Positions 1-64,000 of a stretch of 64,000 nucleotides of DNA are shown here, piece after piece. Position 1 is the stretch's first letter; every line of letters begins with the position of its first letter. The notes under the pieces were generated by a model. The model was not told the DNA's origin, ran no database searches, and saw only the letters and a list, made by a program, of their open reading frames with translations. The stretch is from Thermus sediminis (GTDB taxonomy: Bacteria; Deinococcota; Deinococci; Deinococcales; Thermaceae). The position numbers and the translations under genes are program-made. The stretch spans positions 1,785,501 through 1,849,500 of the forward strand of contig NZ_QURO01000004.1 in NCBI RefSeq assembly GCF_003426945.1, read 5' to 3'.

Positions 1-1257
1 GGGCTCGCCCCCCACCTGGCCCGGCCCCTCACCCTGGTCACCCCCCTCTTCCGGCCCCTGGAGATCCCCTACTACTGGGCGGGCCTCAAGCTCTACGACC
101 TCCTTTCGGGGAGGAGGTGGCTGGCCCCAAGCCGCTACCTCCCCCCGGGGGCGGTGCGGGCCCTCTTCCCCGACCTCCCGCCCACCCTGGGGGGCGTGGC
201 CTACGCGGATGGGCAGTTTGAGGACTTCCGCCTGAACCTGGCCCTTATCCTCTCCGCCCTGGAGCGGGGGGGCGTGGCCCTGAACCACGCCCAGGCCAAG
301 GCCCTCCTCCTGGAGGGGGGGAGGGTGCGGGGGGCGGTGGTGGAGGACCGCCTCACGGGGAGGGAGGTGGAGGTCTGGGCCAAGGCGGTGGTGAACGCCA
401 CCGGCCCTTTGGCGGACGGGGTGCGCCGCCTCCTGGACCCCGACCTCCCTCCCCTCCTCACCCCCTCTAGCGGGGCCCACCTGGTCCTGGACTACCCCTT
501 GGAGGCGGGCCTCCTCCTCCCCCGGACCCGAGACGGCCGGGTCCTCTTCCTCTTGCCCTACCGGGGGAGGGCCCTCCTGGGGACCACGGACCTCCCCGCC
601 GGGCCCACCCCCTGCCCCCTCCCCCGGGAGGAGGAGGTGGCCTACCTCCTGGAGGAGGTCCGCCCCTACCTGGGGGACCTCTCGGGCCGGGTGCGGGCGG
701 CCTGGTCGGGCCTGAGGCCCCTGGTGGGGAGGGGGGAGACCCGGTTCCTCGTGCGGGACCACCACATAGAGGCCCGGGGGGGCCTCTACACCCTGGTGGG
801 GGGGAAGTGGACCACCTTCCGCCTCATGGCCCGGGACCTGGTGGAGCGGGTGGCCGGGGACCTGGGCCTCACCCTCCCCCCCTCCTCCTCCCACGCCACC
901 CCCCTCCTGGGGGCGGGCCCCAGGCCTCCTTTGGACCTTCCGGAAGGGGTGGCGGAGCACCTCTACGCCACCTACGGCGTCCTGGCCCCTAAGGTGGCGG
1001 CCCTTGGGGATAGGCCCCTCCTTCCCGGGCTGCCCTACCTGGAGGGGGAGGTGGTGTGGGCCGTGGGGCGGGAGCTTGCCAGGAAGCCCCTGGACGTCCT
1101 GGCCCGGAGGATGGGCCTGGCCCTCCTGGACCGGGAGCAGGCCCTCCTGGCCTTGCCCCGGGTGGTGGAGCGCATGGCCCCCCTCCTGGGCTGGGACGAG
1201 GGGCGGAGGCGGGCGGAGCAGGAGGAGGCCAGGGAAGCCCTGCCGGGGCTCTGCTAG
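1..1257 (+). CDS. glpD: Glycerol-3-phosphate dehydrogenase, FAD-dependent (5' end outside window)
   Basis: The reading frame is open from base 1 to the TAG at 1255-1257, so the gene starts before the window and the FAD-binding N-terminus is missing. The visible part has the typical substrate/FAD domain of GlpD/GlpO: a segment reading LLPYRGRALLGTTDLPAG, then GLRPLVG, and the C-terminal signature VGGKWTTFRLMARDLVERV near base 800-850, followed by the helical C-terminal domain of this family. The family oxidises sn-glycerol 3-phosphate to dihydroxyacetone phosphate at the membrane and passes electrons to quinone or, in GlpO forms, to oxygen. Which acceptor is used cannot be told without the N-terminus. 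It converges with ftsH. Confidence 0.88.
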   Translation, partial: GLAPHLARPLTLVTPLFRPLEIPYYWAGLKLYDLLSGRRWLAPSRYLPPGAVRALFPDLPPTLGGVAYADGQFEDFRLNLALILSALERGGVALNHAQAKALLLEGGRVRGAVVEDRLTGREVEVWAKAVVNATGPLADGVRRLLDPDLPPLLTPSSGAHLVLDYPLEAGLLLPRTRDGRVLFLLPYRGRALLGTTDLPAGPTPCPLPREEEVAYLLEEVRPYLGDLSGRVRAAWSGLRPLVGRGETRFLVRDHHIEARGGLYTLVGGKWTTFRLMARDLVERVAGDLGLTLPPSSSHATPLLGAGPRPPLDLPEGVAEHLYATYGVLAPKVAALGDRPLLPGLPYLEGEVVWAVGRELARKPLDVLARRMGLALLDREQALLALPRVVERMAPLLGWDEGRRRAEQEEAREALPGLC

Positions 1258-1334
1258 CCACCCCACCGCGGCCTTCTCCGCGATGGGGGCCCCTATCGGC
1301 TAGACGGCGCGGGGGGAAACCAAGGTGCGGACGC

Positions 1335-3182
1335 TCAACCCTCCTGGCTCCTCTGCACCGGGGCGGTTTCCTTCAGGATGGCCCGGACCCTTTCCCCGGG
1401 GATGGTCTCCTCCCTCAGGAGCTCCTCGGCGATCCGGTGCATGGCCTCGGTGTGCTCCAAGAGAACCTGGCGGGCCTTGGCGTAGGCCTCGTCCAGGATG
1501 GCCCGGATGTCCTGGTCAATGAGGCGGGCGGTCTCCTCGGAGTGGTCCTTCTTCTTGGCGATCTCCTCCCCCAGGAAGACGGGCCCCGAGTCCGAGCCCC
1601 AGGCGATGTTCTTGAAGTGCTCCCCCATGCCCCAGTCCAGGACCATGCGCTTGGCGAGCTGCGTGGCCCGCTTGAAGTCGTCCTGCGCCCCGGTGGTCAC
1701 GGTGCCGGTGAAGAGCTCCTCCGCCACTCGGCCGGCCATGAGGACGGCGAGTTCGTCCATGAGGTGGTCCTTGGAGACCAAAACCCGTTCTTCGGGCTTG
1801 CTCCAACGGGCCCCCAGGGCCATCCCCCGGGGAACGATGGAGACCTTTTCCGTTTTGTTCGCATGGGGAAGGACCTCCCCCACCACCGCGTGCCCCGCCT
1901 CGTGGTAGGCCACGGCCCGCCTCTCCTCCTCGGAGAGCTTCAGGGCGGGGCGCTCGAGGCCCAGGATGATCTTGTCCAGGGCCTTCAGGAAGTGGTCCTT
2001 GCCGATCTCCTTTTTCCCTTCCCGGGCGGCGAGGAGGGCGGCCTCGTTCACCAGGTTCTTGAGGTCGGCTCCGGAGAAGCCAGGGGTAAGGTGGGCGAGC
2101 TCCAAGGCATCCATCCCCTCGGCGATGGGCTTGCCCCGCAGGTGCACCAGGAGGATCTCCTTGCGCTCCTCCAGGGAGGGGAGGCCCACCACCACCTGGC
2201 GATCAAAGCGGCCGGGGCGGAGAAGGGCGGGGTCCAGGATGTCGGGGCGGTTGGTGGCGGCCAGGACGATGACCGAGGTGTCCTTCTCAAAGCCATCCAT
2301 CTCCGAGAGGATCTGGTTTAGGGTCTGCTCCCGTTCGTCGTGGCCTCCCCCTATTCCTGCCCCCCGCTTCCTGCCAATGGAGTCCAGCTCGTCGATGAAG
2401 ATGATGCTGGGGGCGTTCCTGCGGGCGTCCTCAAAGAGGCTCCGCACCCGGCTGGCTCCCACCCCCACGAACATCTCCATGAACTCGCTGGCGGAGACGG
2501 AGAAGAAGGGAACCCCGGCCTCCCCGGCCACCGCCCGGGCCAAGAGGGTCTTCCCTGTGCCTGGGGGGCCCACCAGGAGAACCCCCTTGGGGATCTCTGC
2601 CCCCAGCTCCAGGTACTTCCTGGGGTTCTTTAGGAAGTCCACCACCTCCATCAGTTCCCGCTTGGCTTCCTGGTGGCCCGCCACGTCCTTAAACGTGGTG
2701 GTGACGTTCTTCTCCTTGCCGTAGAGGCGGGCGCGGCTTTGGCCAAACTGCATGACCTGGCCGGCCCCCCCTTGGGCCCGCATGAAGAAGAACCAGAAGA
2801 AGGCGATGAGGAGCAGGGCCGGACCCAGGTAAAGGAGAACCTGGGGCCAGAGGGAAGGAGGCTTGGTGACGATCTTGACCCCCCTTTCCTCCAGGAAGGG
2901 CAGGAGCTCAGGGTCCTGGACCTGGGCCGGAGGCAGGGGAACCTGGAAGCGCCGGGCCACCCGCTCCCCCTGAGGGGTGGGGAGGCGCTCGGGCTCCTTG
3001 AGAAGCCCGGTGATCCGGGTCTCCTCCAGGGTCACCTCCGCCACCTTGTCCTGGCGCACCAGCTCCCGAAACTCCGTGTAGGCCAGGGTGGGGTCGGGGG
3101 GACCGGTGAAGGCGGTGTAGACCAGGTAACCCAAGAGGAGCAGAAAGACCAGGGTGAAGGGGTTGATCCGTTGCGCCAACAT
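1335..3182 (-). CDS. ftsH: ATP-dependent zinc metalloprotease FtsH
   Basis: 615 residues, the normal FtsH length. Membrane-anchored AAA+ protease that degrades misfolded membrane proteins and selected cytosolic substrates. Visible in order: an N-terminal hydrophobic segment (about residues 9-26), an extracytoplasmic domain, a second hydrophobic segment ([18 protein letters not shown]), Walker A GPPGTGKT, Walker [10 protein letters not shown], the arginine-finger region LRPGRFDRQ, and the zinc-protease motif HEAGH near residue 425. The ATG is preceded by a good Shine-Dalgarno (AGGAGGT) and a -10-like TACCAT at 3200-3205. It is divergent from the TPR gene and stands alone as a transcription unit. 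A sequence just after its stop codon resembles one after sigA (see findings). Confidence 0.97.
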
Positions 3183-3199
3183 CTACCTCCTAAGATTCT

Positions 3200-3205
3200 A
3201 TGGTA
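3200..3205 (-). promoter_or_regulatory. -10 box of ftsH (TACCAT)
   Basis: TACCAT on the minus strand, 17 bases before the ftsH ATG, leaving room for a short leader that carries the AGGAGGT ribosome binding site. No clear -35 was seen. Confidence 0.5.
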
Positions 3206-3253
3206 GCGCCTTCCCGGTGAGAGGACTGAGGGCTGTGGTATCCTCTAGCGGCG

Positions 3254-4603
3254 ATGAGGGGGGTCCTCGAGGCCCTGCACCAGGGGGACTACGACACCGC
3301 CATAGAGCGCCTCACCCGCAAGGCCCTTTTCGGCCGGAAGGAGGAGGCCCGGGAGGCCCTGCTCCTCCTGGCGGAGGTCTATAGCCTCTACGGGGAGGAG
3401 GGGCTAGAGAAGGCCCACCGGGCGCTGGAGGAGGCCTACGACCTGGGGGAGCTGGAGTACAACCCGGTTTACCGCGCCCTCCTGGGGGAGCTCCTGGCCC
3501 TCGAGGGGCGGCCGGAGCGGGAGGTCCTCCCCCTCTTCCTGCCCACGGAAGAGCCCAGGGCTCGCTACCACCAGGCCCAGGCCCTCTTCTACCTGGGGAG
3601 GTTTGAGGAGGTCCTTGGGACCCTGAAGCCCGGCCTCCCCGCCTTTCTGGCCTGGCGGGCCGAGGGGCTGAAGGGGCGGGCCTTGGAGCGCCTGGGGCGG
3701 CACCAGGAGGCGGCCTTGGCCTATGAGAAGGGGGCGGAGCTGGCCCTGGGCCTTGAGCGCTACTGGCTCCTCCTGGATGCCGCCGCCATGTGGCTGGAGG
3801 CGGGGGAGGGGGAGAGGGCCCTTTCGGCCCTCGAGGAGGCCGAGGCCCAGGTGGAGGAGGAGGCGGAGGATGTCGCCACGCGCCACTACCTCCTGGCCCG
3901 GGCCCACCTCCTCCTGGGGAACCCCAACCGGGCCCTGGAGGAGGCCCACAAGGCCCTAAAGAGGGAGGAGGAGAGCGGCCAAAAGGGCTACGGCACCCCC
4001 ATGGTGGCCGGCCAGGCCCTCCTCCAGCTGGGGCGCTACCAAGAGGCCATGGAGGCCTACAGGGAGGCCCTGGCCCGGGCCGATGCCCAGGAGCAGCCCT
4101 ACGTTCTCCACGAGATGGGGGTGGCGGCCCTGGACCAGGGGGCCTATGTGGAGGCGGAGGGCTACCTGCGCGAGCTTCTGCGGGACGAGGCCTACCCCTA
4201 CCGCGCCCAGGCCCTGGCCGACCTGGCTGAGGCCCTCTACCGCCAGGGGCGCTACGGGGAGGCGGAGGAGGCGGCCAAGGAGGCCATGGCCCAGGGGGCC
4301 GAGGCCTCGGGGGAGCTGATCCTGGGCCACATCGCCTACGACCTCATGCACCTGGAGGAGGCCCTTCTCCACTACCGCCGGGCGGCGGAGCGGGCCGAGG
4401 AGGGGAGCCGGGAGTGGGTGGGGGCCCAGGAGATGGTGGTGGATACCCTAGCCCAGCTGGGCTACCGCTCCCCCGAGGAGATCCTGGCCCGCACCGAGGC
4501 GGTCCTATCCCACGTGCCCCCATCGGACGAGTGGCACCAGGCCCTTTTGGCCTACAAAGAGCGGGCCGAGGCCCTCTTGCGTGAGGGAAGGCGGCCTAAC
4601 TAG
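3254..4603 (+). CDS. TPR-repeat protein
   Basis: 449 residues made almost wholly of degenerate tetratricopeptide repeats. Examples are the stretches around ALERLGRHQEAALAYEKG, LLQLGRYQEAMEAYREAL and LAEALYRQGRYGEAEEAAK, which keep the TPR spacing of Gly/Ala, Tyr and Ala/Pro positions. There is no signal peptide or membrane segment, so a cytosolic scaffold is the reasonable reading; the partner is unknown. The start is ATG 3254, 9 bases behind a possible -10 TATCCT (3239-3244). The 3' end overlaps the convergent DUF4388 gene by 8 bases. TPR and DUF4388 proteins often sit near signalling or motility genes, but nothing else here points that way. Confidence 0.85.
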   Translation: MRGVLEALHQGDYDTAIERLTRKALFGRKEEAREALLLLAEVYSLYGEEGLEKAHRALEEAYDLGELEYNPVYRALLGELLALEGRPEREVLPLFLPTEEPRARYHQAQALFYLGRFEEVLGTLKPGLPAFLAWRAEGLKGRALERLGRHQEAALAYEKGAELALGLERYWLLLDAAAMWLEAGEGERALSALEEAEAQVEEEAEDVATRHYLLARAHLLLGNPNRALEEAHKALKREEESGQKGYGTPMVAGQALLQLGRYQEAMEAYREALARADAQEQPYVLHEMGVAALDQGAYVEAEGYLRELLRDEAYPYRAQALADLAEALYRQGRYGEAEEAAKEAMAQGAEASGELILGHIAYDLMHLEEALLHYRRAAERAEEGSREWVGAQEMVVDTLAQLGYRSPEEILARTEAVLSHVPPSDEWHQALLAYKERAEALLREGRRPN

Positions 4604-5633
4604 CCCTCTTGCGCAGGGGTTCCAGGGCCCTGAGCACCTCCTGGACCCGGAGGGGCTTGGGCAGGTGGAGGACTCGAAGGGGCCTAAAGAGGAGGCCCGG
4701 CGGGGTTTCGCTCACCAGGTAGACCGAGGCCAGCCTCCCCTCGGGCTGGGCCCGCACCTTCCGGGCGGCCTCCAAGGCCCTTTCCCCCTGGAGGACGATG
4801 CCCTTGGGCCGCTCCTTCAGGAGGCGCAGAAGCCCCTCCAGGTCCTTAGCCAGGAGGACCCGGAAGCGGTGGGCCTCGAGGAGGTAGAGGAGAAGCCGCC
4901 GCACCACCCCGCTTTCCGCCAGGATCAGGACCAAAGGATCCTCCGCTAGGAGGGTGGAGGGGCGCACCAGACCCCGGCCCTTGAGCTCGTGGAGCACGTG
5001 GTAGACCTCCTCCTCGGGGAGCCCGGAGAGGAGGGCCACGCCCTTGGCCCGCCTCACCCCGTCCAAGTGCTCCAAGACCGTCCAGGCCTCGGGGGAGAGG
5101 GGGTGGCGGGTGGGGTCCTCCACCAGGTGGAGGACCTCATCGGGGTCCACCTGGCCCCGCCGCCACTCGTCCAGGCGGCGGGCGGCCTCCATAAGGGCCC
5201 AGTCCGTGTCCAGGGTGTGGGGAAGGGGGATCTGGCTCCCCTCCACCAGAGGCTCGGCCAGGACCTCCCCCTCCTTCTCCCCCAGGAGGGTGGCCAAGGC
5301 CTCCAGCACTTGGGCCTTTAGGGCCTCCAGGAGCTCCTCCTCCCCGATGAGGCCAAGCTCCAGGGCCAAGGCCCCCAGGGGGGTGCCGGGGTTCTCCTGG
5401 CCTTGGCGCTCCACCAGGGTCTGGACCTCCTCGAGGCTCAGGTGCCCGAGGCGCACCAGGTACTCCCCCAGGTGGGGGCCGGGCTCGGTGCGGGCGTAGA
5501 GGATGCGGCCCGAGAGGAGGTGCACCCGGCCGTGGATCCGCCCCCTAAAGCTCACCACGGCGCTCTTCCGGCCCGCGCTCAGGGCCTTCAGGAGCTCGCC
5601 CAGGTCCAGCTCCGCCAGGGTGGCCCGGATCAT
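4596..5633 (-). CDS. DUF4388 (PATAN-like) protein with a degenerate receiver domain
   Basis: 345 residues in three parts. Residues 1 to about 110 match the DUF4388/PATAN domain ([27 protein letters not shown] pattern of alternating strands with a Gly-rich turn). Around residues 140-230 lies a helical, winged-helix-like region. The last 110 residues look like a CheY receiver fold (start [20 protein letters not shown]) but the acidic pocket and phospho-Asp are missing, so it is probably not phosphorylated. PatA-like proteins in cyanobacteria combine DUF4388 with a receiver, so a signalling or protein-interaction role is inferred. Its start overlaps the ruvB stop by 4 bases (ATGA), so the two are translationally coupled. 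Confidence 0.75.
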
Positions 5634-6607
5634 AGGAGGGGTTCCACGGGGGGCGGGTAGCCCAGGTGGCGGTAGGCCCGCTCCGTGGCCACCCGTCCCC
5701 GGGGAGTGCGCTTGAGGAGGCCCTGCTGGATGAGGTAGGGTTCGTGGACCTCTTCCAGGGTGTCCGGGTCCTCGGAGAGGGCGGTGGCCAGGGTCCCCAG
5801 GCCCACGGGGCCCCCGCCGAAGCGGCGGATGAGGACCTCGAGGATCTCCCGGTCCCGCCCATCCAGGCCCAGCTCGTCCAGGCCCAGGGCGTTCAGGGCC
5901 TCCTTGGCCCTCTCCCCGGTGATCACCCCTTCCCCCGCCACCTGGGCGAAGTCCCGCACCCGGCGGAAGAGCCTCTTGGCGATGCGCATCGTCCCTCGGC
6001 TCCTCCTGGCGATCTCCCGGGCGGCCTCCTCCGTGATCCCCACCCCGAGGAGCCTGGCGTCCCGCTTCACCCCCTCCATGAGCTCCTCGAGGGTGTAGTA
6101 CTCCAGGTGCTCCACGATGCCGAAGCGGCTGCGGAGGGGAGCGGTGATGAGGCCCGGGCGGGTGGTGGCCCCGATCAGGGTGAAGCGGGGAAGTTCTAGC
6201 CGCACGGTCCTGGCGGCGGGTCCTTGGCCGATGACGATGTCCATGGCGAAGTCCTCCATGGCGGGGTAAAGGTGCTCCTCCGCCTGGCGGCTTAGGCGGT
6301 GGATCTCGTCGATGAAGAGGATGTCCCCCTCCTCCAGGGAGTTGGCCAGGATGGCGGCCAGGTCCCCGGGCTTCTCAATGGCCGGGCCCGAGGTGGTGCG
6401 GAGGTTCACCCCCAGCTCGTGGGCGATCACGTGGGCCAGGGTGGTCTTGCCGAGGCCTGGGGGGCCAAAGAGGAGGAGGTGCTCCAGGGGTTCTCCCCGG
6501 GCCCTAGCAGCCTCCAGGTAAACCCCAAGCTTCCTCTTCAGGCGCTCCTGGCCGATGTACTCCTCCAGGGTCTTGGGCCTTAGGGTGAGGTCCTCGTACG
6601 CGGCCAC
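5630..6607 (-). CDS. ruvB: Holliday junction branch-migration helicase RuvB
   Basis: 325 residues, full length. RuvB hexamers drive branch migration of Holliday junctions together with RuvA and RuvC. Walker A GPPGLGKT is at residues 48-55, the Walker B/DEIH motif reads [13 protein letters not shown], sensor 1 is IGATTRPG, and the C-terminal winged helix ends with the family sequence [16 protein letters not shown]. The start is GTG 6607, 8 bases behind a -10-like TATCAT. ruvA and ruvC are not in the window. It is the first gene of a two-gene unit with the DUF4388 gene and faces panB across a 24-base gap. Confidence 0.97.
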
Positions 6608-6615
6608 GCCTTCTC

Positions 6616-6621
6616 ATGATA
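6616..6621 (-). promoter_or_regulatory. -10 box of ruvB (TATCAT)
   Basis: Minus-strand TATCAT, 8 bases from the ruvB GTG, which suggests a leaderless or nearly leaderless transcript. It overlaps the panB -10 on the other strand by two bases. Confidence 0.55.
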
Positions 6622-6625
6622 GCCT
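6620..6625 (+). promoter_or_regulatory. -10 box of panB (TAGCCT)
   Basis: Fits TANNNT, with 6 bases to the panB ATG, consistent with a leaderless mRNA. It physically overlaps the divergent ruvB -10. Confidence 0.5.
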
Positions 6626-6631
6626 CTTCCC

Positions 6632-7414
6632 ATGCGCACGGTGAAGGACTTCCGCCAGGCCAAAGGAAAACGGCTCGTCTACCTCACCGCCTACGACTAC
6701 CCCACCGCCCGCCTCGCGGAGGCCGCAGGGGTGGACGCCATCCTGGTGGGGGACTCCTTGGGCATGGTGGTCCTGGGCTACCCCTCCACCGTGCCCGTGA
6801 CCCTGGAGGAGATCCTCCACCACACCAAGGCGGCCCGCCGGGGGGCCCCGGACACCCTCCTGGTGGCCGACCTCCCCTACCTCAGCTACGCCACCTTGGA
6901 CCGGGCCCTCTTTGCGGCGGAAAGGCTCCTCAAGGAGGGCGGGGCGGATGCAGTGAAGCTGGAGGGCGGGGAGGAGGTGGCGGAGACCGTCCAGGGCCTC
7001 ACCCGGGCGGGGGTCCCGGTCCTGGGGCACGTGGGCCTCACCCCGCAGACAGCGAGCCAGCTTGGGGGCTACCGGCTTCAGGGAAAGCGCCCAGAGGAGG
7101 CGGAGAGGATCCTTGGGGGGGCCTTGGCCCTCGAGGCCGCTGGGGCCTACGGGGTGGTCCTGGAGATGGTCCCTAGCGGCTTGGCCAAGGAGGTCACCGA
7201 GAGGCTTTCCGTTCACACCGTGGGCATCGGGGCCGGCCCCCACACCGACGCCCAGGTCCTGGTCTTCCACGACGTGGTGGGGCTTTACGGGGCCTTCAAG
7301 CCCCGCTTCGTCAAGCGCTACCTGGAGGCGGGAAGGCTCATCCAGGAGGCCCTTGCCCGCTACGCGGCCGAGGTGCGGGAGGGAGTGTTCCCGGACGAGG
7401 AGCACAGCTTCTAA
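6632..7414 (+). CDS. panB: 3-methyl-2-oxobutanoate (ketopantoate) hydroxymethyltransferase
   Basis: 260 residues. PanB transfers a hydroxymethyl group from 5,10-methylene-tetrahydrofolate to 2-oxoisovalerate to give ketopantoate, the first committed step of pantothenate and CoA synthesis. Family sequences visible are TAYDYPTARLAEAAGVD near the N-terminus, VGDSLGMVVLGYPSTVPVT with the Mg-binding Asp, VKLEGGEE, VPVLGHVGLTPQ and GIGAGPHTDAQVLV. The length is usual for the family. ATG 6632 follows a TANNNT box by 6 bases. The next gene (RluD type) starts 11 bases after the stop, so the two are probably co-transcribed. Confidence 0.97.
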   Translation: MRTVKDFRQAKGKRLVYLTAYDYPTARLAEAAGVDAILVGDSLGMVVLGYPSTVPVTLEEILHHTKAARRGAPDTLLVADLPYLSYATLDRALFAAERLLKEGGADAVKLEGGEEVAETVQGLTRAGVPVLGHVGLTPQTASQLGGYRLQGKRPEEAERILGGALALEAAGAYGVVLEMVPSGLAKEVTERLSVHTVGIGAGPHTDAQVLVFHDVVGLYGAFKPRFVKRYLEAGRLIQEALARYAAEVREGVFPDEEHSF

Positions 7415-7425
7415 AATGGGGCTTT

Positions 7426-8340
7426 GTGGTGCGCTTCCGCAGGGAGGGCCTGCGCCTGGACCAGGCGGTGGCCGAGGCCCTGGGGGTGAGCCGGGCCCGG
7501 GCCCAGGCCTGGATCCTGGAGGGCCGGGTCCGGGTGGGGGAGAAGGTGGTGCAGAGGCCCGCTTACCGCCTCAAGGGGGAGGAGGTGGTGGTGGAGCCCA
7601 AGGAGGAGCGCCCCCTGGTGGTGCCCGAGGACCTGCCCCTTCCCGTCCTTTACGAGGACGAGGACCTCCTGGTCCTGGACAAGCCCCCGGGCCTCCTCAC
7701 CCACCCCGCCCCCGGGGTCTACACCGGCACCGTGGTCAACGCCCTCCTGGGTCGCTACTACGAGCCCGAGGCCGCGGAGCGCCCGGAGCTCGTCCGCCCC
7801 GGCATCGTCCACCGGTTGGACAAGGACACGAGCGGGGTCCTGGTGGTGGCCAAGCACGGGGGGGCCCTCGAGGCCCTGGCCCAGGCCTTCCGCGACCGCC
7901 TGGTGATGAAGCGCTACCTGGCCCTCACCGAGGGCCACCCCAGGGAGGGGGCCCTCGTCGCCCCCATCGGCCGCCACCCCGTGGAGCGCCACAGGATGCA
8001 CGTGGGGGGGATCGCCCCCCGCTACGCCGAGACCCACTTCCAGGTCCTGGCCACCTCCGGCCCCCACGCCCTGGTGGAGGCCCGGCCCCACACCGGCCGC
8101 ACCCACCAGATCCGCGTCCACCTCAAGCACCTTAGAGCCCCCATCCTGGGGGACGAGGTCTACGGCAAGAGGAGCCCCGTCATCCCCCGGCAGGCCCTCC
8201 ACGCCTACGAGCTCCGCCTTCCCCACCCCCGCACGGGGAGAATCCTGGAGTTCCGGGCCCCCGTGCCCTTGGACATGGTCCAGGCCTGGGAGGCCCTGGG
8301 AGGGGTGTGGCCAGGGGGGATCGCCCTGGAAGGGGTATAA
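7426..8340 (+). CDS. rluD: RluA-family 23S rRNA pseudouridine synthase (RluD-like)
   Basis: 304 residues. The N-terminal S4 RNA-binding domain (about residues 5-60, LRLDQAVAEALGVSRARAQA) is followed by the RluA/RluD catalytic domain with the active-site motif HRLDKDTSGVLV, whose Asp is the nucleophile, and the later signature RPHTGRTHQIRVHLKHL. S4 plus RluA is the RluD/RluC architecture, and uridines of the 23S rRNA helix 69 loop are the likely targets; the exact site cannot be fixed from sequence. The start is GTG 7426, since the ATG at 7416 is in another frame. Its TAA stop lies inside the -10 box of the downstream methyltransferase. Confidence 0.88.
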   Translation: MVRFRREGLRLDQAVAEALGVSRARAQAWILEGRVRVGEKVVQRPAYRLKGEEVVVEPKEERPLVVPEDLPLPVLYEDEDLLVLDKPPGLLTHPAPGVYTGTVVNALLGRYYEPEAAERPELVRPGIVHRLDKDTSGVLVVAKHGGALEALAQAFRDRLVMKRYLALTEGHPREGALVAPIGRHPVERHRMHVGGIAPRYAETHFQVLATSGPHALVEARPHTGRTHQIRVHLKHLRAPILGDEVYGKRSPVIPRQALHAYELRLPHPRTGRILEFRAPVPLDMVQAWEALGGVWPGGIALEGV

Positions 8341-8341
8341 T
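8336..8341 (+). promoter_or_regulatory. -10 box of the DNA methyltransferase gene (TATAAT)
   Basis: A perfect TATAAT overlaps the stop codon of the upstream gene, with 7 bases to the ATG at 8349. It supports that start and a leaderless transcript. No strong -35 is visible. Confidence 0.65.
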
Positions 8342-8348
8342 CCCCGGG

Positions 8349-9212
8349 ATGGAAACCTCCCCGGCCCTCCTCGCACCCCCTAGGGCCCCTTCCTACCCCA
8401 AGGCCCGCCTCCACGTGGGGGACGCCCGGGAGGTGCTCCCCCGTCTCCCCGAGGCCTCGGTCCACCTGGTGGTCACCTCGCCCCCCTACTGGACCCTGAA
8501 GCGCTACGAGGACCACCCGGGGCAGCTCGGGCACATGGAGGACTACGAGGCCTTTTTGGACGAGCTGGACAAGGTCTGGCGGGAGGTCCATCGGCTCCTG
8601 GTGCCCGGGGGGCGGCTCGTGGTCGTGGTGGGGGACGTGGCCGTGGCCCGGAGGCGGTTTGGACGGCACGTGGTCTTTCCCCTTCACGCCGACATCCAGG
8701 TGCGGTGCCGGAAGCTGGGCTTTGACAACCTGAACCCCATCCTCTGGCACAAGCGGACCAACGCCAGCCTCGAGGCCGACCGCCCCGGCTTTTTCCTGGG
8801 CAAGCCCTACGAGCCCGGGGCCATCATCAAGACGGAGGTGGAGTACATCCTCATGCAAAGGAAGCCCGGGGGGTACCGCAAGCCCACCCCTGAGGGGCGG
8901 GAGAAAAGCCGCATTCCCAAGGAGCTTTTTGCCCGCTTCTTCCGGCAGATCTGGGACGACCTCCCCGGGGAGAGGAGGGGGCCCCACCCTGCCCCCTTTC
9001 CCCTGGAGCTGGCCGAGCGCCTGGTACGCATGTTTAGCTTCGTGGGGGACGTGGTCCTGGACCCCTTTGCCGGTACCGGCACCACCCTGATGGCCGCCCT
9101 CAAGTGGGGGAGGGGGGCCATAGGGGTGGAGCTGGTTCCCAAGTACGCCGAGCTAGCCCAAAGGCGCCTTAGGGAGCTTCCGGGGGCAGTGCTGGAGGTG
9201 GTGGGAGGCTAG
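8349..9212 (+). CDS. Beta-class DNA methyltransferase (probably N4-cytosine) of a type II R-M system
   Basis: 287 residues from ATG 8349. The catalytic motif IV TSPPYW is at residues 43-48, and the AdoMet-binding motif I DPFAGTGTT is near the C-terminus (residues 238-246). This order (IV before I) defines the beta class, and S/T-SPPY rather than D/NPPY favours N4-cytosine over N6-adenine. The variable middle region is the likely target-recognition part. The recognition site cannot be read from sequence. The neighbour, 2 bases downstream, has features of a restriction endonuclease, so the pair is read as a type II R-M system. The strong private promoter inside the preceding stop codon separates it from panB-rluD. 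Confidence 0.85.
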   Translation: METSPALLAPPRAPSYPKARLHVGDAREVLPRLPEASVHLVVTSPPYWTLKRYEDHPGQLGHMEDYEAFLDELDKVWREVHRLLVPGGRLVVVVGDVAVARRRFGRHVVFPLHADIQVRCRKLGFDNLNPILWHKRTNASLEADRPGFFLGKPYEPGAIIKTEVEYILMQRKPGGYRKPTPEGREKSRIPKELFARFFRQIWDDLPGERRGPHPAPFPLELAERLVRMFSFVGDVVLDPFAGTGTTLMAALKWGRGAIGVELVPKYAELAQRRLRELPGAVLEVVGG

Positions 9213-9214
9213 CC

Positions 9215-9871
9215 GTGGACCCCCCGCCCTTGGCCCAAGAGCCGGAGGAGGCCCTGAGGGCGGTTCTCCTCGCCTACAAGCAGAGTAGCGGCCGCCAGAA
9301 CCCCTTGGCGGACTACCTCTTGCGGCGTTTGCGCCCGCGCCTTCCCGTTCGCCTCCATCCCTACCTGAAGCGGGAGGTTCAGGTTCCAGGCCTGGCCCGG
9401 TCCAAATCCTGGGACCTGGGTTTGGTCTACCCTGAGGGCCCTACTAGGAAACCCCGGCTTCTCCTCTCCCTCAAGTCCATCCTGGCCAACCCCTCGGGGT
9501 CCAGGCCCAACCGGCTGGACGACCTGGTGGGCGAGGCCTCCTCCGCGCAGATGCTTTTTCCAGAGGTGGTGGTGGGTTACGTGGTGGTGCTGGACTACGG
9601 CGCCCCTGCCAAGCGGAAGGAGGGGTGCAAGCACCCCGTGGGGGACGAGCTCATGCCCCTCTATGCCCGCTTCCTCGAGGGCCTGGAAGCCCTCGCCAAA
9701 AGACAGCCTCCCCTCTGGGCCCAGGGCTTGGTGGAGGGGTACTGGGCGGTTGCCATGGACAGTCGTCAGGAGGCCCTTCTCCTGGAGCCCGAGGCCACCC
9801 TCAAGAGGGGCGAAGCCTTCTTGGACGCCTTGGTGGCTGCCTTGCGGGAGCGGGAGCCCTTGCTCTTTTAG
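9215..9871 (+). CDS. Candidate type II restriction endonuclease (partner of the methyltransferase)
   Basis: 218 residues from GTG 9215, 2 bases after the methyltransferase stop. Not identified with certainty. Visible: a WDLGLVYP strand with Asp67, then a strand-turn RLLLSLKSILAN with Lys87, spaced like the D...(D/E)xK catalytic core but with Ser in the middle position. A following NRLDDLVGEAS / FPEVVVGYVVVLDY pattern resembles what I recall of some type II endonucleases, in which SxKS precedes an N-R-x-E/D-E/D segment and a P-x-x-x-x-G-Y strand. Conserved position beside an MTase is the main support. The codon choice looks slightly less strict than in neighbours, consistent with a mobile R-M module. 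It could be another small DNA-modifying protein. Confidence 0.6.
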   Translation: MDPPPLAQEPEEALRAVLLAYKQSSGRQNPLADYLLRRLRPRLPVRLHPYLKREVQVPGLARSKSWDLGLVYPEGPTRKPRLLLSLKSILANPSGSRPNRLDDLVGEASSAQMLFPEVVVGYVVVLDYGAPAKRKEGCKHPVGDELMPLYARFLEGLEALAKRQPPLWAQGLVEGYWAVAMDSRQEALLLEPEATLKRGEAFLDALVAALREREPLLF

Positions 9872-10959
9872 CTTGCGGCCAGCTTGAGCAGGGGGAGCAG
9901 GGCTTCGTGGAGCTCTTCCGGCCTATCCCGCCTCAGGGTGATGTGCCCCACCTTCCGCCCAAGGCGCACCGCCTTGCCGTACCAGTGGAGGTGGGCCCCG
10001 GGCACCTTTAGGACCTCCCGGAAGTCGGGCCTGAGGCCGATGAGGTTCACCATGGCGCTATACCCCCTGGGGGCGGTGCTCCCCAGGGGGAGGCCCAGGA
10101 GGGCCCGCAGGTGGTTCTGGAACTGGCTCGTCTCCGCCCCCTCTATGGTCCAGTGGCCGGAGTTGTGCACCCGAGGGGCCATCTCGTTGAAGAGGAGCTC
10201 CTCGCCCACCTGGAAGAGTTCCAGAGCCAGGACCCCCACGTAGTCCAGGGCCTCGAGGGCCCTCCTCGCGTACCCCTCCGCCTTCTTCCATAGGGCCGCG
10301 GACGCCCCCGGGGCGGGGGCCAGGGAGAGGCGGAGGATACCCCCTTGGTGGCGGTTTTCCACCAGGGGGTAGAAGGCCACTTCCCCCGTGGTTCCCCGCA
10401 CCGCCAGAAGGGAAAGTTCCCGGTCAAAGGGCACGAGGCCCTCGAGGATGAGCCCCTTCCCTCCCAGGGCACGAAAAGCGGCCTCCGCCTCCTCGGGGGC
10501 CCGCACCAGGGCCTGGCCCTTGCCGTCGTACCCGCCCCTCCGGGTCTTGAGGAGGGCGGGAAGCCCCACCCGCTTGAGGCCCTCCTCCAGGTCAGGGAGG
10601 CCCTCCACCGGGTGGAAGGGGGGCGTGGGCACCCCCAGGCCCCGGAAGAAGCGCTTCTCCAGGAGGCGGTCCTGGGCCACCTCCAGGGCCTTGGGCGGGG
10701 GGTAGAGGGGGAGGAGGCCTTCCAGGAAGCGGGCCGCCGCCACGGGCACGTTCTCAAACTCGTAGGTGATGAGGTCCAGCCCCTGGGCGAAGCGGGTCAA
10801 GGTGGCCTCGTCGTCAAAGCTCCCCGGAAAAAGCTCCCCCACCTCTCCGGCGCAGGCCTCGGGGGAGGGGTCCAGGAAGCGGAAGGAAAGCCCCAGGGGG
10901 TAGCCCGCCAGGGCCAGCATCCGCCCGAGCTGCCCCCCGCCCAGAATCCCAATCCTCAC
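9868..10959 (-). CDS. purK: N5-carboxyaminoimidazole ribonucleotide synthase
   Basis: 363 residues. ATP-grasp enzyme that carboxylates AIR to N5-CAIR in purine synthesis; PurE then isomerises the product. The N-terminus [18 protein letters not shown] is the family hallmark. ATP-grasp elements include [13 protein letters not shown] and, further on, [18 protein letters not shown] and [14 protein letters not shown]. The start is taken as GTG 10959, which overlaps the purE stop (GTGA); the frame is open further upstream but that part is purE in another frame. The 3' end overlaps the convergent endonuclease gene by 4 bases. Confidence 0.96.
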
Positions 10960-11450
10960 GCCTCCTCCCTGGGGTCGGGGTGGGCCAGGACGGCCTCGGT
11001 CTGGGCCTGGCGGTAGGCCTTGACCCTTCCCAGTACCTCGGGGTGCCTGAGGCCCACGATGCTGGCGGCCAGGAGGGCGGCGTTTACCGCCCCCGCCTTG
11101 CCGATGGCCAGGGTCCCCACCGGGACTCCGGCGGGCATCTGCACGATGGAGAGGAGGGCGTCCAAACCCTTTAGGGCCTGGCCCTCCACGGGCACCCCCA
11201 GGACGGGGAGGGGGGTGTGGGCCGCGGTCATCCCAGGGAGGTGGGCCGCCCCTCCCGCCCCGGCGATGATGACGAGAAGCCCCCGCTCCTCTGCGGTCTT
11301 GGCGTACTCGGCCATGAGGTCCGGGGTGCGGTGGGCGGAGACCACCCGGACCTCGTAGGGAACCCCCAGGGCCTCGAGGGTCTCCGCCGCGTAGCGCAGG
11401 GTGGCCCAGTCGGACCTGGAACCCATGATGACGCCTACCAAGGGGCGCAT
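10956..11450 (-). CDS. purE: N5-carboxyaminoimidazole ribonucleotide mutase
   Basis: 164 residues, class I PurE length. It converts N5-CAIR to CAIR. Signature [21 protein letters not shown] near residue 10, VVSAHRTPD, then [16 protein letters not shown] and the conserved [17 protein letters not shown]. First gene of the purEK pair, coupled to purK by a GTGA overlap. ATG 11450 is 8 bases from a TACAAT -10 box, so the mRNA is probably leaderless. Divergent from sbtA, whose start is 47 bases away. Confidence 0.97.
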
Positions 11451-11458
11451 CGTACCGG

Positions 11459-11464
11459 ATTGTA
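11459..11464 (-). promoter_or_regulatory. -10 box of purEK (TACAAT)
   Basis: TACAAT on the minus strand with 8 bases to the purE ATG, in a 47-base divergent gap. No purine-repressor-like palindrome was seen. Confidence 0.55.
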
Positions 11465-11497
11465 CAAGGGAGGGCTCTCTGGTAGAAGGGGAAGGCT

Positions 11498-12454
11498 ATG
11501 GACGCCCTGGAACTGTTTAGGCTCAACCTCCTTTCCCCCATGGTCCTGGCCTTCTTCCTAGGGGTGGCGTCGAGGCTCATAAGGAGCGACCTGGCCTTTC
11601 CCGAGGCCATGTATACGGCCCTTTCCCTCTACCTCCTCTTCGCCATCGGACTAAAGGGCGGGGTGGAGCTCTCCAAGACCCCCTTGGGCCTCCTCCTCCT
11701 CCCCCTATTGGCCACCCTCTTCCTGGGGCTCTTCCGGCCCCTTTCCGGTTACCTCTTGGCGCGGCGCCTCCTCCGGGTGGGCCGGGCGGACGCCGGGGCC
11801 CTGGCCGCCCACTACGGCTCGGTCTCCGCCGTCACCTTTCTGGCCGCCCTCACCTTCGTCCAGGCGGTGGGTGGGCGTCCGGAAGGGTTCCTGCCCACCC
11901 TGGTGGCCCTTTTGGAGGTGCCGGGGATCGTCCTGGCCCTCCTCGTGGCCAAGCGGGGGGGTGGGGATCTGAGGGAGGCCGTGCACGAGGTCCTCACCGG
12001 CAAGAGCGTGGTCCTCCTCCTGGGGGGGCTCCTCGTCGGGGCCCTTTCGGGAGAGGCGGGGATGGAGCGGGTGAAGCCCTTCTTCGTGGACCCCTTCTAC
12101 GGGGTCCTCACCCTTTTCCTGCTGGACCTGGGGATGGTGGCGGCCTCGAGGCTTTCCACGCTAAAGGGGGTGGGCCCTCGCTTGGTCCTCTACGGGGCGG
12201 GCCTGGCCCTCTTCCACGGGGCCCTGGGGGTCTACCTGGGCCACCTGGCGGGGCTTTCCGTGGACGGGGCTACGGTCTTTGGGGCCATGGCCGCCAGCGC
12301 CAGCTACATCGCTGCCCCGGCGGCGGTGCGCCTCGCCCTTCCCGAGGCCAACCCCAGCCTGTACCTGGCAGCCAGCCTGGCGGTGACCTTTCCCTTTAAC
12401 CTGATCCTGGGCATTCCCCTTTACCACGCCCTGGCCCAAGCCATCGGGGGGTGA
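11498..12454 (+). CDS. sbtA: SbtA-type sodium-dependent bicarbonate transporter
   Basis: 318 residues with about ten hydrophobic segments and the two-half inverted layout of the SbtA family (formerly DUF897). Family-like stretches include the N-terminal PMVLAFFLGVASRLIRSDL, FAIGLKGG, AAHYGSVSAVTF in the first core helix pair and AAASASYIAAPAAVRLALPEA in the matching second half. Cyanobacterial SbtA imports bicarbonate with sodium. The very next gene, 3 bases on, is an SbtB-like PII protein, which strengthens the call. In a heterotroph the likely job is to supply bicarbonate for carboxylases; the nearby purK uses it, but that link is inference. Confidence 0.85.
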   Translation: MDALELFRLNLLSPMVLAFFLGVASRLIRSDLAFPEAMYTALSLYLLFAIGLKGGVELSKTPLGLLLLPLLATLFLGLFRPLSGYLLARRLLRVGRADAGALAAHYGSVSAVTFLAALTFVQAVGGRPEGFLPTLVALLEVPGIVLALLVAKRGGGDLREAVHEVLTGKSVVLLLGGLLVGALSGEAGMERVKPFFVDPFYGVLTLFLLDLGMVAASRLSTLKGVGPRLVLYGAGLALFHGALGVYLGHLAGLSVDGATVFGAMAASASYIAAPAAVRLALPEANPSLYLAASLAVTFPFNLILGIPLYHALAQAIGG

Positions 12455-12457
12455 GGC

Positions 12458-12760
12458 ATGGACCTGGTGCCCTTGAAACTGGTGACCATCATGGCGGAAA
12501 GCCTTCTGGAGAAGAGGCTAGTGGAGGAGATCAAGCGCCTGGGGGCCAAGGGGTACACCATCACCCCGGCCCGGGGGGAGGGCTCCCGCGGTCTCCGGAG
12601 CGTGGACTGGGAAAGGCAGAACATTCGCCTAGAAACCATCGTCTCCGAGGGAGTGGCCATGGACATACTAAAGAAACTACAGGAAACTTACTTCCCTCAC
12701 TACGCGGTTATCGCCTACGTGGAGAACGTGTGGGTGGTGCGGGGCGACAAGTACGTCTAA
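12458..12760 (+). CDS. sbtB: SbtB-like PII family protein
   Basis: 100 residues with the ferredoxin-like PII fold: strand PLKLVTIMAES, helix, GAKGYTITPARGEGSRG leading into the T-loop, strand RLETIVSEGVAMDILKKL, and a C-terminal strand AVIAYVENVWVVRG. SbtB binds adenine nucleotides (cAMP, AMP, ADP, ATP) and gates SbtA through its T-loop. The C-terminal redox loop with paired Cys seen in some cyanobacterial SbtB proteins is absent. Only 3 bases separate it from sbtA, so the two are co-expressed. Confidence 0.82.
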   Translation: MDLVPLKLVTIMAESLLEKRLVEEIKRLGAKGYTITPARGEGSRGLRSVDWERQNIRLETIVSEGVAMDILKKLQETYFPHYAVIAYVENVWVVRGDKYV

Positions 12761-12774
12761 GTGCGCCGCGGTGG

Positions 12775-12805
12775 GACCTCCAGAGGAGGTCTGCCCGCGC
12801 GGCAG
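12775..12805 (+). terminator. Double hairpin after sbtB
   Basis: A perfect 7-bp stem GACCTCC-AGA-GGAGGTC (12775-12791) is followed directly by CTGCC-CGCGC-GGCAG (12791-12805). No T tract follows. A terminator role between convergent sbtB and dedA is likely but not proven. Confidence 0.45.
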
Positions 12806-12843
12806 GGCCGGTCCCTCGTGCGGGAAGGTTTTCCCACGGGCAC

Positions 12844-13374
12844 TCAGCCTTGGGGCTTTCGCCAGCGGGCCCATAGGGGGAGGAGGACCAGAAGGGCGAG
12901 CGCGGGCCAAAGGAGCCAGGGGGGTACCCTCTGCCCCAGGAGGTAGGCGAAGAGGACGAGCCCTTGGGTCCAAAGGAGGCTTCCTAGGGCCGAAAGCAGG
13001 AGGTAGGCGTGGAGGGGAAAACCTAGGGCCCCGAAGAGGAAGGGGACCAGGGTGCGCAACCCGGGCACGAAGGGAGCGACGAGGAGAGCCGAGGGGCCGA
13101 AGCGGGTCAAAAACCGCTCCCCCCTTTCCACCAGCTCTGGGGGAAACCGCTTTCGGATGGGCGGACCAAGCCTCCGTCCGATCCCGTAACCCACCCCGTG
13201 CCCCAGGAAGGCTCCCAGGAAGAGGAGGGGCAGGAGGGGGAAGAGGGCAAGCCTGCCCTCCCCGGCGAGGGCGCCTAGGGCCAGGAGGAGGGTGTCCCCG
13301 CCGGGCACCAGGAGGCCGAAGGGAAACCCCACTTCCAGGAAGAGCAGGAGGGCTGGGGTAAGGTAGGCCCACAT
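12844..13374 (-). CDS. DedA-family membrane protein
   Basis: 176 residues with several hydrophobic helices and the DedA/VTT domain pattern: a re-entrant-loop region GLLVPGGDTLLLALGAL, the GHGVGYGIGRRLG segment, and RFGPSALLVAPFVPGLRTLVPFLFGA, which matches the family G-x-x-x-v-x-x-R-F-x-P-x-x-R motif in modified form. Some DedA proteins flip polyprenyl phosphate or phosphatidylethanolamine or support proton-motive force; the substrate here is unknown. It starts 1 base before the terC stop region (13376), so it belongs to the transcript controlled by the manganese riboswitch. Confidence 0.83.
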   Translation of the reverse strand: MWAYLTPALLLFLEVGFPFGLLVPGGDTLLLALGALAGEGRLALFPLLPLLFLGAFLGHGVGYGIGRRLGPPIRKRFPPELVERGERFLTRFGPSALLVAPFVPGLRTLVPFLFGALGFPLHAYLLLSALGSLLWTQGLVLFAYLLGQRVPPWLLWPALALLVLLPLWARWRKPQG

Positions 13375-13375
13375 G

Positions 13376-14071
13376 TCAAGAGGCCTGGGGAGCGGGCTTC
13401 CTCATGGCCCAGAGGCCTCCCAGGAAGAGAACCGCCACGATGAAGAGGCTGAAGGCCTCCTTGTCCAGTCCCACGACCATTTCAGGCCGCCCCAGGACCT
13501 CCTTGGCCAGCTTATCCCACCCTCCCAGGGCCAGCTTCACCGCGGCCAGGCCCACCACCAGATAGGCCAGGTGCTTGAACCGGGGGTAGCGGTCTAGGAG
13601 GCCCACCACCAGGCCGGCCAGCACCCTAAGGGCCAGGATGCCCAAGAGGACCCCGGTGTAGATGACCCAAAGCCTATCGGAAAGGGCCACGGCCACCAGG
13701 ACCGAGTCTACCGCGAAGGCCAGGTCCATGAGCTCCACCTGGGCCACCACCTTCCAGAACTGGGCGGCAGTGGCCTCCAGGGGCGGAGGCGCGTGGGCCT
13801 CCTCGGGCTTCAGGAAGTGCTTGAGGGCAATGTAGAGGAGGTAGGCAGCCCCCAGGGCCTGGACCCACCAGAGCTTGATGACCAAGGTGGCGAAGAGGAG
13901 GGCGAGGCCCCTGAGGACATAGGCCCCCAGGATGCCGTAGAAGAGGGCCTTGCGCCTCAGGTGTAGGGGAAGCCTCTGCACCAGCACCCCTAGGATGAGG
14001 GCGTTGTCCGCGGAGAGGATCACCTCCAGGACGATCAGGATCAGGATCACCGAGATCACGCCAGCTTCCAT
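13376..14071 (-). CDS. TerC-family membrane protein, probable manganese exporter
   Basis: 231 residues from ATG 14071, with seven or so hydrophobic helices. The TerC signature acidic residues are seen in VLEVILSADNALILGVLV (helix 1) and VELMDLAFAVDSVLVAVAL (middle), as in TerC/Alx/MeeF proteins, several of which export Mn2+. The ATG is preceded by GGAGG; an in-frame TTG at 14083 lies inside the terminator T-tract and is less likely. A yybP-ykoY (Mn2+) riboswitch in the leader supports a manganese export or homeostasis role. DedA follows in the same unit. Confidence 0.88.
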   Translation of the reverse strand: MEAGVISVILILIVLEVILSADNALILGVLVQRLPLHLRRKALFYGILGAYVLRGLALLFATLVIKLWWVQALGAAYLLYIALKHFLKPEEAHAPPPLEATAAQFWKVVAQVELMDLAFAVDSVLVAVALSDRLWVIYTGVLLGILALRVLAGLVVGLLDRYPRFKHLAYLVVGLAAVKLALGGWDKLAKEVLGRPEMVVGLDKEAFSLFIVAVLFLGGLWAMRKPAPQAS

Positions 14072-14081
14072 GCCCACCTCC

Positions 14082-14113
14082 AAAACAAAAGGACCACCGC
14101 TTCTGCGGTGGTC
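14082..14113 (-). terminator. Rho-independent terminator of the terC riboswitch
   Basis: On the minus strand a perfect 9-bp stem GACCACCGC (14113-14105), loop AGAA, GCGGTGGTC (14100-14092), then CTTTTGTTTTG. It ends just before the terC ribosome binding site. Its 5' arm contains the ACC of the aptamer end GGCAAGACC, so aptamer closure and terminator formation compete. Confidence 0.88.
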
Positions 14114-14196
14114 TTGCCCGGGCTCTTCCGCCCCCGACCCCCCGAGGCCCGTGGCCTGTCCTGACGTGGGGCCGGCAAGGGGCTACTCCCCAACCA
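14082..14196 (-). ncRNA. yybP-ykoY manganese riboswitch upstream of terC-dedA
   Basis: Reading the minus strand, the leader holds the two hallmark conserved stretches of the yybP-ykoY aptamer: GGGGAGTAGC (14191-14182) near the start and GGCAAGACC (14118-14110) at the end. Between them lie GC-rich stems. TGGT (14196-14193) can pair with ACCA just after GCAAG to form P1. The ACCA bases are shared with the 5' arm of the terminator, giving an on-switch: Mn2+ holds P1 and lets RNA polymerase pass. The family is known to control TerC/Alx and MntP-type exporters, which fits the gene behind it. Confidence 0.85.
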
Positions 14197-14202
14197 AAAG
14201 AG

Positions 14203-14208
14203 AGTATA
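14203..14208 (-). promoter_or_regulatory. -10 box of the riboswitch-terC transcript (TATACT)
   Basis: TATACT on the minus strand places the transcription start near 14196, exactly where the aptamer begins. No good -35 is visible. Confidence 0.65.
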
Positions 14209-14235
14209 GCAGCAAGCCGGGGCGGTGGGAGAGGG

Positions 14236-14241
14236 TATACT
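14236..14241 (+). promoter_or_regulatory. -10 box of the MIP18-family gene (TATACT)
   Basis: TATACT followed by 6 bases and the ATG at 14248: a typical leaderless start. Confidence 0.65.
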
Positions 14242-14247
14242 TCGGGC

Positions 14248-14604
14248 ATGGACGATGCGCGCCAGCAGGCGAACCCCGGGGCGGGGGCTCTGCCCAGCAA
14301 GGAGCAGGTCCTCGAGGCCCTCAAGGTGGTCTACGACCCCGAGATCCCCGTGAACATCGTGGACCTGGGCCTGGTCTACGACGTGGAGGTCCACGAAAAC
14401 GGCGTGGTGGACGTCACCATGACCCTCACCGCCATCGGGTGCCCGGCCCAGGATGTGGTGAAGGCGGACGCGGAGATGGCGGTCATGCGCCTACCTGGGG
14501 TGCAGGGGGTGAACGTGGAGTTCGTCTGGACCCCGCCCTGGACCCCCGCCCGGATGACCGAGGAGGGGAAGCGCATGATGCGGATGTTCGGTTTCAACGT
14601 GTAA
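14248..14604 (+). CDS. MIP18/DUF59-family Fe-S assembly protein (SufT/PaaD-like)
   Basis: 118 residues, single DUF59 domain. The motif VYDPEIPVNIVDLGLVYDV and the conserved Cys in TLTAIGCPAQDVV are diagnostic, and the C-terminal PPWTPARMTEEGKRMMRMFGF is the usual PPW-x-x-x-x-x-T-E extension of stand-alone MIP18 proteins. Family members (SufT, PaaD, CIA2) help mature Fe-S proteins. No suf genes lie nearby, so it acts from a separate locus. Its mRNA is probably leaderless and ends at the strong hairpin just downstream. Confidence 0.92.
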   Translation: MDDARQQANPGAGALPSKEQVLEALKVVYDPEIPVNIVDLGLVYDVEVHENGVVDVTMTLTAIGCPAQDVVKADAEMAVMRLPGVQGVNVEFVWTPPWTPARMTEEGKRMMRMFGFNV

Positions 14605-14608
14605 TCCG

Positions 14609-14637
14609 GCCCCATCCTGGCTTCGCCAGGATGGGGC
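14609..14637 (+). terminator. Hairpin terminator after the MIP18 gene
   Basis: A perfect 13-bp stem GCCCCATCCTGGC / GCCAGGATGGGGC with loop TTC, starting 5 bases after the stop codon. There is no T tract (GGTCTCTCG follows), like the hairpins at 41759 and 55872. Confidence 0.7.
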
Positions 14638-14745
14638 GGTCTCTCGCCCCTTTGGGCTATGGCGCCAGGGGTGGGCCTAGAGGGCGAACCAAGACCAAAG
14701 GGGGGCGCACCCCGGGGGCTAGAGGACCGATGGACGTCCGCGCAC

Positions 14746-15813
14746 CTACCGTAGAAGAAATCCCTGGCCTAGCGGGTCATCTGGGGCAAGTACAAATTCG
14801 TGTTGGCCGGTAATCCAGGCACGGCCGGAAACCTCGGGGATGATCGCTGGAAAGCCCGCAACGGCCGCTTCGCTCGCTATCGTGACGGTGAACGTGGTCC
14901 CCAGGATGCTCTCGGTGGTGAAGGCCTGGCCTGGCAGTAAGCGGCCACGGGCGTATTCCAGGGCTGCCCTCCCGCTCACGCCGGTCCCCGTGGGGGAACG
15001 GTCCACCTCACCATCCGCAAAGATGCAAACGTTGCGCGCCTGGTGCGCCGGATCCTGTGGCGGGCCGCTTATGATCGTCCCGTACAGGAAGCTGAGGTCT
15101 GGTTCGAGCGGGTGGTGGATGGGGTAGGCCGACATCACCGCGCGCTTGATGGCCATGCCGGCCTCGATCAGCTTGCGATAGTTGGCGGCCTCCAGCGTCA
15201 ACCCCAGATCTCTGGCGTCAACATAGGCGTAGAACGCGCCGCCAAAGGCCAGGTCGTAGCGCACACGGCCCCAGCCGGGTACGTCCACAACCTGATCCAA
15301 CGCATAGGCAAAAGAGGGCACGTTGCGGAAGGAGACGTGCATCACCCGGGAACGGTCCGGGCTCAAAGCCGCCTGGGCGACCACCTGGCCGGCTGGCGTG
15401 TCTATGCGCAGCCTTTCTTTGCCCGCCAGGCCCGAGCAGTCCAGGTCAGGGAAGGTGGAGGGTCGGGGCCGGGCCTCCAGCAGGCAGGTGACCAGAGCGA
15501 TGATGCCGTGCCCACACATGGTGCTCCAGCCCTCGTTGTGCATGAAGAGGACGCCCAGGTCGCTTTCGGGGGAGGTGGGCTCGGTGATGAGGGCCCCGTA
15601 CATGTCCGCGTGGCCGCGCGGCTCCAACATGAGGAGACGGCGCAACCCCTCCAGACGTTCCCGAGCGTAACGGCGCTTTTGAAGCATCGTTGCGCCGGGG
15701 AGGGGATCCAGGCCGGCCGTCAAAACCCTTAGCGGCTCCCCCTCGGCGTGCAGGTCTAGGGTGGTGAAACGCTGCCAGGTGGTGGCGGGCTGCCAGCTCA
15801 TGATGGAGCCCAC
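14746..15813 (-). CDS. Proline racemase-family enzyme, probable trans-3-hydroxy-L-proline dehydratase
   Basis: 355 residues of the proline racemase fold. The first catalytic position is Cys100 in STMCGHG, but the second, Cys in racemases and 4-hydroxyproline epimerases, is Thr275 in DRSPTGTG. Cys/Thr is the known marker of trans-3-hydroxy-L-proline dehydratase, which makes pyrroline-2-carboxylate. Codon choice is clearly looser than in neighbours (many NNA/NNT codons, lower G+C), and it carries its own E. coli-like promoter and operator, so recent acquisition is likely. GTG 15813 is used here; ATG 15801 is an alternative. No reductase for the product is adjacent. Confidence 0.82.
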   Translation of the reverse strand: MGSIMSWQPATTWQRFTTLDLHAEGEPLRVLTAGLDPLPGATMLQKRRYARERLEGLRRLLMLEPRGHADMYGALITEPTSPESDLGVLFMHNEGWSTMCGHGIIALVTCLLEARPRPSTFPDLDCSGLAGKERLRIDTPAGQVVAQAALSPDRSRVMHVSFRNVPSFAYALDQVVDVPGWGRVRYDLAFGGAFYAYVDARDLGLTLEAANYRKLIEAGMAIKRAVMSAYPIHHPLEPDLSFLYGTIISGPPQDPAHQARNVCIFADGEVDRSPTGTGVSGRAALEYARGRLLPGQAFTTESILGTTFTVTIASEAAVAGFPAIIPEVSGRAWITGQHEFVLAPDDPLGQGFLLR

Positions 15814-15856
15814 GGTCGGCGCGTCTCCCAGGCCGCCGCTGCCTTGGCTAGAACCA

Positions 15857-15882
15857 ACAGATGTGTAACACCTACAATCTGT
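15857..15882. promoter_or_regulatory. Probable operator of the hydroxyproline dehydratase gene
   Basis: Inverted repeat ACAGAT-G-TGTA...TACA-ATCTGT with one extra base in the left arm and a 5-base centre. It sits about 8-33 bases downstream of the expected transcription start, a good repressor position. The regulator is not in the window. Confidence 0.55.
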
Positions 15883-15896
15883 CCCACTTCATCGCA

Positions 15897-15925
15897 AGAG
15901 TACGGCCACGCCGGGGTCTTGTCAA
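15897..15925 (-). promoter_or_regulatory. Sigma-70 promoter of the hydroxyproline dehydratase gene
   Basis: Minus strand TTGACA (15925-15920), 17-base spacer, TACTCT (15902-15897). It is the only textbook -35/-10 pair in the window, in keeping with an acquired gene. Confidence 0.75.
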
Positions 15926-16013
15926 GGGTTTTGTGGCTCTTCTGGCCCTTTCTCCCTACGAACCCAGGTCCTCACGCGAAGATCACAGAGGCCGCCAGGG
16001 CTCCCCTTTTCGC

Positions 16014-16019
16014 TAAAGT
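16014..16019 (+). promoter_or_regulatory. -10 box of the malic enzyme gene (TAAAGT)
   Basis: TAAAGT with 6 bases to ATG 16026; leaderless pattern. Confidence 0.55.
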
Positions 16020-16025
16020 GGGGGC

Positions 16026-17756
16026 ATGCCGGTCAGCCGCTACTACAATGTGAAGCGGGACGAGAAGGGGGAGAGGTACCTGGAGCCCTACGTGAGGGGC
16101 TTCCTCCTCCTGAGGCTCCCCCTCCTCAACAAGGGCACGGCCTTCACCGAGGAGGAGCGAAGGGCCTTGGGCCTCGAGGGTCTCCTTCCCCCTTACGTCA
16201 ACACCCTCGGGGAGCAGAAGGAGCGGGTATACCGCCGCTACCGCCTCCAGACCTCCCCCCTGGAGAAGCACATCTACCTGCGCCACCTCCAAGACCGCAA
16301 CGAGGTCCTCTTCTACGCCCTCTTGGTGGACCACCTCGAGGAGATGCTCCCCATCCTCTACACCCCCACGGTAGGGGAGGCGGTGCGGGAGTTCTCCCAC
16401 ATCTACCGCTACCCCCGGGGCTTCACCGCCAGCACCAGGAACATAGACCAGGTTGAGGAAGCCCTTCAGAACGTCCCCCTGGAGGAGGTGCGCCTCATCG
16501 TGGCCACGGACTCCTCGGCCATTTTGGGCATCGGGGACCAGGGCTACGGGGGCATGGCCATCAGCATCGGCAAGCTCACCCTCTACACCGCTGTGGGCGG
16601 GGTGGGCCCCGACAAGACCCTCCCCGTGGAGCTGGACGTGGGCACGGACCGGGAGGACCTCCTCAAGGACCCCCTCTACCTGGGGGTGCGCCACAAGCGT
16701 CTACGGGGCGAGGCCTACTACCGCTTCCTGGACCGCTTCGTGGAGGCGGTGAAAAGGCGCTACCCCAAGGCCCTCATCCAGTGGGAGGACTTCAGCAAGG
16801 AGGCGGCCTTCACCGTCTTGGAGCGCTACCGCAAGGTGGTGCCCTCCTTCAACGACGACATCCAGGGCACGGGGGCGGTGGCCCTAGCGGGGGTCCTCTC
16901 CGCCTGCCGCCTCAAGGGGGAGCGGCTTAGGGACCAGGTGGTGGTGGTCTACGGGGCCGGGGCCGGGGGGATCGGGGTGGCCTGGGCCCTCATAGAGGGG
17001 ATGAAGAGGGAAGGCCTTTCCGAGGAGGAGGCCAGGGCCAGGGTCCTGGTCCTGGACTCCAGGGGCCTCCTCCTCGAGGGGCGGACCATGGAGGCCTACA
17101 AAAGGCCCTACGCCCAAAGGGCGGAGAGGGTTATGGGCTGGCGCTTCGCCGGGGACTCCCCCAATCTTTTGGAAACCATAGAAAATGCCCGGGCCACGGT
17201 CCTCCTGGGCCTTTCCGGCCAGGGGGGAAGCTTCACCGAGCCCGTGGTCCGGGCCATGCTGCAATATAGCGAGCGCCCCATTGTCTTCCCCCTCTCCAAC
17301 CCCACCTCCGCCACGGAGGCCCTCCCCGACGACCTCATCTACTGGACCGAGGGGAGGGCCCTGGTGGCCGCGGGGAGCCCCTTCCCCCCCGTGGGCTTCA
17401 AGGGGCGGACCCTTCCCGTGGGCCAGGGGAACAACGCCTTCATCTTCCCCGGCCTGGGCCTGGGGGCCGTCCTCGCCCGGGCCCGGGAGGTGACGGACGG
17501 GATGGTCCTCGAGGCCGCCTACGCCCTCCACGACTTCACCCAGGCCCACTTCCCCGGCCTCCTCTACCCCCCGGTGGCGAGGCTTCGGGAGGTTTCCCCC
17601 TACGTGGCCGCCCGGGTCATGGCCAAGGCCCTGGAGGAGGGGGTGGCGGAGGAGGAGAGGATCCAGGGCCTCTCCTTCAAGGGCCTCATGGAGTTCGTGC
17701 GGGGCCGCTTCTGGGAGCCCCAGTACCTCCCCTACCGCCCGGCCCCGGTAATCTAG
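16026..17756 (+). CDS. NAD-type malic enzyme (malate dehydrogenase, oxaloacetate-decarboxylating)
   Basis: 576 residues, the long malic enzyme form (SfcA/MaeA and eukaryotic type). It converts malate to pyruvate and CO2 with reduction of NAD(P). Visible: YTPTVGEAV and the catalytic Tyr region near residue 110, [18 protein letters not shown], the metal and substrate segment [26 protein letters not shown], then the dinucleotide-binding motif [17 protein letters not shown] versus NADP preference cannot be decided. The next gene starts 4 bases later but belongs to DNA repair, so any link is only through the shared strand. Confidence 0.96.
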
Positions 17757-17760
17757 GGGC

Positions 17761-18645
17761 GTGTGGCGGCTCCTCTCCTTAAGCCCCGGGACCCTGGCCC
17801 AGGGGGAAGCCCTGCAGGAGGCCCCCGAGCCCCAGGCCTTCCATCCCCTGGAGTCCCCCTGGGAGCCCAGGCGGGCCGGGCCCAGCCCCTGGCCCGAGCC
17901 CCTTTACTTCGTGGACGGCAAGGAGCGGGAGGAGGCCCTCCTTCAGGGGGAGGGGCTCGCCCTCCTGGGGTGCGTGGCCGCCGGGGCCCTGGTCCACCAG
18001 GGGGGCAGGATGACCCTCCTCCCCCCGCTGGTCCGCCGGGTGGGGGTGGGGCTCGCCGAGCCCCTTAGGGTGGGGGAGCTCCTCTACGAGCCCGTGGCGG
18101 CGGAGGGGACGGACTACGCCTCCTTGCGGGCGGGCCTGCAGAGGGTCCGGGAAGAGCTGGAAAGGGAGGTGGCCCGGGGGCTTTCCGGGGGGCTTTTGCT
18201 GGTGGACGGGCCCGTGCGCTTCGCGAGGCCCGGGGGGCTTCCCCTTTTGGGCTACGTCAAAACCCACTGGGCCCGCTACCTGCCCGAGGGCGAGGAGGCC
18301 CTTCTCCAGGCCCTGAGCCCGGGGGAAAGGACCCCCGCCTTCCGGGTCCGGCGGGGGGGGCGGGAGCTTGCCAGCTGGTACCTCCGCCTCCCCCTCCTCC
18401 CAGAGGGCCTCCGCCCGCCCCAGGCGGGGCTTCTCCGGGTAGAGACCCCCCTTGAAGCCCCCTTTTCCGAACTGGCGGACCTCTCCTTGGGCCTCTTTCC
18501 CGACCTGGCCTCCCACCCGGTCAAGGACCCCCGGGCCCCCCAGAACCTGGCCCCCATCGGGGCCCTGGAGTGGGCCCTGGGCCGGAGAATGGGGAGCCAG
18601 GAGGTGGTGGAGCGCCTCTTGCGGCGGCACCTAGGAGGTGGATAG
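17761..18645 (+). CDS. nurA: NurA-like nuclease domain protein
   Basis: 294 residues from GTG 17761. Weak but consistent NurA features: an early strand LYFVDGKEREEALL corresponding to the metal-binding DG motif, a middle strand LLLVDGPV with a second Asp, LPLLGYVKTH as in the G-x-V-K motif, and a C-terminal SHPVKDPRAPQNLAPIGALE that matches the NurA ending where a His/Asp contributes to catalysis. NurA is a 5'-3' nuclease that works with the HerA translocase in end resection, and HerA follows with a 1-base overlap, which gives most of the confidence. Confidence 0.75.
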   Translation: MWRLLSLSPGTLAQGEALQEAPEPQAFHPLESPWEPRRAGPSPWPEPLYFVDGKEREEALLQGEGLALLGCVAAGALVHQGGRMTLLPPLVRRVGVGLAEPLRVGELLYEPVAAEGTDYASLRAGLQRVREELEREVARGLSGGLLLVDGPVRFARPGGLPLLGYVKTHWARYLPEGEEALLQALSPGERTPAFRVRRGGRELASWYLRLPLLPEGLRPPQAGLLRVETPLEAPFSELADLSLGLFPDLASHPVKDPRAPQNLAPIGALEWALGRRMGSQEVVERLLRRHLGGG

Positions 18646-20369
18646 TGGAGCGGATCGGCGTGGTCCTGGGCAGAAGGGAGGCCACCCCCCTGGAGTTCTG
18701 GGTGGGGGTGGAGGGGGAGGGGCTCCTAAGGCTAGACGACCTGGTGGTGGTGGAGGGGTTTCACCCCAAGGTGGGCCGGGTCCGCTACTTCGGCATGGTG
18801 GACCACGTGGCCAAGGTCCACGAGGGGGAGGCCTACGATACGGACACCTTCTTGGCTGTGGCGGGGCGGATCCCTGTGAGCCTGGCCTACGTGGCCCATG
18901 TGAGCGTGACCCGGATCCTCCCCGAGGAGTTCTTCCCCCCGGACCCGGGCTCCCCCGTCTACCTGGCCCAGGGGCTGGACCTGGAGCTCGCCCTCTACTA
19001 CGACGCCATGAAAAACCAAAAGGGGAGCACCAGGCTCCCCGCCGGGCTTTTGCCGAACGGGGAGGTGGCCTACCTGAACCTGGAGTTCCTGAACGGGGTC
19101 AAGGGGGGGCACGTGAACATCAGTGGCATCAGCGGGGTGGCGGCCAAGACCAGCTACGCCACCTTTCTCCTGAAAAGCCTCCTGGAGAGCGGGGTCCTCG
19201 AGGACGCCCACCAGGCCAAGGTCCTCCTCTTCAACGTCAAGGGGGAGGACCTCTTCTTCCTGGATAAGCCCAACGCCCGCCTCACCGAGGAGGCCAAGGA
19301 GGCCTACGCCCGCCTGGGCCTTCCCGCCACGCCCTTCGGGAGCGTGGCCTTCCTGGCCCCGCCCAAGAAGGAGGGGTACGTCCCCGACCTGGATACCCGC
19401 CTCGAGGGGGTGCGGGCCTACCACTGGGACCTGGTCCAGTTCTGCCAGAGGGGGCTCCTCCCCTTCCTCTTCGCCGACCGCTCGGCCATGTCCAACCTGG
19501 GCTTCCTGGTGGCCCACGTGACGGAGCGGCTGAGGAGGCTAGCCGAGGGGCAGAAGGGGCCAGGCCTCCTGGTGGGGGACTGGCCCGGGGAGGAGCTCCC
19601 CGAGGAGGTCAACTTTGACGCCTTGGGCAAGGTGCGCCTGAAGAGCTTCGCCCACCTGGTGCGCTACGTGGAGTACAAGCTCCTGGGCCCGGAGACGGGG
19701 GAAGGGGAGGGGGATAAGGGGTGGGTGGCCCGGCAGGCCCGGGGCACCCTCGAGGCCTTTGTCCGCCGCCTTTGGGCCAGCGTGGAGGGCGTGGGCCACC
19801 TCGTCCGGGGGGACCGGCCCGGCAACCCCCCAGACCCCCTCAAGGGGGAGCAGGTTCACGTGGTGGACCTGGCCAAGCTCTCCCCCCAGGCCCAGATGTT
19901 CGTGGTGGGGAGCCTCCTCAAGGACCTCTTTGAGCGCAAGGAAAGGGGGCAGTACCGGGGCCGGGTCTTCATCGTCCTGGACGAGCTCAACAAGTACGCT
20001 CCCCGGGAGGAGGAGGGCCCCATCAAGGACATCCTCCTGGACATCGCCGAGAGGGGCCGCTCCTTGGGGGTCATCCTCATCGGGGCCCAGCAGACGGCAA
20101 GCGAGGTGGAGCGCAGGGTGGTGGGGAACGCCGCCATCCGCGTGGTGGGCCGCCTGGACGCCGCCGAGGCCGAGAGGCCTGAGTACCGCTACCTCCCCGC
20201 CTCCTTCCGTCAAAGGGCCCTCATCCTCCCCCAGGGGGCGGTGATCCTCCACCAGCCCGAGATCCCCGTTCCCCTCCTCCTCCGCTTCCCCTTCCCCGCC
20301 TGGGCCACCAAGCGGGAGGAGGTCCTGGAGGACAACTCCGCCGAGGCCTTGAGGCGGGAGCTCTTCTAG
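18645..20369 (+). CDS. herA: HerA-like DNA translocase ATPase
   Basis: 574 residues from GTG 18645, which overlaps the nurA stop by 1 base and has AGGAGGTG in front. The N-terminal beta-barrel (HAS-barrel, about residues 1-90) precedes the P-loop region GISGVAAKTSYATFLL, where Ala replaces the Gly before Lys of classical Walker A. Walker B is RVFIVLDELNKYAP, followed by DIAERGRSLGVILIGAQQTASEV with the conserved Arg and Gln, and VGNAAIRVVGRLD. HerA hexamers pump DNA to NurA. Both genes overlap, and herA converges with vapC (4-base overlap). Confidence 0.85.
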   Translation: MERIGVVLGRREATPLEFWVGVEGEGLLRLDDLVVVEGFHPKVGRVRYFGMVDHVAKVHEGEAYDTDTFLAVAGRIPVSLAYVAHVSVTRILPEEFFPPDPGSPVYLAQGLDLELALYYDAMKNQKGSTRLPAGLLPNGEVAYLNLEFLNGVKGGHVNISGISGVAAKTSYATFLLKSLLESGVLEDAHQAKVLLFNVKGEDLFFLDKPNARLTEEAKEAYARLGLPATPFGSVAFLAPPKKEGYVPDLDTRLEGVRAYHWDLVQFCQRGLLPFLFADRSAMSNLGFLVAHVTERLRRLAEGQKGPGLLVGDWPGEELPEEVNFDALGKVRLKSFAHLVRYVEYKLLGPETGEGEGDKGWVARQARGTLEAFVRRLWASVEGVGHLVRGDRPGNPPDPLKGEQVHVVDLAKLSPQAQMFVVGSLLKDLFERKERGQYRGRVFIVLDELNKYAPREEEGPIKDILLDIAERGRSLGVILIGAQQTASEVERRVVGNAAIRVVGRLDAAEAERPEYRYLPASFRQRALILPQGAVILHQPEIPVPLLLRFPFPAWATKREEVLEDNSAEALRRELF

Positions 20370-20764
20370 GGAATCCGCACCTCCAGGTCCTCCTGGGGAA
20401 AGCGGGCATCAAAGGCGTAGACCACTCCTCCAGGCCCCGCTTGGGCCCAAAGCAGGGCGTCGGCGAAGGACACCCGGGCGGAGGGACAGCAGAGGAGGAG
20501 GGCCTCGAGGGCCCACTCCTCGTCCACATCCCTAGGGGTGAGGTTTTTCCTGAGGAGAAGGCCCATGAGGGCGTCCACCACGCGCTCGCGGGGGATGCGG
20601 TAAACGGAGGTCAGGACGTAGGCCGTCTCCACCAGGACCAAGGCGGTGAGGCCCACCTCTTCCCCCTCAAGGGGGCGGGCTGCCCGCTCCGCCTTTTCCG
20701 GATCGTCTCCGGTGAGGTAGCGCACGAGGACGCTGGTGTCCACCAGGGGAATGGGCCTTTTCAC
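20366..20764 (-). CDS. vapC: PIN-domain toxin, VapC-like
   Basis: 132 residues from GTG 20764. PIN-domain acidic residues are in place: Asp9 (PLVDTSVL), Glu46 (LVLVETAYVL), Asp102 (SFADALLWA) and Asp119 (AFDARF). VapC proteins are Mg-dependent RNases that cut initiator tRNA or 23S rRNA. The gene overlaps the upstream AbrB-type antitoxin gene by 4 bases (GTGA), the usual vapBC arrangement. An upstream in-frame start would extend into the antitoxin gene and is not preferred. The target RNA is unknown. Confidence 0.85.
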   Translation of the reverse strand: MKRPIPLVDTSVLVRYLTGDDPEKAERAARPLEGEEVGLTALVLVETAYVLTSVYRIPRERVVDALMGLLLRKNLTPRDVDEEWALEALLLCCPSARVSFADALLWAQAGPGGVVYAFDARFPQEDLEVRIP

Positions 20765-20973
20765 CCTAGGGATGCCCTCCAGGCGGCTTCCTTGGCCTCC
20801 GGCCACGCCTCGTCCCCCACCCGGACCGCGGTGTAGGGGGCCAGGATGCCCTTGAGGCTTTTGTCCTCAGGAGGGAGAAAGACGAGTTCCACCCGGTTGC
20901 CCACCAAGCGCTGGAGGACCCGCCAGCCGGGCCCTACGCCCAGGCGCTCCCGGATGCGCTTTTGGATGACCAC
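20761..20973 (-). CDS. vapB: AbrB/MazE-type antitoxin, VapB-like
   Basis: 70 residues from GTG 20973. SpoVT-AbrB domain: VVIQKRIRERLGVGPGWRVLQRL, then RVELVFLPPEDKSLKGILAPY. The normal first strand (KVGPKGQ) is encoded in frame just upstream (20974-20994) but no ATG, GTG or TTG exists between it and an in-frame TAG at 21007-21009. So either translation starts at GTG 20973, which has AAAGGG 5 bases in front, and makes a shortened domain, or a non-standard start is used. The C-terminal tail would wrap the VapC toxin. It is divergent from gcvT. Confidence 0.72.
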   Translation of the reverse strand: MVIQKRIRERLGVGPGWRVLQRLVGNRVELVFLPPEDKSLKGILAPYTAVRVGDEAWPEAKEAAWRASLG

Positions 20974-21048
20974 TTGGCCCTTTGGTCCTACCTTGACCCC
21001 TTGAGGCTAACTTCCTAGGTATAACTCCCCGCCCTAGCCCTTTGGGAG

Positions 21049-21054
21049 TAAGCT
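21049..21054 (+). promoter_or_regulatory. -10 box of the gcv operon (TAAGCT)
   Basis: TAAGCT with 8 bases to the gcvT ATG. No glycine riboswitch fits in the short leader. Confidence 0.45.
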
Positions 21055-21062
21055 AACCCCGT

Positions 21063-22111
21063 ATGAAGAAGACCCCGCTCTACCAGGCCCACCTGCGCCA
21101 CGGGGGGCGGATGGTGGCCTTCGCGGGCTACGCCCTCCCCCTCCAGTACACCTCCATCGTAGAAGAGCACCTGGCCGTGCGCAGGGAGGCTGGGCTCTTT
21201 GACGTGAGCCACATGGGGGAGTTCCTCATCCAGGGCCCCGAGGCCCTGGCCTTTCTCCAGTGGGCCACGGCGAACGACGCCGGGAGGCTTAGGGTGGGCC
21301 GGGCCCAGTACTCCATGCTCCCCAACGGGAAGGGGGGTGTGGTGGACGACGTCTACCTCTACCGCCTGGGGGAGGAGGCCTACCTCATGGTGGTGAACGC
21401 CGCCAACATCGCCAAGGACTTCGCCCACCTCAGCGCCTTGGCCCAGGGCTTCCGGGTGGAGCTAAAGGACCTCTCTGAGGAGACCGCCCTCCTGGCCCTC
21501 CAGGGGCCCAAGGCGGCCGGGATCCTCCAGGGCCTGACGGGGGCGGACCTCTCCTCCCGCAAGAAGAACGACGTCTTCCAGGCCGAGGTGGCGGAGAGGC
21601 CTGCCCGCCTGGCCCGCACCGGGTACACCGGGGAGGACGGGTTTGAGATCTTCCTCGCCCCGGAGGACGCCGAGGCGGTCTTTGAGGCCCTCTTGCAGGC
21701 GGGGGCCAGGCCCTCGGGCCTTGGGGCCCGGGACACCCTGAGGCTCGAGGCGGGCTTCCCCCTTTACGGCCACGAGCTCACCGAGGAGACCAACCCCCTC
21801 TGTACCCCCTGGGCCTGGGTGGTGAAAAAGGAGAAGGACTTCTTGGGCAGGGAGGCCATGGTGCAAGGGGTGTGCCAGGAAAAGCTTCTGGGCCTGGTCC
21901 TGGAGACGGGCATCCCCCGGGAGGGGTACCCCGTCCTTTCCGGGGGCGCCCCGTGGGCCGGGTGACGAGCGGGGGCTACTCCCCCCTTTTGGAGAGGGGC
22001 ATCGCCTTAGCCTACGTGGAGAAGGAGGCGGAGGAGCCCTTCTTCGTGGAGGTACGCGGGCGGGCTGTCCCTGCCTCCCCCAGCCCCCTTCCCTTCGTGC
22101 CGCTAAAATAG
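21063..22111 (+). pseudogene. gcvT: Aminomethyltransferase (glycine cleavage T protein), frameshifted
   Basis: GcvT transfers the methylene group from the H-protein-bound intermediate to tetrahydrofolate. The first frame runs 21063-21965 (ending ...VLSGGAPWAG) and the missing C-terminus (RPVGRVTSGGYSPLLERGIA) continues in the next frame to the TAG at 22109-22111. Adding one G to the run of five at 21942-21946 restores a single frame of 349 residues, the normal Thermus length. Motifs upstream are intact (HMGEFLIQGP, YTGEDGFEIF, GLGARDTLRLEAG). With gcvH and gcvPA/PB intact downstream, a sequencing or assembly error is more likely than a dead gene. Confidence 0.85.
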
Positions 22112-22129
22112 CGGGGGTTAGGAGGCGCC

Positions 22130-22513
22130 ATGGACATTCTGAAGGACCGCTTCTACACCAAGACCCATGAGTGGGCCCTGCCCGAAGGGGACACGGTGCT
22201 GGTGGGCATCACGGACTACGCCCAGGACGCCCTGGGGGACATCGTGTACGTGGAGCTCCCCCAGGTGGGACGGGCGGTGGAGGCCGGGGAGGCCCTCGCC
22301 GTGGTAGAGAGCGTGAAGACCGCCTCCGACATCTACGCCCCGGTGGCGGGGGAGGTGGTGGAGGTGAACCTGGCCCTGGAGAAGAACCCCGAGCTCGTCA
22401 ACCAGGACCCCTACGGGGAGGGCTGGATCTTCCGCCTGAGACCCCGGGACATGGCCGATCTGGACGGGCTTTTGGACGCGGAGGGCTACCAGGCGGCGCT
22501 GGAGAGCGCCTAG
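22130..22513 (+). CDS. gcvH: Glycine cleavage system H protein
   Basis: 127 residues. Lipoyl-carrier protein that shuttles the aminomethyl group between P, T and L proteins. Lys63 in [15 protein letters not shown] is the lipoylation site, and YTKTHEWA and [19 protein letters not shown] are typical. AGGAGG lies 6 bases before the ATG. Second gene of gcvT-H-PA-PB. Confidence 0.98.
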
Positions 22514-22612
22514 GAGCGCGGGGTTGGCGGGCCTTCCCTGCGCCCGGGGCAGTAGGCCCTCTCTGTGGTCCCGGGCCTAGTGGCCTGGGGATTTTGCCGG
22601 AGGATGATCCTT

Positions 22613-23926
22613 ATGGACTACACGCCCCACACCGAAGAGGAGATCCGGGCCATGCTGGCGAAGGTGGGGGCGGAGGGCCTCGAGGACCTCTACGCCCACC
22701 TCCCCAAGGAGGTCCTAAACCCCCCCATCGCCCTCCCCGAGCCCATGCCGGAGTGGAGGGTGTTGGAGGAACTGGCCCGCCTGGCCGAGGCCAACCTCCC
22801 CGCCAGGAAGGCCTTTCTGGGAGGGGGGGTCCGGGCCCACCACGTGCCCCCCGTGGTCCAGGCCCTGGGAAGCCGGGGGGAGTTCCTCACCGCCTACACC
22901 CCCTACCAGCCCGAGGTGAGCCAGGGAGTCCTGCAGGCCATCTTTGAGTACCAGACCATGATCGCCGAGCTCACCGGGCTGGAGGTGGCCAACGCCTCCA
23001 TGTACGACGGCGCCACGGCCCTGGCGGAAGGGGTCCTCCTGGCCCTAAGGGAGACGGGGCGGATGGGCGTCCTGGTCTCCCAGGGGGTCCACCCGGAGTA
23101 CCGGGAGGTCCTCAGGACCTACCTGGAGGCGGTGGGGGCGGAGCTCACCACCCTTCCCCTGGAGGGGGGGAGGACCCCTACCCCGGAGGTGCCCGAGGGG
23201 GTGGGGGCGGTGGTGGCCCAGAACCCCAACTTCCTGGGGGCCCTGGAGGACCTCTCCCCCCTGGCGGAGGCCGCCCACCGGGCGGGGGCCCTCTTCGTGG
23301 CCGTGGCCGACCCCCTCTCCCTCGCCCTCCTCAAGCCCCCCGGGGCCTTGGGGGCGGACATCGCCGTGGGGGACGGCCAGGTCCTGGGCCTGCCCCTGGG
23401 CTATGGCGGGCCCCACTTCGGCTTCCTGGCCACCAAGAAGGCCTTCGTGCGCCAACTTCCCGGGAGGCTGGTCTCGGAGACCGTGGACGTGGAGGGGAGG
23501 CGGGGCTTCCTCCTCACCCTCCAGGCCCGGGAGCAGTACATCAGGCGGGCCAAGGCCAAGAGCAACATCACCACCAACGCCCAGCTCACCGCCCTCATGG
23601 GGGCCATGTACCTGGCGGCCCTGGGGCCTATGGGCCTAAAGGAGGTGGCCCTGAAGGGGGTGGCCATGGCCCACCGCCTCCGGGAACTCCTCCTCGCCCT
23701 CCCCGGGGTGGAGGCCTTCACCCCCGAGCCCTTCTTCCAGGAGTTCGCCCTAAGGCTCCCCAAGGACCCCCTGGAGGTGCGCCGCGCCCTGGCGGAGCGG
23801 GGCCTCCATGGGGCCTTGCCCGTGCCCCGGGAGTACGGGAGGCACCTGGCCCTTTTCGCCGCCACCGAGCTCCACGAGGAGGAGGACCTCCTGGCCTTGC
23901 GGGAGGCCCTAGAGGAGGTGCTATGA
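22613..23926 (+). CDS. gcvPA: Glycine dehydrogenase (decarboxylating) subunit 1
   Basis: 437 residues from ATG 22613 ([15 protein letters not shown]), the start that fits Thermus GcvPA; earlier in-frame starts at 22604 and 22565 lack family similarity. This is the N-terminal half of the split P protein, without the PLP lysine, pairing with GcvPB in a heterotetramer. Typical stretches are [35 protein letters not shown] and [18 protein letters not shown] precedes the start by about 12 bases. The stop overlaps the gcvPB start (ATGA). Confidence 0.97.
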
Positions 23927-25347
23927 ACTACCCCCTGATCTACGAGCGGAGCCGCAAGGGAAGGCGTGGCCTCAGGCTGGTGAAGGCGGTGCCCAAGGCG
24001 GAGGACTACATCCCCAAGGCCTTCCTGCGGGAAGACCCTCCCCGCCTTCCCGAGGTGGACGAGCTCACCCTGGTGCGCCACTACACCGGGCTTTCCCGCC
24101 GCCAGGTGGGGGTGGACACCACCTTCTACCCCTTGGGAAGCTGCACCATGAAGTACAACCCCAAGCTCCACGAGGAGGCAGCCCGCCTCTTCGCCCACCT
24201 CCACCCCTACCAGGACCCGGGGACGGCCCAGGGGGCCCTGAGGCTCATGTGGGAGCTCGGGGAGTACCTGAAGGCCCTCACGGGCATGGAGGCCATCACC
24301 CTAGAGCCCGCCGCCGGGGCCCACGGGGAGCTCACGGGGATCCTCATCATCCGGGCCTACCACGAGGACCGGGGGGAGGGGAGGACGAGGCGGGTGGTCC
24401 TGGTGCCCGACTCCGCCCACGGCTCCAACCCCGCCACCGCCAGCATGGCGGGCTACCAGGTGAGGGAGGTCCCCTCCGGGCCCGATGGGGAGGTGGACCT
24501 CGAGGCCCTGAAGCGGGAGCTCTCCCCCCACGTGGCCGCCATCATGCTCACCAACCCCAACACCCTGGGCCTCTTTGAGAGGCGCATCCTGGAGATCTCC
24601 CGCCTGGCCAAGGAGGCTGGAGCCCAGCTCTACTACGACGGGGCCAACCTGAACGCCATCCTGGGCTGGGCCAGGCCCGGGGACATGGGCTTTGACGTGG
24701 TCCACCTGAACCTGCACAAGACCTTCACCGTGCCCCACGGGGGCGGGGGGCCGGGTTCGGGCCCCGTGGGGGTGAAGGCCCACCTGGCCCCCTACCTGCC
24801 CGTGCCCACGGTGGAGCGGGGGGAGGAGGGCTTCTACCTGGACTTCGGGCGGCCCAAGAGCATCGGGAGGGTCAGGAGCTTCCACGGGAACTTCCTGGCC
24901 CTGGTGCGGGCCTGGGCCTACATCCGCACCCTGGGGCTAGAGGGCCTTAGGAAGGCCGCCGCCCTCTCGGTGCTCAACGCCCGCTACCTGAAGGAGCTTT
25001 TGAAGGAGCGGGGCTACCGCATCCCCTACGAGGGGCCCTGCATGCACGAGTTCGTGGCCCAGCCGCCCCAGGGCTTCCGCGCCCTGGACCTGGCCAAGGG
25101 GCTTCTGGAGCTGGGCTTCCACCCCCCCACGGTCTACTTTCCCCTCATCGTCAGGGAGGCCCTCATGGTGGAGCCCACGGAGACGGAGGGCAAGGAGACC
25201 CTCGAGGCCTTCGCCGAGGCCATGGGGGAACTCCTCAAGAGGCCCAGGGAGTGGCTGGAAGGGGCTCCCTACACCACCCCGGTCCGCCGCCTGGACGAGC
25301 TTAGGGCCAACAAGACCCCCAAGCTCACCTACTTTGACGAGGGGTAG
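23923..25347 (+). CDS. gcvPB: Glycine dehydrogenase (decarboxylating) subunit 2
   Basis: 474 residues, the PLP-binding half of the P protein, which decarboxylates glycine and loads the H protein. The PLP lysine lies in [18 protein letters not shown], followed by the Gly-rich loop GPGSGPVGV. Upstream, [13 protein letters not shown] and [14 protein letters not shown] are conserved active-site segments. Coupled to gcvPA by a 4-base overlap. Last gene of the operon; the L protein is not encoded here. Confidence 0.98.
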
Positions 25348-25396
25348 CCCCTACCGGCCATCCCCTGGGAGCCGAGGAGGCCGTCCGTCGGGCTTT

Positions 25397-26281
25397 TCAT
25401 AGCCCAAAATACCCCCTGGCCTCGGCCACGTCCTTCGCGATCTGGGCCTTCAGGTCCTCTAGGGAGGGGAAGCGCCTCTCCTCCCGAAGCCTTTTCAGGA
25501 AGCGCACCCGCACCTCCTCCCCGTAGAGGTCCCCCAGGAAGCCCAGGAGGTGGACCTCAAGCCGCCGCTCCTCCCCTCCCAAGGTGGGCCTCGTGCCCAC
25601 GTTGGCCACGCCCTTGTACCGCCCAAAGGCCCCTTCCGCCTCCACCGCGAAGACCCCTGGGGGGAGGACCTTCAAGGGGTGGACCGCCAGGTTGGCGGTG
25701 GGGAAGCCCAGCCTCCGCCCCATCCCGTCCCCCTCCACCACCACCCCGTAGGCGCCGTAGGGACGGCCCAGGAGGTGGCGGGCCTCCTCTACCTGGCCCC
25801 CCTTGAGGAGGTCCCGGATGCGGCTAGACTTCACCACCTCCCCCCCAAGTTCCAGGAGGGGGACCGCCTTCACCGGGGCCACCTTTTCCAGGGCCTCTGG
25901 GGTTCCCGCCCGGCCCTGGCCGAAGCGGAAGTCCTCCCCCACGTAGATGGCCTCGGCCCCAAGGGCCTTTAGGTCCTCCAAGAAGGCCTCGGCGCTTCTC
26001 CTGGCGAAGGCCTCGTTGAAGGGGACGGCGAGGATCAGCTCCACCCCCAGGGCCTTCAGGGCCTCCACCTTCTCCTCGAGGTCCATGAGAAAACCCTCCC
26101 CCCGGGTGAAGACCTTGGTGGGGGGGTCAAAGGTGTAGACCAAGAGGGGCAGGTGGCGGGCCTTGGCCTCGGCGAGGGCTTGGCGCAGGAGGTGCTGGTG
26201 GCCCAGGTGCACCCCGTCAAAGGAGCCCACGGCCACCACCTTGGGCCCCCTGGGGACGTCAGCGACCTCGGAGAAAAGCAT
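25397..26281 (-). CDS. ribF: Bifunctional riboflavin kinase / FMN adenylyltransferase
   Basis: 294 residues. The N-terminal FAD synthetase domain has the nucleotidyltransferase motif GSFDGVHLGHQHLL at about residue 18 and VGEDFRFGQGRAG near residue 120. The C-terminal riboflavin kinase domain shows GRRLGFPTANLAV and GVANVGTRPTLGG. It turns riboflavin into FMN and FAD. The start overlaps the upstream Nudix gene by 23 bases, so the two are one transcription unit. Confidence 0.97.
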   Translation of the reverse strand: MLFSEVADVPRGPKVVAVGSFDGVHLGHQHLLRQALAEAKARHLPLLVYTFDPPTKVFTRGEGFLMDLEEKVEALKALGVELILAVPFNEAFARRSAEAFLEDLKALGAEAIYVGEDFRFGQGRAGTPEALEKVAPVKAVPLLELGGEVVKSSRIRDLLKGGQVEEARHLLGRPYGAYGVVVEGDGMGRRLGFPTANLAVHPLKVLPPGVFAVEAEGAFGRYKGVANVGTRPTLGGEERRLEVHLLGFLGDLYGEEVRVRFLKRLREERRFPSLEDLKAQIAKDVAEARGYFGL

Positions 26282-26747
26282 GGTAGTAGAGGACCCCCAC
26301 GATCCCCGTGGCCGAGAGCTCCACCTCTCCCCGCTCGTGCCGGTTCAAGGCCTCCTCGGGCGGCATCCAGACCACCTCTATCTCCTCGTCCTCGTCGGGG
26401 GTGGCCCCCGTTTCCTCTAGATTCTCCGCCAAGAAGACGAAGGTTTTCTCGTCGGTGAAGCCGGGGGAGACGTAGTAGCTGAAGAGGTAGGTGAGGTTCC
26501 CCGTCAGCCCCGTTTCCTCGGCGAGCTCCCGCCTGGCCGCCTCCAAGGGGTCCTCCCCCGGCTCTATGAGCCCAGCGGGGATCTCCAAGGGGATAAGGCC
26601 CACGGCAGGGCGCATCTGGCGCACGAAGAGCATCCGTCCCTCCCTCAGGGCGATGATGGCTACCGCGGGCTTGTGCTCCACAATCTCGTAAGGGCCTTCA
26701 AGGGCTAGGTTCAGGATGCGGCCCCGGTAGAGGTAGGTGCGCTCCAC
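26259..26747 (-). CDS. Nudix hydrolase, ADP-ribose pyrophosphatase-like
   Basis: 162 residues. A complete Nudix box (GLIEPGEDPLEAARRELAEE and TGL) lies at about residues 60-82, followed by a Pro 16 residues later region SYYVSPGFTDEK, which marks the ADP-ribose pyrophosphatase subgroup. It likely hydrolyses ADP-ribose or similar NDP-sugars to AMP and a phosphate ester. The start GTG 26747 lies 6 bases after a TAACAT -10 box, supporting a leaderless mRNA that also carries ribF. Confidence 0.88.
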   Translation of the reverse strand: MERTYLYRGRILNLALEGPYEIVEHKPAVAIIALREGRMLFVRQMRPAVGLIPLEIPAGLIEPGEDPLEAARRELAEETGLTGNLTYLFSYYVSPGFTDEKTFVFLAENLEETGATPDEDEEIEVVWMPPEEALNRHERGEVELSATGIVGVLYYHAFLRGR

Positions 26748-26753
26748 GGTCCC

Positions 26754-26759
26754 ATGTTA
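26754..26759 (-). promoter_or_regulatory. -10 box of the Nudix-ribF unit (TAACAT)
   Basis: Minus-strand TAACAT, 6 bases to GTG 26747; decides this start over the out-of-frame ATG at 26755. Confidence 0.55.
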
Positions 26760-26864
26760 CGGGAAACCTGAAGCCCTGGGGGCCCCCGGGCGGCCTGGCA
26801 TCTTTGCTCGAGTTTAGAGTAGCTAGGAGCACCTGGCGGGTGTACCCGGGGCAATGTGCCCCGC

Positions 26865-26870
26865 TAAACT
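26865..26870 (+). promoter_or_regulatory. -10 box of the amidohydrolase gene (TAAACT)
   Basis: TAAACT with 6 bases to ATG 26877. Just upstream, GGGGC-AATGT-GCCCC (26848-26862) is a small perfect inverted repeat abutting the -10, which could be an operator. Confidence 0.5.
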
Positions 26871-26876
26871 GGGGCC

Positions 26877-28250
26877 ATGTGGCTTACCGACGGGAGAAAA
26901 AGCCTCCTTTTACGGGGGGAGAGCATCGCCCGGGTGGAGGAGGGCAGGCGGGGCCGCCTTTTTGAGGCCATCACCCCGGGCCTTCAGGACGCCCACGCCC
27001 ACCCCCTCTACTGGGGGGTGGCCCTGAGGGGCCTGGACCTCTCGGGCCTCTCCCGGCCGGAGGAGGTGGCGGGACGGGTGGCGGAAAGGGCCAGGGCCCT
27101 CCCTCCCGGGGCCTGGCTCCAGGGCCAGGGGTTCCTCTTCCCCAAGCCCCCGCCCCCGGGCCTCCTGGACCAGGCGGCCCCGGAAAACCCCGTCTTCCTG
27201 CGAAGCCGGGACTACCATTCCGCTTGGATCAACCGCCGGGCGGCCCAAAAGGCGGGTCTGGGGGCGGGAACGGAGCCCCCGGAGGGCGGGGCCTTCCTCC
27301 GGGATGGGGAAGGAGTTCCCTACTTCCTTCTGGAAAGGGCCCAGGAGCTGGTCCTTCCCCACCTCCCCCCGCCCTCCCCGGAGGACCTCAGGCGGGGCCT
27401 CAGGGACTTCGCCCGTCGGGGCTACACCGCGGTCCACGCCATGGGGTATGAGCCCCCGGAGGCCCTGGACTGGGCCCTGGGGATGGAGCTCCCCCTGAGG
27501 CTCTGGTGGGCCCTGCCCCGGGGGGCCTGGCGGGGGAGGGCCCCGGGGTGGTACGGGGACCTGCACCTCGCCGCGGTCAAGTTCTTCGCCGACGGGGCCC
27601 TGGGAAGCCGCACCGCCTGGATGCACCAGCCCTACCCGGATGGCTCCACGGGCATGCCCTTGGATCCCCTGGAGGCCCTCCTGGAAGAGGGGGAGGATGC
27701 CTTGCGGGCGGGGTTCAACCTGGCGGTCCACGCCATCGGCACCCGGGCGGTGGAGGGCGTCTTGGAGGCCTTCCACCGCTTAGCCCCCTTGGCCTGGGAA
27801 AAAGGCTTCCGCTTGCGGATGGAGCACGTCCAGCACGTCCGGGACCAGGCTCTTTCCCGGTTTTCGGGCCTCCCCTTGGCCCTCTCCCTCCAGCCCCTCC
27901 ACCTCCTGGAGGACCAGCGCTTGGTGCGGGCCTACGGCTTCCCTCCTTGGGAGGCCTTCCGCTTCCGGAGCCTCTGGGCCACGGGCCTGCCCCTGGCCTT
28001 CGGCTCCGATGCCCCCGTGGCCCCGCCCGAGTACGCGCTCAACCTCGAGGCGGCCACCCGGCATCCCCTTTCCCCAGAGGAGAGCCTTTTCCCCGAGGAG
28101 GTTCTCCAGGCCCATACCCTGGGGGCGGCCCAGGCGGCGGGCTGGGAGGGCTACGGGCAGCTTGGGGCGGGGGTGAGGGCGGACCTCACCCTGTGGGAGG
28201 GAGGGCGGCCTGTAGGCCGGGTTTATCGGGGGCAGTTGGAGACGTTTTAG
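26877..28250 (+). CDS. Amidohydrolase-family metal-dependent hydrolase (YtcJ type)
   Basis: 457 residues of the amidohydrolase-3 group: a short N-terminal beta domain, the metal-binding ITPGLQDAHAHPLYWG, the mid-barrel VKFFADGALGSRTAWMHQPY characteristic of YtcJ-like proteins, MEHVQHV with a metal His, and GSDAPVAPPEYALNL with the catalytic Asp. The C-terminus GVRADLTLWEGG rebuilds the beta domain. There is no signal peptide, so it is cytosolic. The substrate is unknown; homologues hydrolyse N-acyl or cyclic amides. Confidence 0.88.
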   Translation: MWLTDGRKSLLLRGESIARVEEGRRGRLFEAITPGLQDAHAHPLYWGVALRGLDLSGLSRPEEVAGRVAERARALPPGAWLQGQGFLFPKPPPPGLLDQAAPENPVFLRSRDYHSAWINRRAAQKAGLGAGTEPPEGGAFLRDGEGVPYFLLERAQELVLPHLPPPSPEDLRRGLRDFARRGYTAVHAMGYEPPEALDWALGMELPLRLWWALPRGAWRGRAPGWYGDLHLAAVKFFADGALGSRTAWMHQPYPDGSTGMPLDPLEALLEEGEDALRAGFNLAVHAIGTRAVEGVLEAFHRLAPLAWEKGFRLRMEHVQHVRDQALSRFSGLPLALSLQPLHLLEDQRLVRAYGFPPWEAFRFRSLWATGLPLAFGSDAPVAPPEYALNLEAATRHPLSPEESLFPEEVLQAHTLGAAQAAGWEGYGQLGAGVRADLTLWEGGRPVGRVYRGQLETF

Positions 28251-28263
28251 AAGAAGGAGGGGT

Positions 28264-28269
28264 TATACT
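28264..28269 (+). promoter_or_regulatory. -10 box of the 2H phosphoesterase gene (TATACT)
   Basis: TATACT with 7 bases to GTG 28277; leaderless pattern that fixes the start codon. Confidence 0.6.
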
Positions 28270-28276
28270 GGGCCCC

Positions 28277-28771
28277 GTGTACGGGGTCCTGGTCTGGCCG
28301 CCAGAGGACCTCCGGGTCTTCATGGAGGGGCTTCAGGCGGCCCATGGGGTGCGGGGCTTTGGCCCCCCCCACCTGAACCTCCGCCAGCCCTTTGAATGGC
28401 CCTACGAGGAGGAGGCGTTGAGGCTGGCCCTTTCCGGCATCCTCCGGGGCCATGCCCCCTTCCGGGTGCGCCTGGGCCGCTGGGGCTTTTTCCCCCAGGG
28501 GGTGGTCTACCTTCGGGCCTACGGGGGGAGGGCCTTCCAGAGGCTTTACCACGCCCTCGAGCCCCTGGCCCCTCCCCTCAAGGAGATCGAGGGACCCAGC
28601 TACATCCCCCACCTCACCCTGGCCCTGGGGCTTTCCCCCGAGGAGGCCCAGGCCCTGGCGGAAAGCCTCCCCCTTCCCGGGCGCCGCTCCTTCATGGTGA
28701 AAGAGGTGGCCTTGGTCAGGGGCCGGGACGAGGGGGAGCTTCTGGAGGTGGCCCGCTTTCCCCTGGTCTGA
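28277..28771 (+). CDS. 2H phosphoesterase superfamily protein (2'-5' RNA ligase-like)
   Basis: 164 residues from GTG 28277. Two H-x-T/N-L motifs mark the fold: HLNLRQPF at about residue 34 and HLTLALGL at about residue 115. Members hydrolyse 2',3'-cyclic or 2'-5' linked RNA ends. The first motif has Asn where Ser/Thr is usual. The frame is open far upstream, but that is antisense-free overlap with the amidohydrolase gene; the -10 box decides the start. A partner gene is not evident. Confidence 0.8.
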   Translation: MYGVLVWPPEDLRVFMEGLQAAHGVRGFGPPHLNLRQPFEWPYEEEALRLALSGILRGHAPFRVRLGRWGFFPQGVVYLRAYGGRAFQRLYHALEPLAPPLKEIEGPSYIPHLTLALGLSPEEAQALAESLPLPGRRSFMVKEVALVRGRDEGELLEVARFPLV

Positions 28772-29105
28772 TACCACCCCATGCTGGCCCAAGCCCGCAT
28801 GGAGGCCCCGGCAAGGGGTTCCCAGGAGGCTTTTCTGAGCTACCAGAGCGAGGGAAACGGGAAGAGGTGGCGCTCCAGGAAGAGCTCCATGGGCCAGGTC
28901 TGCCGGGCCGTGGGGCCCAGGTCCACGGGGAAGGCGATGGCCTAGGCGGGGAAGAGGATGGGTGATGGGTCATGCCACCCCTGGCGGGGGTTCTGGGTAG
29001 GCCCTTTGGTTCCTGGGGATGGCCTTCCACCGTCTTCCCACACAAAGGGGCTACCCTTGGAGACGCCCTAGGGGAGAGAGGACCCCAAGGGGCAAAGGAG
29101 GAAAC
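28772..29105. other. 334-base gene-poor stretch with a possible gene remnant
   Basis: It begins with an inverted repeat CCATGC (28779) / GCATGG (28797) that could end the 2H transcript. On the minus strand, 28942 down to 28840 encodes a protein-like 33-residue stretch (with PTARQTWPMELFLE and HLFPFPSLW, then TAG) bounded upstream by an in-frame TAG, which looks like the C-terminus of a lost gene. The rest, up to the AGGAGG of the next gene, shows no RNA gene or repeat that I recognise. Confidence 0.4.
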
Positions 29106-29672
29106 ATGAGGAAGCAGATGGTCCACTTTCTGACGGCTTCGGTGCTCTTGGCCCTTCCGGTGCTGGCCCAGCCGGCCCCTCCCGGGGGCCCAAGGATGGC
29201 CCCACCCTCCACGGCCCAGTCTCTTGGCCTGCGGGAGATGGAGGGGGCCCGGCGGGAGATCGCCCGGGCCCAGTACTTGGCGAGCATCATTGCGCCGGCG
29301 ACCCTCAAGCAGGAGGCCGACGCGCTGCTGCAGCAAGCCCAGCAGGACTACCAGGCCCAGGCGTATTTCCGGGCCAGGGAGCGGGCCAGGGCTGCGGGAA
29401 CCATCTACCAGGCCCTGCGCTTTTTGGAGGTGGCCCCTGGCTACACCTCCAGGGGTCGCAAGGCCTACCAGGCCCCCTACCGCGCCCAAGAGGCCATCGC
29501 CCGGGTGGAGTACGAGGCTGGCTTCTACGGGGTCAACCAGCCCTTGGTGAGCCGGCTGCTGGAGGAGGCCAAGCGTCTGCTGGCCTCGGGGTCTGACCTG
29601 GCCAGGGCGGAGGCGGCCCACCAGCTGGCCCGGGCAGCCCATCACCTCATCAAGGCTGAACGGGGCTTCTAG
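29106..29672 (+). CDS. Secreted helical protein of unknown function
   Basis: 188 residues, not recognised. It opens with a clear Sec signal peptide (MRKQMVHFLTASVLLALPVLAQ, cleavage after ALA-Q region near residue 21). The mature part is Ala/Arg/Gln-rich and helical, with repeated heptad-like runs (LKQEADALLQQAQQDYQAQ, RARERARAAGTIYQAL, LARAEAAHQLARAAHHL), so a periplasmic coiled-coil or helical bundle is expected. AGGAGG precedes ATG 29106. A hairpin after the stop separates it from the two-component cluster that follows, but it may be part of the same physiological unit. Confidence 0.75.
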   Translation: MRKQMVHFLTASVLLALPVLAQPAPPGGPRMAPPSTAQSLGLREMEGARREIARAQYLASIIAPATLKQEADALLQQAQQDYQAQAYFRARERARAAGTIYQALRFLEVAPGYTSRGRKAYQAPYRAQEAIARVEYEAGFYGVNQPLVSRLLEEAKRLLASGSDLARAEAAHQLARAAHHLIKAERGF

Positions 29673-29685
29673 ACCCCTGGCCTAG

Positions 29686-29704
29686 AGGGGGGGAAACCCC
29701 CCTC
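29686..29704 (+). terminator. Hairpin terminator after the secreted protein gene
   Basis: 7-bp stem GAGGGGG / CCCCCTC with loop GGAAA, then CCCGTTTCTT. The short T-rich tail supports termination. Confidence 0.6.
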
Positions 29705-29728
29705 CCCGTTTCTTGGGAGGTTACCCAT

Positions 29729-29734
29729 TAGAAT
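29729..29734 (+). promoter_or_regulatory. -10 box of the two-component cluster (TAGAAT)
   Basis: TAGAAT with 7 bases to GTG 29742; leaderless pattern. Drives the PepSY-like gene and probably the response regulator and kinase behind it. Confidence 0.55.
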
Positions 29735-29741
29735 ACCAGGT

Positions 29742-30182
29742 GTGCTGCTTGTGCTCCTCCTTTTGTCCCCCTGGGCCATCGCCCAGGCGCCCCGCCCGCT
29801 TACCCCCGAGGCGGCCTTTGCCCTGGTGGCGGGCTATCTAGGCGAGGGCAGCCTGGAGAGGGTCTACAAGTTCAAGTACGGACCTAAGCCCAAGGAGAGG
29901 TTGGTGGTCTACGAGTTCAGACTGCCGGAGGTGGAGGTCTGGCTGGAGGCTGGTAGCCGACGGGTAGTGTTGTACCGCCCCAGGAAGCCGCCCAAGCATC
30001 TGGCCGAGCCTCACCTGCCCTTTCCCCAGGCCCTCTCGTTGGTGCGAGCCCGCTATGGGGAGCCCTGGGAGTTGGAGCTGAAGCCCAAACCCAAGGAGCA
30101 GCTTCTGGTCTGGCGGACCAGGGGGCCCTTTGGTGAGGTCTGGCTGGAGGCGGCCACGGGAAAGGAGGTGTTCCGGCGGTGA
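29742..30182 (+). CDS. Secreted protein with two PepSY-like repeats
   Basis: 146 residues from GTG 29742. A short signal peptide (VLLLLSPWAIAQ) is followed by two similar units, each reading P-x-x-A-x-x-L-V-...-Y/R-x-G...-K-x-K-P-K-E-x-L-x-V-x-(E/R)...E-V-W-L-E-A. The repeats FRLPEVEVWLEAGSR and RGPFGEVWLEAATGK show the duplication. PepSY domains are often extracytoplasmic inhibitors or sensors. It overlaps the response regulator start by 4 bases, so it may act as the accessory sensor of that system. Confidence 0.7.
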   Translation: MLLVLLLLSPWAIAQAPRPLTPEAAFALVAGYLGEGSLERVYKFKYGPKPKERLVVYEFRLPEVEVWLEAGSRRVVLYRPRKPPKHLAEPHLPFPQALSLVRARYGEPWELELKPKPKEQLLVWRTRGPFGEVWLEAATGKEVFRR

Positions 30183-30835
30183 GGCTGCTTTTGGTGGAGG
30201 ACGAGCCCGAGGTGCGATGGCTTTTGTGGGAAACCTTGGAAGAAGCGGGCTGGGCGGTGGACGAGGCCGCCGGGGTGGGAGAGGCCACGGCGCTTTTGGA
30301 GGCCTTTCCCTACGATCTCCTGGTGCTGGATCTGGCCCTGCCCGATGGGGATGGCCTCGAAGTGCTCCGTCTCGCCCGCCTGAGGGGGATGGCGCTACCG
30401 GTGCTCATCCTTACTGCGCGGGACGCCCCCGAGGCCCGGGTCCGGGGGCTGGAGGAGGGGGCCGACGATTACCTGGTCAAACCCTTCTACCCCCGGGAGG
30501 TGCTGGCCCGGACCCGCGCCCTTTTGCGGCGGAGCCGGGGCCTTGCCCACAACTGGCTGAGCCTAGGCCGGTTGGAGCTGGACCTAGAAGGCCGGCGGGC
30601 CTTTTGGCAAGGGCGGGAAGTGCGGCTTTCGGCCCGGGAGTACACCCTTTTAGAGGCCCTGGCCTTGCGAGGGGAGGGGTTTTGTCCGCGGGAGTACCTT
30701 CTGGAGAAGGTCTGGAACGGGGAAGAGAGCGTGGACCCTCGCACCGTGGACACCTATGTGAAGTACCTGCGCCGCAAACTGGCCCCTGATGCCATAGAGA
30801 CGGTGCGCGGGCTCGGCTACCGCTTCGTGGGATGA
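30179..30835 (+). CDS. OmpR/PhoB-family response regulator
   Basis: 218 residues from GTG 30179. Receiver: acidic pair Glu7/Asp8, phospho-acceptor Asp51 in VLDLALPDGDG, Thr79 and Lys101 in DDYLVKPF. The C-terminal winged-helix DNA-binding domain ends with the typical VDTYVKYLRRKL and TVRGLGYRFVG. Coupled by 4-base overlaps to the PepSY-like gene before and the kinase after it. Targets are unknown, but self-regulation of the cluster is likely. Confidence 0.95.
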   Translation: MRLLLVEDEPEVRWLLWETLEEAGWAVDEAAGVGEATALLEAFPYDLLVLDLALPDGDGLEVLRLARLRGMALPVLILTARDAPEARVRGLEEGADDYLVKPFYPREVLARTRALLRRSRGLAHNWLSLGRLELDLEGRRAFWQGREVRLSAREYTLLEALALRGEGFCPREYLLEKVWNGEESVDPRTVDTYVKYLRRKLAPDAIETVRGLGYRFVG

Positions 30836-32034
30836 GCCTGAGGGTCCGTTTTGCCCTGTACGCCTTCGTGGTTGTGGCCCTGGCCCTGGGGACCTCAGGA
30901 TTGGCCCTGCGGCAGGCCTTGCAGGCCTTCCTGCTACGCCAGGTGGACGGGGAGTTACGCGCCCTGCTGGATGCGGTGGCCCGGCGCCTGACCCCCGACG
31001 AGGACGGGATCCTGCGCCTAGATCTGGACGCGGAACTCTTCTCCTTCTTGACACCAGACACCCTGGTGCTATTGGTGGGGCCGGAGGGAATCCAGGACGC
31101 CTTGGGGCTTCTGCCCCCACAAGCCCAGCTAGAGGCCTTAGCCCGGGGGGAGGGGGGAGACTACCGGGTGCAAGCGGCGCAGGGGGACCAGGTACGGGTG
31201 CTAGTGGCCCGCCACCTGGGGGGGGTGCGCCAGGTGGTGGCGCTGGTGGACCGCCTGCTTCCCCTGGTCCTGCTGTTGGGTGGAGGGGTGGCCACCCTGT
31301 TGGCCTTCTCCCTCTCCTCCCAGGCCCTGGCTCCCCTGGCCCGGGCAACCCGGGCTGCCTTGGACCTAGCCAGGGAACGGGCTTGGAATCGGCGCCTTCC
31401 CCTCTCCCAAAGACCCGACGAGGTAGGGCAGGTGGTGGAGGCCTTCAACCAGGCCCTCGAGGCCTTGGAAGAGGTCCTAAACGCCGAACGGCGCTTTGCG
31501 CAAGAAGCCGCTCACGCTCTCCGCACCCCCCTTACAGTGCTTTTGGGCCACCTGGAGCGGGGGAGGTTGGAGGAGGCCCGGGTCCAGGCGGAGCGCCTGC
31601 GGGAGCTGGTGGAGCAACTCCTCCTGCTGGCCAGGGCCGAGGTGGATGCCCTAGCGCGGACTCTCCTGGAACTGGACACCCTGGTCTTCACTGAGGCCGA
31701 GGCCTTGCGCCCGGCCTTCCAAGCTAGGGGTTTGCAGCTCGCGGTAGACCTCCCAGAAGCTCCCACCTATGTTCTGGCCAACGAGCAGGCCCTCCGGGCC
31801 ATAGTGGTGGCCTTGCTGGAAAACGCTTTGCGGCACACCGCCAAGGGGGGAAGGGTGCGGGTCAAGGTGCGGGGGGCCGTCCTTTGGATGTACAACGCAC
31901 CTAGCCATCCCGCACCCGGTACGGGCTTAGGCCTCCGCCTAGTGGAAACCTTGGTGCGGGCCCAAGGGGGGAGTTTGCAGGTGGTGGAAGAGGGGGGGGG
32001 ATTCCTTGTGATGCTACACTTCGGGGCGGCGTAG
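30832..32034 (+). CDS. Membrane sensor histidine kinase with a shortened ATP lid
   Basis: 400 residues. Two membrane helices (about 8-28 and 138-165) flank a small extracytoplasmic domain, then a HAMP-like linker, the HisKA box with His228 in AQEAAHALRTPL, the N box LLENALRHT near residue 325, and the G2 box GTGLGLRLVE. Between N and G2 the usual D-x-G-x-G (G1) and F boxes are almost gone: only WMYNAPSHPAP remains. Such a short lid could change the kinase to phosphatase balance. Partner of the preceding regulator (4-base overlap). Codon choice is a little looser than in flanking genes. Confidence 0.9.
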   Translation: MSLRVRFALYAFVVVALALGTSGLALRQALQAFLLRQVDGELRALLDAVARRLTPDEDGILRLDLDAELFSFLTPDTLVLLVGPEGIQDALGLLPPQAQLEALARGEGGDYRVQAAQGDQVRVLVARHLGGVRQVVALVDRLLPLVLLLGGGVATLLAFSLSSQALAPLARATRAALDLARERAWNRRLPLSQRPDEVGQVVEAFNQALEALEEVLNAERRFAQEAAHALRTPLTVLLGHLERGRLEEARVQAERLRELVEQLLLLARAEVDALARTLLELDTLVFTEAEALRPAFQARGLQLAVDLPEAPTYVLANEQALRAIVVALLENALRHTAKGGRVRVKVRGAVLWMYNAPSHPAPGTGLGLRLVETLVRAQGGSLQVVEEGGGFLVMLHFGAA

Positions 32035-32279
32035 CCCCCCGGTTCCTGCCCGCTTCCCGTTGACACCGTTCTGCGCCGGCATGGGGGCCCTGGTGGGAGA
32101 CTCCCCTGAGCCGGAAGAGCGAGGGGGGCGGACAGAGACCCCGCCCCCAGCACAGGTGGGTATAGGTAACCCTAGTTGCCACCCAAGCCATTTCCTGAGT
32201 GGGGAGGTTCAGTTGGGGGCCAGGACCTATGTACGCCCCGACCTGGACTTCCCTTGTTGCGAAACCAAAGCGCGGGCGC
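32035..32279. other. Convergent intergenic region between the kinase and sigA
   Basis: 245 bases without an ORF I would support. It has a short hairpin GGGAG-A-CTCCC near 32095 and, next to the sigA stop, the motif shared with the ftsH 3' end (32258-32282). No riboswitch or known small RNA could be matched. Confidence 0.4.
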
Positions 32280-33622
<1,343 letters not shown>

Positions 33623-33626
<4 letters not shown>

Positions 33627-34744
33627 CCTCCCTCCCTTCGGGCGAACAAGACCTTGTACTCCCTCACCAAGAGGGTCTTGAAGTTGCCGAAGCGCTTCTC
33701 CAGCAGGGCCTCGTACTTGAGAAAGGGATTGGCCACGAGAAAAAACCCACCGCCCGGCTTCAGCCGGGCTGCCGCCGCTTCCACAAAGGCCTGGGCCACA
33801 TCCAGGATGACCGCACCCCCCACGTGGAAGGGGGGGTTCGTAACTATGATGTCAAACCGGTCCTCCCGCGTCAAGGCCTCGTCCACGTCCGAGTGGAGGG
33901 CCTGGGCGCTAAGCCCGTTGGCCTCGAGGCTCTTCCTCAAGGAGAGCACGGAGACCAGGTCGTCCTCCACTCCCACCACCTCCCCGCCCAGGCGGGCCAG
34001 GGGCAGGGTGAGGGCCCCGTACCCGGCCCCCAGGTCCAGGACCCGCCTGCCCTCCAGGGAGGGGACCTCCTGGGAGAGGGCCTCGAGGAGGAGGAGGGAG
34101 GCCTTGTCCACCCGCCCGGCAGAGAAGACCCCGGGCAGGTGGTGGAAGGTGTAGGCCTGGCCTAGGATCTGCGCCTGGAAGCTCCGCCAGAGGGGGGGGA
34201 GGGGGGGAGGGTCCTTCTCCTTCTCCAGGAGGGCCACCCGGTAGGGGCCTTCCCGGGCCACCACCTCCCCGTAGCCCAGGAGGTCCCTGGCCCCCTTGAA
34301 GTAGCGTTCAAACCCCTTGTTCTTGTCCCCCGCCAGGTAGACCCGGCCCCCGGGCCTCAGGGCGTGGGCGGCGGCCAGGAGGCTCGCCTCCACGTAGGCC
34401 GAGCCCCGGCCTGCGGGAAGGGCCAGGACCACCAGCTCAAAGCCCCCCTCCTCGGCCTCCCAGGGGGGGGCCAGGCGGGCCCTTAGGCCGCTTCGCTCTA
34501 GACAGCGGAAAGCGGCCTTGGAGGTTTCCAGGCGCTCCACCTCCATCCTCCCCTCCAGGGGGAGGCTACCCCAGCCCACCCCCGGGTTCAGGTCTAGGGC
34601 CCGCTTCCCAAAAGGGGACACGGTCCTCTGCAAGAGCTCGTACACGGGGTCCCGGTAGCCTCGGGCCCCGGGCTTCACGTAGAGCACCCCCCCGGGGCGG
34701 GGCAGGGGGGTGAGGCGGTGGTACTCGGCCAGGGTAAGGCCCAC
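33623..34744 (-). CDS. rsmC: 16S rRNA (guanine1207-N2)-methyltransferase RsmC
   Basis: 373 residues from GTG 34744. Two tandem Rossmann domains: the N-terminal one is degenerate, the C-terminal one has the AdoMet motif [16 protein letters not shown] and the catalytic NPPFHVGG. The protein matches T. thermophilus RsmC closely in layout ([38 protein letters not shown]). It makes m2G1207 in the 30S subunit. First gene of rsmC-sigA. GGGAGG lies immediately before the start and a TATCCT box (34753-34758) 8 bases from it. Confidence 0.95.
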
Positions 34745-34752
34745 GTCCTCCC

Positions 34753-34758
34753 AGGATA
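34753..34758 (-). promoter_or_regulatory. -10 box of rsmC-sigA (TATCCT)
   Basis: Minus-strand TATCCT, 8 bases from the rsmC GTG. Confidence 0.45.
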
Positions 34759-34787
34759 CGCCCCTTGGGGGAGGAGGGCAATTGTGA

Positions 34788-34793
34788 TACGAT
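34788..34793 (+). promoter_or_regulatory. -10 box of the aspartate kinase gene (TACGAT)
   Basis: TACGAT about 40 bases before the GTG. The leader carries a small GC hairpin (34807-34819) and the AAGGAGGG ribosome binding site at 34821-34828. Confidence 0.45.
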
Positions 34794-34833
34794 TCCTCTC
34801 CAGACCGCCCCCGGGGCGGGAAGGAGGGAAGGC

Positions 34834-36051
34834 GTGGCCCTTTTGGTTCAAAAGTACGGCGGCACCTCCGTAGGCGACCTGGAGCGCATCCACAAGGTGG
34901 CCCAGCGCATCGCCCATTACCGGGAGAAGGGGCATAGGCTTGCGGTGGTGGTCTCCGCCATGGGGCACACCACCGACGAGCTCATCGCCCTGGCCAAGCG
35001 GGTGCACCCCAGGCCCCCTTTTAGGGAGCTAGACCTCCTCACCACCACGGGGGAGCAGGTCTCCGTGGCCCTCCTTTCCATGCAGCTTTGGGCCATGGGC
35101 ATCCTCGCCCGGGGGTTTGTCCAGCACCAAATCGGCATCAGGACGGACGGGCGCTACGGGGACGCCCGGATTCTGGAGGTGGACCCACGCCGAATCCAGC
35201 AGGCCTTGAACGAGGGCTACGTGGCGGTGATCGCCGGCTTCATGGGCACCACCGCGGAAGGGGAGATCACCACCTTGGGCCGGGGGGGCTCGGACACCAC
35301 CGCCGTGGCCATCGCCGCCGCCTTGGGGGCCAAGGAGTGCGAGATCTATACGGACACCGAAGGGGTCTACACCACCGACCCCCACCTGATCCCCGAGGCC
35401 AGGAAGCTAGAGGCCATCGGCTACGACCAGATGCTGGAGATGGCCGCCTTGGGGGCCAGGGTCTTGCACCCTAGGGCGGTCTACTACGCCAAGCGCTACG
35501 GGGTGGTCCTCCACGTGCGCAGTAGCTTCTCCTACAACCCCGGTACCTTGGTGAAGGAGGTGGCTATGGAGATGGGCAAATCGGTGACGGGCGCGGCCTT
35601 GGACCTGGACCATGCCCAGATCGGCCTCATCGGCATTCCCGATCAGCCGGGCATCGCCGCCAAGGTCTTCCAGGCCTTGGCAGCAAAGGGCATTGCCGTG
35701 GACATGATCATCCAGGGGGTCCCCGGCCACGACCCTTCCCGGCAGCAGATGGCCTTCACGGTGAAGAAGGACTTCGCCCAGGAGGCCCTCGAGGCCCTGG
35801 AGCCCGTTCTGGCGGAGATCGGGGGGGAGGCCGTCCTCAGGCCCGAGATCGCCAAGGTCTCCATTGTGGGCGTGGGCCTGGCCTCGGCCCCGGAGATCCC
35901 CGCCAGGATGTTCCAGGCGGTGGCCTCCGTCGGGGCGAACATTGAGATGATCGCCACCAGCGAGGTGCGCCTCTCCGTCATCATCCCCGCCGCCTACGCC
36001 GAGGCCGCCTTGAGGGCCGTGCACCAGGCCTTTGAGCTGGACAGGGCCTGA
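34834..36051 (+). CDS. lysC: Aspartate kinase (alpha subunit; internal start gives beta subunit)
   Basis: 405 residues from GTG 34834, the size of T. thermophilus aspartokinase. Phosphorylates aspartate at the head of the threonine/methionine and lysine-related branch. The kinase domain opens with LLVQKYGGTSVGDLERI, with GRGGSDTTAVAIAAAL and YTDTEGVYTTDP further on. Two ACT domains follow from about residue 265 (IGLIGIPDQPGIAAKVFQAL and SIVGVGLASAPEIPARMFQA), where threonine feedback acts in the family. An in-frame internal start at 35566 with its own Shine-Dalgarno would give a 161-residue ACT-only beta subunit, as known in Thermus. The GTG has AAGGAGGG in front. Confidence 0.96.
   Translation: MALLVQKYGGTSVGDLERIHKVAQRIAHYREKGHRLAVVVSAMGHTTDELIALAKRVHPRPPFRELDLLTTTGEQVSVALLSMQLWAMGILARGFVQHQIGIRTDGRYGDARILEVDPRRIQQALNEGYVAVIAGFMGTTAEGEITTLGRGGSDTTAVAIAAALGAKECEIYTDTEGVYTTDPHLIPEARKLEAIGYDQMLEMAALGARVLHPRAVYYAKRYGVVLHVRSSFSYNPGTLVKEVAMEMGKSVTGAALDLDHAQIGLIGIPDQPGIAAKVFQALAAKGIAVDMIIQGVPGHDPSRQQMAFTVKKDFAQEALEALEPVLAEIGGEAVLRPEIAKVSIVGVGLASAPEIPARMFQAVASVGANIEMIATSEVRLSVIIPAAYAEAALRAVHQAFELDRA
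35554..35568 (+). promoter_or_regulatory. Internal ribosome binding site and start of the aspartate kinase beta subunit
   Basis: AAGGAGGTGGCTATG: a strong Shine-Dalgarno 5-6 bases before an in-frame ATG at 35566. The product would be exactly 161 residues to the shared stop, the size known for the Thermus beta subunit. Confidence 0.75.
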
Positions 36052-36089
36052 CGGCCTACCCCTGGGTGGCGGAGGCGCGGGCGCGAGGG

Positions 36090-36141
36090 AAGGGTCTAGG
36101 GGCAAGCGTCCAGGGCCATGTGCGTTTGACCCTAGACCCTT
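36090..36141. repeat. 12-bp perfect inverted repeat between lysC and mdh
   Basis: AAGGGTCTAGGG (36090-36101) and CCCTAGACCCTT (36130-36141), 28 bases apart, between convergent genes. It could form a bidirectional terminator stem, or be a protein site. Confidence 0.6.
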
Positions 36142-36144
36142 GAC

Positions 36145-37128
36145 CTAAATCAGCCCCAGCGCCTTCACCTGGGCCATCTCGTCCAGGAGCTCCTTTGCGG
36201 TGATCTCCATGCGCCTCCGGGCGAACTCGCCCACCTCCAGCCCCTCCACGATCCGGTACGCCCCGTCCTTGGCGGTCGTGGGGAAGGAGTAGACGATCCC
36301 CTCGGGGAGGCCGTACTCCCCCTGGGAGGGGACGGCCATGGAGACGAAGTCCCCTTCGGGGGTGCCCAGGGCCCAGTCGCGCATGTGCTCAATGGCGGCG
36401 TTGGCGGCGCTGGCGGCGGAGGAGGCCCCCCGGGCCTGGATGATGGCCGCCCCTCGCTCCGCTACGGTGGGGATGAAGGTCTTCTCGTACCACTCCATGT
36501 CCACAAGGTCCAGGGCGGGTTTCCCATCCACCTCGGCGTGGAAGAGGTCGGGGAACATGGTGGAGGAGTGGTTACCCCAGACGGCGAGGCGGCGGATGCG
36601 GCCCACGGGCACCCCGGTCTTCTTGGCGAGCTGGGCCTTGGCCCGGTTGTGGTCCAGGCGGGTCATGGCGGTGAAGTTCCTGGGGTTGAGGCCGGGGGCG
36701 TTCTTGTAGGCGATGAGGGCATTGGTGTTGGCGGGATTGCCCACCACCAGGACCTTCACCTCCTTCTTGGCCACCTCCGCCAGGGCCCGGCCCTGCTCGG
36801 TGAAGATCTTGCCGTTTAGCTCCAGGAGGTCCCGCCTTTCCATCCCTGCCTTCCTGGGGGCAGCCCCCACCAGGAGGGCGTAGTCGGCGTCCTTGAAGGC
36901 CACCTTGGGGTCATCGGAGGCCTCGATGCCGGCGAGAAGGGGGAAGGCGCCGTCCTCCAGCTCCATGATGACCCCTTCCAGGGCTCTCATGGCCTGGGGG
37001 ATCTCCAGGAGTTGCAGGATCACGGGCTGGTCCTTGCCCAGCATCTCCCCCGCGGCGATGCGGAAGAGGAGGCTGTAGCCGATCTGGCCTGCGGCGCCGG
37101 TCACCGCCACGCGAACGGGGCTTTTCAT
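36145..37128 (-). CDS. mdh: Malate dehydrogenase
   Basis: 327 residues from ATG 37128, with AAGGAGG in front; the longer open frame has no family similarity upstream. NAD motif [21 protein letters not shown] at the N-terminus, [36 protein letters not shown] with the catalytic Asp/Arg region, and [11 protein letters not shown] with the catalytic His. Interconverts malate and oxaloacetate in the TCA cycle. It is nearly the same as the well-studied Thermus enzyme. Confidence 0.97.
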
Positions 37129-37159
37129 CTTTACCTCCTTCGGGCCTTCGCCCAGGGGG

Positions 37160-37165
37160 ATTTTA
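37160..37165 (-). promoter_or_regulatory. -10 box of mdh (TAAAAT)
   Basis: Minus-strand TAAAAT about 31 bases before the mdh ATG, between it and the dnaG stop; indicates a leadered transcript separate from dnaG. Confidence 0.5.
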
Positions 37166-37169
37166 CCCC

Positions 37170-38900
37170 TTAAAGCCCCCGGTAGACGCGCCTTTCCGCC
37201 TCTATCGCCTGGTCCAGCTCCTGGATCTCCCGGAGGAGGTCCTGGCTGGGGTTTTGCCCCAGGCGCTCCTTCAGCTTGGCCCGGCGCTCCAAGTAGTAGG
37301 CCTCCCGCAAGCGGGCCAAGGCCTTCTCCACCACCTCGGGGAGGCGGGGGGCCTCCACCTCGGGGGCCAGCATCAGCCTCTCCAGGAAGATGCCCCCGGC
37401 CTCCTTGCGGCTTAGGACCCCGCGCAGGTAATCCTTGCGGGGCTCTTTGCGGGCCAGCTCCAGAAACTCTGCCAGAATGGAACCCTCGGGGGGCCAGGTG
37501 TGATCGGCCACGTAGAGGGTCCATTCCAGGAAGCTTTCCTGGGGCAAGGAGAGCAGGAGGGCGATCACGTCTAGCTCCAGGAGAAGGGTGCGGTTCCTTG
37601 GCTCCGCCTTAGGAGCTAGGGGCGGTGGGGGTTTGCCCCGCTTGCGGGCCTGGAGGTAGGCGTCTAGCTCCTGGGGAAAAAGCCCCAGGCGCTCGGCCAC
37701 CAGGGCCTTGAGGCGTTCGGCCACCGGGTCAAAGGGCTCGGGGGATAGCATCCTTGGGGTGAGGGCCTCGAGGACCTTCCTCTTGTGCTCGGGCCGGGCG
37801 AGGTCCAGGCCCTTGATGGCCTCCTGGAAGCGGAACTCCACCTCGGGGAGGGCCTCCTCTAGGGCCTTTTGGAAGAGCGCCTTCCCCTCGGGGTGGAGGA
37901 GGAGCTCCCCCGGGTCCTTGGCAGGGAGGCGCAGGGCGTAGAAGAGGAACCCCCGGGCCATTTCCAGGTCCAGGCTCTGGAGGGTGGCCCTCTGCCCGGC
38001 CTGGTCGGCGTCAAAGGCGAGGTAGACCTCCCGTACCTCCTGGGCCTTGAGGAGCCGGGCCTGCTCCTCGGAAAGGCCCGAGCCAAGGACGGCCACGGTC
38101 TCGGCGAAGCCCATCTGGTGCAGGGCGATGGCGTCAAAAAGCCCCTCCACCACGACCGCCCGGCCTTCCCGGAGCCTTTCCTTGGCCTCAGGGAAGGCGA
38201 AGAGCACCTCGCGCTTGCGGAAGAGGGAGGTTTCCGGGGAGTTCAGGTACTTGGGGATCTCGTCCCCCAAGGCCCTCCCTGCGAAGGCCAAGATCCGGCC
38301 CAGGTGGTCCTTGATGGGGAAGGTGATCCGGCCCCGGAAGCGGTCGTAGTACCGCCCCTCCTTTTCCGCCAGCACCCCCGCCCTAAGCCCCTCCTCTGGG
38401 CTTACCCCGTGGCGGGCCAGGTGGGTGAGGAGGCCATCCCCCTTGGGGGGGGCGTAGCCCAGGCCGAAGCGGGCCAGGCTCTCCCCGCTCAGGCCCCGGC
38501 CCTTGAGGTAGGCCTGGGCCTCGGGGTGGGCCTTTAGGCCCTCTTGGAAGTAGGCCTGGGCCAGCTTCAGGACCTCGTAGAGCTCCTTCCGCCGCTCCCC
38601 CCCGCCCCGCCTGGGGAGCTCCACCCCGGCCTCCTCCGCCAGGCGCTCCAGGGCGGTCTGGAAGTCCAGGCCCTCCATCCTCTCCACGAAGGCGATCAGG
38701 TCCCCCCCCGCCTTGCAGCCGAAGCAGTGGAAGAGCCCCTTCTCCTCGTCTACGTAGAAGGAGGGGGTCTTCTCCTGGTGGAAGGGGCAGAGGCCCTTCC
38801 AGCGCCCCCGGCCTGCGGGCCTGAGGGCCACGTGGCGGGAGACCACCTCCCTTAGGGAGAGGCGGCGCTTGATGGCCTCTACTACGTGGACTAAGTCCAT
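37170..38900 (-). CDS. dnaG: DNA primase DnaG
   Basis: 576 residues from ATG 38900 ([16 protein letters not shown]). N-terminal CHC2 zinc finger ([20 protein letters not shown], then HCFGC), the RNA polymerase catalytic core with [24 protein letters not shown] and the TOPRIM acidic motifs [11 protein letters not shown] and [11 protein letters not shown], and a C-terminal helicase-binding region. Makes RNA primers for replication. The open frame continues 45 codons upstream but without similarity. A TATGCT box is at 38941-38946 and GGGGAAAGG precedes the ATG. Confidence 0.97.
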
Positions 38901-39069
38901 ACCTTTCCCCGGCCGCGCCAGGCCTACGAGCCTACCTTCTAGCATACCGCACCCCCGGAGGGCCCTGCCCCTCACCAGGAGGGCCACCTCCCGGCCGCGG
39001 GCGGGAGGCGCTCGGGGGCGAATCCCGGGATTCACCCCAGCCTCTCCCGGGGCTCGAGGGGTTTTCCCC

Positions 39070-39480
39070 TCACTCCCGGAAGAGCATCAGGGGGGGCCAG
39101 AGGAGGACCTCGGCCCGCTCGGGCAAAGGGGTTTCCCCGTGGACCAGGAGGGGGATGGGGCCTTCCAGAAGGTAAAACCCCTCCCCCAGGGGCCTCGCCC
39201 TTCCCCCCAGGCGGTAGACGGGGCCTTTCCGTTCCAAGAAGGGGTCTCCCTCCAGGGGCCTCGCCTCCCGCACCAGCCCGTGCAGGAGGGCCCGCACCCG
39301 GCCCGTGGGGGCTGGGGGGGCTCCCCGGTCAAAGGCGTAGACCAACTGCCCCGCCACCAGGACCTCCAGGAGGGGGCTCCCCCAGGGCTCGGGGAAGAGG
39401 TGGACCTCCAGGGCGTAGGCTTGGAAGCGGGCGAAAAAGGCCTCCGGGCTCTCCTCGAGGACCATCCCCTCGGGACGCAT
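39070..39480 (-). CDS. Hypothetical protein
   Basis: 136 residues, not recognised. Mostly beta-rich with Pro/Gly turns ([39 protein letters not shown]). There is no signal peptide or membrane helix. ATG 39480 lies 6 bases after a TAAACT box that overlaps the helicase stop codon, which supports a real, leaderless gene. It sits between a helicase and primase genes, but that alone does not assign it to DNA metabolism. Confidence 0.7.
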
Positions 39481-39486
39481 GAGAGG

Positions 39487-39492
39487 AGTTTA
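39487..39492 (-). promoter_or_regulatory. -10 box of the 136-residue hypothetical gene (TAAACT)
   Basis: TAAACT overlapping the upstream helicase TAA stop, 6 bases from the ATG. Confidence 0.55.
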
Positions 39493-41690
39493 ATGCACCA
39501 CCCGAGGGGGGAGGGAGAGGGCCAGGTTGGCGGCTAGCATCAAGGCCGCCCTCTTGTCCAGGTACTGGTTGCCGTTGCCGCACTTGGGGGAGAGGACGCA
39601 CCGGGGGCAGCCCTCCTCGCAGGGGCAGGCCTTGAGGAGTTCCAGGGTGGCCCTAAGCCACTCGGGGAAGCGGCGGGCCGCGGCCCGGGCGTACCCCACG
39701 CCCCCGGGATAGCCGTCGTAGATGAAGACCGTGGGGCCTCCCTCTGAGGGGAGGGGATGGGGGTAGAAGGGGTAGGACAGGCCCCCGAGGTCCTGCCTTT
39801 CCGCCAGGACGAAGAGGGGAAGAAGGCCAATCATGGCGTGCTCCAAGGCGTGGATGCCCCCGGGGATCTGGTGGGGGGGCACCACCTCAGGGGGGTGAAA
39901 CCAGAGGGCCTCGGTGGGGAAGGCGATCTCGGGCAGGAGGAGCGGGACCTCTTCCAGGACGCTTCCCGTGAAGAAGCGCTTCTTCACGTAGCCCACCACC
40001 CGCTCCCGCAGGACCACCCGGCCCACATAGACCCCGTGGCCCACCGCCTCCCCGGAGAGGACCTCCAGGTGGGTCTCCGCCCGGGGCTCGGTGTAGTAGT
40101 CCTCCAGGGCCGGAAGAAGCCAGATCTCCCGCCTTTCCAGGTCAATGTTCCGCACCAGGTAGCTCTCCCCCTGGTGCAGGTAGACCGCCCCCGGATGGGC
40201 CTCCCAGTAGGCCTGACGCTCGTCCAGGTAGCCCAGGACCTCCCCCTCCGGGCCCCGCAGGGTAAAGGTGGCCCCCAGGCCCCTCAGGGTGATCTCCCGG
40301 TGGGGGCGGCGCCTTGGGGTGTGGTACCGCCCGTCCTTCTCCTTGAGCTCCGAGAGGGCCTCGAGGCAGAGGACCTCCTCCCGCCTTAGGGGCATCTCAA
40401 AGGCGGCGGCGTGGAGGTGGAGGGGGCAGAGGACGGGGTTCTTGGGGTCGGCGATGGCCTCCTCCGGGGGGGATTTTAGGAGGAGCTCGGGGCGGTGGAG
40501 GAAGTACTCGTCCAGGGGGTCCTCCCGGGGGATGAAGACCACCAGGGCCCGCCTCTCCCCCCTTCCCGCCCGCCCCGCCCTTTGCCAGAAGGCGGCCATG
40601 GAGCCGGGGTAGCCCACCAGGACCACGGCGTCCAGCTCCCCGATGTCCACCCCGAGCTCCAGGGCGCTGGTGGAGACCAAGACCTGCACCTCCCCCCGCT
40701 TTAGGCTCTCCTCCAGCCGCCTCCTGTCCTTGGCGGTGTAGCCCGCCCGGTAGGGGCGCACCCCGGGGTGGGCGGCGTAGCGGGCGATGAGCTCGGCGCC
40801 CTTGCGGCTGTTGGCGAAGACCAGGGCCCTTAGCCCCCCCTCAGCCAGGGCCCGGGCCAGGTAGGCGGCCTCGAGGAGGGGGCTCCGCCTTCTTTCCCCT
40901 TTCCGGTCCAAGGGCTTGGGCAGGAGGACCAAGAGCTCCCTCTCCGAGCGGGCCACTTCCTCCCTGAGCTCCAGGAAAAGGAGGCCGGTGAGGGCCTCCG
41001 CGTGGGCCTTGGGGTTTTTGATGGTGGCGCTGGCGGCGATGACCTGGGGACTCGCCCCGTAGTGGCGGGCCAGGCGCAGGAGGCGGAAGAGGACCAGGGC
41101 CACGTGGGTGCCAAAGACCCCCCTATAGGCGTGGAGCTCGTCCAGGACCAGGTAGCGAAGCCGGGAGAGGAAGGGGGCCCACTCCCCGTGCCGGGGCAGG
41201 AGGCCATAGTGGAGCATATCGGGGTTGGAGAGGAGGATGAGGCCCTCCTCCCTAGCCCGCCTGCGGGTGGGGCCCGGGGTGTCCCCGTCGTAGGGGAAGA
41301 CCCCTCCCAGGCCCAGGGCCCGGGCCATGGCCCTTAGGCGCGAGAGTTGGTCGTGGGCCAGGGCCTTGGTGGGGAAGAGGAGGAGGCTCGTGCCCCCTTC
41401 CAGGGCCGCCTTCAGCACGGGGACCTGGAAGACCAGGCTCTTCCCGGCGGCGGTGGAGTAGGCCATGACCAGGTTCTTCCCCGCCTCCAATGCCTCAAGG
41501 GCCCGCTTCTGGTGGGCGAAGGGGGTGAGGCCCAGGGCCTTTAGGACCCCGGCAAGGGCCCCCCGTAGGGGGCGGGCCTGGGGGGGGCCTTGGGGATGGT
41601 CTTGGCGAAGGGGATGCGGCCCCGAAACTCCTCCTGGGACTCCAGCCACGCCTGGTAGCTGGGGAACCCCTTCAGGGCCTCGGGCAGCAT
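39490..41690 (-). pseudogene. DEAD/DEAH-box helicase with DUF1998 domain (MrfA/Hrq1-like), frameshifted near the start
   Basis: About 733 residues if repaired. The N-terminus MLPEALKGFPSYQAWLES (ATG 41690, GGAGG in front) is in one frame and stops at PYGGPLPGS; the helicase body from ALAGVLKALGLTPFAHQ onward is in another. Adding one base to the six-C run at 41559-41564 (plus strand) joins them. Motifs: AYSTAAGKS (I), VLDELHAYRG (II), SATIKNP (III), QRAGRAGR (VI), and a C-terminal DUF1998 part with four Cys (CPCEEGCPRC...C). Relatives are 3'-5' DNA repair helicases. Everything else is intact, so the shift may be a base-call error. Confidence 0.82.
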
Positions 41691-41758
41691 CGCATCCTCC
41701 CCTTGGCTTGGCCACAAGCTAGATTGGATCTAGACGAGGACGGCGCGTCTTCTTTAGT

Positions 41759-41786
41759 CCCCGTCCCGGCTTCGGCCAGGACGGGG
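41759..41786 (-). terminator. Hairpin after the HMA-like gene
   Basis: 12-position stem with one mismatch (CCCCGTCCCGGC / GCCAGGACGGGG) around a four-base TTCG (plus-strand) loop, starting 3 bases after the stop codon at 41790. No T tract. Confidence 0.6.
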
Positions 41787-41789
41787 CGC

Positions 41790-41999
41790 TCAGAGCATCC
41801 CCGCCAAGAACCCCTCTTCCCGGATGACGCGGATGAGGTCCATGACCGTGAGGGCCTGGGGGTCGTAGGCCACCATGACCTGGGCCGGCCCCGCGGCCTG
41901 GACCTCTTGCACGCCCTCCAGGGCCTCTAGGGCGTTCAGGATGCGGGCCATCCCCTCCGGGGTAGGCTCTCCCCGGATGCCGATCAGCGCGCGGTTCAT
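41790..41999 (-). CDS. HMA-like small protein lacking the CxxC metal motif
   Basis: 69 residues with the beta-alpha-beta pattern of heavy-metal-associated domains (GMARILNALEALEGVQEVQ, MVAYDPQALTVMDLIRVIREEGF). The metal-binding loop, normally G-M-x-C-x-x-C, reads GIRGEPTPEG and has no Cys, and the whole protein is Cys-free. It therefore cannot carry Cu+ or Zn2+ in the usual way. ATG 41999 is 6 bases from a TAGAAT box. It is followed by a hairpin, so it is a single-gene unit. Confidence 0.75.
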   Translation of the reverse strand: MNRALIGIRGEPTPEGMARILNALEALEGVQEVQAAGPAQVMVAYDPQALTVMDLIRVIREEGFLAGML

Positions 42000-42003
42000 G
42001 CCT

Positions 42004-42426
42004 CTATTCTAAGACCCCCCGCCTCTCCCCCCGTGCCCCCCGGCTCCCCAGGACCCTGACGGCGAGGACCAAAGGCCCCACGGCGAAGCCCTCCTCCAGG
42101 AGGGCCCTTTCCAGGTCCCTCCTTCCAGGGTCCAGATGGAGGGCCACCTCGTAGACCCCGGCGTCGTAGGCGCTCTTCACCACGGCCCTGAGCAGGCCCC
42201 GGAGGGCCTCTTCCGTCCTCCCCTCTATCCGGGTCACCAAGACTGTAGTGGCCTCCCCCTGCCAGACCGCCTGGGCCAGGGCGAAGCCCAAAGGCTCCTC
42301 CGCCTCTGCCAGGAAGGAGTGGCCGGTGCGGGCGAAGAAGCGGAGGGTCCCGAGGCCCAAGGGCCTTTCCCCCGCCACCCGGTTGAGGTGCTCCAGGTCC
42401 TCCTCTGTGAACGGGCGAAAGCGCAT
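42004..42426 (-). CDS. GNAT-like acetyltransferase-fold protein
   Basis: 140 residues. N-terminal RFRPFTEEDLEHLNRVAG is a typical GNAT opening, followed by HSFLAEAEEPLGFALAQAVW (strands 2-4), LRGLLRAVVKSAYDAGVYEVALHL and ALLEEGFAVG (helix 4, strand 7). The acetyl-CoA loop (Q/R-x-x-G-x-G/A) is not clear, so activity is uncertain. Thermus small proteins of this kind have been grouped as a family of unknown function. A GATAAT box lies 6 bases before ATG 42426. Confidence 0.65.
   Translation of the reverse strand: MRFRPFTEEDLEHLNRVAGERPLGLGTLRFFARTGHSFLAEAEEPLGFALAQAVWQGEATTVLVTRIEGRTEEALRGLLRAVVKSAYDAGVYEVALHLDPGRRDLERALLEEGFAVGPLVLAVRVLGSRGARGERRGVLE
42006..42011 (-). promoter_or_regulatory. 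-10 box of the HMA-like gene (TAGAAT)
   Basis: TAGAAT with 6 bases to ATG 41999, overlapping the end of the GNAT-like gene. Confidence 0.55.
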
Positions 42427-42432
42427 GGATCC

Positions 42433-42438
42433 ATTATC
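42433..42438 (-). promoter_or_regulatory. -10 box of the GNAT-like gene (GATAAT)
   Basis: GATAAT with 6 bases to ATG 42426; the first base departs from TANNNT. It overlaps the stop of the vWA gene. Confidence 0.4.
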
Positions 42439-43756
42439 CCTCCCTGCGCCTCAGGAAGAGGAGGGCCTCGAGGAGGAGGACCATCCCCGCCAAAAGGGCC
42501 AGGTAGCCCCCCAGGCCCCCTGGGGCCTGGGGCAGGAAGCTTTCGCCCGGGACGGGGAGCAGGGTTTCCTCGGGGGAGAGGAGGCCCTCCCGCACCTCGC
42601 GGTGGGGCCTGAGGAAGTTGTAGACGAGGAGGGGGAAGAAGGGCCGGTCCTGGACTGCGGGAAGGGGCGGGAGGTAGAGCCCCCCTTCCGCCATATAGAT
42701 GAGGCCCACCCCCCCCTCCCCCTCGGCCAGGGGGCGCCAGGGGCCGAGGGGTTCAGGGGGCGGGGGGAGGCTCTCCCCCAGGAGGGCCACCCCCTCGAGG
42801 AGGGGGTGGGGGGTGGTGAGGAGGACGGGGGTGGGGCTTCCCCCAGAAGGGGCCAGGTAAAGGGTAGGCCCATCGGGAAGCCCTTCTGGGACACCGATGA
42901 GGACCCGGACCTCCCCCCCGGGGACGGCCCCTAGGAGGAGGAAGAGGCGCTCCAGAGCGGGGAGCCTGGGGTAGTCCACCGGGAGGCGCCTCAGGCCGAA
43001 GGCGGCCTCGTCGTCCAAGGGGAGGGCGTCCTCCCCCAGGAGCCGGGCGGCGAAGGAAGTGGGGAGGTCCGCGAGGGGGGCGAAGCCCCTGGGGGGGACG
43101 AGGACCTCATGGACCCTTCCCCCCACCTCCACCCGGGCCACCAGGGGGCGGTTTGCGCTGTTCCCCAGGGCTAAGAACCCCGGGGCCACGGCCACGATGC
43201 CCAGGTTCTCCCTAGGGCTTCCCACGCCCAGGTACCCCTCGGCCCCAGGGGGTGGGGGCCGGTCCGTGGCCACCACCACCGGGGCCTTGAGGAGCCTCCT
43301 CCCCAGGGCCATGGCCTCCTCTAGGTCCGCCCTCCGGTCCCCAGCCTCCAGGGCCAGGAGCTGCCCCCTCAGGGCCACCCCCGGGGCGGGACCGAAGGCC
43401 TCCGGCCGCTCCCCCGCCCGCACCAAGACGGCCTCCGGGGCCCTCTCCAGAAGGGGGAGGAGCCGCTCCTTGGCCAGGTCCAGGCGGGTCCTTCCCCCTT
43501 CCCGGACGGCCATGCTGGCGGAGGCGTCCACCACGAAGACCATAGGGGAGGAGCCCAGGGGGGGATCCTCGAGGGCCACCACCACCAGGCCCGCCCCCAG
43601 GAGGAGGAGAAGGAGCCTCGGGTCCAGCCTAGGCCGAAAGCGCCTTGCCCTGCCCCGCTTCCAAAGCCACACCCCAGCCCAGGGCCTGGGCTTGGGGGCC
43701 CGCCTCCGGTAGAGGAGGTAGACCAAGAGGAGTACAGGGAGGAGAAGCCAGAGCAA
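42434..43756 (-). CDS. BatA-like membrane protein with von Willebrand A domain
   Basis: About 440 residues. A hydrophobic N-terminus (LLWLLLPVLLLVYLLY), a second helix (RLLLLLLGAGLVVVAL), a vWA domain with MIDAS motif VFVVDASASMAVREGG, a large beta-rich part, and a C-terminal helix (GYLALLAGMVLLLEALLFL) match the BatA/BatB and related membrane proteins. Their partner MoxR ATPase is not in the window. The start is uncertain: TTG 43756, with AAGGGGG in front, gives the expected N-terminus; the open frame continues through the divergent tsaD gene. Function is unknown, likely envelope-related. Confidence 0.72.
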   Translation of the reverse strand: MLWLLLPVLLLVYLLYRRRAPKPRPWAGVWLWKRGRARRFRPRLDPRLLLLLLGAGLVVVALEDPPLGSSPMVFVVDASASMAVREGGRTRLDLAKERLLPLLERAPEAVLVRAGERPEAFGPAPGVALRGQLLALEAGDRRADLEEAMALGRRLLKAPVVVATDRPPPPGAEGYLGVGSPRENLGIVAVAPGFLALGNSANRPLVARVEVGGRVHEVLVPPRGFAPLADLPTSFAARLLGEDALPLDDEAAFGLRRLPVDYPRLPALERLFLLLGAVPGGEVRVLIGVPEGLPDGPTLYLAPSGGSPTPVLLTTPHPLLEGVALLGESLPPPPEPLGPWRPLAEGEGGVGLIYMAEGGLYLPPLPAVQDRPFFPLLVYNFLRPHREVREGLLSPEETLLPVPGESFLPQAPGGLGGYLALLAGMVLLLEALLFLRRREG

Positions 43757-43791
43757 CCCCCTTAAGCTTAGCCCCAGGACGGCCCCTTTGC

Positions 43792-43797
43792 TAGAGT
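43792..43797 (+). promoter_or_regulatory. -10 box of tsaD (TAGAGT)
   Basis: TAGAGT with 10 bases to ATG 43808; it overlaps the alternative GTG at 43796 and so argues against that start. Confidence 0.45.
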
Positions 43798-43807
43798 GCG
43801 AAAGGGG

Positions 43808-44776
43808 ATGTGGGTCCTCGGCATAGACACCTCCTGCGACGACACCGGGGTGGGCCTGGTAAGGGAGGGCCAGGTGGTGGTGAACCTGGTCCTGAGCCAG
43901 GCCCTCCACCAGGGCTTTGGCGGCGTGGTGCCGGAGCTCGCCAGCCGGGAGCACCTCAAGGCCCTCCCCCGCCTCACCCAGGAGGCCCTCGCCCAGGCGG
44001 GGGTCGCCCCCAAGGACCTGGCCCTCATCGCCGCCACCCGGGGGCCCGGCCTGATCGGGGCCCTCCTCGTGGGTTACACCTTCGCCAAGGGCCTGGCCTG
44101 GGCCCTGGAGAGGCCCTTCTACGCCATCCACCACCTAGAAGGCCACATCGCCGCCGCCTGGCCCGAGGGCCTAGAGCCCCCCTTCCTGGTCCTGGTGGCC
44201 TCGGGGGGGCACACCCACCTCTACGAGGTCCTGGGCCTTGGGCAGTACCGCCTCCTCGGGGCCACCCGGGACGACGCCGCCGGGGAGGCCTTTGACAAGG
44301 TGGCGAGGCTTCTAGGCCTGGGCTTCCCCGGGGGGCCGGAGCTGGAGCGCCTGGCAGGGGAGGCGGAGGAGGGCGTCCCCTTCCCCGTGCCCCTAAGGGA
44401 CCAGGAGGGGTACGACTTCAGCTTCTCCGGCCTCAAGACGCGGGCCTTACACTTGGTGGAGAAGGGCCTCCCCAAGGCCGCCCTCGCCAAGGGCTTCCAG
44501 GAGGCGGCCATCGCCCACCTCGCCGAGGTGGTCTTGAGGGCGGCTAAGGCTGCGGGGCACGGAGCCCTCCTCGTGGCCGGGGGGGTGGCGGCGAACCGGG
44601 CGCTTCAGGAGCGCTTTAAAGAGGCGGGTCTGAAGGTCCACTTTCCCCCCAAAGGCCTTTCCCAGGACAACGGGGCCATGATCGCCCTGGCCGCCTGGCG
44701 GCGCCATAGGGCGGGCCTTCCCCCAAGCCCCCTCGCCTTGGGGGCCACCCCTTACTGGCCCCTCGAGGCCACCTGA
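43808..44776 (+). CDS. tsaD: tRNA N6-adenosine threonylcarbamoyltransferase
   Basis: 322 residues from ATG 43808. Transfers threonylcarbamoyl to A37 of ANN-decoding tRNAs, with TsaB and TsaE. ASKHA fold: phosphate-1 loop LGIDTSCDDTGVGLV, Fe-binding His109 and His113 in IHHLEGHIAAAW, LVASGGHTHLYEV, RDDAAGEAFDKVARLLGLGFPGG and VAGGVAANRALQE. Length is normal. Divergent from the vWA gene. Confidence 0.97.
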   Translation: MWVLGIDTSCDDTGVGLVREGQVVVNLVLSQALHQGFGGVVPELASREHLKALPRLTQEALAQAGVAPKDLALIAATRGPGLIGALLVGYTFAKGLAWALERPFYAIHHLEGHIAAAWPEGLEPPFLVLVASGGHTHLYEVLGLGQYRLLGATRDDAAGEAFDKVARLLGLGFPGGPELERLAGEAEEGVPFPVPLRDQEGYDFSFSGLKTRALHLVEKGLPKAALAKGFQEAAIAHLAEVVLRAAKAAGHGALLVAGGVAANRALQERFKEAGLKVHFPPKGLSQDNGAMIALAAWRRHRAGLPPSPLALGATPYWPLEAT

Positions 44777-44799
44777 AGGCTTTCTCATCCAAATAGGGG

Positions 44800-44805
44800 T
44801 ACAAT
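44800..44805 (+). promoter_or_regulatory. -10 box of secA (TACAAT)
   Basis: TACAAT ten bases before ATG 44816; the TTTAGG between them is a weak ribosome binding site. Confidence 0.5.
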
Positions 44806-44815
44806 CGGGTTTAGG

Positions 44816-47812
44816 ATGCTCGGCCTCATACGGAAGCTCTTTGACAACAATGAGCGGGAGATCGCCCGCTACCACAAGCAGGTGGTGGAGCCCGTAAACC
44901 ACCTCGAGGCGGAGGTGGAAAAGATAGGGGACCTCGCCGCCGCCTACCGCGAGCTCAAGGAGAAGCACGAGCGGGGGGCGAGCTTGGAGGAGCTTCTCCC
45001 CATGGCCTTCGCCCTCACCCGGGAGTCCGCCAAGCGCTACCTGGGCATGCGCCACTTCGACGTCCAGCTCATCGGCGGAGCCGTCCTCCATGAGGGCAAG
45101 ATCGCCGAGATGAAGACCGGGGAGGGGAAGACCCTGGTGGCCACCTTGGCCGTGGCCCTGAACGCCCTCAGGGGCAAGGGCGTGCACGTGGTCACGGTGA
45201 ACGACTACCTGGCCCGGCGGGACGCCGAGTGGATGGGGCCCGTCTACCGGGGCCTGGGCCTAAGCGTGGGGGTGATCCAGCATAGCTCCACCCCGGAGGA
45301 GCGCCGCAAGGCCTACCTGGCGGACGTCACCTACGTGACCAACTCCGAGCTGGGCTTTGACTACCTCCGGGACAACATGGCGATAAGCCCCGACCAACTG
45401 GTCCTCCGCCACGACACCCCCCTCCACTACGCCATCATCGACGAGGTGGACTCCATCCTCATCGACGAGGCCCGCACCCCCCTCATCATCTCCGGCCCCG
45501 CGGAGAAGGCCACCGACCTGTACTACAAGATGGCGGAGATCGCCAAGAAGCTGGAGAGGGGCCTGCCCGCCGAGCCCGGGGTGCGCAAGGAGCCCACGGG
45601 GGACTACACCATTGAGGAGAAAAACCGCTCGGTCCACCTCACCCTCCAGGGGATCGCCAAGGCGGAAAGGCTCCTTGGGGTGGAGGGGCTCTTCAGCCCG
45701 GAGAACATGGAGCTCGCCCACATGCTCATCCAGGCCATCCGGGCCAAGGAGCTCTACCACAAAGATCGCGACTACATCCTCCAGGATGGCCAGGTCATTA
45801 TCGTGGACGAGTTCACGGGCCGCCTCATGCCCGGAAGGCGCTACGGGGAAGGCCTCCACCAGGCCATCGAGGCCAAGGAGGGGGTCAAGATTGAGCGGGA
45901 GAACCAGACCCTGGCCACCATCACCTACCAAAACTTCTTCCGCCTCTACGAGAAGCGGGCGGGGATGACCGGCACCGCCAAGACCGAGGAGAAGGAGTTC
46001 CAGGAGATCTACGGCATGGACGTGGTGGTGGTGCCCACCAACCGCCCCATGATCCGCACCGACCACCCCGACGTGGTCTACCGAACGGAAAAGGGGAAGT
46101 TCTTCGCCGCGGTGGAGGAGATCGCCGAGAAGTACGAGCGGGGCCAACCCGTCCTGGTGGGCACCATCAGCATTGAGAAGTCGGAAAGGCTTTCCCAGAT
46201 GCTCAAGGAGCCCAGGCTCTACTTCCCCCGGCTGGAGATGCGCATAGAGCTCTTCAAAAAGGCTAGCGCCAAGCAGGGGGGAGAGGCTTGGGAGCGCCTG
46301 AGGAAGCTTTTGGAGAGGCCCACGGCCCTCAAGGACGAGGACCTCGCCCCCTTTGAGGACCTCATTCCGCCCAAGGGGAACCTGCGCACGGCCTGGGAGG
46401 GCCTAAAGAGGGCGGTGCACACCCTGGAGGTTCTCCGCAAGGGCATTCCCCACCAGGTGTTGAACGCCAAGCACCACGCCAAGGAGGCGGAGATCGTGGC
46501 CCAGGCGGGCCGCTCCAAGACCGTCACCATCGCCACCAACATGGCGGGCCGGGGCACGGACATCAAACTGGGGGGCAATCCCGAGTACCTGGCCGCCGCC
46601 CTCCTGGAAAAGGAGGGGTTTGACCGGTACGAGTGGAAGGTAGAGCTCTTCATCAAGAAGATGGTCTCCGGCCAGGAGGAGGAGGCCCGGGCCCTGGCCC
46701 AGGAGCTCGGGGTGAAGGAGGACCTCCTGGAGAGGATCCGCCAGATCCGCGAGGAGTGCAGGGCCGATGAGGAGCGGGTGCGAAGCCTGGGGGGCCTCTT
46801 CATCCTAGGCACCGAGCGCCACGAGTCCCGGCGCATCGACAACCAACTCAGGGGCCGTGCGGGCCGCCAAGGGGACCCTGGGGGGAGCCGCTTTTACGTT
46901 TCCTTTGACGACGACCTCATGCGCCTCTTCGCCTCGGATCGGGTCATCGCCATGCTAGACCGCATGGGCTTTGACGATTCGGAGCCCATCGAGCACCGCA
47001 TGGTGACCCGTTCCATCGAACGGGCGCAGAAGCGGGTGGAAGACCGCAACTTCGGCATCCGCAAGCAGCTTCTCCAGTTTGACGATGTGATGGCCCGTCA
47101 GCGGGAGGTCATCTACGCCCAGCGCCGCCTCATCCTCCTGGGCAAGGGCGAGGAGGTGCGGGAGGCCGCCCTTGGCATGGTGGAGGAGACGGCGGCCTCG
47201 CTGGCGGAGAACTTCTTGAACCCTGAGGTCCATCCCGAGGACTGGGACCTCGAGGCCCTGAGGACCGCCCTTCTGGACGTGGCCCCCCAGCTGGCCGACT
47301 TCCCTTGGGAGGAGCTGCGGGGGCTCAAACCCGAGGAAGGGGTGGAGCGCCTGGTGGGGGCCGCCCTCAAGGCCTATGAGGCTCGGGAAGGGGAGCTCAC
47401 CCCCCCGCTCATGCGGGCGGTGGAGCGCTTCGTGATCCTGAACGTGGTGGACTCCGCCTGGAAGGAGCACCTCCACAACCTGGACGTGCTGAGGCAAGGG
47501 ATCTTCCTCCGGGGCTATGGCCAGAGGGACCCCTTCCAGGAGTACAAGATCGAGGCCACCCGCCTCTTCAACGACATGGTGGGTTTCATCAAGGCCGAGG
47601 TGACCAAGTTCCTCTTCCGCCTCAAGGTGGAGGCCGAGCCCGTCCGTCCCGTGCGGGAGGCCCCGTACGTGCCCGTCCCCGAACCCAAGGGGGAGACGGG
47701 CACCTTCGGGATGGCCCGCAAGCGCCCTGCTACTCCCCCGCCCCAACCGGGGCTTTCCCGAGCGGAGCGCCGCCGCCTCATGCGGGAGGAGAGGCGGCGC
47801 AAGAAGGGGTAG
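44816..47812 (+). CDS. secA: Preprotein translocase ATPase SecA
   Basis: 998 residues. Motor of Sec protein export at SecYEG. Walker [14 protein letters not shown] near residue 100, Walker B region [21 protein letters not shown], the preprotein cross-linking domain, [14 protein letters not shown] and [20 protein letters not shown], then the helical scaffold. The C-terminus ends in a basic tail ([18 protein letters not shown]) without the CxC-H zinc motif for SecB binding, as expected where SecB is absent. Single gene with convergent yebC. Confidence 0.98.
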
Positions 47813-47867
47813 GGCGCCACCCCCTTCCTCAGGGGCCCCATCCAGGCAAGGCCAGGGCGAGGTGCTT

Positions 47868-48602
47868 TCAGGCCTCCACCTGGAGGCTTTCGGGGTCCAG
47901 GTTGGTGTAGACGTTCTGCACGTCGTCTAGGTCCTCGAGGGCCTCCAAGAGCCGCATCACCTTGGCCGCCTCCTCAGGGGGGAGGACCACCGGGGTCTGG
48001 GGGCGCTGGGTGACCTCGGCGTCCTCCACCCGGATGCCCCGCTCCCTCAGCGCCTCGGCGATGCGGAAGACCTCTGCGGGCTCGGTGTAGACCGTGAGGC
48101 TTTCCCCCTCTTCCTCCAGGTCCAGGGCCCCCAGCTCGATGGCGGCTTCCTGGGCCGCCTCGCTGTTCTCGCACACGATCACCCCTTTGCGCTCGAACTG
48201 CCAGGACACGCTTCCCGAGGTGCCCAAGGTGCCCCCATGCTTGCCGAAGACGTGGCGCACCTCGCCGGCGGTGCGGTTGCGGTTGTCGGTGAGGGCGTAG
48301 ACCAAGACGGCCACCCCTCCCGGGACGTACCCCTCGTAGACGATCTCCTCGTACTGCTCGGCGCCCTCTCCGCCTCCTTGAAGCTTGGCCAGGAGGCGCT
48401 CAATGTTCTCCATGGGCACGTCGTCGGCCCGGGCGGCCTCAATGGCGTTCCTAAGTTGGACGTTGGCCTCGGGGTAGGGGCTTCCCCCCGCCCTGGCGGC
48501 CGCCTGGATGGCGCGAAGGTGCTTGGAGATAATCTTGCCACGCCTTAGGTCGTTGGCGGCTTTCTTGCGCTTGATCTGGGCCCACTTGCTATGACCGGCC
48601 AT
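47868..48602 (-). CDS. yebC: YebC/PmpR-family protein
   Basis: 244 residues, full length, starting MAGHSKWAQIKRKKAANDLRRGK, a highly conserved opening. The second domain has VFGKHGGTLGTSGSVSWQFERKG. The family was annotated as transcriptional regulator; several members are now known to help ribosomes through proline stretches. Thermus, rich in Pro codons, would benefit from such a factor, but which role applies is not shown. Its start overlaps the antiporter gene by 14 bases. Confidence 0.95.
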   Translation of the reverse strand: MAGHSKWAQIKRKKAANDLRRGKIISKHLRAIQAAARAGGSPYPEANVQLRNAIEAARADDVPMENIERLLAKLQGGGEGAEQYEEIVYEGYVPGGVAVLVYALTDNRNRTAGEVRHVFGKHGGTLGTSGSVSWQFERKGVIVCENSEAAQEAAIELGALDLEEEGESLTVYTEPAEVFRIAEALRERGIRVEDAEVTQRPQTPVVLPPEEAAKVMRLLEALEDLDDVQNVYTNLDPESLQVEA

Positions 48603-50111
48603 GGCTCACCTCACCCATTATAGCTAGCTCCTCCAGGACCCGCTCCGCCAGGCGTTCCCCTGCCTCGCGGAAGGGGTGGAAGAGGAGGGTTACCCCGGCC
48701 GCCAGCAGGGCGGGGTCCTCCTCCAGGTGGAAACTGGTGGCGGCCAGCACCCCCCCGAAGCCCCGCTCCTTGAGCCAACGGGCCGAAAGGAGCTTGGCCT
48801 CCAGGTCCGGCAGGGCCAGAACCACCGCCTTAAGGCCCGAAAGGTCCAGCCTTTCCCAAAGCTCGGGGTCCTCTGCGTCCCCGTAGAAGACCCTTCGCCC
48901 CTTGGCCCGGTGGCGCTCCACCTTCTCTGGCTCGGCGTCCAGGCCCACGGGGGTCACCCCCTGCTCCTCCAGCACCCGGTAGACCGCCCCCCCGGTGCGG
49001 CCCATGCCCACGATGAGGACCGAGGCTCCGTCCAGGCGCCGGGGCTCCTGGTCCGGGTGGGGCCCCTGGCGCTCCAGGCGCAGGAGGAGGGGCTCGAGGC
49101 GGCGGTAGAGGGTGTGGGCATACCGGGAAAGGGGAGCGGAGAGCCCCATGGAAAGGGCTACGAGGAGGGCTAGGGTGGTGAGGCCCGAGGGGAGGAGCCC
49201 CGCCCGTTCCAGGGCCACGCCGACGATGAGGGCGAACTCCGAGTGGTTGCCCAGGTACACCCCGGCCACAAAGCCCGTGCGGGCCCTGAGGCCCATGAGG
49301 AGGAAGAGGAGGAGGAAGAGGGGGGCTTTGAGGAGGGAGAGGAGGAGAAGCCCCAAGAGGAGCCCCACCTCTACCCCGAGGAGGCCCTGCTTCATGCTGA
49401 TCTCCAGGAAGAAGGCCACCAGAAAGGCTTCCTTTAAGCTCCAAAGAGCCTTGGCCATCTCCGCTCCCCTGGCCTGGCCAGAGAGGAGGATCCCCATGAG
49501 GAGGGCCCCCAGCTCTGGGGAGAGCCCCACTTGCCGGAAGCCCTCCCCCCCCAGCAGGGCCAGGCCCAGGCCGTAGAGGACGAGTAGCTCCTTGTGGCCG
49601 CTCTTTTCCAGGAGCCAGGCCACGGGGGGGCGGAGGAGGACGAGGAGCGCCCATGGGCTTACCTCCTGGGTGCCGTAGAAGGTGAGGAGGCCCACGGCCA
49701 CCAGGTCCTGGAGGATGAGGATGCCGATGGCAAGCCTCCCGTGGTAGGTGGTGAGCTCCTTTTTGTCCTCCAAGAGCTTGGCTACTAGGACCGTGCTGGA
49801 GAAGGCCAGGGCCACGGCCAAGGGGAGGTTGCCCACCAGGAGCAGGGCCAAGAGGGCGAAGAGGAGGAGGTGAGTCCCCCCCACGAGGAGGACCCGGGCC
49901 TCGAGGAGATCCTTCAGCCTAAGCTTCAAGCCCACGCTGAAAAGGAGGAGGAGCACCCCGATCTCCGCCGCGTGGCGCAGGAACTCGGTCTCCCGGAAGC
50001 CCAAGGCGTGCAGGGCAAAGCCCGCCCCCAGGTACCCCACCACGGGGGGAGGCCCAGGCGGTTGGCGAGGAGGCCAAAGGCGAAGGCAGCGGCCACCCAA
50101 AGGGCTTCCAC
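48589..50111 (-). pseudogene. CPA2 cation:proton antiporter with TrkA-N domain (KefB-like), frameshifted near the start
   Basis: About 507 residues if repaired. The start MEALWVAAAFAFGLLANRLGLPP (GTG 50111, 6 bases from a TACCCT box) is in one frame; the rest, from VVGYLGAGFALHALGF, is in another. Adding one base to the six-G run at 50044-50049 joins them. The membrane part shows FSSTVLVAKLLEDKKE and ILILQDLVAVGLL, typical of CPA2 exchangers, then a cytosolic Rossmann TrkA-N domain VLIVGMGRTGGAVYRVLEEQ. Such proteins exchange K+ or Na+ for H+. It is upstream of and overlaps yebC. Confidence 0.84.
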
Positions 50112-50117
50112 GCCCCA

Positions 50118-50123
50118 AGGGTA
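50118..50123 (-). promoter_or_regulatory. -10 box of the antiporter gene (TACCCT)
   Basis: TACCCT with 6 bases to GTG 50111; supports the N-terminus that lies before the frameshift. Confidence 0.5.
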
Positions 50124-50168
50124 GCAAAGGGGCGGCTTGGAGGTTACCCCACCCCTAGGCCGGGGAGG

Positions 50169-50804
50169 CTATTCCTTCTCTCCTAGAGCCCGGTCCAGAA
50201 GGGCCCTCCACTCCTCGTAGGGCATAAAGCCCATGCGCTTTTCCCCAGCGATGAAGAAGGTAGGGGTCCCCGTGAGGCCCAGGTCGGTGGCCAGCTTCTG
50301 GTCAGCCAGGACGCCCTGCCGCATGCGCCCCGAGGCCAGGCAGTCCTGGAAGGCCGCCGTGTCCAAGCCCAGCTGTCCCGCTAGGTCGGTCAAGTAGCGG
50401 TCCAAGGGGGTGTCCCCAAGCCCCCCCCAGGCTCCTGCCGCACGGAAGAGAACCCCGTGGTACTCGTAGTAGCGCCCCTGCTCGTGGGCGCAGGCCGCCG
50501 CCTCGCCCGCCCGGATCACATGGGCTTGGCCCGGGAAGGGGAAGTCCCGGAAGACGTAGCGCACCCTGCCGGTGTCTATGTACTCGGCCTTGAGCCGGGG
50601 CAGGACGTTTAGGGCGTGGTTCTGGCAATGGCCGCAGAGGTAGTTGGAAAAATCCACCACCACAAGGGGGGCATCCTCCCTACCCAGGGCGAAGCGGGCC
50701 CCTTGAGCGGGGTCCAGGCCCCTTTGGCCCCTGGGGCCGAAGAGGATCCAGCCCAACCCCAGAAGGGCTAGCACCAGCACTATGGCCACGACAGCCCGCG
50801 GCAT
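50169..50804 (-). CDS. DsbA-like thiol-disulfide oxidoreductase, membrane-anchored
   Basis: 211 residues. A hydrophobic N-terminus (VVAIVLVLALLGLGWILF) serves as anchor or signal peptide; the thioredoxin-fold domain has the redox motif Cys57-Gly-His-Cys60 (SNYLCGHCQNH) and the cis-Pro loop TGTPTFFIAG. CGHC and the helical insert place it with DsbA/DsbG-type proteins (thioredoxin-4 group). It probably forms or reshuffles disulfides in the periplasm. Two further Cys (in EAAACAHEQ and FQDCLASG) also fit the family. The ATG is 6 bases from a TAAAGT box. Confidence 0.9.
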   Translation of the reverse strand: MPRAVVAIVLVLALLGLGWILFGPRGQRGLDPAQGARFALGREDAPLVVVDFSNYLCGHCQNHALNVLPRLKAEYIDTGRVRYVFRDFPFPGQAHVIRAGEAAACAHEQGRYYEYHGVLFRAAGAWGGLGDTPLDRYLTDLAGQLGLDTAAFQDCLASGRMRQGVLADQKLATDLGLTGTPTFFIAGEKRMGFMPYEEWRALLDRALGEKE

Positions 50805-50810
50805 GGGCTT

Positions 50811-50816
50811 ACTTTA
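50811..50816 (-). promoter_or_regulatory. -10 box of the DsbA-like gene (TAAAGT)
   Basis: TAAAGT on the minus strand, 6 bases to ATG 50804; leaderless pattern. Confidence 0.55.
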
Positions 50817-50858
50817 CCACAGCCCTTGGCCCCGATGGGGACCTGCTGGAACCCTCCC

Positions 50859-52174
<1,316 letters not shown>

Positions 52175-52193
52175 AAGGGCCCATGTTAACACA

Positions 52194-54761
52194 CTAGCCA
52201 AAGAAGTCCTTGAGCTGCTCCTTGGTGATGAGGACCTCCCTTGGCTTGGACCCCCGGGCCGGGCCCACGATGCCCATGGCCTCGAGGGCGTCCATGAGCT
52301 TCCCGGCCCGGGCGTGGCCGATGGAGAGCCTGCGCTGCAGGCGGCTCACCGAACCGTAGCCTTCCTCCACCACGATCTCCGCTGCCTTCTTGAGGAGGGG
52401 ATCGGAGAAGTCCACCTCCCCTGGACCCGTCACCTCGGCCTTGGGGGGCTCAAAGTCCCCGGCGTAGGCCTCGGCGAAGCCGTCTTCGTAACTCTGGGCC
52501 CGGAGGAAGCTGGCCAGGCGCTGCACCTCCTCCTCGGAGATGTAGGGCACCTGGAGGCGCACGGGCTTGGGCAGGCCCGGCTGGTGGAAGAGGGCATCCC
52601 CCTGGCCGATGAGCTTTTCCGCCCCCTGGGCATCCAGGATGGTGCGGGAGTCAAAGCCGCTGGAGACGGCAAAGGCCAGGCGGGCGGGGATGTTCACTTT
52701 GATGAGGGAGGTGAGGATGTCCACGCTGGGGCGCTGGGTGGCGAGGACGAGGTGCATCCCCGTGGCCCGGGCCATCTGGGCCAGGCGCAGGATGGCGCCC
52801 TCCACCTCCTTGGGGGCGGTCATCATCAGGTCGGCGAGCTCGTCCACCACGATGACCAGGTGGGGAAGGGCTTCTTCGGGGCCCACCTTGACGTTGTACT
52901 GCTCCAGGTTCCGGGCCCCCACCCCGCTCATCATCCGGTAGCGCCTTTCCATGTGGGCCACCGCCCCCTGGAGGACCCCGGCTGCCTCCTCGGGGCCCGT
53001 GACCACCGGGCGCACCAGGTGGGGGATGCCCTCGTAGGGGGTGAGCTCCACCATCTTGGGGTCGATGAGGAGGAGGCGCAAGGAGGTGGGGAGGTGCTTG
53101 AAGAGGAGGCTTGCGATCAGGGTGTGGATGGCCACGCTCTTGCCGCTTCCCGTGGACCCGGCGATGAGGAGGTGGGGCATCCGGGCGAGGTCCCGCACCC
53201 AGATCTCCCCCTCGATGCTCTTGCCCAGGATGAGGGGGAGGAGGGCCTTGGCGTTTTGGAAGGCGGGGGAGAGGACCCCTTCGGAGAGGCGGACCAGCTC
53301 CCTCTTGGGGTTTGGCACCTCGAGGCCCACGGTGTTCTTCCCCGGGATGGGGGCCTCGATGCGCACCGCCCCCACGGCCAGGGCGCGGGCCAGGTCGTTT
53401 TGCAGGCTCTGGATCCGGCTGATCTTCTCCCCTGGGGCGGGGAGGAGCTCGTAGCGGGTCACCGAAGGCCCCCGGGCGTGCCCCACCACCTCCGCCTGGA
53501 CCCCGAAGTGCCGTAGGGTCTCCCCGATGGCCCGCTTGAGCCGCTCCGCCTCCTCCTCCAGGGTGCGTTGGGTTCCCTTGGGCTCGGGGGGGTCCAGGAG
53601 GTCCGGGGCGGGCAGGGCGAGGGTGGCCACGGCCGCCCGCGCGTCCACCTGCCGCTTGGGTTTGGGCTCCTGGATGGGCTCGGGAAAGACCAGGTCCAGG
53701 TCAAGGGGCTTTGGGGCCGGGGGATCAGGGGCAAGGGGTCTGGGGGGCTCGCCCCCCGTGAGGAGGGCCCGGAGGGCCTCCTTCCCCTCTTCGGGGGAGG
53801 CCTCCAGGTAGGGGAGCCAGCGGGAGAGCTCCTGATGGCGGGCCTCGAGGTCCTCTAGGAGCCCGGATAGCTCCTCCCAGCGGGCCCGCCTCTCCTCTAG
53901 GAGGCGGCGGCCCCTGAGGAGCCCCCTGGGGCTTGGGGCCACCTTGGGGAGGGCGTGGAGGCTCTTCAGGCGGGCCATGAGGGCCTGGGCCTCCAGGCGG
54001 AGGGCAGCCCGCCTCTCCTCCAGGGCATCCCTCAGGGGGCCTTCCCCGGGGATGGGGTTCCCCAGCCCCTGGAGGAGGGCCAGCAGCCTAGGCTCCAGGG
54101 GCCTTTGCGTTTCCGAAAGGCGCTTTTCCAGCTCCCGGGCCCGCTCTTCCAGAAAGGCCCTTAGGGCCTTCGCCACTTCGGGGAGCTCCCCTGGGGAGAG
54201 GCTCCTGCCCAGGGTCTTTAGGGTGGTGTGCTCGGGGTAAAGGCGGGCGAGGCGGGCGATCTGGGCCCTGAGGAGGAGGGTCTTGATCCCGTGGCGCGCC
54301 CGCCGCACCCCCTCCACCCCCAGGCCCAGGAGGCTCAGGAGCAGGTGGAAGGGGGGCCTTCCCCGCCAGAGGTCCAGGACCAAGGAGGCCAAAAGGACGG
54401 GAAGGAGGAGGCCCAGGACCCCGGCCTGGACCTCGAGGGCCTGCCTCAGCCCTAAGCCCAGCCGGCCAAAAGGGGGGAGGAGGGGGGTAAGGGCCAGGGC
54501 TAGGAGGTGGGCGTAGAGGAGGTGGCGGAGGAGGGGCTTGAGGGGGTGGTGGCGGTAGAGGGCGTAGGCCAGGAGGAGGAGGGCCAAGGGCACCAGGTAG
54601 GCGGGAGGCCCCAGGAGGCGGTAGAAGCTCTCCTGTACGAACTCCCCCAGGAGGGCGGTGGGGAGGAAGAGGGGGGCGAGGAGGAAGAAACCCAAGGCGC
54701 CCACCAGCGCGGCCAGGGCCTCGAGGTCCCGGTTGGGCTTGGCGGGCTTCCTCTTGGCCAT
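52194..54761 (-). CDS. ftsK: DNA translocase FtsK/SpoIIIE
   Basis: 855 residues from ATG 54761, 7 bases after a perfect TATAAT; ATG 54770 lies inside that box and is unlikely. The N-terminal part has about four to five membrane helices, then a long helical, Pro-rich linker, the motor domain with [54 protein letters not shown] and [19 protein letters not shown], and a C-terminal gamma winged helix ([19 protein letters not shown]) that reads KOPS. It pumps chromosome termini through the division septum. Confidence 0.97.
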
Positions 54762-54768
54762 CGGGGGC

Positions 54769-54774
54769 ATTATA
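54769..54774 (-). promoter_or_regulatory. -10 box of ftsK (TATAAT)
   Basis: A perfect TATAAT on the minus strand, 7 bases to ATG 54761; decides the ftsK start. Confidence 0.65.
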
Positions 54775-54819
54775 TAAAGCCCCGGGGATCATGGGGCCCC
54801 CGGGGGGAGGGGGAAGGGG

Positions 54820-55311
54820 CTAGCGCCTCAGTTCCCGGAGGACGGCCTGGGTGAGGTCGGTGTCCTCGTCCGCATAGACCACAAGCCCCGACTGGGCGGC
54901 CACCTGGCGGCTCATGACCACGGCGAAGCCCTGGGCCTTGGCCACCTTGGCGATGGCCCCGTCCACCTCCTCCAGGATGGGCTTTAGCAGGGCGTTCTGC
55001 CGATCCTGCCACTTCTTCAAGGTGTCCTGGTAGCTCTTCATCAGGGCCTCGTGGTCCTGGCGTTCCCTGGCGCTGGCCTGGCCGGCGCGCACCTTCTGGT
55101 CCAGGGGCCTGAGCCTCTCCTCCAGAGGGGCGAGCTCCCGGCGGGCTTGGGCCTGGAGCTCCTGCACCCTCCTGTAGTCGGGGTGGGCCTGGACCAGGGC
55201 GTCCGCGTCCACGAAGCCTATGCGGGTGGCCACGTTCCGGTTCTGGGCCAGCATGGGGGTGAGGAGGGCCAGCAGGGCTAGGAAGAGGACCGCTAGGGGA
55301 AGCTGCTTCAT
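54820..55311 (-). CDS. OmpH/Skp-family periplasmic chaperone
   Basis: 163 residues. Signal peptide LAVLFLALLALLTPMLAQ, then RIGFVDADALVQAHPDYRRVQ, the standard Skp opening, a long coiled coil (LQAQARRELAPLEERLRPLD through ALMKSYQDTLKKWQDRQNAL), and a C-terminal FAVVMSRQVAAQSGLVVYAD strand pair. Skp holds unfolded outer-membrane proteins, which suits the diderm envelope of Thermus. TAAGCT lies 7 bases before the ATG. Confidence 0.9.
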   Translation of the reverse strand: MKQLPLAVLFLALLALLTPMLAQNRNVATRIGFVDADALVQAHPDYRRVQELQAQARRELAPLEERLRPLDQKVRAGQASARERQDHEALMKSYQDTLKKWQDRQNALLKPILEEVDGAIAKVAKAQGFAVVMSRQVAAQSGLVVYADEDTDLTQAVLRELRR

Positions 55312-55318
55312 GGGGCCA

Positions 55319-55324
55319 AGCTTA
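55319..55324 (-). promoter_or_regulatory. -10 box of the OmpH/Skp gene (TAAGCT)
   Basis: TAAGCT with 7 bases to ATG 55311; leaderless pattern. Confidence 0.5.
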
Positions 55325-55410
55325 CCGGCCCAGGGTTAGCCCAAGGTGAGAGGGAATCCCTTTGCCTTTTAGGGGAATACGGGTTAGGATGCCCGCGGGA
55401 GGTTTGGGAT

Positions 55411-55854
55411 ATGCGCAAAGCGGTTTGGATCCTTCTGCTGGTTGGCGTTCTAGGCTCCTTGGCTTCCGCCCAGAGGGCGCTTAGCTTCAGGCTTTCCCTG
55501 CCCGACCCCGGGCCCGGGCTGGGCCTGGGCCTCGAGGTTCCCCTGGAGCCCAACCTGGCCTTCCGGGGCTTCGCCGACCTCTTCCCCGGGGGCCCCAGCT
55601 TCCTCGTGGCGGGGGAGGTCCTCTTCAAGCCCGATCTGGGCCAGGTGGACCGGGCCCTTAGGGGTATCCGGCCCTACTTCGGCGGGGGGCTTGCTGGGCG
55701 CTTTAGCAACCGGGGGGACCTGGGCCTCCACCTTTCCCTAGGGGTAGAGGTGCTCCTGGAACCCAGGACGGGGGTCTTCCTAGATGGGGAGTACTTCTCC
55801 GGCTTCGGCGGGCAAAGGTTGAGCCGGGTAGTCCTAGGGGCCAACCTGCGCTAG
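55411..55854 (+). CDS. Small outer-membrane beta-barrel-like protein
   Basis: 147 residues. Signal peptide [18 protein letters not shown], then alternating hydrophobic strands with Gly ([63 protein letters not shown]), ending VVLGANLR in the manner of barrel proteins. About eight strands fit an OmpW/OmpX-size barrel. It sits divergently next to the Skp-like chaperone that would escort such proteins. TAGGAT (55385-55390) and GGGAGG lie upstream. Function is unknown. Confidence 0.7.
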
Positions 55855-55871
55855 GCCGGATACCCCCCTCG

Positions 55872-55891
55872 CCCCGCCCTTCGGGGCGGGG
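55872..55891 (+). terminator. Hairpin after the outer-membrane-like gene
   Basis: Perfect 8-bp stem CCCCGCCC-TTCG-GGGCGGGG followed by ACGTTCTTC. Confidence 0.7.
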
Positions 55892-55914
55892 ACGTTCTTC
55901 ACCTGGAGCCGCGG

Positions 55915-55920
55915 TAGACT
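55915..55920 (+). promoter_or_regulatory. -10 box of the CBS-ACT gene (TAGACT)
   Basis: TAGACT 17 bases before ATG 55938, with GGAGGGAA as ribosome binding site between them: a leadered gene. Confidence 0.5.
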
Positions 55921-55937
55921 GGAAGTGGAGGGAAACC

Positions 55938-56570
55938 ATGCTGGTCAGGGACTGGATGACCAAGGACCCCTTCACCGTAGCCCCAGATGCCCCCGTTTTG
56001 GAAGCCATAAACCTGTTGAAGAAGAAGGGGTTCCGCCGCCTCCCCGTGGTCAAGGATGGAAAACTGGTGGGCCTGGTCACCGACAAGGACCTCAAGGACG
56101 CCATGCCCTCCAAGGCCACTACCCTCTCCGTCTGGGAGATGAACTACCTCCTCTCCAAGCTCACGGTGGAGGAGGTCATGGCCAAGCCGGTGATCACCGT
56201 GGGGGTGGACGAGCCCTTGGAAAGGGCTGCCCTGATCATGGAGGAGAAGAAGATCGGCGGCCTTCCGGTGATGGAGGGGGATGGGCTCGTGGGGATCATT
56301 ACCGTCACCGACGTGCTCCGGGCCTTCGTGGAGGTCTTGGGACTGAAGCTTGGAGGCCTGCGCATCGCCGTGGACATCCCCGACACGCCCGGGGCCCTGG
56401 CCCGGATGGCCCAAGCGGTTCCCCCGGCCAACATCGTCTCCATCGCCACTGCCGCCCGTCATGACGGGTACCAGCGCCTGGTTTTGCGGGTGGTGGGGGA
56501 GGACGCTGCGGGGGTCCCCGAGCGCCTCAGGGCCGCGGGGGAGCTTGTGGTGGATGTGCGCCCGGGCTAG
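55938..56570 (+). CDS. CBS-domain pair plus ACT domain protein (AcuB-like)
   Basis: 210 residues. Two CBS domains ([20 protein letters not shown]... [11 protein letters not shown], then [20 protein letters not shown]...[12 protein letters not shown]) followed by an ACT-like domain ([20 protein letters not shown]...[12 protein letters not shown]). AcuB-type proteins bind adenylates and often regulate metabolic enzymes. The 3' end overlaps convergent pheA by 4 bases. No partner enzyme can be assigned. Confidence 0.88.
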
Positions 56571-57388
56571 ACCCCGTTTCTGAAGGCGGGGTAAGAGCCC
56601 AGTACCTTCAAGAAGGCGGCCCGGCGGAGGAGGGCCAGGAGGGCCTGGGCGGGCCCCGGGTCCTCCACGTGGCCCTCGAGGTCCAGGTAGAAGAGGTAGC
56701 TGAAGGGCTTGTCCCGCCTGGGCCTGGACTCCAGCTTGGTGAGGTTCACCCCCGCCTCGGCGAAGACCTTGAGGGCCTCCAAGAGCCCCCCGGGCCGGTG
56801 GCGCACCGCGAAGACGACGCTGGTCTTGTGGGGGCCTTCCCCCTTTTTTGCCTCTTCCCGGCCGATGACGAAGAAGCGGGTGTAGTTGTGGGGGTAGTCC
56901 TCTAGGTTTTCCGCTAAGACCGCGAGGCCGTAGAGCTCCCCAGCCCGCCTGGAGGCGATGGCCCCCACCCCAGGCTCGGGCGTCTCCGCCAGGCTTCTGG
57001 CCGCCCCGGCGGTGTCGTAGACGGGGATGGGGATGAGGCGCATCCGGGCTAGGAAGCCGTCGCACTGGGCCAGGGCCTGGGGGTGGCTCTTCACCGCCTT
57101 CAGGTCTTTGAGCTCCGTACCCTTGGGGGCCAGGAGGCAGTGCTCCACCCGGTGGACGATCTCCCCTACCACGTGGAGGTCGCTTTCCAAGAGGAGGTCG
57201 TAGGTCTGGTTGATGCTCCCCGCGGTGGTGTTCTCCACGGGCACCACCCCGAGCTCCGCCTCTCCTCCCTCCACCGCCTCAAAGACCTGGTGAAAGGTGG
57301 GGAAGCCCAGGGGGGTGGCTCCAGGAAAGCTCTTGAGGAGAGCCTCCTCGCTGTAAGCCCCTTCGGTGCCCTGGAAGGCGATCCTCAT
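56567..57388 (-). CDS. pheA: Prephenate dehydratase
   Basis: 273 residues from ATG 57388; the longer open frame upstream runs into the divergent regulator. Makes phenylpyruvate for phenylalanine synthesis. [18 protein letters not shown] at the N-terminus, [19 protein letters not shown], the catalytic region [34 protein letters not shown] and a C-terminal ACT domain ([29 protein letters not shown]) for feedback control. TACCAT lies 7 bases before the start. Confidence 0.97.
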
Positions 57389-57395
57389 GATCCCT

Positions 57396-57401
57396 ATGGT
57401 A
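57396..57401 (-). promoter_or_regulatory. -10 box of pheA (TACCAT)
   Basis: TACCAT with 7 bases to ATG 57388; leaderless pattern. Confidence 0.55.
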
Positions 57402-57433
57402 CACGGCCCTTTCCTGCCCTTGGCCTCCTCCGT

Positions 57434-57439
57434 TAGCAT
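57434..57439 (+). promoter_or_regulatory. -10 box of the response regulator gene (TAGCAT)
   Basis: TAGCAT with 7 bases to GTG 57447. It overlaps ATG 57438, which argues that GTG is the true start. Confidence 0.5.
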
Positions 57440-57446
57440 GGGGTCG

Positions 57447-58187
57447 GTGGCGAGGCTTTTGGTGGTGGACGATGACCCCGGCATCCGCCACCTCCTCGAG
57501 GTGGTCCTCAGCGGCTCGGGCCACGAGGTGGTGCTGGCGGAGGGCGCCAAAGCGGCCCTGGAATACCTCAGGAAGGAGACCCCCGACCTCATCGTCTTGG
57601 ATGTCACGATGCCCGAAATGGATGGCCTCACCCTCCTGGGCCGCATCCGGGCGGTGCGGCGGCTTGCCAAGGTGCCGGTGATCCTCTTCACGGGCGGGGG
57701 GCGCGAGCTCGGGGAGATGGGGAAGGCCTTGGGGGCCGACCTTTTCCTGGAAAAGCCCGTCACCGGGCGTAGGTTGAAGCAAGCGGTGGAGGGCCTTCTG
57801 GCCCGGGAGGGCTACCTCCTGCCCGGGGGGGAGCGGGTGGCCTCCCTAGAGGAGGTGCGGGCCCGCCTGGCCCAGGCCCTGCCCGAGGAGGGGCGCTTCA
57901 AGGCCCTTTGGCGGAGGACGCCAAGCCGAAAGGCCCTCCTGCAGAACCTCATGGCCAAGGGTTGGACCGAAGCCCTCCTGAGGCGGATCCTCCCGGGGGA
58001 ATACGACCTCTACGACCTCCTGGGCCACCTGGCCTATGGCTGGCCTCTCCTATCCATCGGGGAGCGGGCCTCCCGGGTCCAGGACCCCCGCTTCGCCGAG
58101 GCCCTCCAGGAGTACCTGAGAGCCAAAGGGCTTCCCCTGGAGGGGGGCGGTCTGGTGGAAGAGCTGGCCTCCCTCCTGTACCCTTGA
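57447..58187 (+). CDS. Response regulator with an unassigned helical C-terminal domain
   Basis: 246 residues from GTG 57447 (MARLLVVDDDPG). The receiver has Asp8-Asp10, phospho-acceptor Asp52 in IVLDVTMPEMDG, Thr82 and Lys103. Residues about 125-246 are helical and match no DNA-binding or enzymatic domain I recognise (EEVRARLAQALPEEG, LRRILPGEYDLYDLLGHLAYG). It is therefore an output by protein interaction or an unknown domain. No kinase is adjacent. The Fem-like gene starts 3 bases after the stop, so the two are co-transcribed. Confidence 0.85.
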   Translation: MARLLVVDDDPGIRHLLEVVLSGSGHEVVLAEGAKAALEYLRKETPDLIVLDVTMPEMDGLTLLGRIRAVRRLAKVPVILFTGGGRELGEMGKALGADLFLEKPVTGRRLKQAVEGLLAREGYLLPGGERVASLEEVRARLAQALPEEGRFKALWRRTPSRKALLQNLMAKGWTEALLRRILPGEYDLYDLLGHLAYGWPLLSIGERASRVQDPRFAEALQEYLRAKGLPLEGGGLVEELASLLYP

Positions 58188-58190
58188 GGG

Positions 58191-59213
58191 GTGCTGGAGC
58201 TCGTGGAGATCAAGGAATCGGAGGCCTGGAACCGCCTGGTGGCGGGCTTTCCCATCGCCAGCCCCCTCCAGTCCTGGGGCTGGGGGGAGGTGAAGCGCCT
58301 CACCGGCTGGGAGCCCAGGCGCCTTTTGGTCCTGGAGGGAGGAAGCCCCCTCGGGGCTGCCCAGGTCCTCCTGAGGCCCCTTCCCGGAGGGCTTTGCCTG
58401 GCCTACGCCCCTAGGGGGCCCGCCCTAGGGCGCCTCGAGGACCTTCCCCGGGTGGCCCGGGCCCTGGCCAAGGGGGTGCGGGGCACCCACCTGGTCCTGG
58501 AGCCGGAGGCGGGGCTTCCCGTTGGGGAGGCTCCCCCCACCTTCGCTGGCCTCTTCCAAGAAGAGCCCATCCAGCCTGGCCATTCCCTCTGGCTGGACCT
58601 CACCCAAGGGGAGGAGGCCCTCCTAAGGGGCATGAAGGAGATGCACCGCAGGAACGCCCGCCTGGCCCTGAGGCGCGTGGAGCTTGCCATAGAGGGGGAG
58701 GAGGCCTTCCCCGAGTTTTTCCGCCTCTTTGCGGAGACCAACCGCCGGGCTAGGCTGCTCCAACACGCAGAGGGGTATTACCGGGCCGTCCTCAAGGAGA
58801 TGAACCAGCCCCTGGGCGAGGCCTTCTTGGCCCTGGCCCGAAAGGATGGGGAGGCCCTGGCGGCGGGGCTCATCGTGGGCTTCGCCGGCAAGGTGGCCTA
58901 CCTCTATGGGGGCAGCGCCCGCAAGCACCCCGAGGCCAAGGCCCCCATGGGGATGCACCTGGCGGCTATCCGCCACGGGATGGCCCGGGGCTACCGGGTC
59001 TACGACCTCTGGGGGGTGCCCAGGACCCCAGAGGGGAGCCACGCCGAGGGCCTCTTCCGCTTCAAGGAGGGGTTTGGGGGGAAGAGGGTGCAGTTTCCGG
59101 CCTACGCCCTGCCCCTCTCCCCCTTTTACCGTCCCCTAAGGGCCCTTTTGCGCCTGCGCAGGACCTGGGTCAACCTCCGGGTGCGGAGGGATCCTCGGGA
59201 CGTCTTGGGCTAG
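58191..59213 (+). CDS. FemABX-type aminoacyltransferase (peptidoglycan bridge)
   Basis: 340 residues of double GNAT fold. Early SPLQSWGWGEVKRLTGWEPRR and the C-terminal AYLYGGSARKHPEAKAPMGMHLAAIRHGMARGYRVYDLWGVPRT plus GLFRFKEGFGG are characteristic of FemAB/FemX. These enzymes add amino acids from aminoacyl-tRNA to the lipid II stem peptide; Thermus peptidoglycan carries Gly-Gly on ornithine, a likely product. A small coiled-coil insert (residues about 140-165) fits tRNA binding. It follows the response regulator gene by 3 bases. Confidence 0.87.
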   Translation: MLELVEIKESEAWNRLVAGFPIASPLQSWGWGEVKRLTGWEPRRLLVLEGGSPLGAAQVLLRPLPGGLCLAYAPRGPALGRLEDLPRVARALAKGVRGTHLVLEPEAGLPVGEAPPTFAGLFQEEPIQPGHSLWLDLTQGEEALLRGMKEMHRRNARLALRRVELAIEGEEAFPEFFRLFAETNRRARLLQHAEGYYRAVLKEMNQPLGEAFLALARKDGEALAAGLIVGFAGKVAYLYGGSARKHPEAKAPMGMHLAAIRHGMARGYRVYDLWGVPRTPEGSHAEGLFRFKEGFGGKRVQFPAYALPLSPFYRPLRALLRLRRTWVNLRVRRDPRDVLG

Positions 59214-59241
59214 GCGTCATGTTTCTCAAAGGGTTTGGGCT

Positions 59242-59814
59242 ATGGTGGAAGGCGTGGGGCGGTACCTTCCCCTCCTCCTTCTGGGCGGGCTCGCCCTTGC
59301 CCTGCTCCCGGTCTGGCTTCGTCCCCCCGGGGCCCCGGAGGCGGGCCCCGGGGTGCGCCTCATGGGGGTGGAGTTCACCCTCTTCCCCGAGGAGGAAGGG
59401 GTGGAGTGGCGCTTTAGGGCGGAGGAGATGGTGGAGGAGGGCGGGGTGTTCCGCATCCGGGGTGGGATTTCCGGGGCCCGGTACGTGGAGGGCCGCTTGG
59501 ACCTCCGCCTCCTCGCCCCCGAGGTGGTGGTGGAGGCGGGGGACAACCTCCGCGCCCCCTACGCCCGGGTGGAGATCCTGAGGGGGTGTTACCGCCTGGA
59601 GCTCTCCGCTCCCGGAAGGGGGGAGGTCCTCATCCGGCAGAAGGAGGGCTTTCTGGCCCCTTGGTTGCGCCTCGAGGCCCCCAACCTTCGGGGGGAGGCC
59701 CTGGACTTCCGCTCGGACTTCGCCCTGGAGCGGATGGAGGCGGATAGCCCCCGGTTTGAGTTTCCCGCCGGGGGGAGCTTTGGCCCTTGCACCGTGGAAG
59801 GGGGTAGCGCGTGA
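59242..59814 (+). CDS. LptC-like membrane-anchored protein
   Basis: 190 residues. An N-terminal helix (YLPLLLLGGLALALLPVWL) with the rest as beta strands in the LptC/OstA-like jellyroll style (EFTLFPEEEGVEWRFRAEEMVEEGGVFRIRGG, AGDNLRAPYARVEILRG). Sequence similarity is weak; the call rests on topology, on position before two OstA-like genes with a 4-base overlap, and on size. LptC joins the LPS export ATPase to the LptA bridge. What it moves in Thermus is unknown. Confidence 0.6.
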   Translation: MVEGVGRYLPLLLLGGLALALLPVWLRPPGAPEAGPGVRLMGVEFTLFPEEEGVEWRFRAEEMVEEGGVFRIRGGISGARYVEGRLDLRLLAPEVVVEAGDNLRAPYARVEILRGCYRLELSAPGRGEVLIRQKEGFLAPWLRLEAPNLRGEALDFRSDFALERMEADSPRFEFPAGGSFGPCTVEGGSA

Positions 59815-60668
59815 CGCGACTAGCTGTGTTGCTGCTTTTCGGCGTGGCCTTGGCGGCTTCGGGCGTGCGGGTCATCCAGGTGGAAGGCGGTAGGCTCTCC
59901 GGGGATCTGCGCTTCGGCCCCTGGACCTTTGAGGGGGGGGTGAGGGGCCGGGTCAAGGACCTGGAGATCCAGGCCCCCAGGGCCACCCTGACCGCCCCCA
60001 GGGGCAAGACCATGCAGGGGGCGGAGGGGGAGAGGGAGGCCCGCTTTGAGGGGGGCGTGGTGGTGAGGAGGGCCAGGGTGGAGGCCCGGGGCCCGGTCCT
60101 GGTCTACCGGGAGAGCACCGGGGAGGGGGAGCTTCTGGGCCCGGCCAGGATGCGCCAGGCCCCCCGGCCCGGGGAGGACCCCGTGGAGGTGGAGGCGGGG
60201 CGCATGACCTTCCAGGTGGACACGGACACCTCCACCAGCGAGAACGCCTTCCTCAGGAGCGGCAACCAGGAGGGCCGGGCGGGTTTCGTCTACTACGAGG
60301 AGGAGAGGGGCCTGGCGGTCTTCACCGACCCCAGGGAGGTGGTCCTCATCCGCAAGCGCAGGGAGGGGGATCTGGTGATCCGGGCCCGGGAGGTGCGGAG
60401 CCTCACGGGGTCCAGAAGGCTCATCGCCACCGGAGGGGTACGCCTCCAGGACGGGGACCTCTTGACCACAGGGGAGAGCCTTTACTACGACGACACCACG
60501 GGGGAGGCCATCGTGCTGGGGAGGCCCGCGGTCAGCGAGAACAGGAAGGAGGGCTTCCGCCTTTCCGGCTCCACCCTCCTCCACAACGTGAACCGCCAGC
60601 AGGTCCGGGTTTACGGCCGCCCCTTCCGCCTCCCGGTGGAGGAGTTCCGCAAGCTCGGCGAGAGGTGA
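59811..60668 (+). CDS. LptA/OstA-like protein
   Basis: 285 residues from GTG 59811. Signal peptide LAVLLLFGVALAASG, then OstA-type repeats: FEGGVVVRRARVEARGPVLVYR, REVRSLTGSRRLIATGGVRLQDGDLLTTGESLYYDDTTGEAIV, which is the hallmark LptA/OstA strand-turn pattern. Nearly twice LptA length, so it may form a longer periplasmic bridge. Overlaps the LptC-like gene by 4 bases and precedes another OstA-like gene by 6 bases. Confidence 0.78.
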   Translation: MTRLAVLLLFGVALAASGVRVIQVEGGRLSGDLRFGPWTFEGGVRGRVKDLEIQAPRATLTAPRGKTMQGAEGEREARFEGGVVVRRARVEARGPVLVYRESTGEGELLGPARMRQAPRPGEDPVEVEAGRMTFQVDTDTSTSENAFLRSGNQEGRAGFVYYEEERGLAVFTDPREVVLIRKRREGDLVIRAREVRSLTGSRRLIATGGVRLQDGDLLTTGESLYYDDTTGEAIVLGRPAVSENRKEGFRLSGSTLLHNVNRQQVRVYGRPFRLPVEEFRKLGER

Positions 60669-60674
60669 GCCCCC

Positions 60675-61616
60675 GTGCCCTCCTCCCGCGCCCTTCTCCT
60701 GGTCCCCCTCCTGGGGCTCGGCCTGGTCCTGGCGGAGGTGCAGGAGGAGGTCTTCCGCCCCCAGGTGGAGCTCCTCCGCAAGGACAAGAGGGTGGTGGCC
60801 TGGGTGAGCGGGGAGGAGGGGAGCCTCTTCTACGCCGACTACGGCGACCTCCACGTGGGGGAGCTAAGGGAGCTTTCCCGGGAGCGGGCGCGGGTTGGGG
60901 ATAGGGAGTTTTTCCTGGATGGGGGGAGCGCGGTGGAGGAGGGGCTTGAGGCCGGGGAGCGGGTGGAGGTCGCCTTCAACCCCAACCTGCAAAGGGAAGG
61001 CCTCCCCTACTTGATGCGCCTGAGGCGGGCGGGGGAGGGGAAGGCGGAGCGCTACCTGCGCCTCGTCCTCTACGACCCCAAGGGGGTGGAGGTGCGCCTG
61101 GGGGAGGAGGTGGAGGCCCGGGGGCCTTTGGGCGTGGTGGAGCGGGGAGGAGGGGAGGCCCTCTTCCTCTCCGGGGGCGGGGCCCGCTTTCTGGAGGAGG
61201 AAGGGTACCTTCTCCTGGATCCCAGGCCGGGGGAGGTGTGGCTGGCCCAGGGAGCGGTGCGGGTCAAGGGCAGCCGCCTCCGCTACCGCAACGAGACCGG
61301 GGAGGCCCTCGTGGAAGGTCCCCTCGAGGTCCAGAGGGAGGGGGAGAGGCCTCTAAGAGGCAGGGCGGGAGGCCTGCGTTACCTCCTGGATGAGGACCGG
61401 CTGTGGCTCCTGGGCGGGGTGGAGTTCGTCCAGGGGGGGCGCACCACCAAGGCGGAAAGGGCCCTCCTCCAGGAGAAGGAGGGGTACGCCTACCTCTATG
61501 GTGGGGTGGAGAGCCGGGACGAGAGGGGCTTTGTGCGGGGGGAGCGGGTGCGCTACGCCCTGAGGACGGGGGAGGTGGTGGTCCTCCTCCAGGTCCAGGG
61601 GGAGTTCCGCGAATGA
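60675..61616 (+). CDS. Second OstA-like secreted protein
   Basis: 313 residues from GTG 60675. Signal peptide [17 protein letters not shown], then beta-rich repeats; the C-terminal third has OstA features ([62 protein letters not shown]). No C-terminal LptD barrel. It may be a further bridge element. Last gene of the fem-lptC-lptA-like run. Confidence 0.68.
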
Positions 61617-61658
61617 GCGCCTAGCTGGACCGGGGCCTTGGGCCAGGATGGGGTGGCA

Positions 61659-63158
61659 TCAGGCGGGGACTCCCGCCATCAGAAGGCCCAGGCGTTCCTC
61701 ATCAACCCCCGTGGTCTCCTCGGGGGTGAGCTCCCCCACGATCCGGCCCCCGTGCATGACCAGGATGCGGTCGGAAAGGGCGAGGATCTCCGAGAGGTCG
61801 GCGGAGACCAGAAGCACCGCCAGGCCCTGGTCCCGGGCTGCTAAAAGCTCCTTGTGGATGAACTCAATGGCCCCCACGTCCACGCCCCGGGTGGGCTGGG
61901 CGGCGATCAGGAGCCTGGGGCCCCGGAGGAGTTCCCGCCCCACCACGATCTTCTGCTGGTTGCCCCCGGAGAGGCGGCGGGCGGAAGGCTCCGTGGCGCG
62001 GGGGCGGACGTCAAAGCGCTCCACCAAGGCCCTGGCGTGGGCCTCCATGGCTCCTTGGTCCAGGAAACCCAGGAAACCGCGGAAGGGGGGGCGGTACTGG
62101 TCCCCCAGGATGGCGTTTTCCTTGACGGAGAAGTCCAGGACCAGGCCCCGGGCCAGCCGGTCCTCGGGCACGTGGCTCACTCGAAGTTCCCTCACACCCC
62201 GGGCCGAGGAGGGAAGGGGTTTGCCCAGGTAGCGGGCCACCCCCCGGTGGCGGCGAAGGCCGGTGAGGGCCTCCACTAGCTCCGTCTGGCCGTTCCCCTC
62301 CACCCCGGCGATGCCCACGATCTCCCCCGCCCGCACGCTAAAGCTCACCCCCTTGAGGCGGGGCGGGGCCTCGAGGCCCTCCACCTCCAAGACCACCTCC
62401 CCCGGCCTGGCGGGGCCCTTCTCCACCCTGAGGACCACCTCCCGGCCCACCATCATCCGGGCCAAGGCCTCCACGGAGGTCTCCTGGGTCCTTACCGTGC
62501 CCACCACCCTCCCGTCCCGGATCACCGTGATGCGGTCCGAGACCTCCAGGACCTCCTTCAGCTTGTGGCTGATGAAGATGGCGGCGTTCCCCTTGGCCAC
62601 ATAGCCGCGGAGGAAGCGGAAGAGCTCCTCCGCCTCCTTGGGGGTGAGGACGGCGGTGGGTTCGTCCAGAATGAGGATCTTGGCCTTTCGGTAGAGGGCC
62701 TTCAGGATCTCCACCCGTTGCTGGAGCCCCACGGGGAGGTTTTCCACCCGCTCGTCCAGGGGGACCTGGAAGCCCAGCTCCTCCATGAGCCTCAAGGCCC
62801 GCTCCCGGGCCACCTCCAGGTTCAGGAAGAGGGGGCTTCCGGGCTCGAGGCCCAGCACCAGGTTTTCCAAAACGGTGAAGGGCTCCACCAGCATGAAGTG
62901 CTGGTGCACCATGCCGATCCCGGCCCGAATGGCGTCCAGTGGGCTTCTGGGCCTGTAGGGCTTCCCGTCTACCCACATCTCCCCCCGATCGGGGGGCTGG
63001 AGGCCGTAGACAATCTTCATCAGGGTGGACTTGCCCGCCCCGTTCTCCCCAACCAGGGCCAACACCTCCCCCCACTCCAGCTCCAGACTTATGCGGTCGT
63101 TGGCCAGGACCAGGGGGAAGCGCTTCGTGATCTCCTTCAGGACCAAGGCCTTGCCCAC
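61659..63158 (-). CDS. ABC transporter ATPase with two ABC domains (nucleoside/simple-sugar type)
   Basis: 499 residues from GTG 63158, 6 bases after a TATACT box. First ABC domain: GENGAGKST at 37-45, Q-loop VHQHFMLV, modified signature [13 protein letters not shown] and [11 protein letters not shown]. Second: degenerate Walker [15 protein letters not shown], signature [10 protein letters not shown] and [11 protein letters not shown]. This asymmetric pair is the RbsA/YufO/NupA type. The gene before it encodes a BMP-family binding protein, so a purine nucleoside importer is most likely. The permease genes are not in the window. Confidence 0.93.
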
Positions 63159-63164
63159 GGCCGG

Positions 63165-63170
63165 AGTATA
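63165..63170 (-). promoter_or_regulatory. -10 box of the ABC ATPase gene (TATACT)
   Basis: TATACT with 6 bases to GTG 63158; decides this start over the longer open frame. Confidence 0.6.
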
Positions 63171-63213
63171 AGGCAAAACCCCGGGGGCCGAGGCCCCCAG
63201 GGAGATGGCCGGC

Positions 63214-64000
63214 CTAGCGCCTGTCCGGCACCCGGATTTGGCCGCGGATGATCTGCTGCCTGAGGGCCTCCACCCGGTTGACCAGGCTCGCGGGGATCAG
63301 GGCCCGGTTGTACTCGTCCAGGGCGTACCCTACGCCGTCGTTGTTCAGGCCGAACTCCTGGACCCCGCCCCTGAAGGTCCCCTGCACCACGCTCCGGATG
63401 ACCTCGTAGGTGGCCACGTCCACCCTCTTGACCATGGAGGTGAGGCCGTGGTTCAGGGTGGCGGGGTTGTTGTCCGTGTCCCCTAGGTAGTTCTGGTTGG
63501 CGTCCACGCCGATGAAGAAGAGGGGGGTAACCCGGCTGCCGTCGGTGCCGCAGGTCCGGGTGTACTCGGGGTACTTGGGCACCTGGGCGTAGGGGTCAGC
63601 CCGGCGCACGAAACGGACGTTGCCCCCCTCCCTGAGGCACCGGGTCTGCTTTACGTAGTCGATGAGGCCCACGCCCGAGCCGCCGGCGGCGGCGTAGATG
63701 ATGTCCGCCCCTTGGCGCACCTGGGCGGCGGCGATCTCCCTGGCCCTGGCGGGGTCGTTCCAGGCAGCGGGGGTGTTGCCCACGTAGCCCACCAGCACCC
63801 GGCCCTGGATGTTGTCCTCTCGGAAGGCCAGCTGGGCCCCGGCCCGGAAGCCTGCCTCAAACTTGTGGATGAGGGGGATGTCCATCCCCCCGATGAAGCC
63901 CACCACCCCGGTGCGGGTCATCTTCCCGGCGATGTAGCCCACCAGGAAGCTGCCCTCCTGCTCGCGGAACATGAGGCCCAAGGCGTTGGGAAGCCGCCCC
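63214..64000 (-). CDS. BMP-family ABC transporter substrate-binding protein (5' end outside window)
   Basis: The frame is open to the right edge ([25 protein letters not shown]), so the N-terminus with its signal peptide or lipobox is missing. Visible: [86 protein letters not shown] and [11 protein letters not shown], all typical of BmpA/Med/PnrA proteins, which bind purine nucleosides. The insert with [12 protein letters not shown] and [11 protein letters not shown] is longer than in PnrA and has two Cys. It precedes the ABC ATPase on the same strand, though that gene has its own -10 box. Confidence 0.92.

Follow-up and report, generated by a model that had tools for sequence, protein, structure and literature searches.

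A candidate manganese riboswitch with shared aptamer and terminator bases in front of terC-dedA in Thermus

The terC-dedA gene pair of Thermus sediminis is preceded by a compact, G+C-rich leader, which raises the question of whether this leader acts as a genetic switch and, if it does, which ion it would respond to and by which route. We consider it highly probable that it belongs to the yybP-ykoY (Mn2+) riboswitches and works as a transcriptional ON switch, in which a helix P1.1 held by Mn2+ would block a terminator and thereby control terC-dedA. The leader is ordinary in kind, being of a Mn2+ riboswitch class with a published mechanism, and is of use as a compact, G+C-rich and bicistronic test case. 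What merits follow-up is the linkage to DedA, a YugP-type target of a second riboswitch and the shortfall of the Rfam model among these genomes. By title, none of the literature found on Thermus, TerC and manganese or on yybP-ykoY, terminators and Deinococcus deals with this leader.

Place and parts of the leader

The leader lies on the minus strand of the window, i.e. of the whole stretch of 64,000 nucleotides that was analysed, read 5' to 3'; the strand had not been given in the sequence-only reading. A putative extended -10 promoter element, TGCTATACT, was read from the sequence at 14203-14211, and given this element just upstream, the leader RNA probably starts near G14195, where P1.1 begins. 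On visual, uncounted inspection, the orthologous leaders show similar hexamers at about equal distance, while a scan of the leader with a consensus sigma-70 pattern, which needs a -35 element, found no promoter.

Both hallmarks of the yybP-ykoY class that had been claimed for this leader are present as exact motifs on the minus strand, with GGGGAGTAGC at 14191-14182 and GCAAGACC at 14117-14110; CGTCA is found at 14166-14162, and GGUUGGGGAGUAGC spans 14195-14182. A single copy of the three-motif pattern is present in the 64 kb, and none of 100 dinucleotide shuffles contains it.

In the aptamer, the P1.1 5' strand GGUUGG (14190-14195) pairs with CCACC at 14107-14111, leaving one U bulged, and the P1.2 5' strand GCCC (14180-14183) pairs with 14116-14119 in all 27 terC leaders of the genus. 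The L1 core motif GGGGAGUAGC (14182-14191) is invariant in the same 27 leaders and exact in the 44 external sequences of the covariance model R1 described below, which had been selected for it. Helix P3 with its internal loop L3 (14134-14175), supported by pair changes and the R1 alignment, carries the L3 motif CGUCA (14162-14166), again invariant in 27/27 leaders, and is followed by helix P4 (14120-14133), in which three of four pairs change on both sides. The 3' side of L1 and the start of the P1.1 3' strand are formed by GCAAGACC (14110-14117); either this motif or GCGAGACC is present in every one of the 27 leaders, GCAAG reading GCGAG in some of them. The leader folds with -70.7 kcal/mol (z -3.1), and 0/200 shuffles were as good.

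Only 4-5 nt separate P1.2 from P3, and the hairpin P2 of a four-way junction is absent. The Lactococcus lactis riboswitch has such a P2. This yybP-ykoY member (yoaB) shares with the terC leader the L1/L3 docking core and, according to the available text on it, is a Mn2+ ON switch, whereas the leader described here has G+C-rich helices, one bulged U in P1.1, no P2 between P1.2 and P3, and a presumed thermophile as its host. Similarly, the 177-position Rfam model RF00080 agrees with the leader in core motifs, helix order and association with terC but has a hairpin after GUAGC (structure line as read) which the terC leader lacks. The suggestion that the lack of P2 constitutes a new junction variant was rejected: the short form is common (at least 120 stretches, 121 matches among those listed), and the Streptococcus mgtA member, as described in the accessible part of PMC9495176, already has a three-way junction, although it controls a P-type ATPase. 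Because the short-gap form is so common (at least 120 stretches), P2 was not counted as a required element.

The docking of L1 and L3 and the role of a discriminator adenosine are described in the available portion of PMC6754395; by analogy, the A of CGUCA should be the Mn2+-contacting discriminator adenosine, the position-by-position equivalence being carried over from that structure. This bears on the strongest of the competing explanations, namely that the aptamer senses another divalent ion such as Ca2+, or divalent ions in general, to which we assign a small probability. According to the part of the review PMC9495176 that was available, the Streptococcus mgtA member binds Ca2+ more tightly than Mn2+, yet the same text reports that in vitro Mn2+ activates transcription from that member more than Ca2+ does. 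In addition, the adenosine of L3 that has been connected with Mn2+ specificity is kept here (CGUCA in 27/27 leaders), and the downstream TerC family is linked to manganese in the accessible portions of PMC12096827 and PMC13274385. The TerC encoded downstream (PF03741) counts as a product of a manganese-homeostasis gene, with a role in Mn export or metalation predicted from its family.

Bases shared by P1.1 and the terminator

The sequence-only reading had placed a perfect 9-bp terminator with a T tract directly in front of the terC ribosome binding site, and this arrangement is indeed present at 14113-14077 on the minus strand. In the 5' to 3' direction, GACCACCGC-AGAA-GCGGUGGUC (14113-14092) is followed by CUUUUGUUUU, GGAGG and the terC ATG at 14071. 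In detail, the intrinsic terminator hairpin GACCACCGC-AGAA-GCGGTGGTC occupies 14092-14113, the T tract CTTTTGTTTT directly after the stem 14082-14091, and the ribosome binding site GGAGG 14077-14081. The exact stem, with any 4-base loop allowed, occurs once in the window and in 0/100 shuffles, and the isolated hairpin has a predicted energy of -18.0 kcal/mol at 37 C and, extrapolated as all energies near 70 C are, of -8.6 kcal/mol at 70 C.

The pair tables place CCACC (14107-14111) both in the 3' strand of P1.1 and in the 5' arm of the terminator, where it forms bases 3-7, and the two pairings exclude one another. It had been suggested that ACC/ACCA serves at once as P1 closing strand and as terminator arm; at 14112-14107 these bases do belong to both, and in 27/27 leaders CCACC is common to P1.1 and the terminator. 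A hairpin that resembles a terminator and begins in the 3' strand of P1.1 was found in 27/27 leaders as against 26% of mononucleotide shuffles, and in 105/118 sufficiently long external loci among the matches listed as against 35% of shuffled ones, by a loose rule which admits up to one mismatch and has, with mononucleotide shuffles, a background of 22-35%. Sharing bases in this way is thus the usual design of the class among those external loci.

The proposed mechanism would run as follows. RNA polymerase would first make the aptamer, i.e. P1.1, L1, P1.2, P3/L3 and P4. Mn2+ would then dock L1 against L3, so that P1.1 (GGUUGG with CCACC) is held, the terminator 5' arm stays occupied and transcription reads through into terC-dedA. 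In the absence of Mn2+, the GACCACCGC arm would invade, the 9-bp terminator would form and transcription would stop before the terC ribosome binding site; the ligand would therefore have to hold P1.1 while the polymerase passes. Mn2+ as the ligand, the ON direction and the kinetic competition are inferred from the work on L. lactis, where, according to the accessible text of PMC11087558, Mn2+-held P1.1 blocks the terminator and Mn2+-induced readthrough was found by experiment.

Predicted folding energies point in the same direction. For an RNA that ends with P1.1, forcing the aptamer costs no more than 0.6 kcal/mol relative to the best fold at 37 C (1.9 at 70 C), and once the terminator is transcribed the OFF fold is better by 11.3 kcal/mol at 37 C and by 9.3 at 70 C, the values near 70 C being extrapolated. 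This modelled balance is the one expected of a transcriptional ON switch.

A control that is mainly translational, with the terC ribosome binding site being hidden, appears very unlikely to us. The site follows the stem by only about 10 nt, and translational members of the class exist, e.g. E. coli mntP (according to the available part of PMC11647493), but the terminator pairs leave GGAGG out, and a 9-bp G+C-rich stem with a T tract is present.

Covariance models and conservation

An Rfam search with the yybP-ykoY model had been proposed as a test of the riboswitch assignment, and its outcome was divided, as RF00080 remained below its cut-off and an independent covariance model matched the leader. 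At gathering thresholds, the whole window gave no match to Rfam. RF00080 scored 12.4 bits (E 0.26) on the terC leader, against a gathering score of 45, and a scan of 20 of the 27 orthologous leader loci gave no score that high. Among 41 related genomes, 25 of them from the genus, an E value of 0.001 was reached in 18 and the cut-off in none, in a run with stricter filters and Rfam release 15. All 16 RF00080 matches within the genus adjoin a yugP-like gene, never terC. Among 14 control genomes, matches were obtained in four (E. coli, B. subtilis, Caulobacter vibrioides and Thermus composti), two of them above the cut-off. As RF00080 exceeds its cut-off in 2/14 controls yet in 0/41 related genomes, we see the model itself as the limiting factor. 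The sequence-only reading had named the lack of a covariance-model hit as grounds for giving it up, and the curated Rfam model taken by itself would have seemed to supply these grounds. Since RF00080 stays below its threshold in the related genomes that were searched, annotation based on it can overlook manganese control in them.

For the independent model, genome contigs were scanned with the three motifs and a short first gap of 13-17 nt between GUAGC and CGUCA, which gave at least 120 stretches, with 121 matches among those listed. From 80 of the at least 120 stretches, 44 sequences were picked by hand, with Bacillaceae thinned, and aligned, and a structure with P1.1, P1.2, P3 and P4 was written for them (model R1). 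R1 was built from other bacteria, none of the 44 record titles being from this genus, and the gap sequence of the terC leaders of the genus is absent among the 121 gap sequences of the matches listed. The R1 structure has standard pairs in 87.1% of cells and 240 cells changed on both sides, neither value being reached in any of 500 shuffles. In this external set, P1.2 is constant, and P1.1 has three pairs with changes on both sides.

On the window, R1 recognized the leader with 52.5 bits (E 8.3e-12) as the sole match at E up to 10, part of such scores being motif identity, as the R1 sequences were chosen by three exact motifs that are also in the window. It matched 27/27 orthologous terC leaders of the genus (39.3-62.4 bits), with one further match at chance level (E 1.2) on the orthologous loci. 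A second match in the genome of the window (C4:868295-868352, 25.6 bits, E 0.004) is short, with 58 nt, and probably due to chance. No R1 match was found at three loci (L036-L038) of a terC paralogue with about 50% identity. Throughout the phylum, R1 matched 37 of 111 genomes at E 1e-4. Of these, 27 belong to the genus; in the other ten, the next frame is TerC in nine and Zn_peptidase_2 in one.

Pair changes within the genus support the fold in P3 and P4. For the 25 distinct terC leaders, 96.8% of aptamer cells are paired, the corresponding values being 93.8% for shuffles and no more than 63.6% for slid structures, a control which leans towards the P3 and P4 pairs, these having been drawn from RNAalifold on the same alignment. 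Neither the slid structures nor any of 500 shuffles attained the covariation score of 0.153. Changes on both sides are seen in six pairs, divided equally between P3 and P4, and in P3 92.9% of cells are paired among the 25 distinct rows.

P1.1, P1.2 and most of the terminator stem are all but invariant within the genus, and covariation is no test there; this invariance, which is not in itself a test either, is expected because the bases have two partners. All five P1.1 pairs stand in this register in 26/27 leaders, the exception (L010) being able to pair one base over. Of the terminator pairs, the seven inner ones are kept in 27/27 leaders, whereas one outer pair is kept in 24 and the other in 26. 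In three of four terC leaders from related genera (L217-L219), CCACCGC/GCGGUGG has jointly become CCACCACG/CGUGGUGG, with ACCACC unchanged; the fourth (L216) has a longer terminator stem with one mismatch.

RNAalifold, given the 27 leaders, drew a conserved 5' hairpin (5' GGGG with CCCC around AGUAG) in place of P1, which would hide both P1 5' strands. This competitor shows no covariation and was set aside. Its four G-C pairs do not vary within the genus, its outer U-A pairs are kept in 26 and 24 of the 27 leaders and both broken in the window, and its CCCC is lost in three of four terC leaders of related genera (L216, L217 and L219; kept in L218). It is possible that this hairpin represents the apo fold.

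The terC-dedA pair and a second riboswitch of the genus

The gene behind the leader, terC (13376-14071, minus strand, 231 aa), matches Pfam TerC PF03741 with E 2.3e-48; its start at ATG 14071 was picked for its GGAGG, the listed reading frame beginning at TTG 14083. It is followed on the same strand by dedA (12844-13374, 176 aa; VTT_dom PF09335, E 7.1e-17), which starts 1 nt after the terC stop, and beyond dedA by a convergent PII-like gene. From this gene order, dedA would be co-regulated with terC by the riboswitch.

The dedA gene is the sole PF09335 match in the genome of the window. Within the genus, 25 PF09335 matches above the cut-off were found in 27 genomes, of which 22 lie directly behind terC and three elsewhere (G003, G022 and G042), and in 20 of the 22 linked genomes the terC-linked copy is the only one above the cut-off. 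No PF09335 match was found in G009, G010, G017 and G018 among the 27 genomes, and in G042, which is 65% complete, there is only a piece of dedA behind terC. The linkage of dedA to terC is thus strong but not always kept (22/27 genomes). DedA proteins are often thought to be collectively essential.

Behind the external matches, a relative of the TerC of the window was found in 39 of 118 searchable segments (of 121 listed, at most 3.5 kb each), and DedA or YugP in 0/118 of these segments. Judged from titles and the beginnings of abstracts, the literature on DedA with manganese, TerC or riboswitches does not describe a terC-dedA linkage.

A second Mn riboswitch of the genus precedes a Zn_peptidase_2 (YugP-type) gene (leaders L039-L064). 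It resembles the terC leader in its core motifs and in a hairpin beginning at GACC, and differs from it by a hairpin at the place of P2 and by the gene it controls, Zn_peptidase_2. Of the 27 genomes of the genus, 26 have the YugP-type gene, and in 24 of these R1 recognizes the leader before it. Only 12 of the 24 pass the overlap test described above; in the others, a gap of a few bases between stem and T run appears to be the obstacle. At the one locus that was examined in this respect (L004, 1501-2587), Zn_peptidase_2 (PF04298) is followed by a zinc-ribbon gene (PF13453). A Zn_peptidase_2 riboswitch is also present in G075, from another genus of the family. By title and start of abstract, the literature on yugP with riboswitches, or on metallopeptidases with yybP-ykoY, held nothing on the topic.

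The two yugP leaders missed by R1 are those of G006 (L056) and of the window's own genome (L063, G000:C4, about 392.4-392.6 kb). Both have lost CGUCA and the T run, a terminator-like stem remaining, and from their sequence they look decayed. That the hairpin before terC is likewise a constitutive attenuator, with its motifs the remnant of a decayed riboswitch, is the least probable of the explanations considered, for although the decayed-looking copy before the yugP-like gene (L063) sits in the same genome, the terC leader has L1, L3, P1.1, P1.2 and P4 intact, scores 52.5 bits and has its core conserved in 27/27 genomes.

Taking the Mn2+ riboswitch reading of the terC leader together with the yugP leaders, we tentatively suggest, as a reading more doubtful than probable, a small RNA-controlled manganese regulon reaching beyond export, in which TerC and the usually sole DedA would share a transcript and the second Mn riboswitch would govern a membrane zinc metallopeptidase of the YugP type. 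DedA and YugP might then be part of a membrane manganese response, e.g. by metalating or clearing membrane proteins together with TerC. In our judgement, these linkages offer a testable handle on two families whose role is poorly understood.

In the neighbourhood of the leader, the window also holds a proline racemase family gene (PF05544) at 14746-15813 on the minus strand, which is convergent with an Fe-S assembly gene (PF01883) at 14248-14604.
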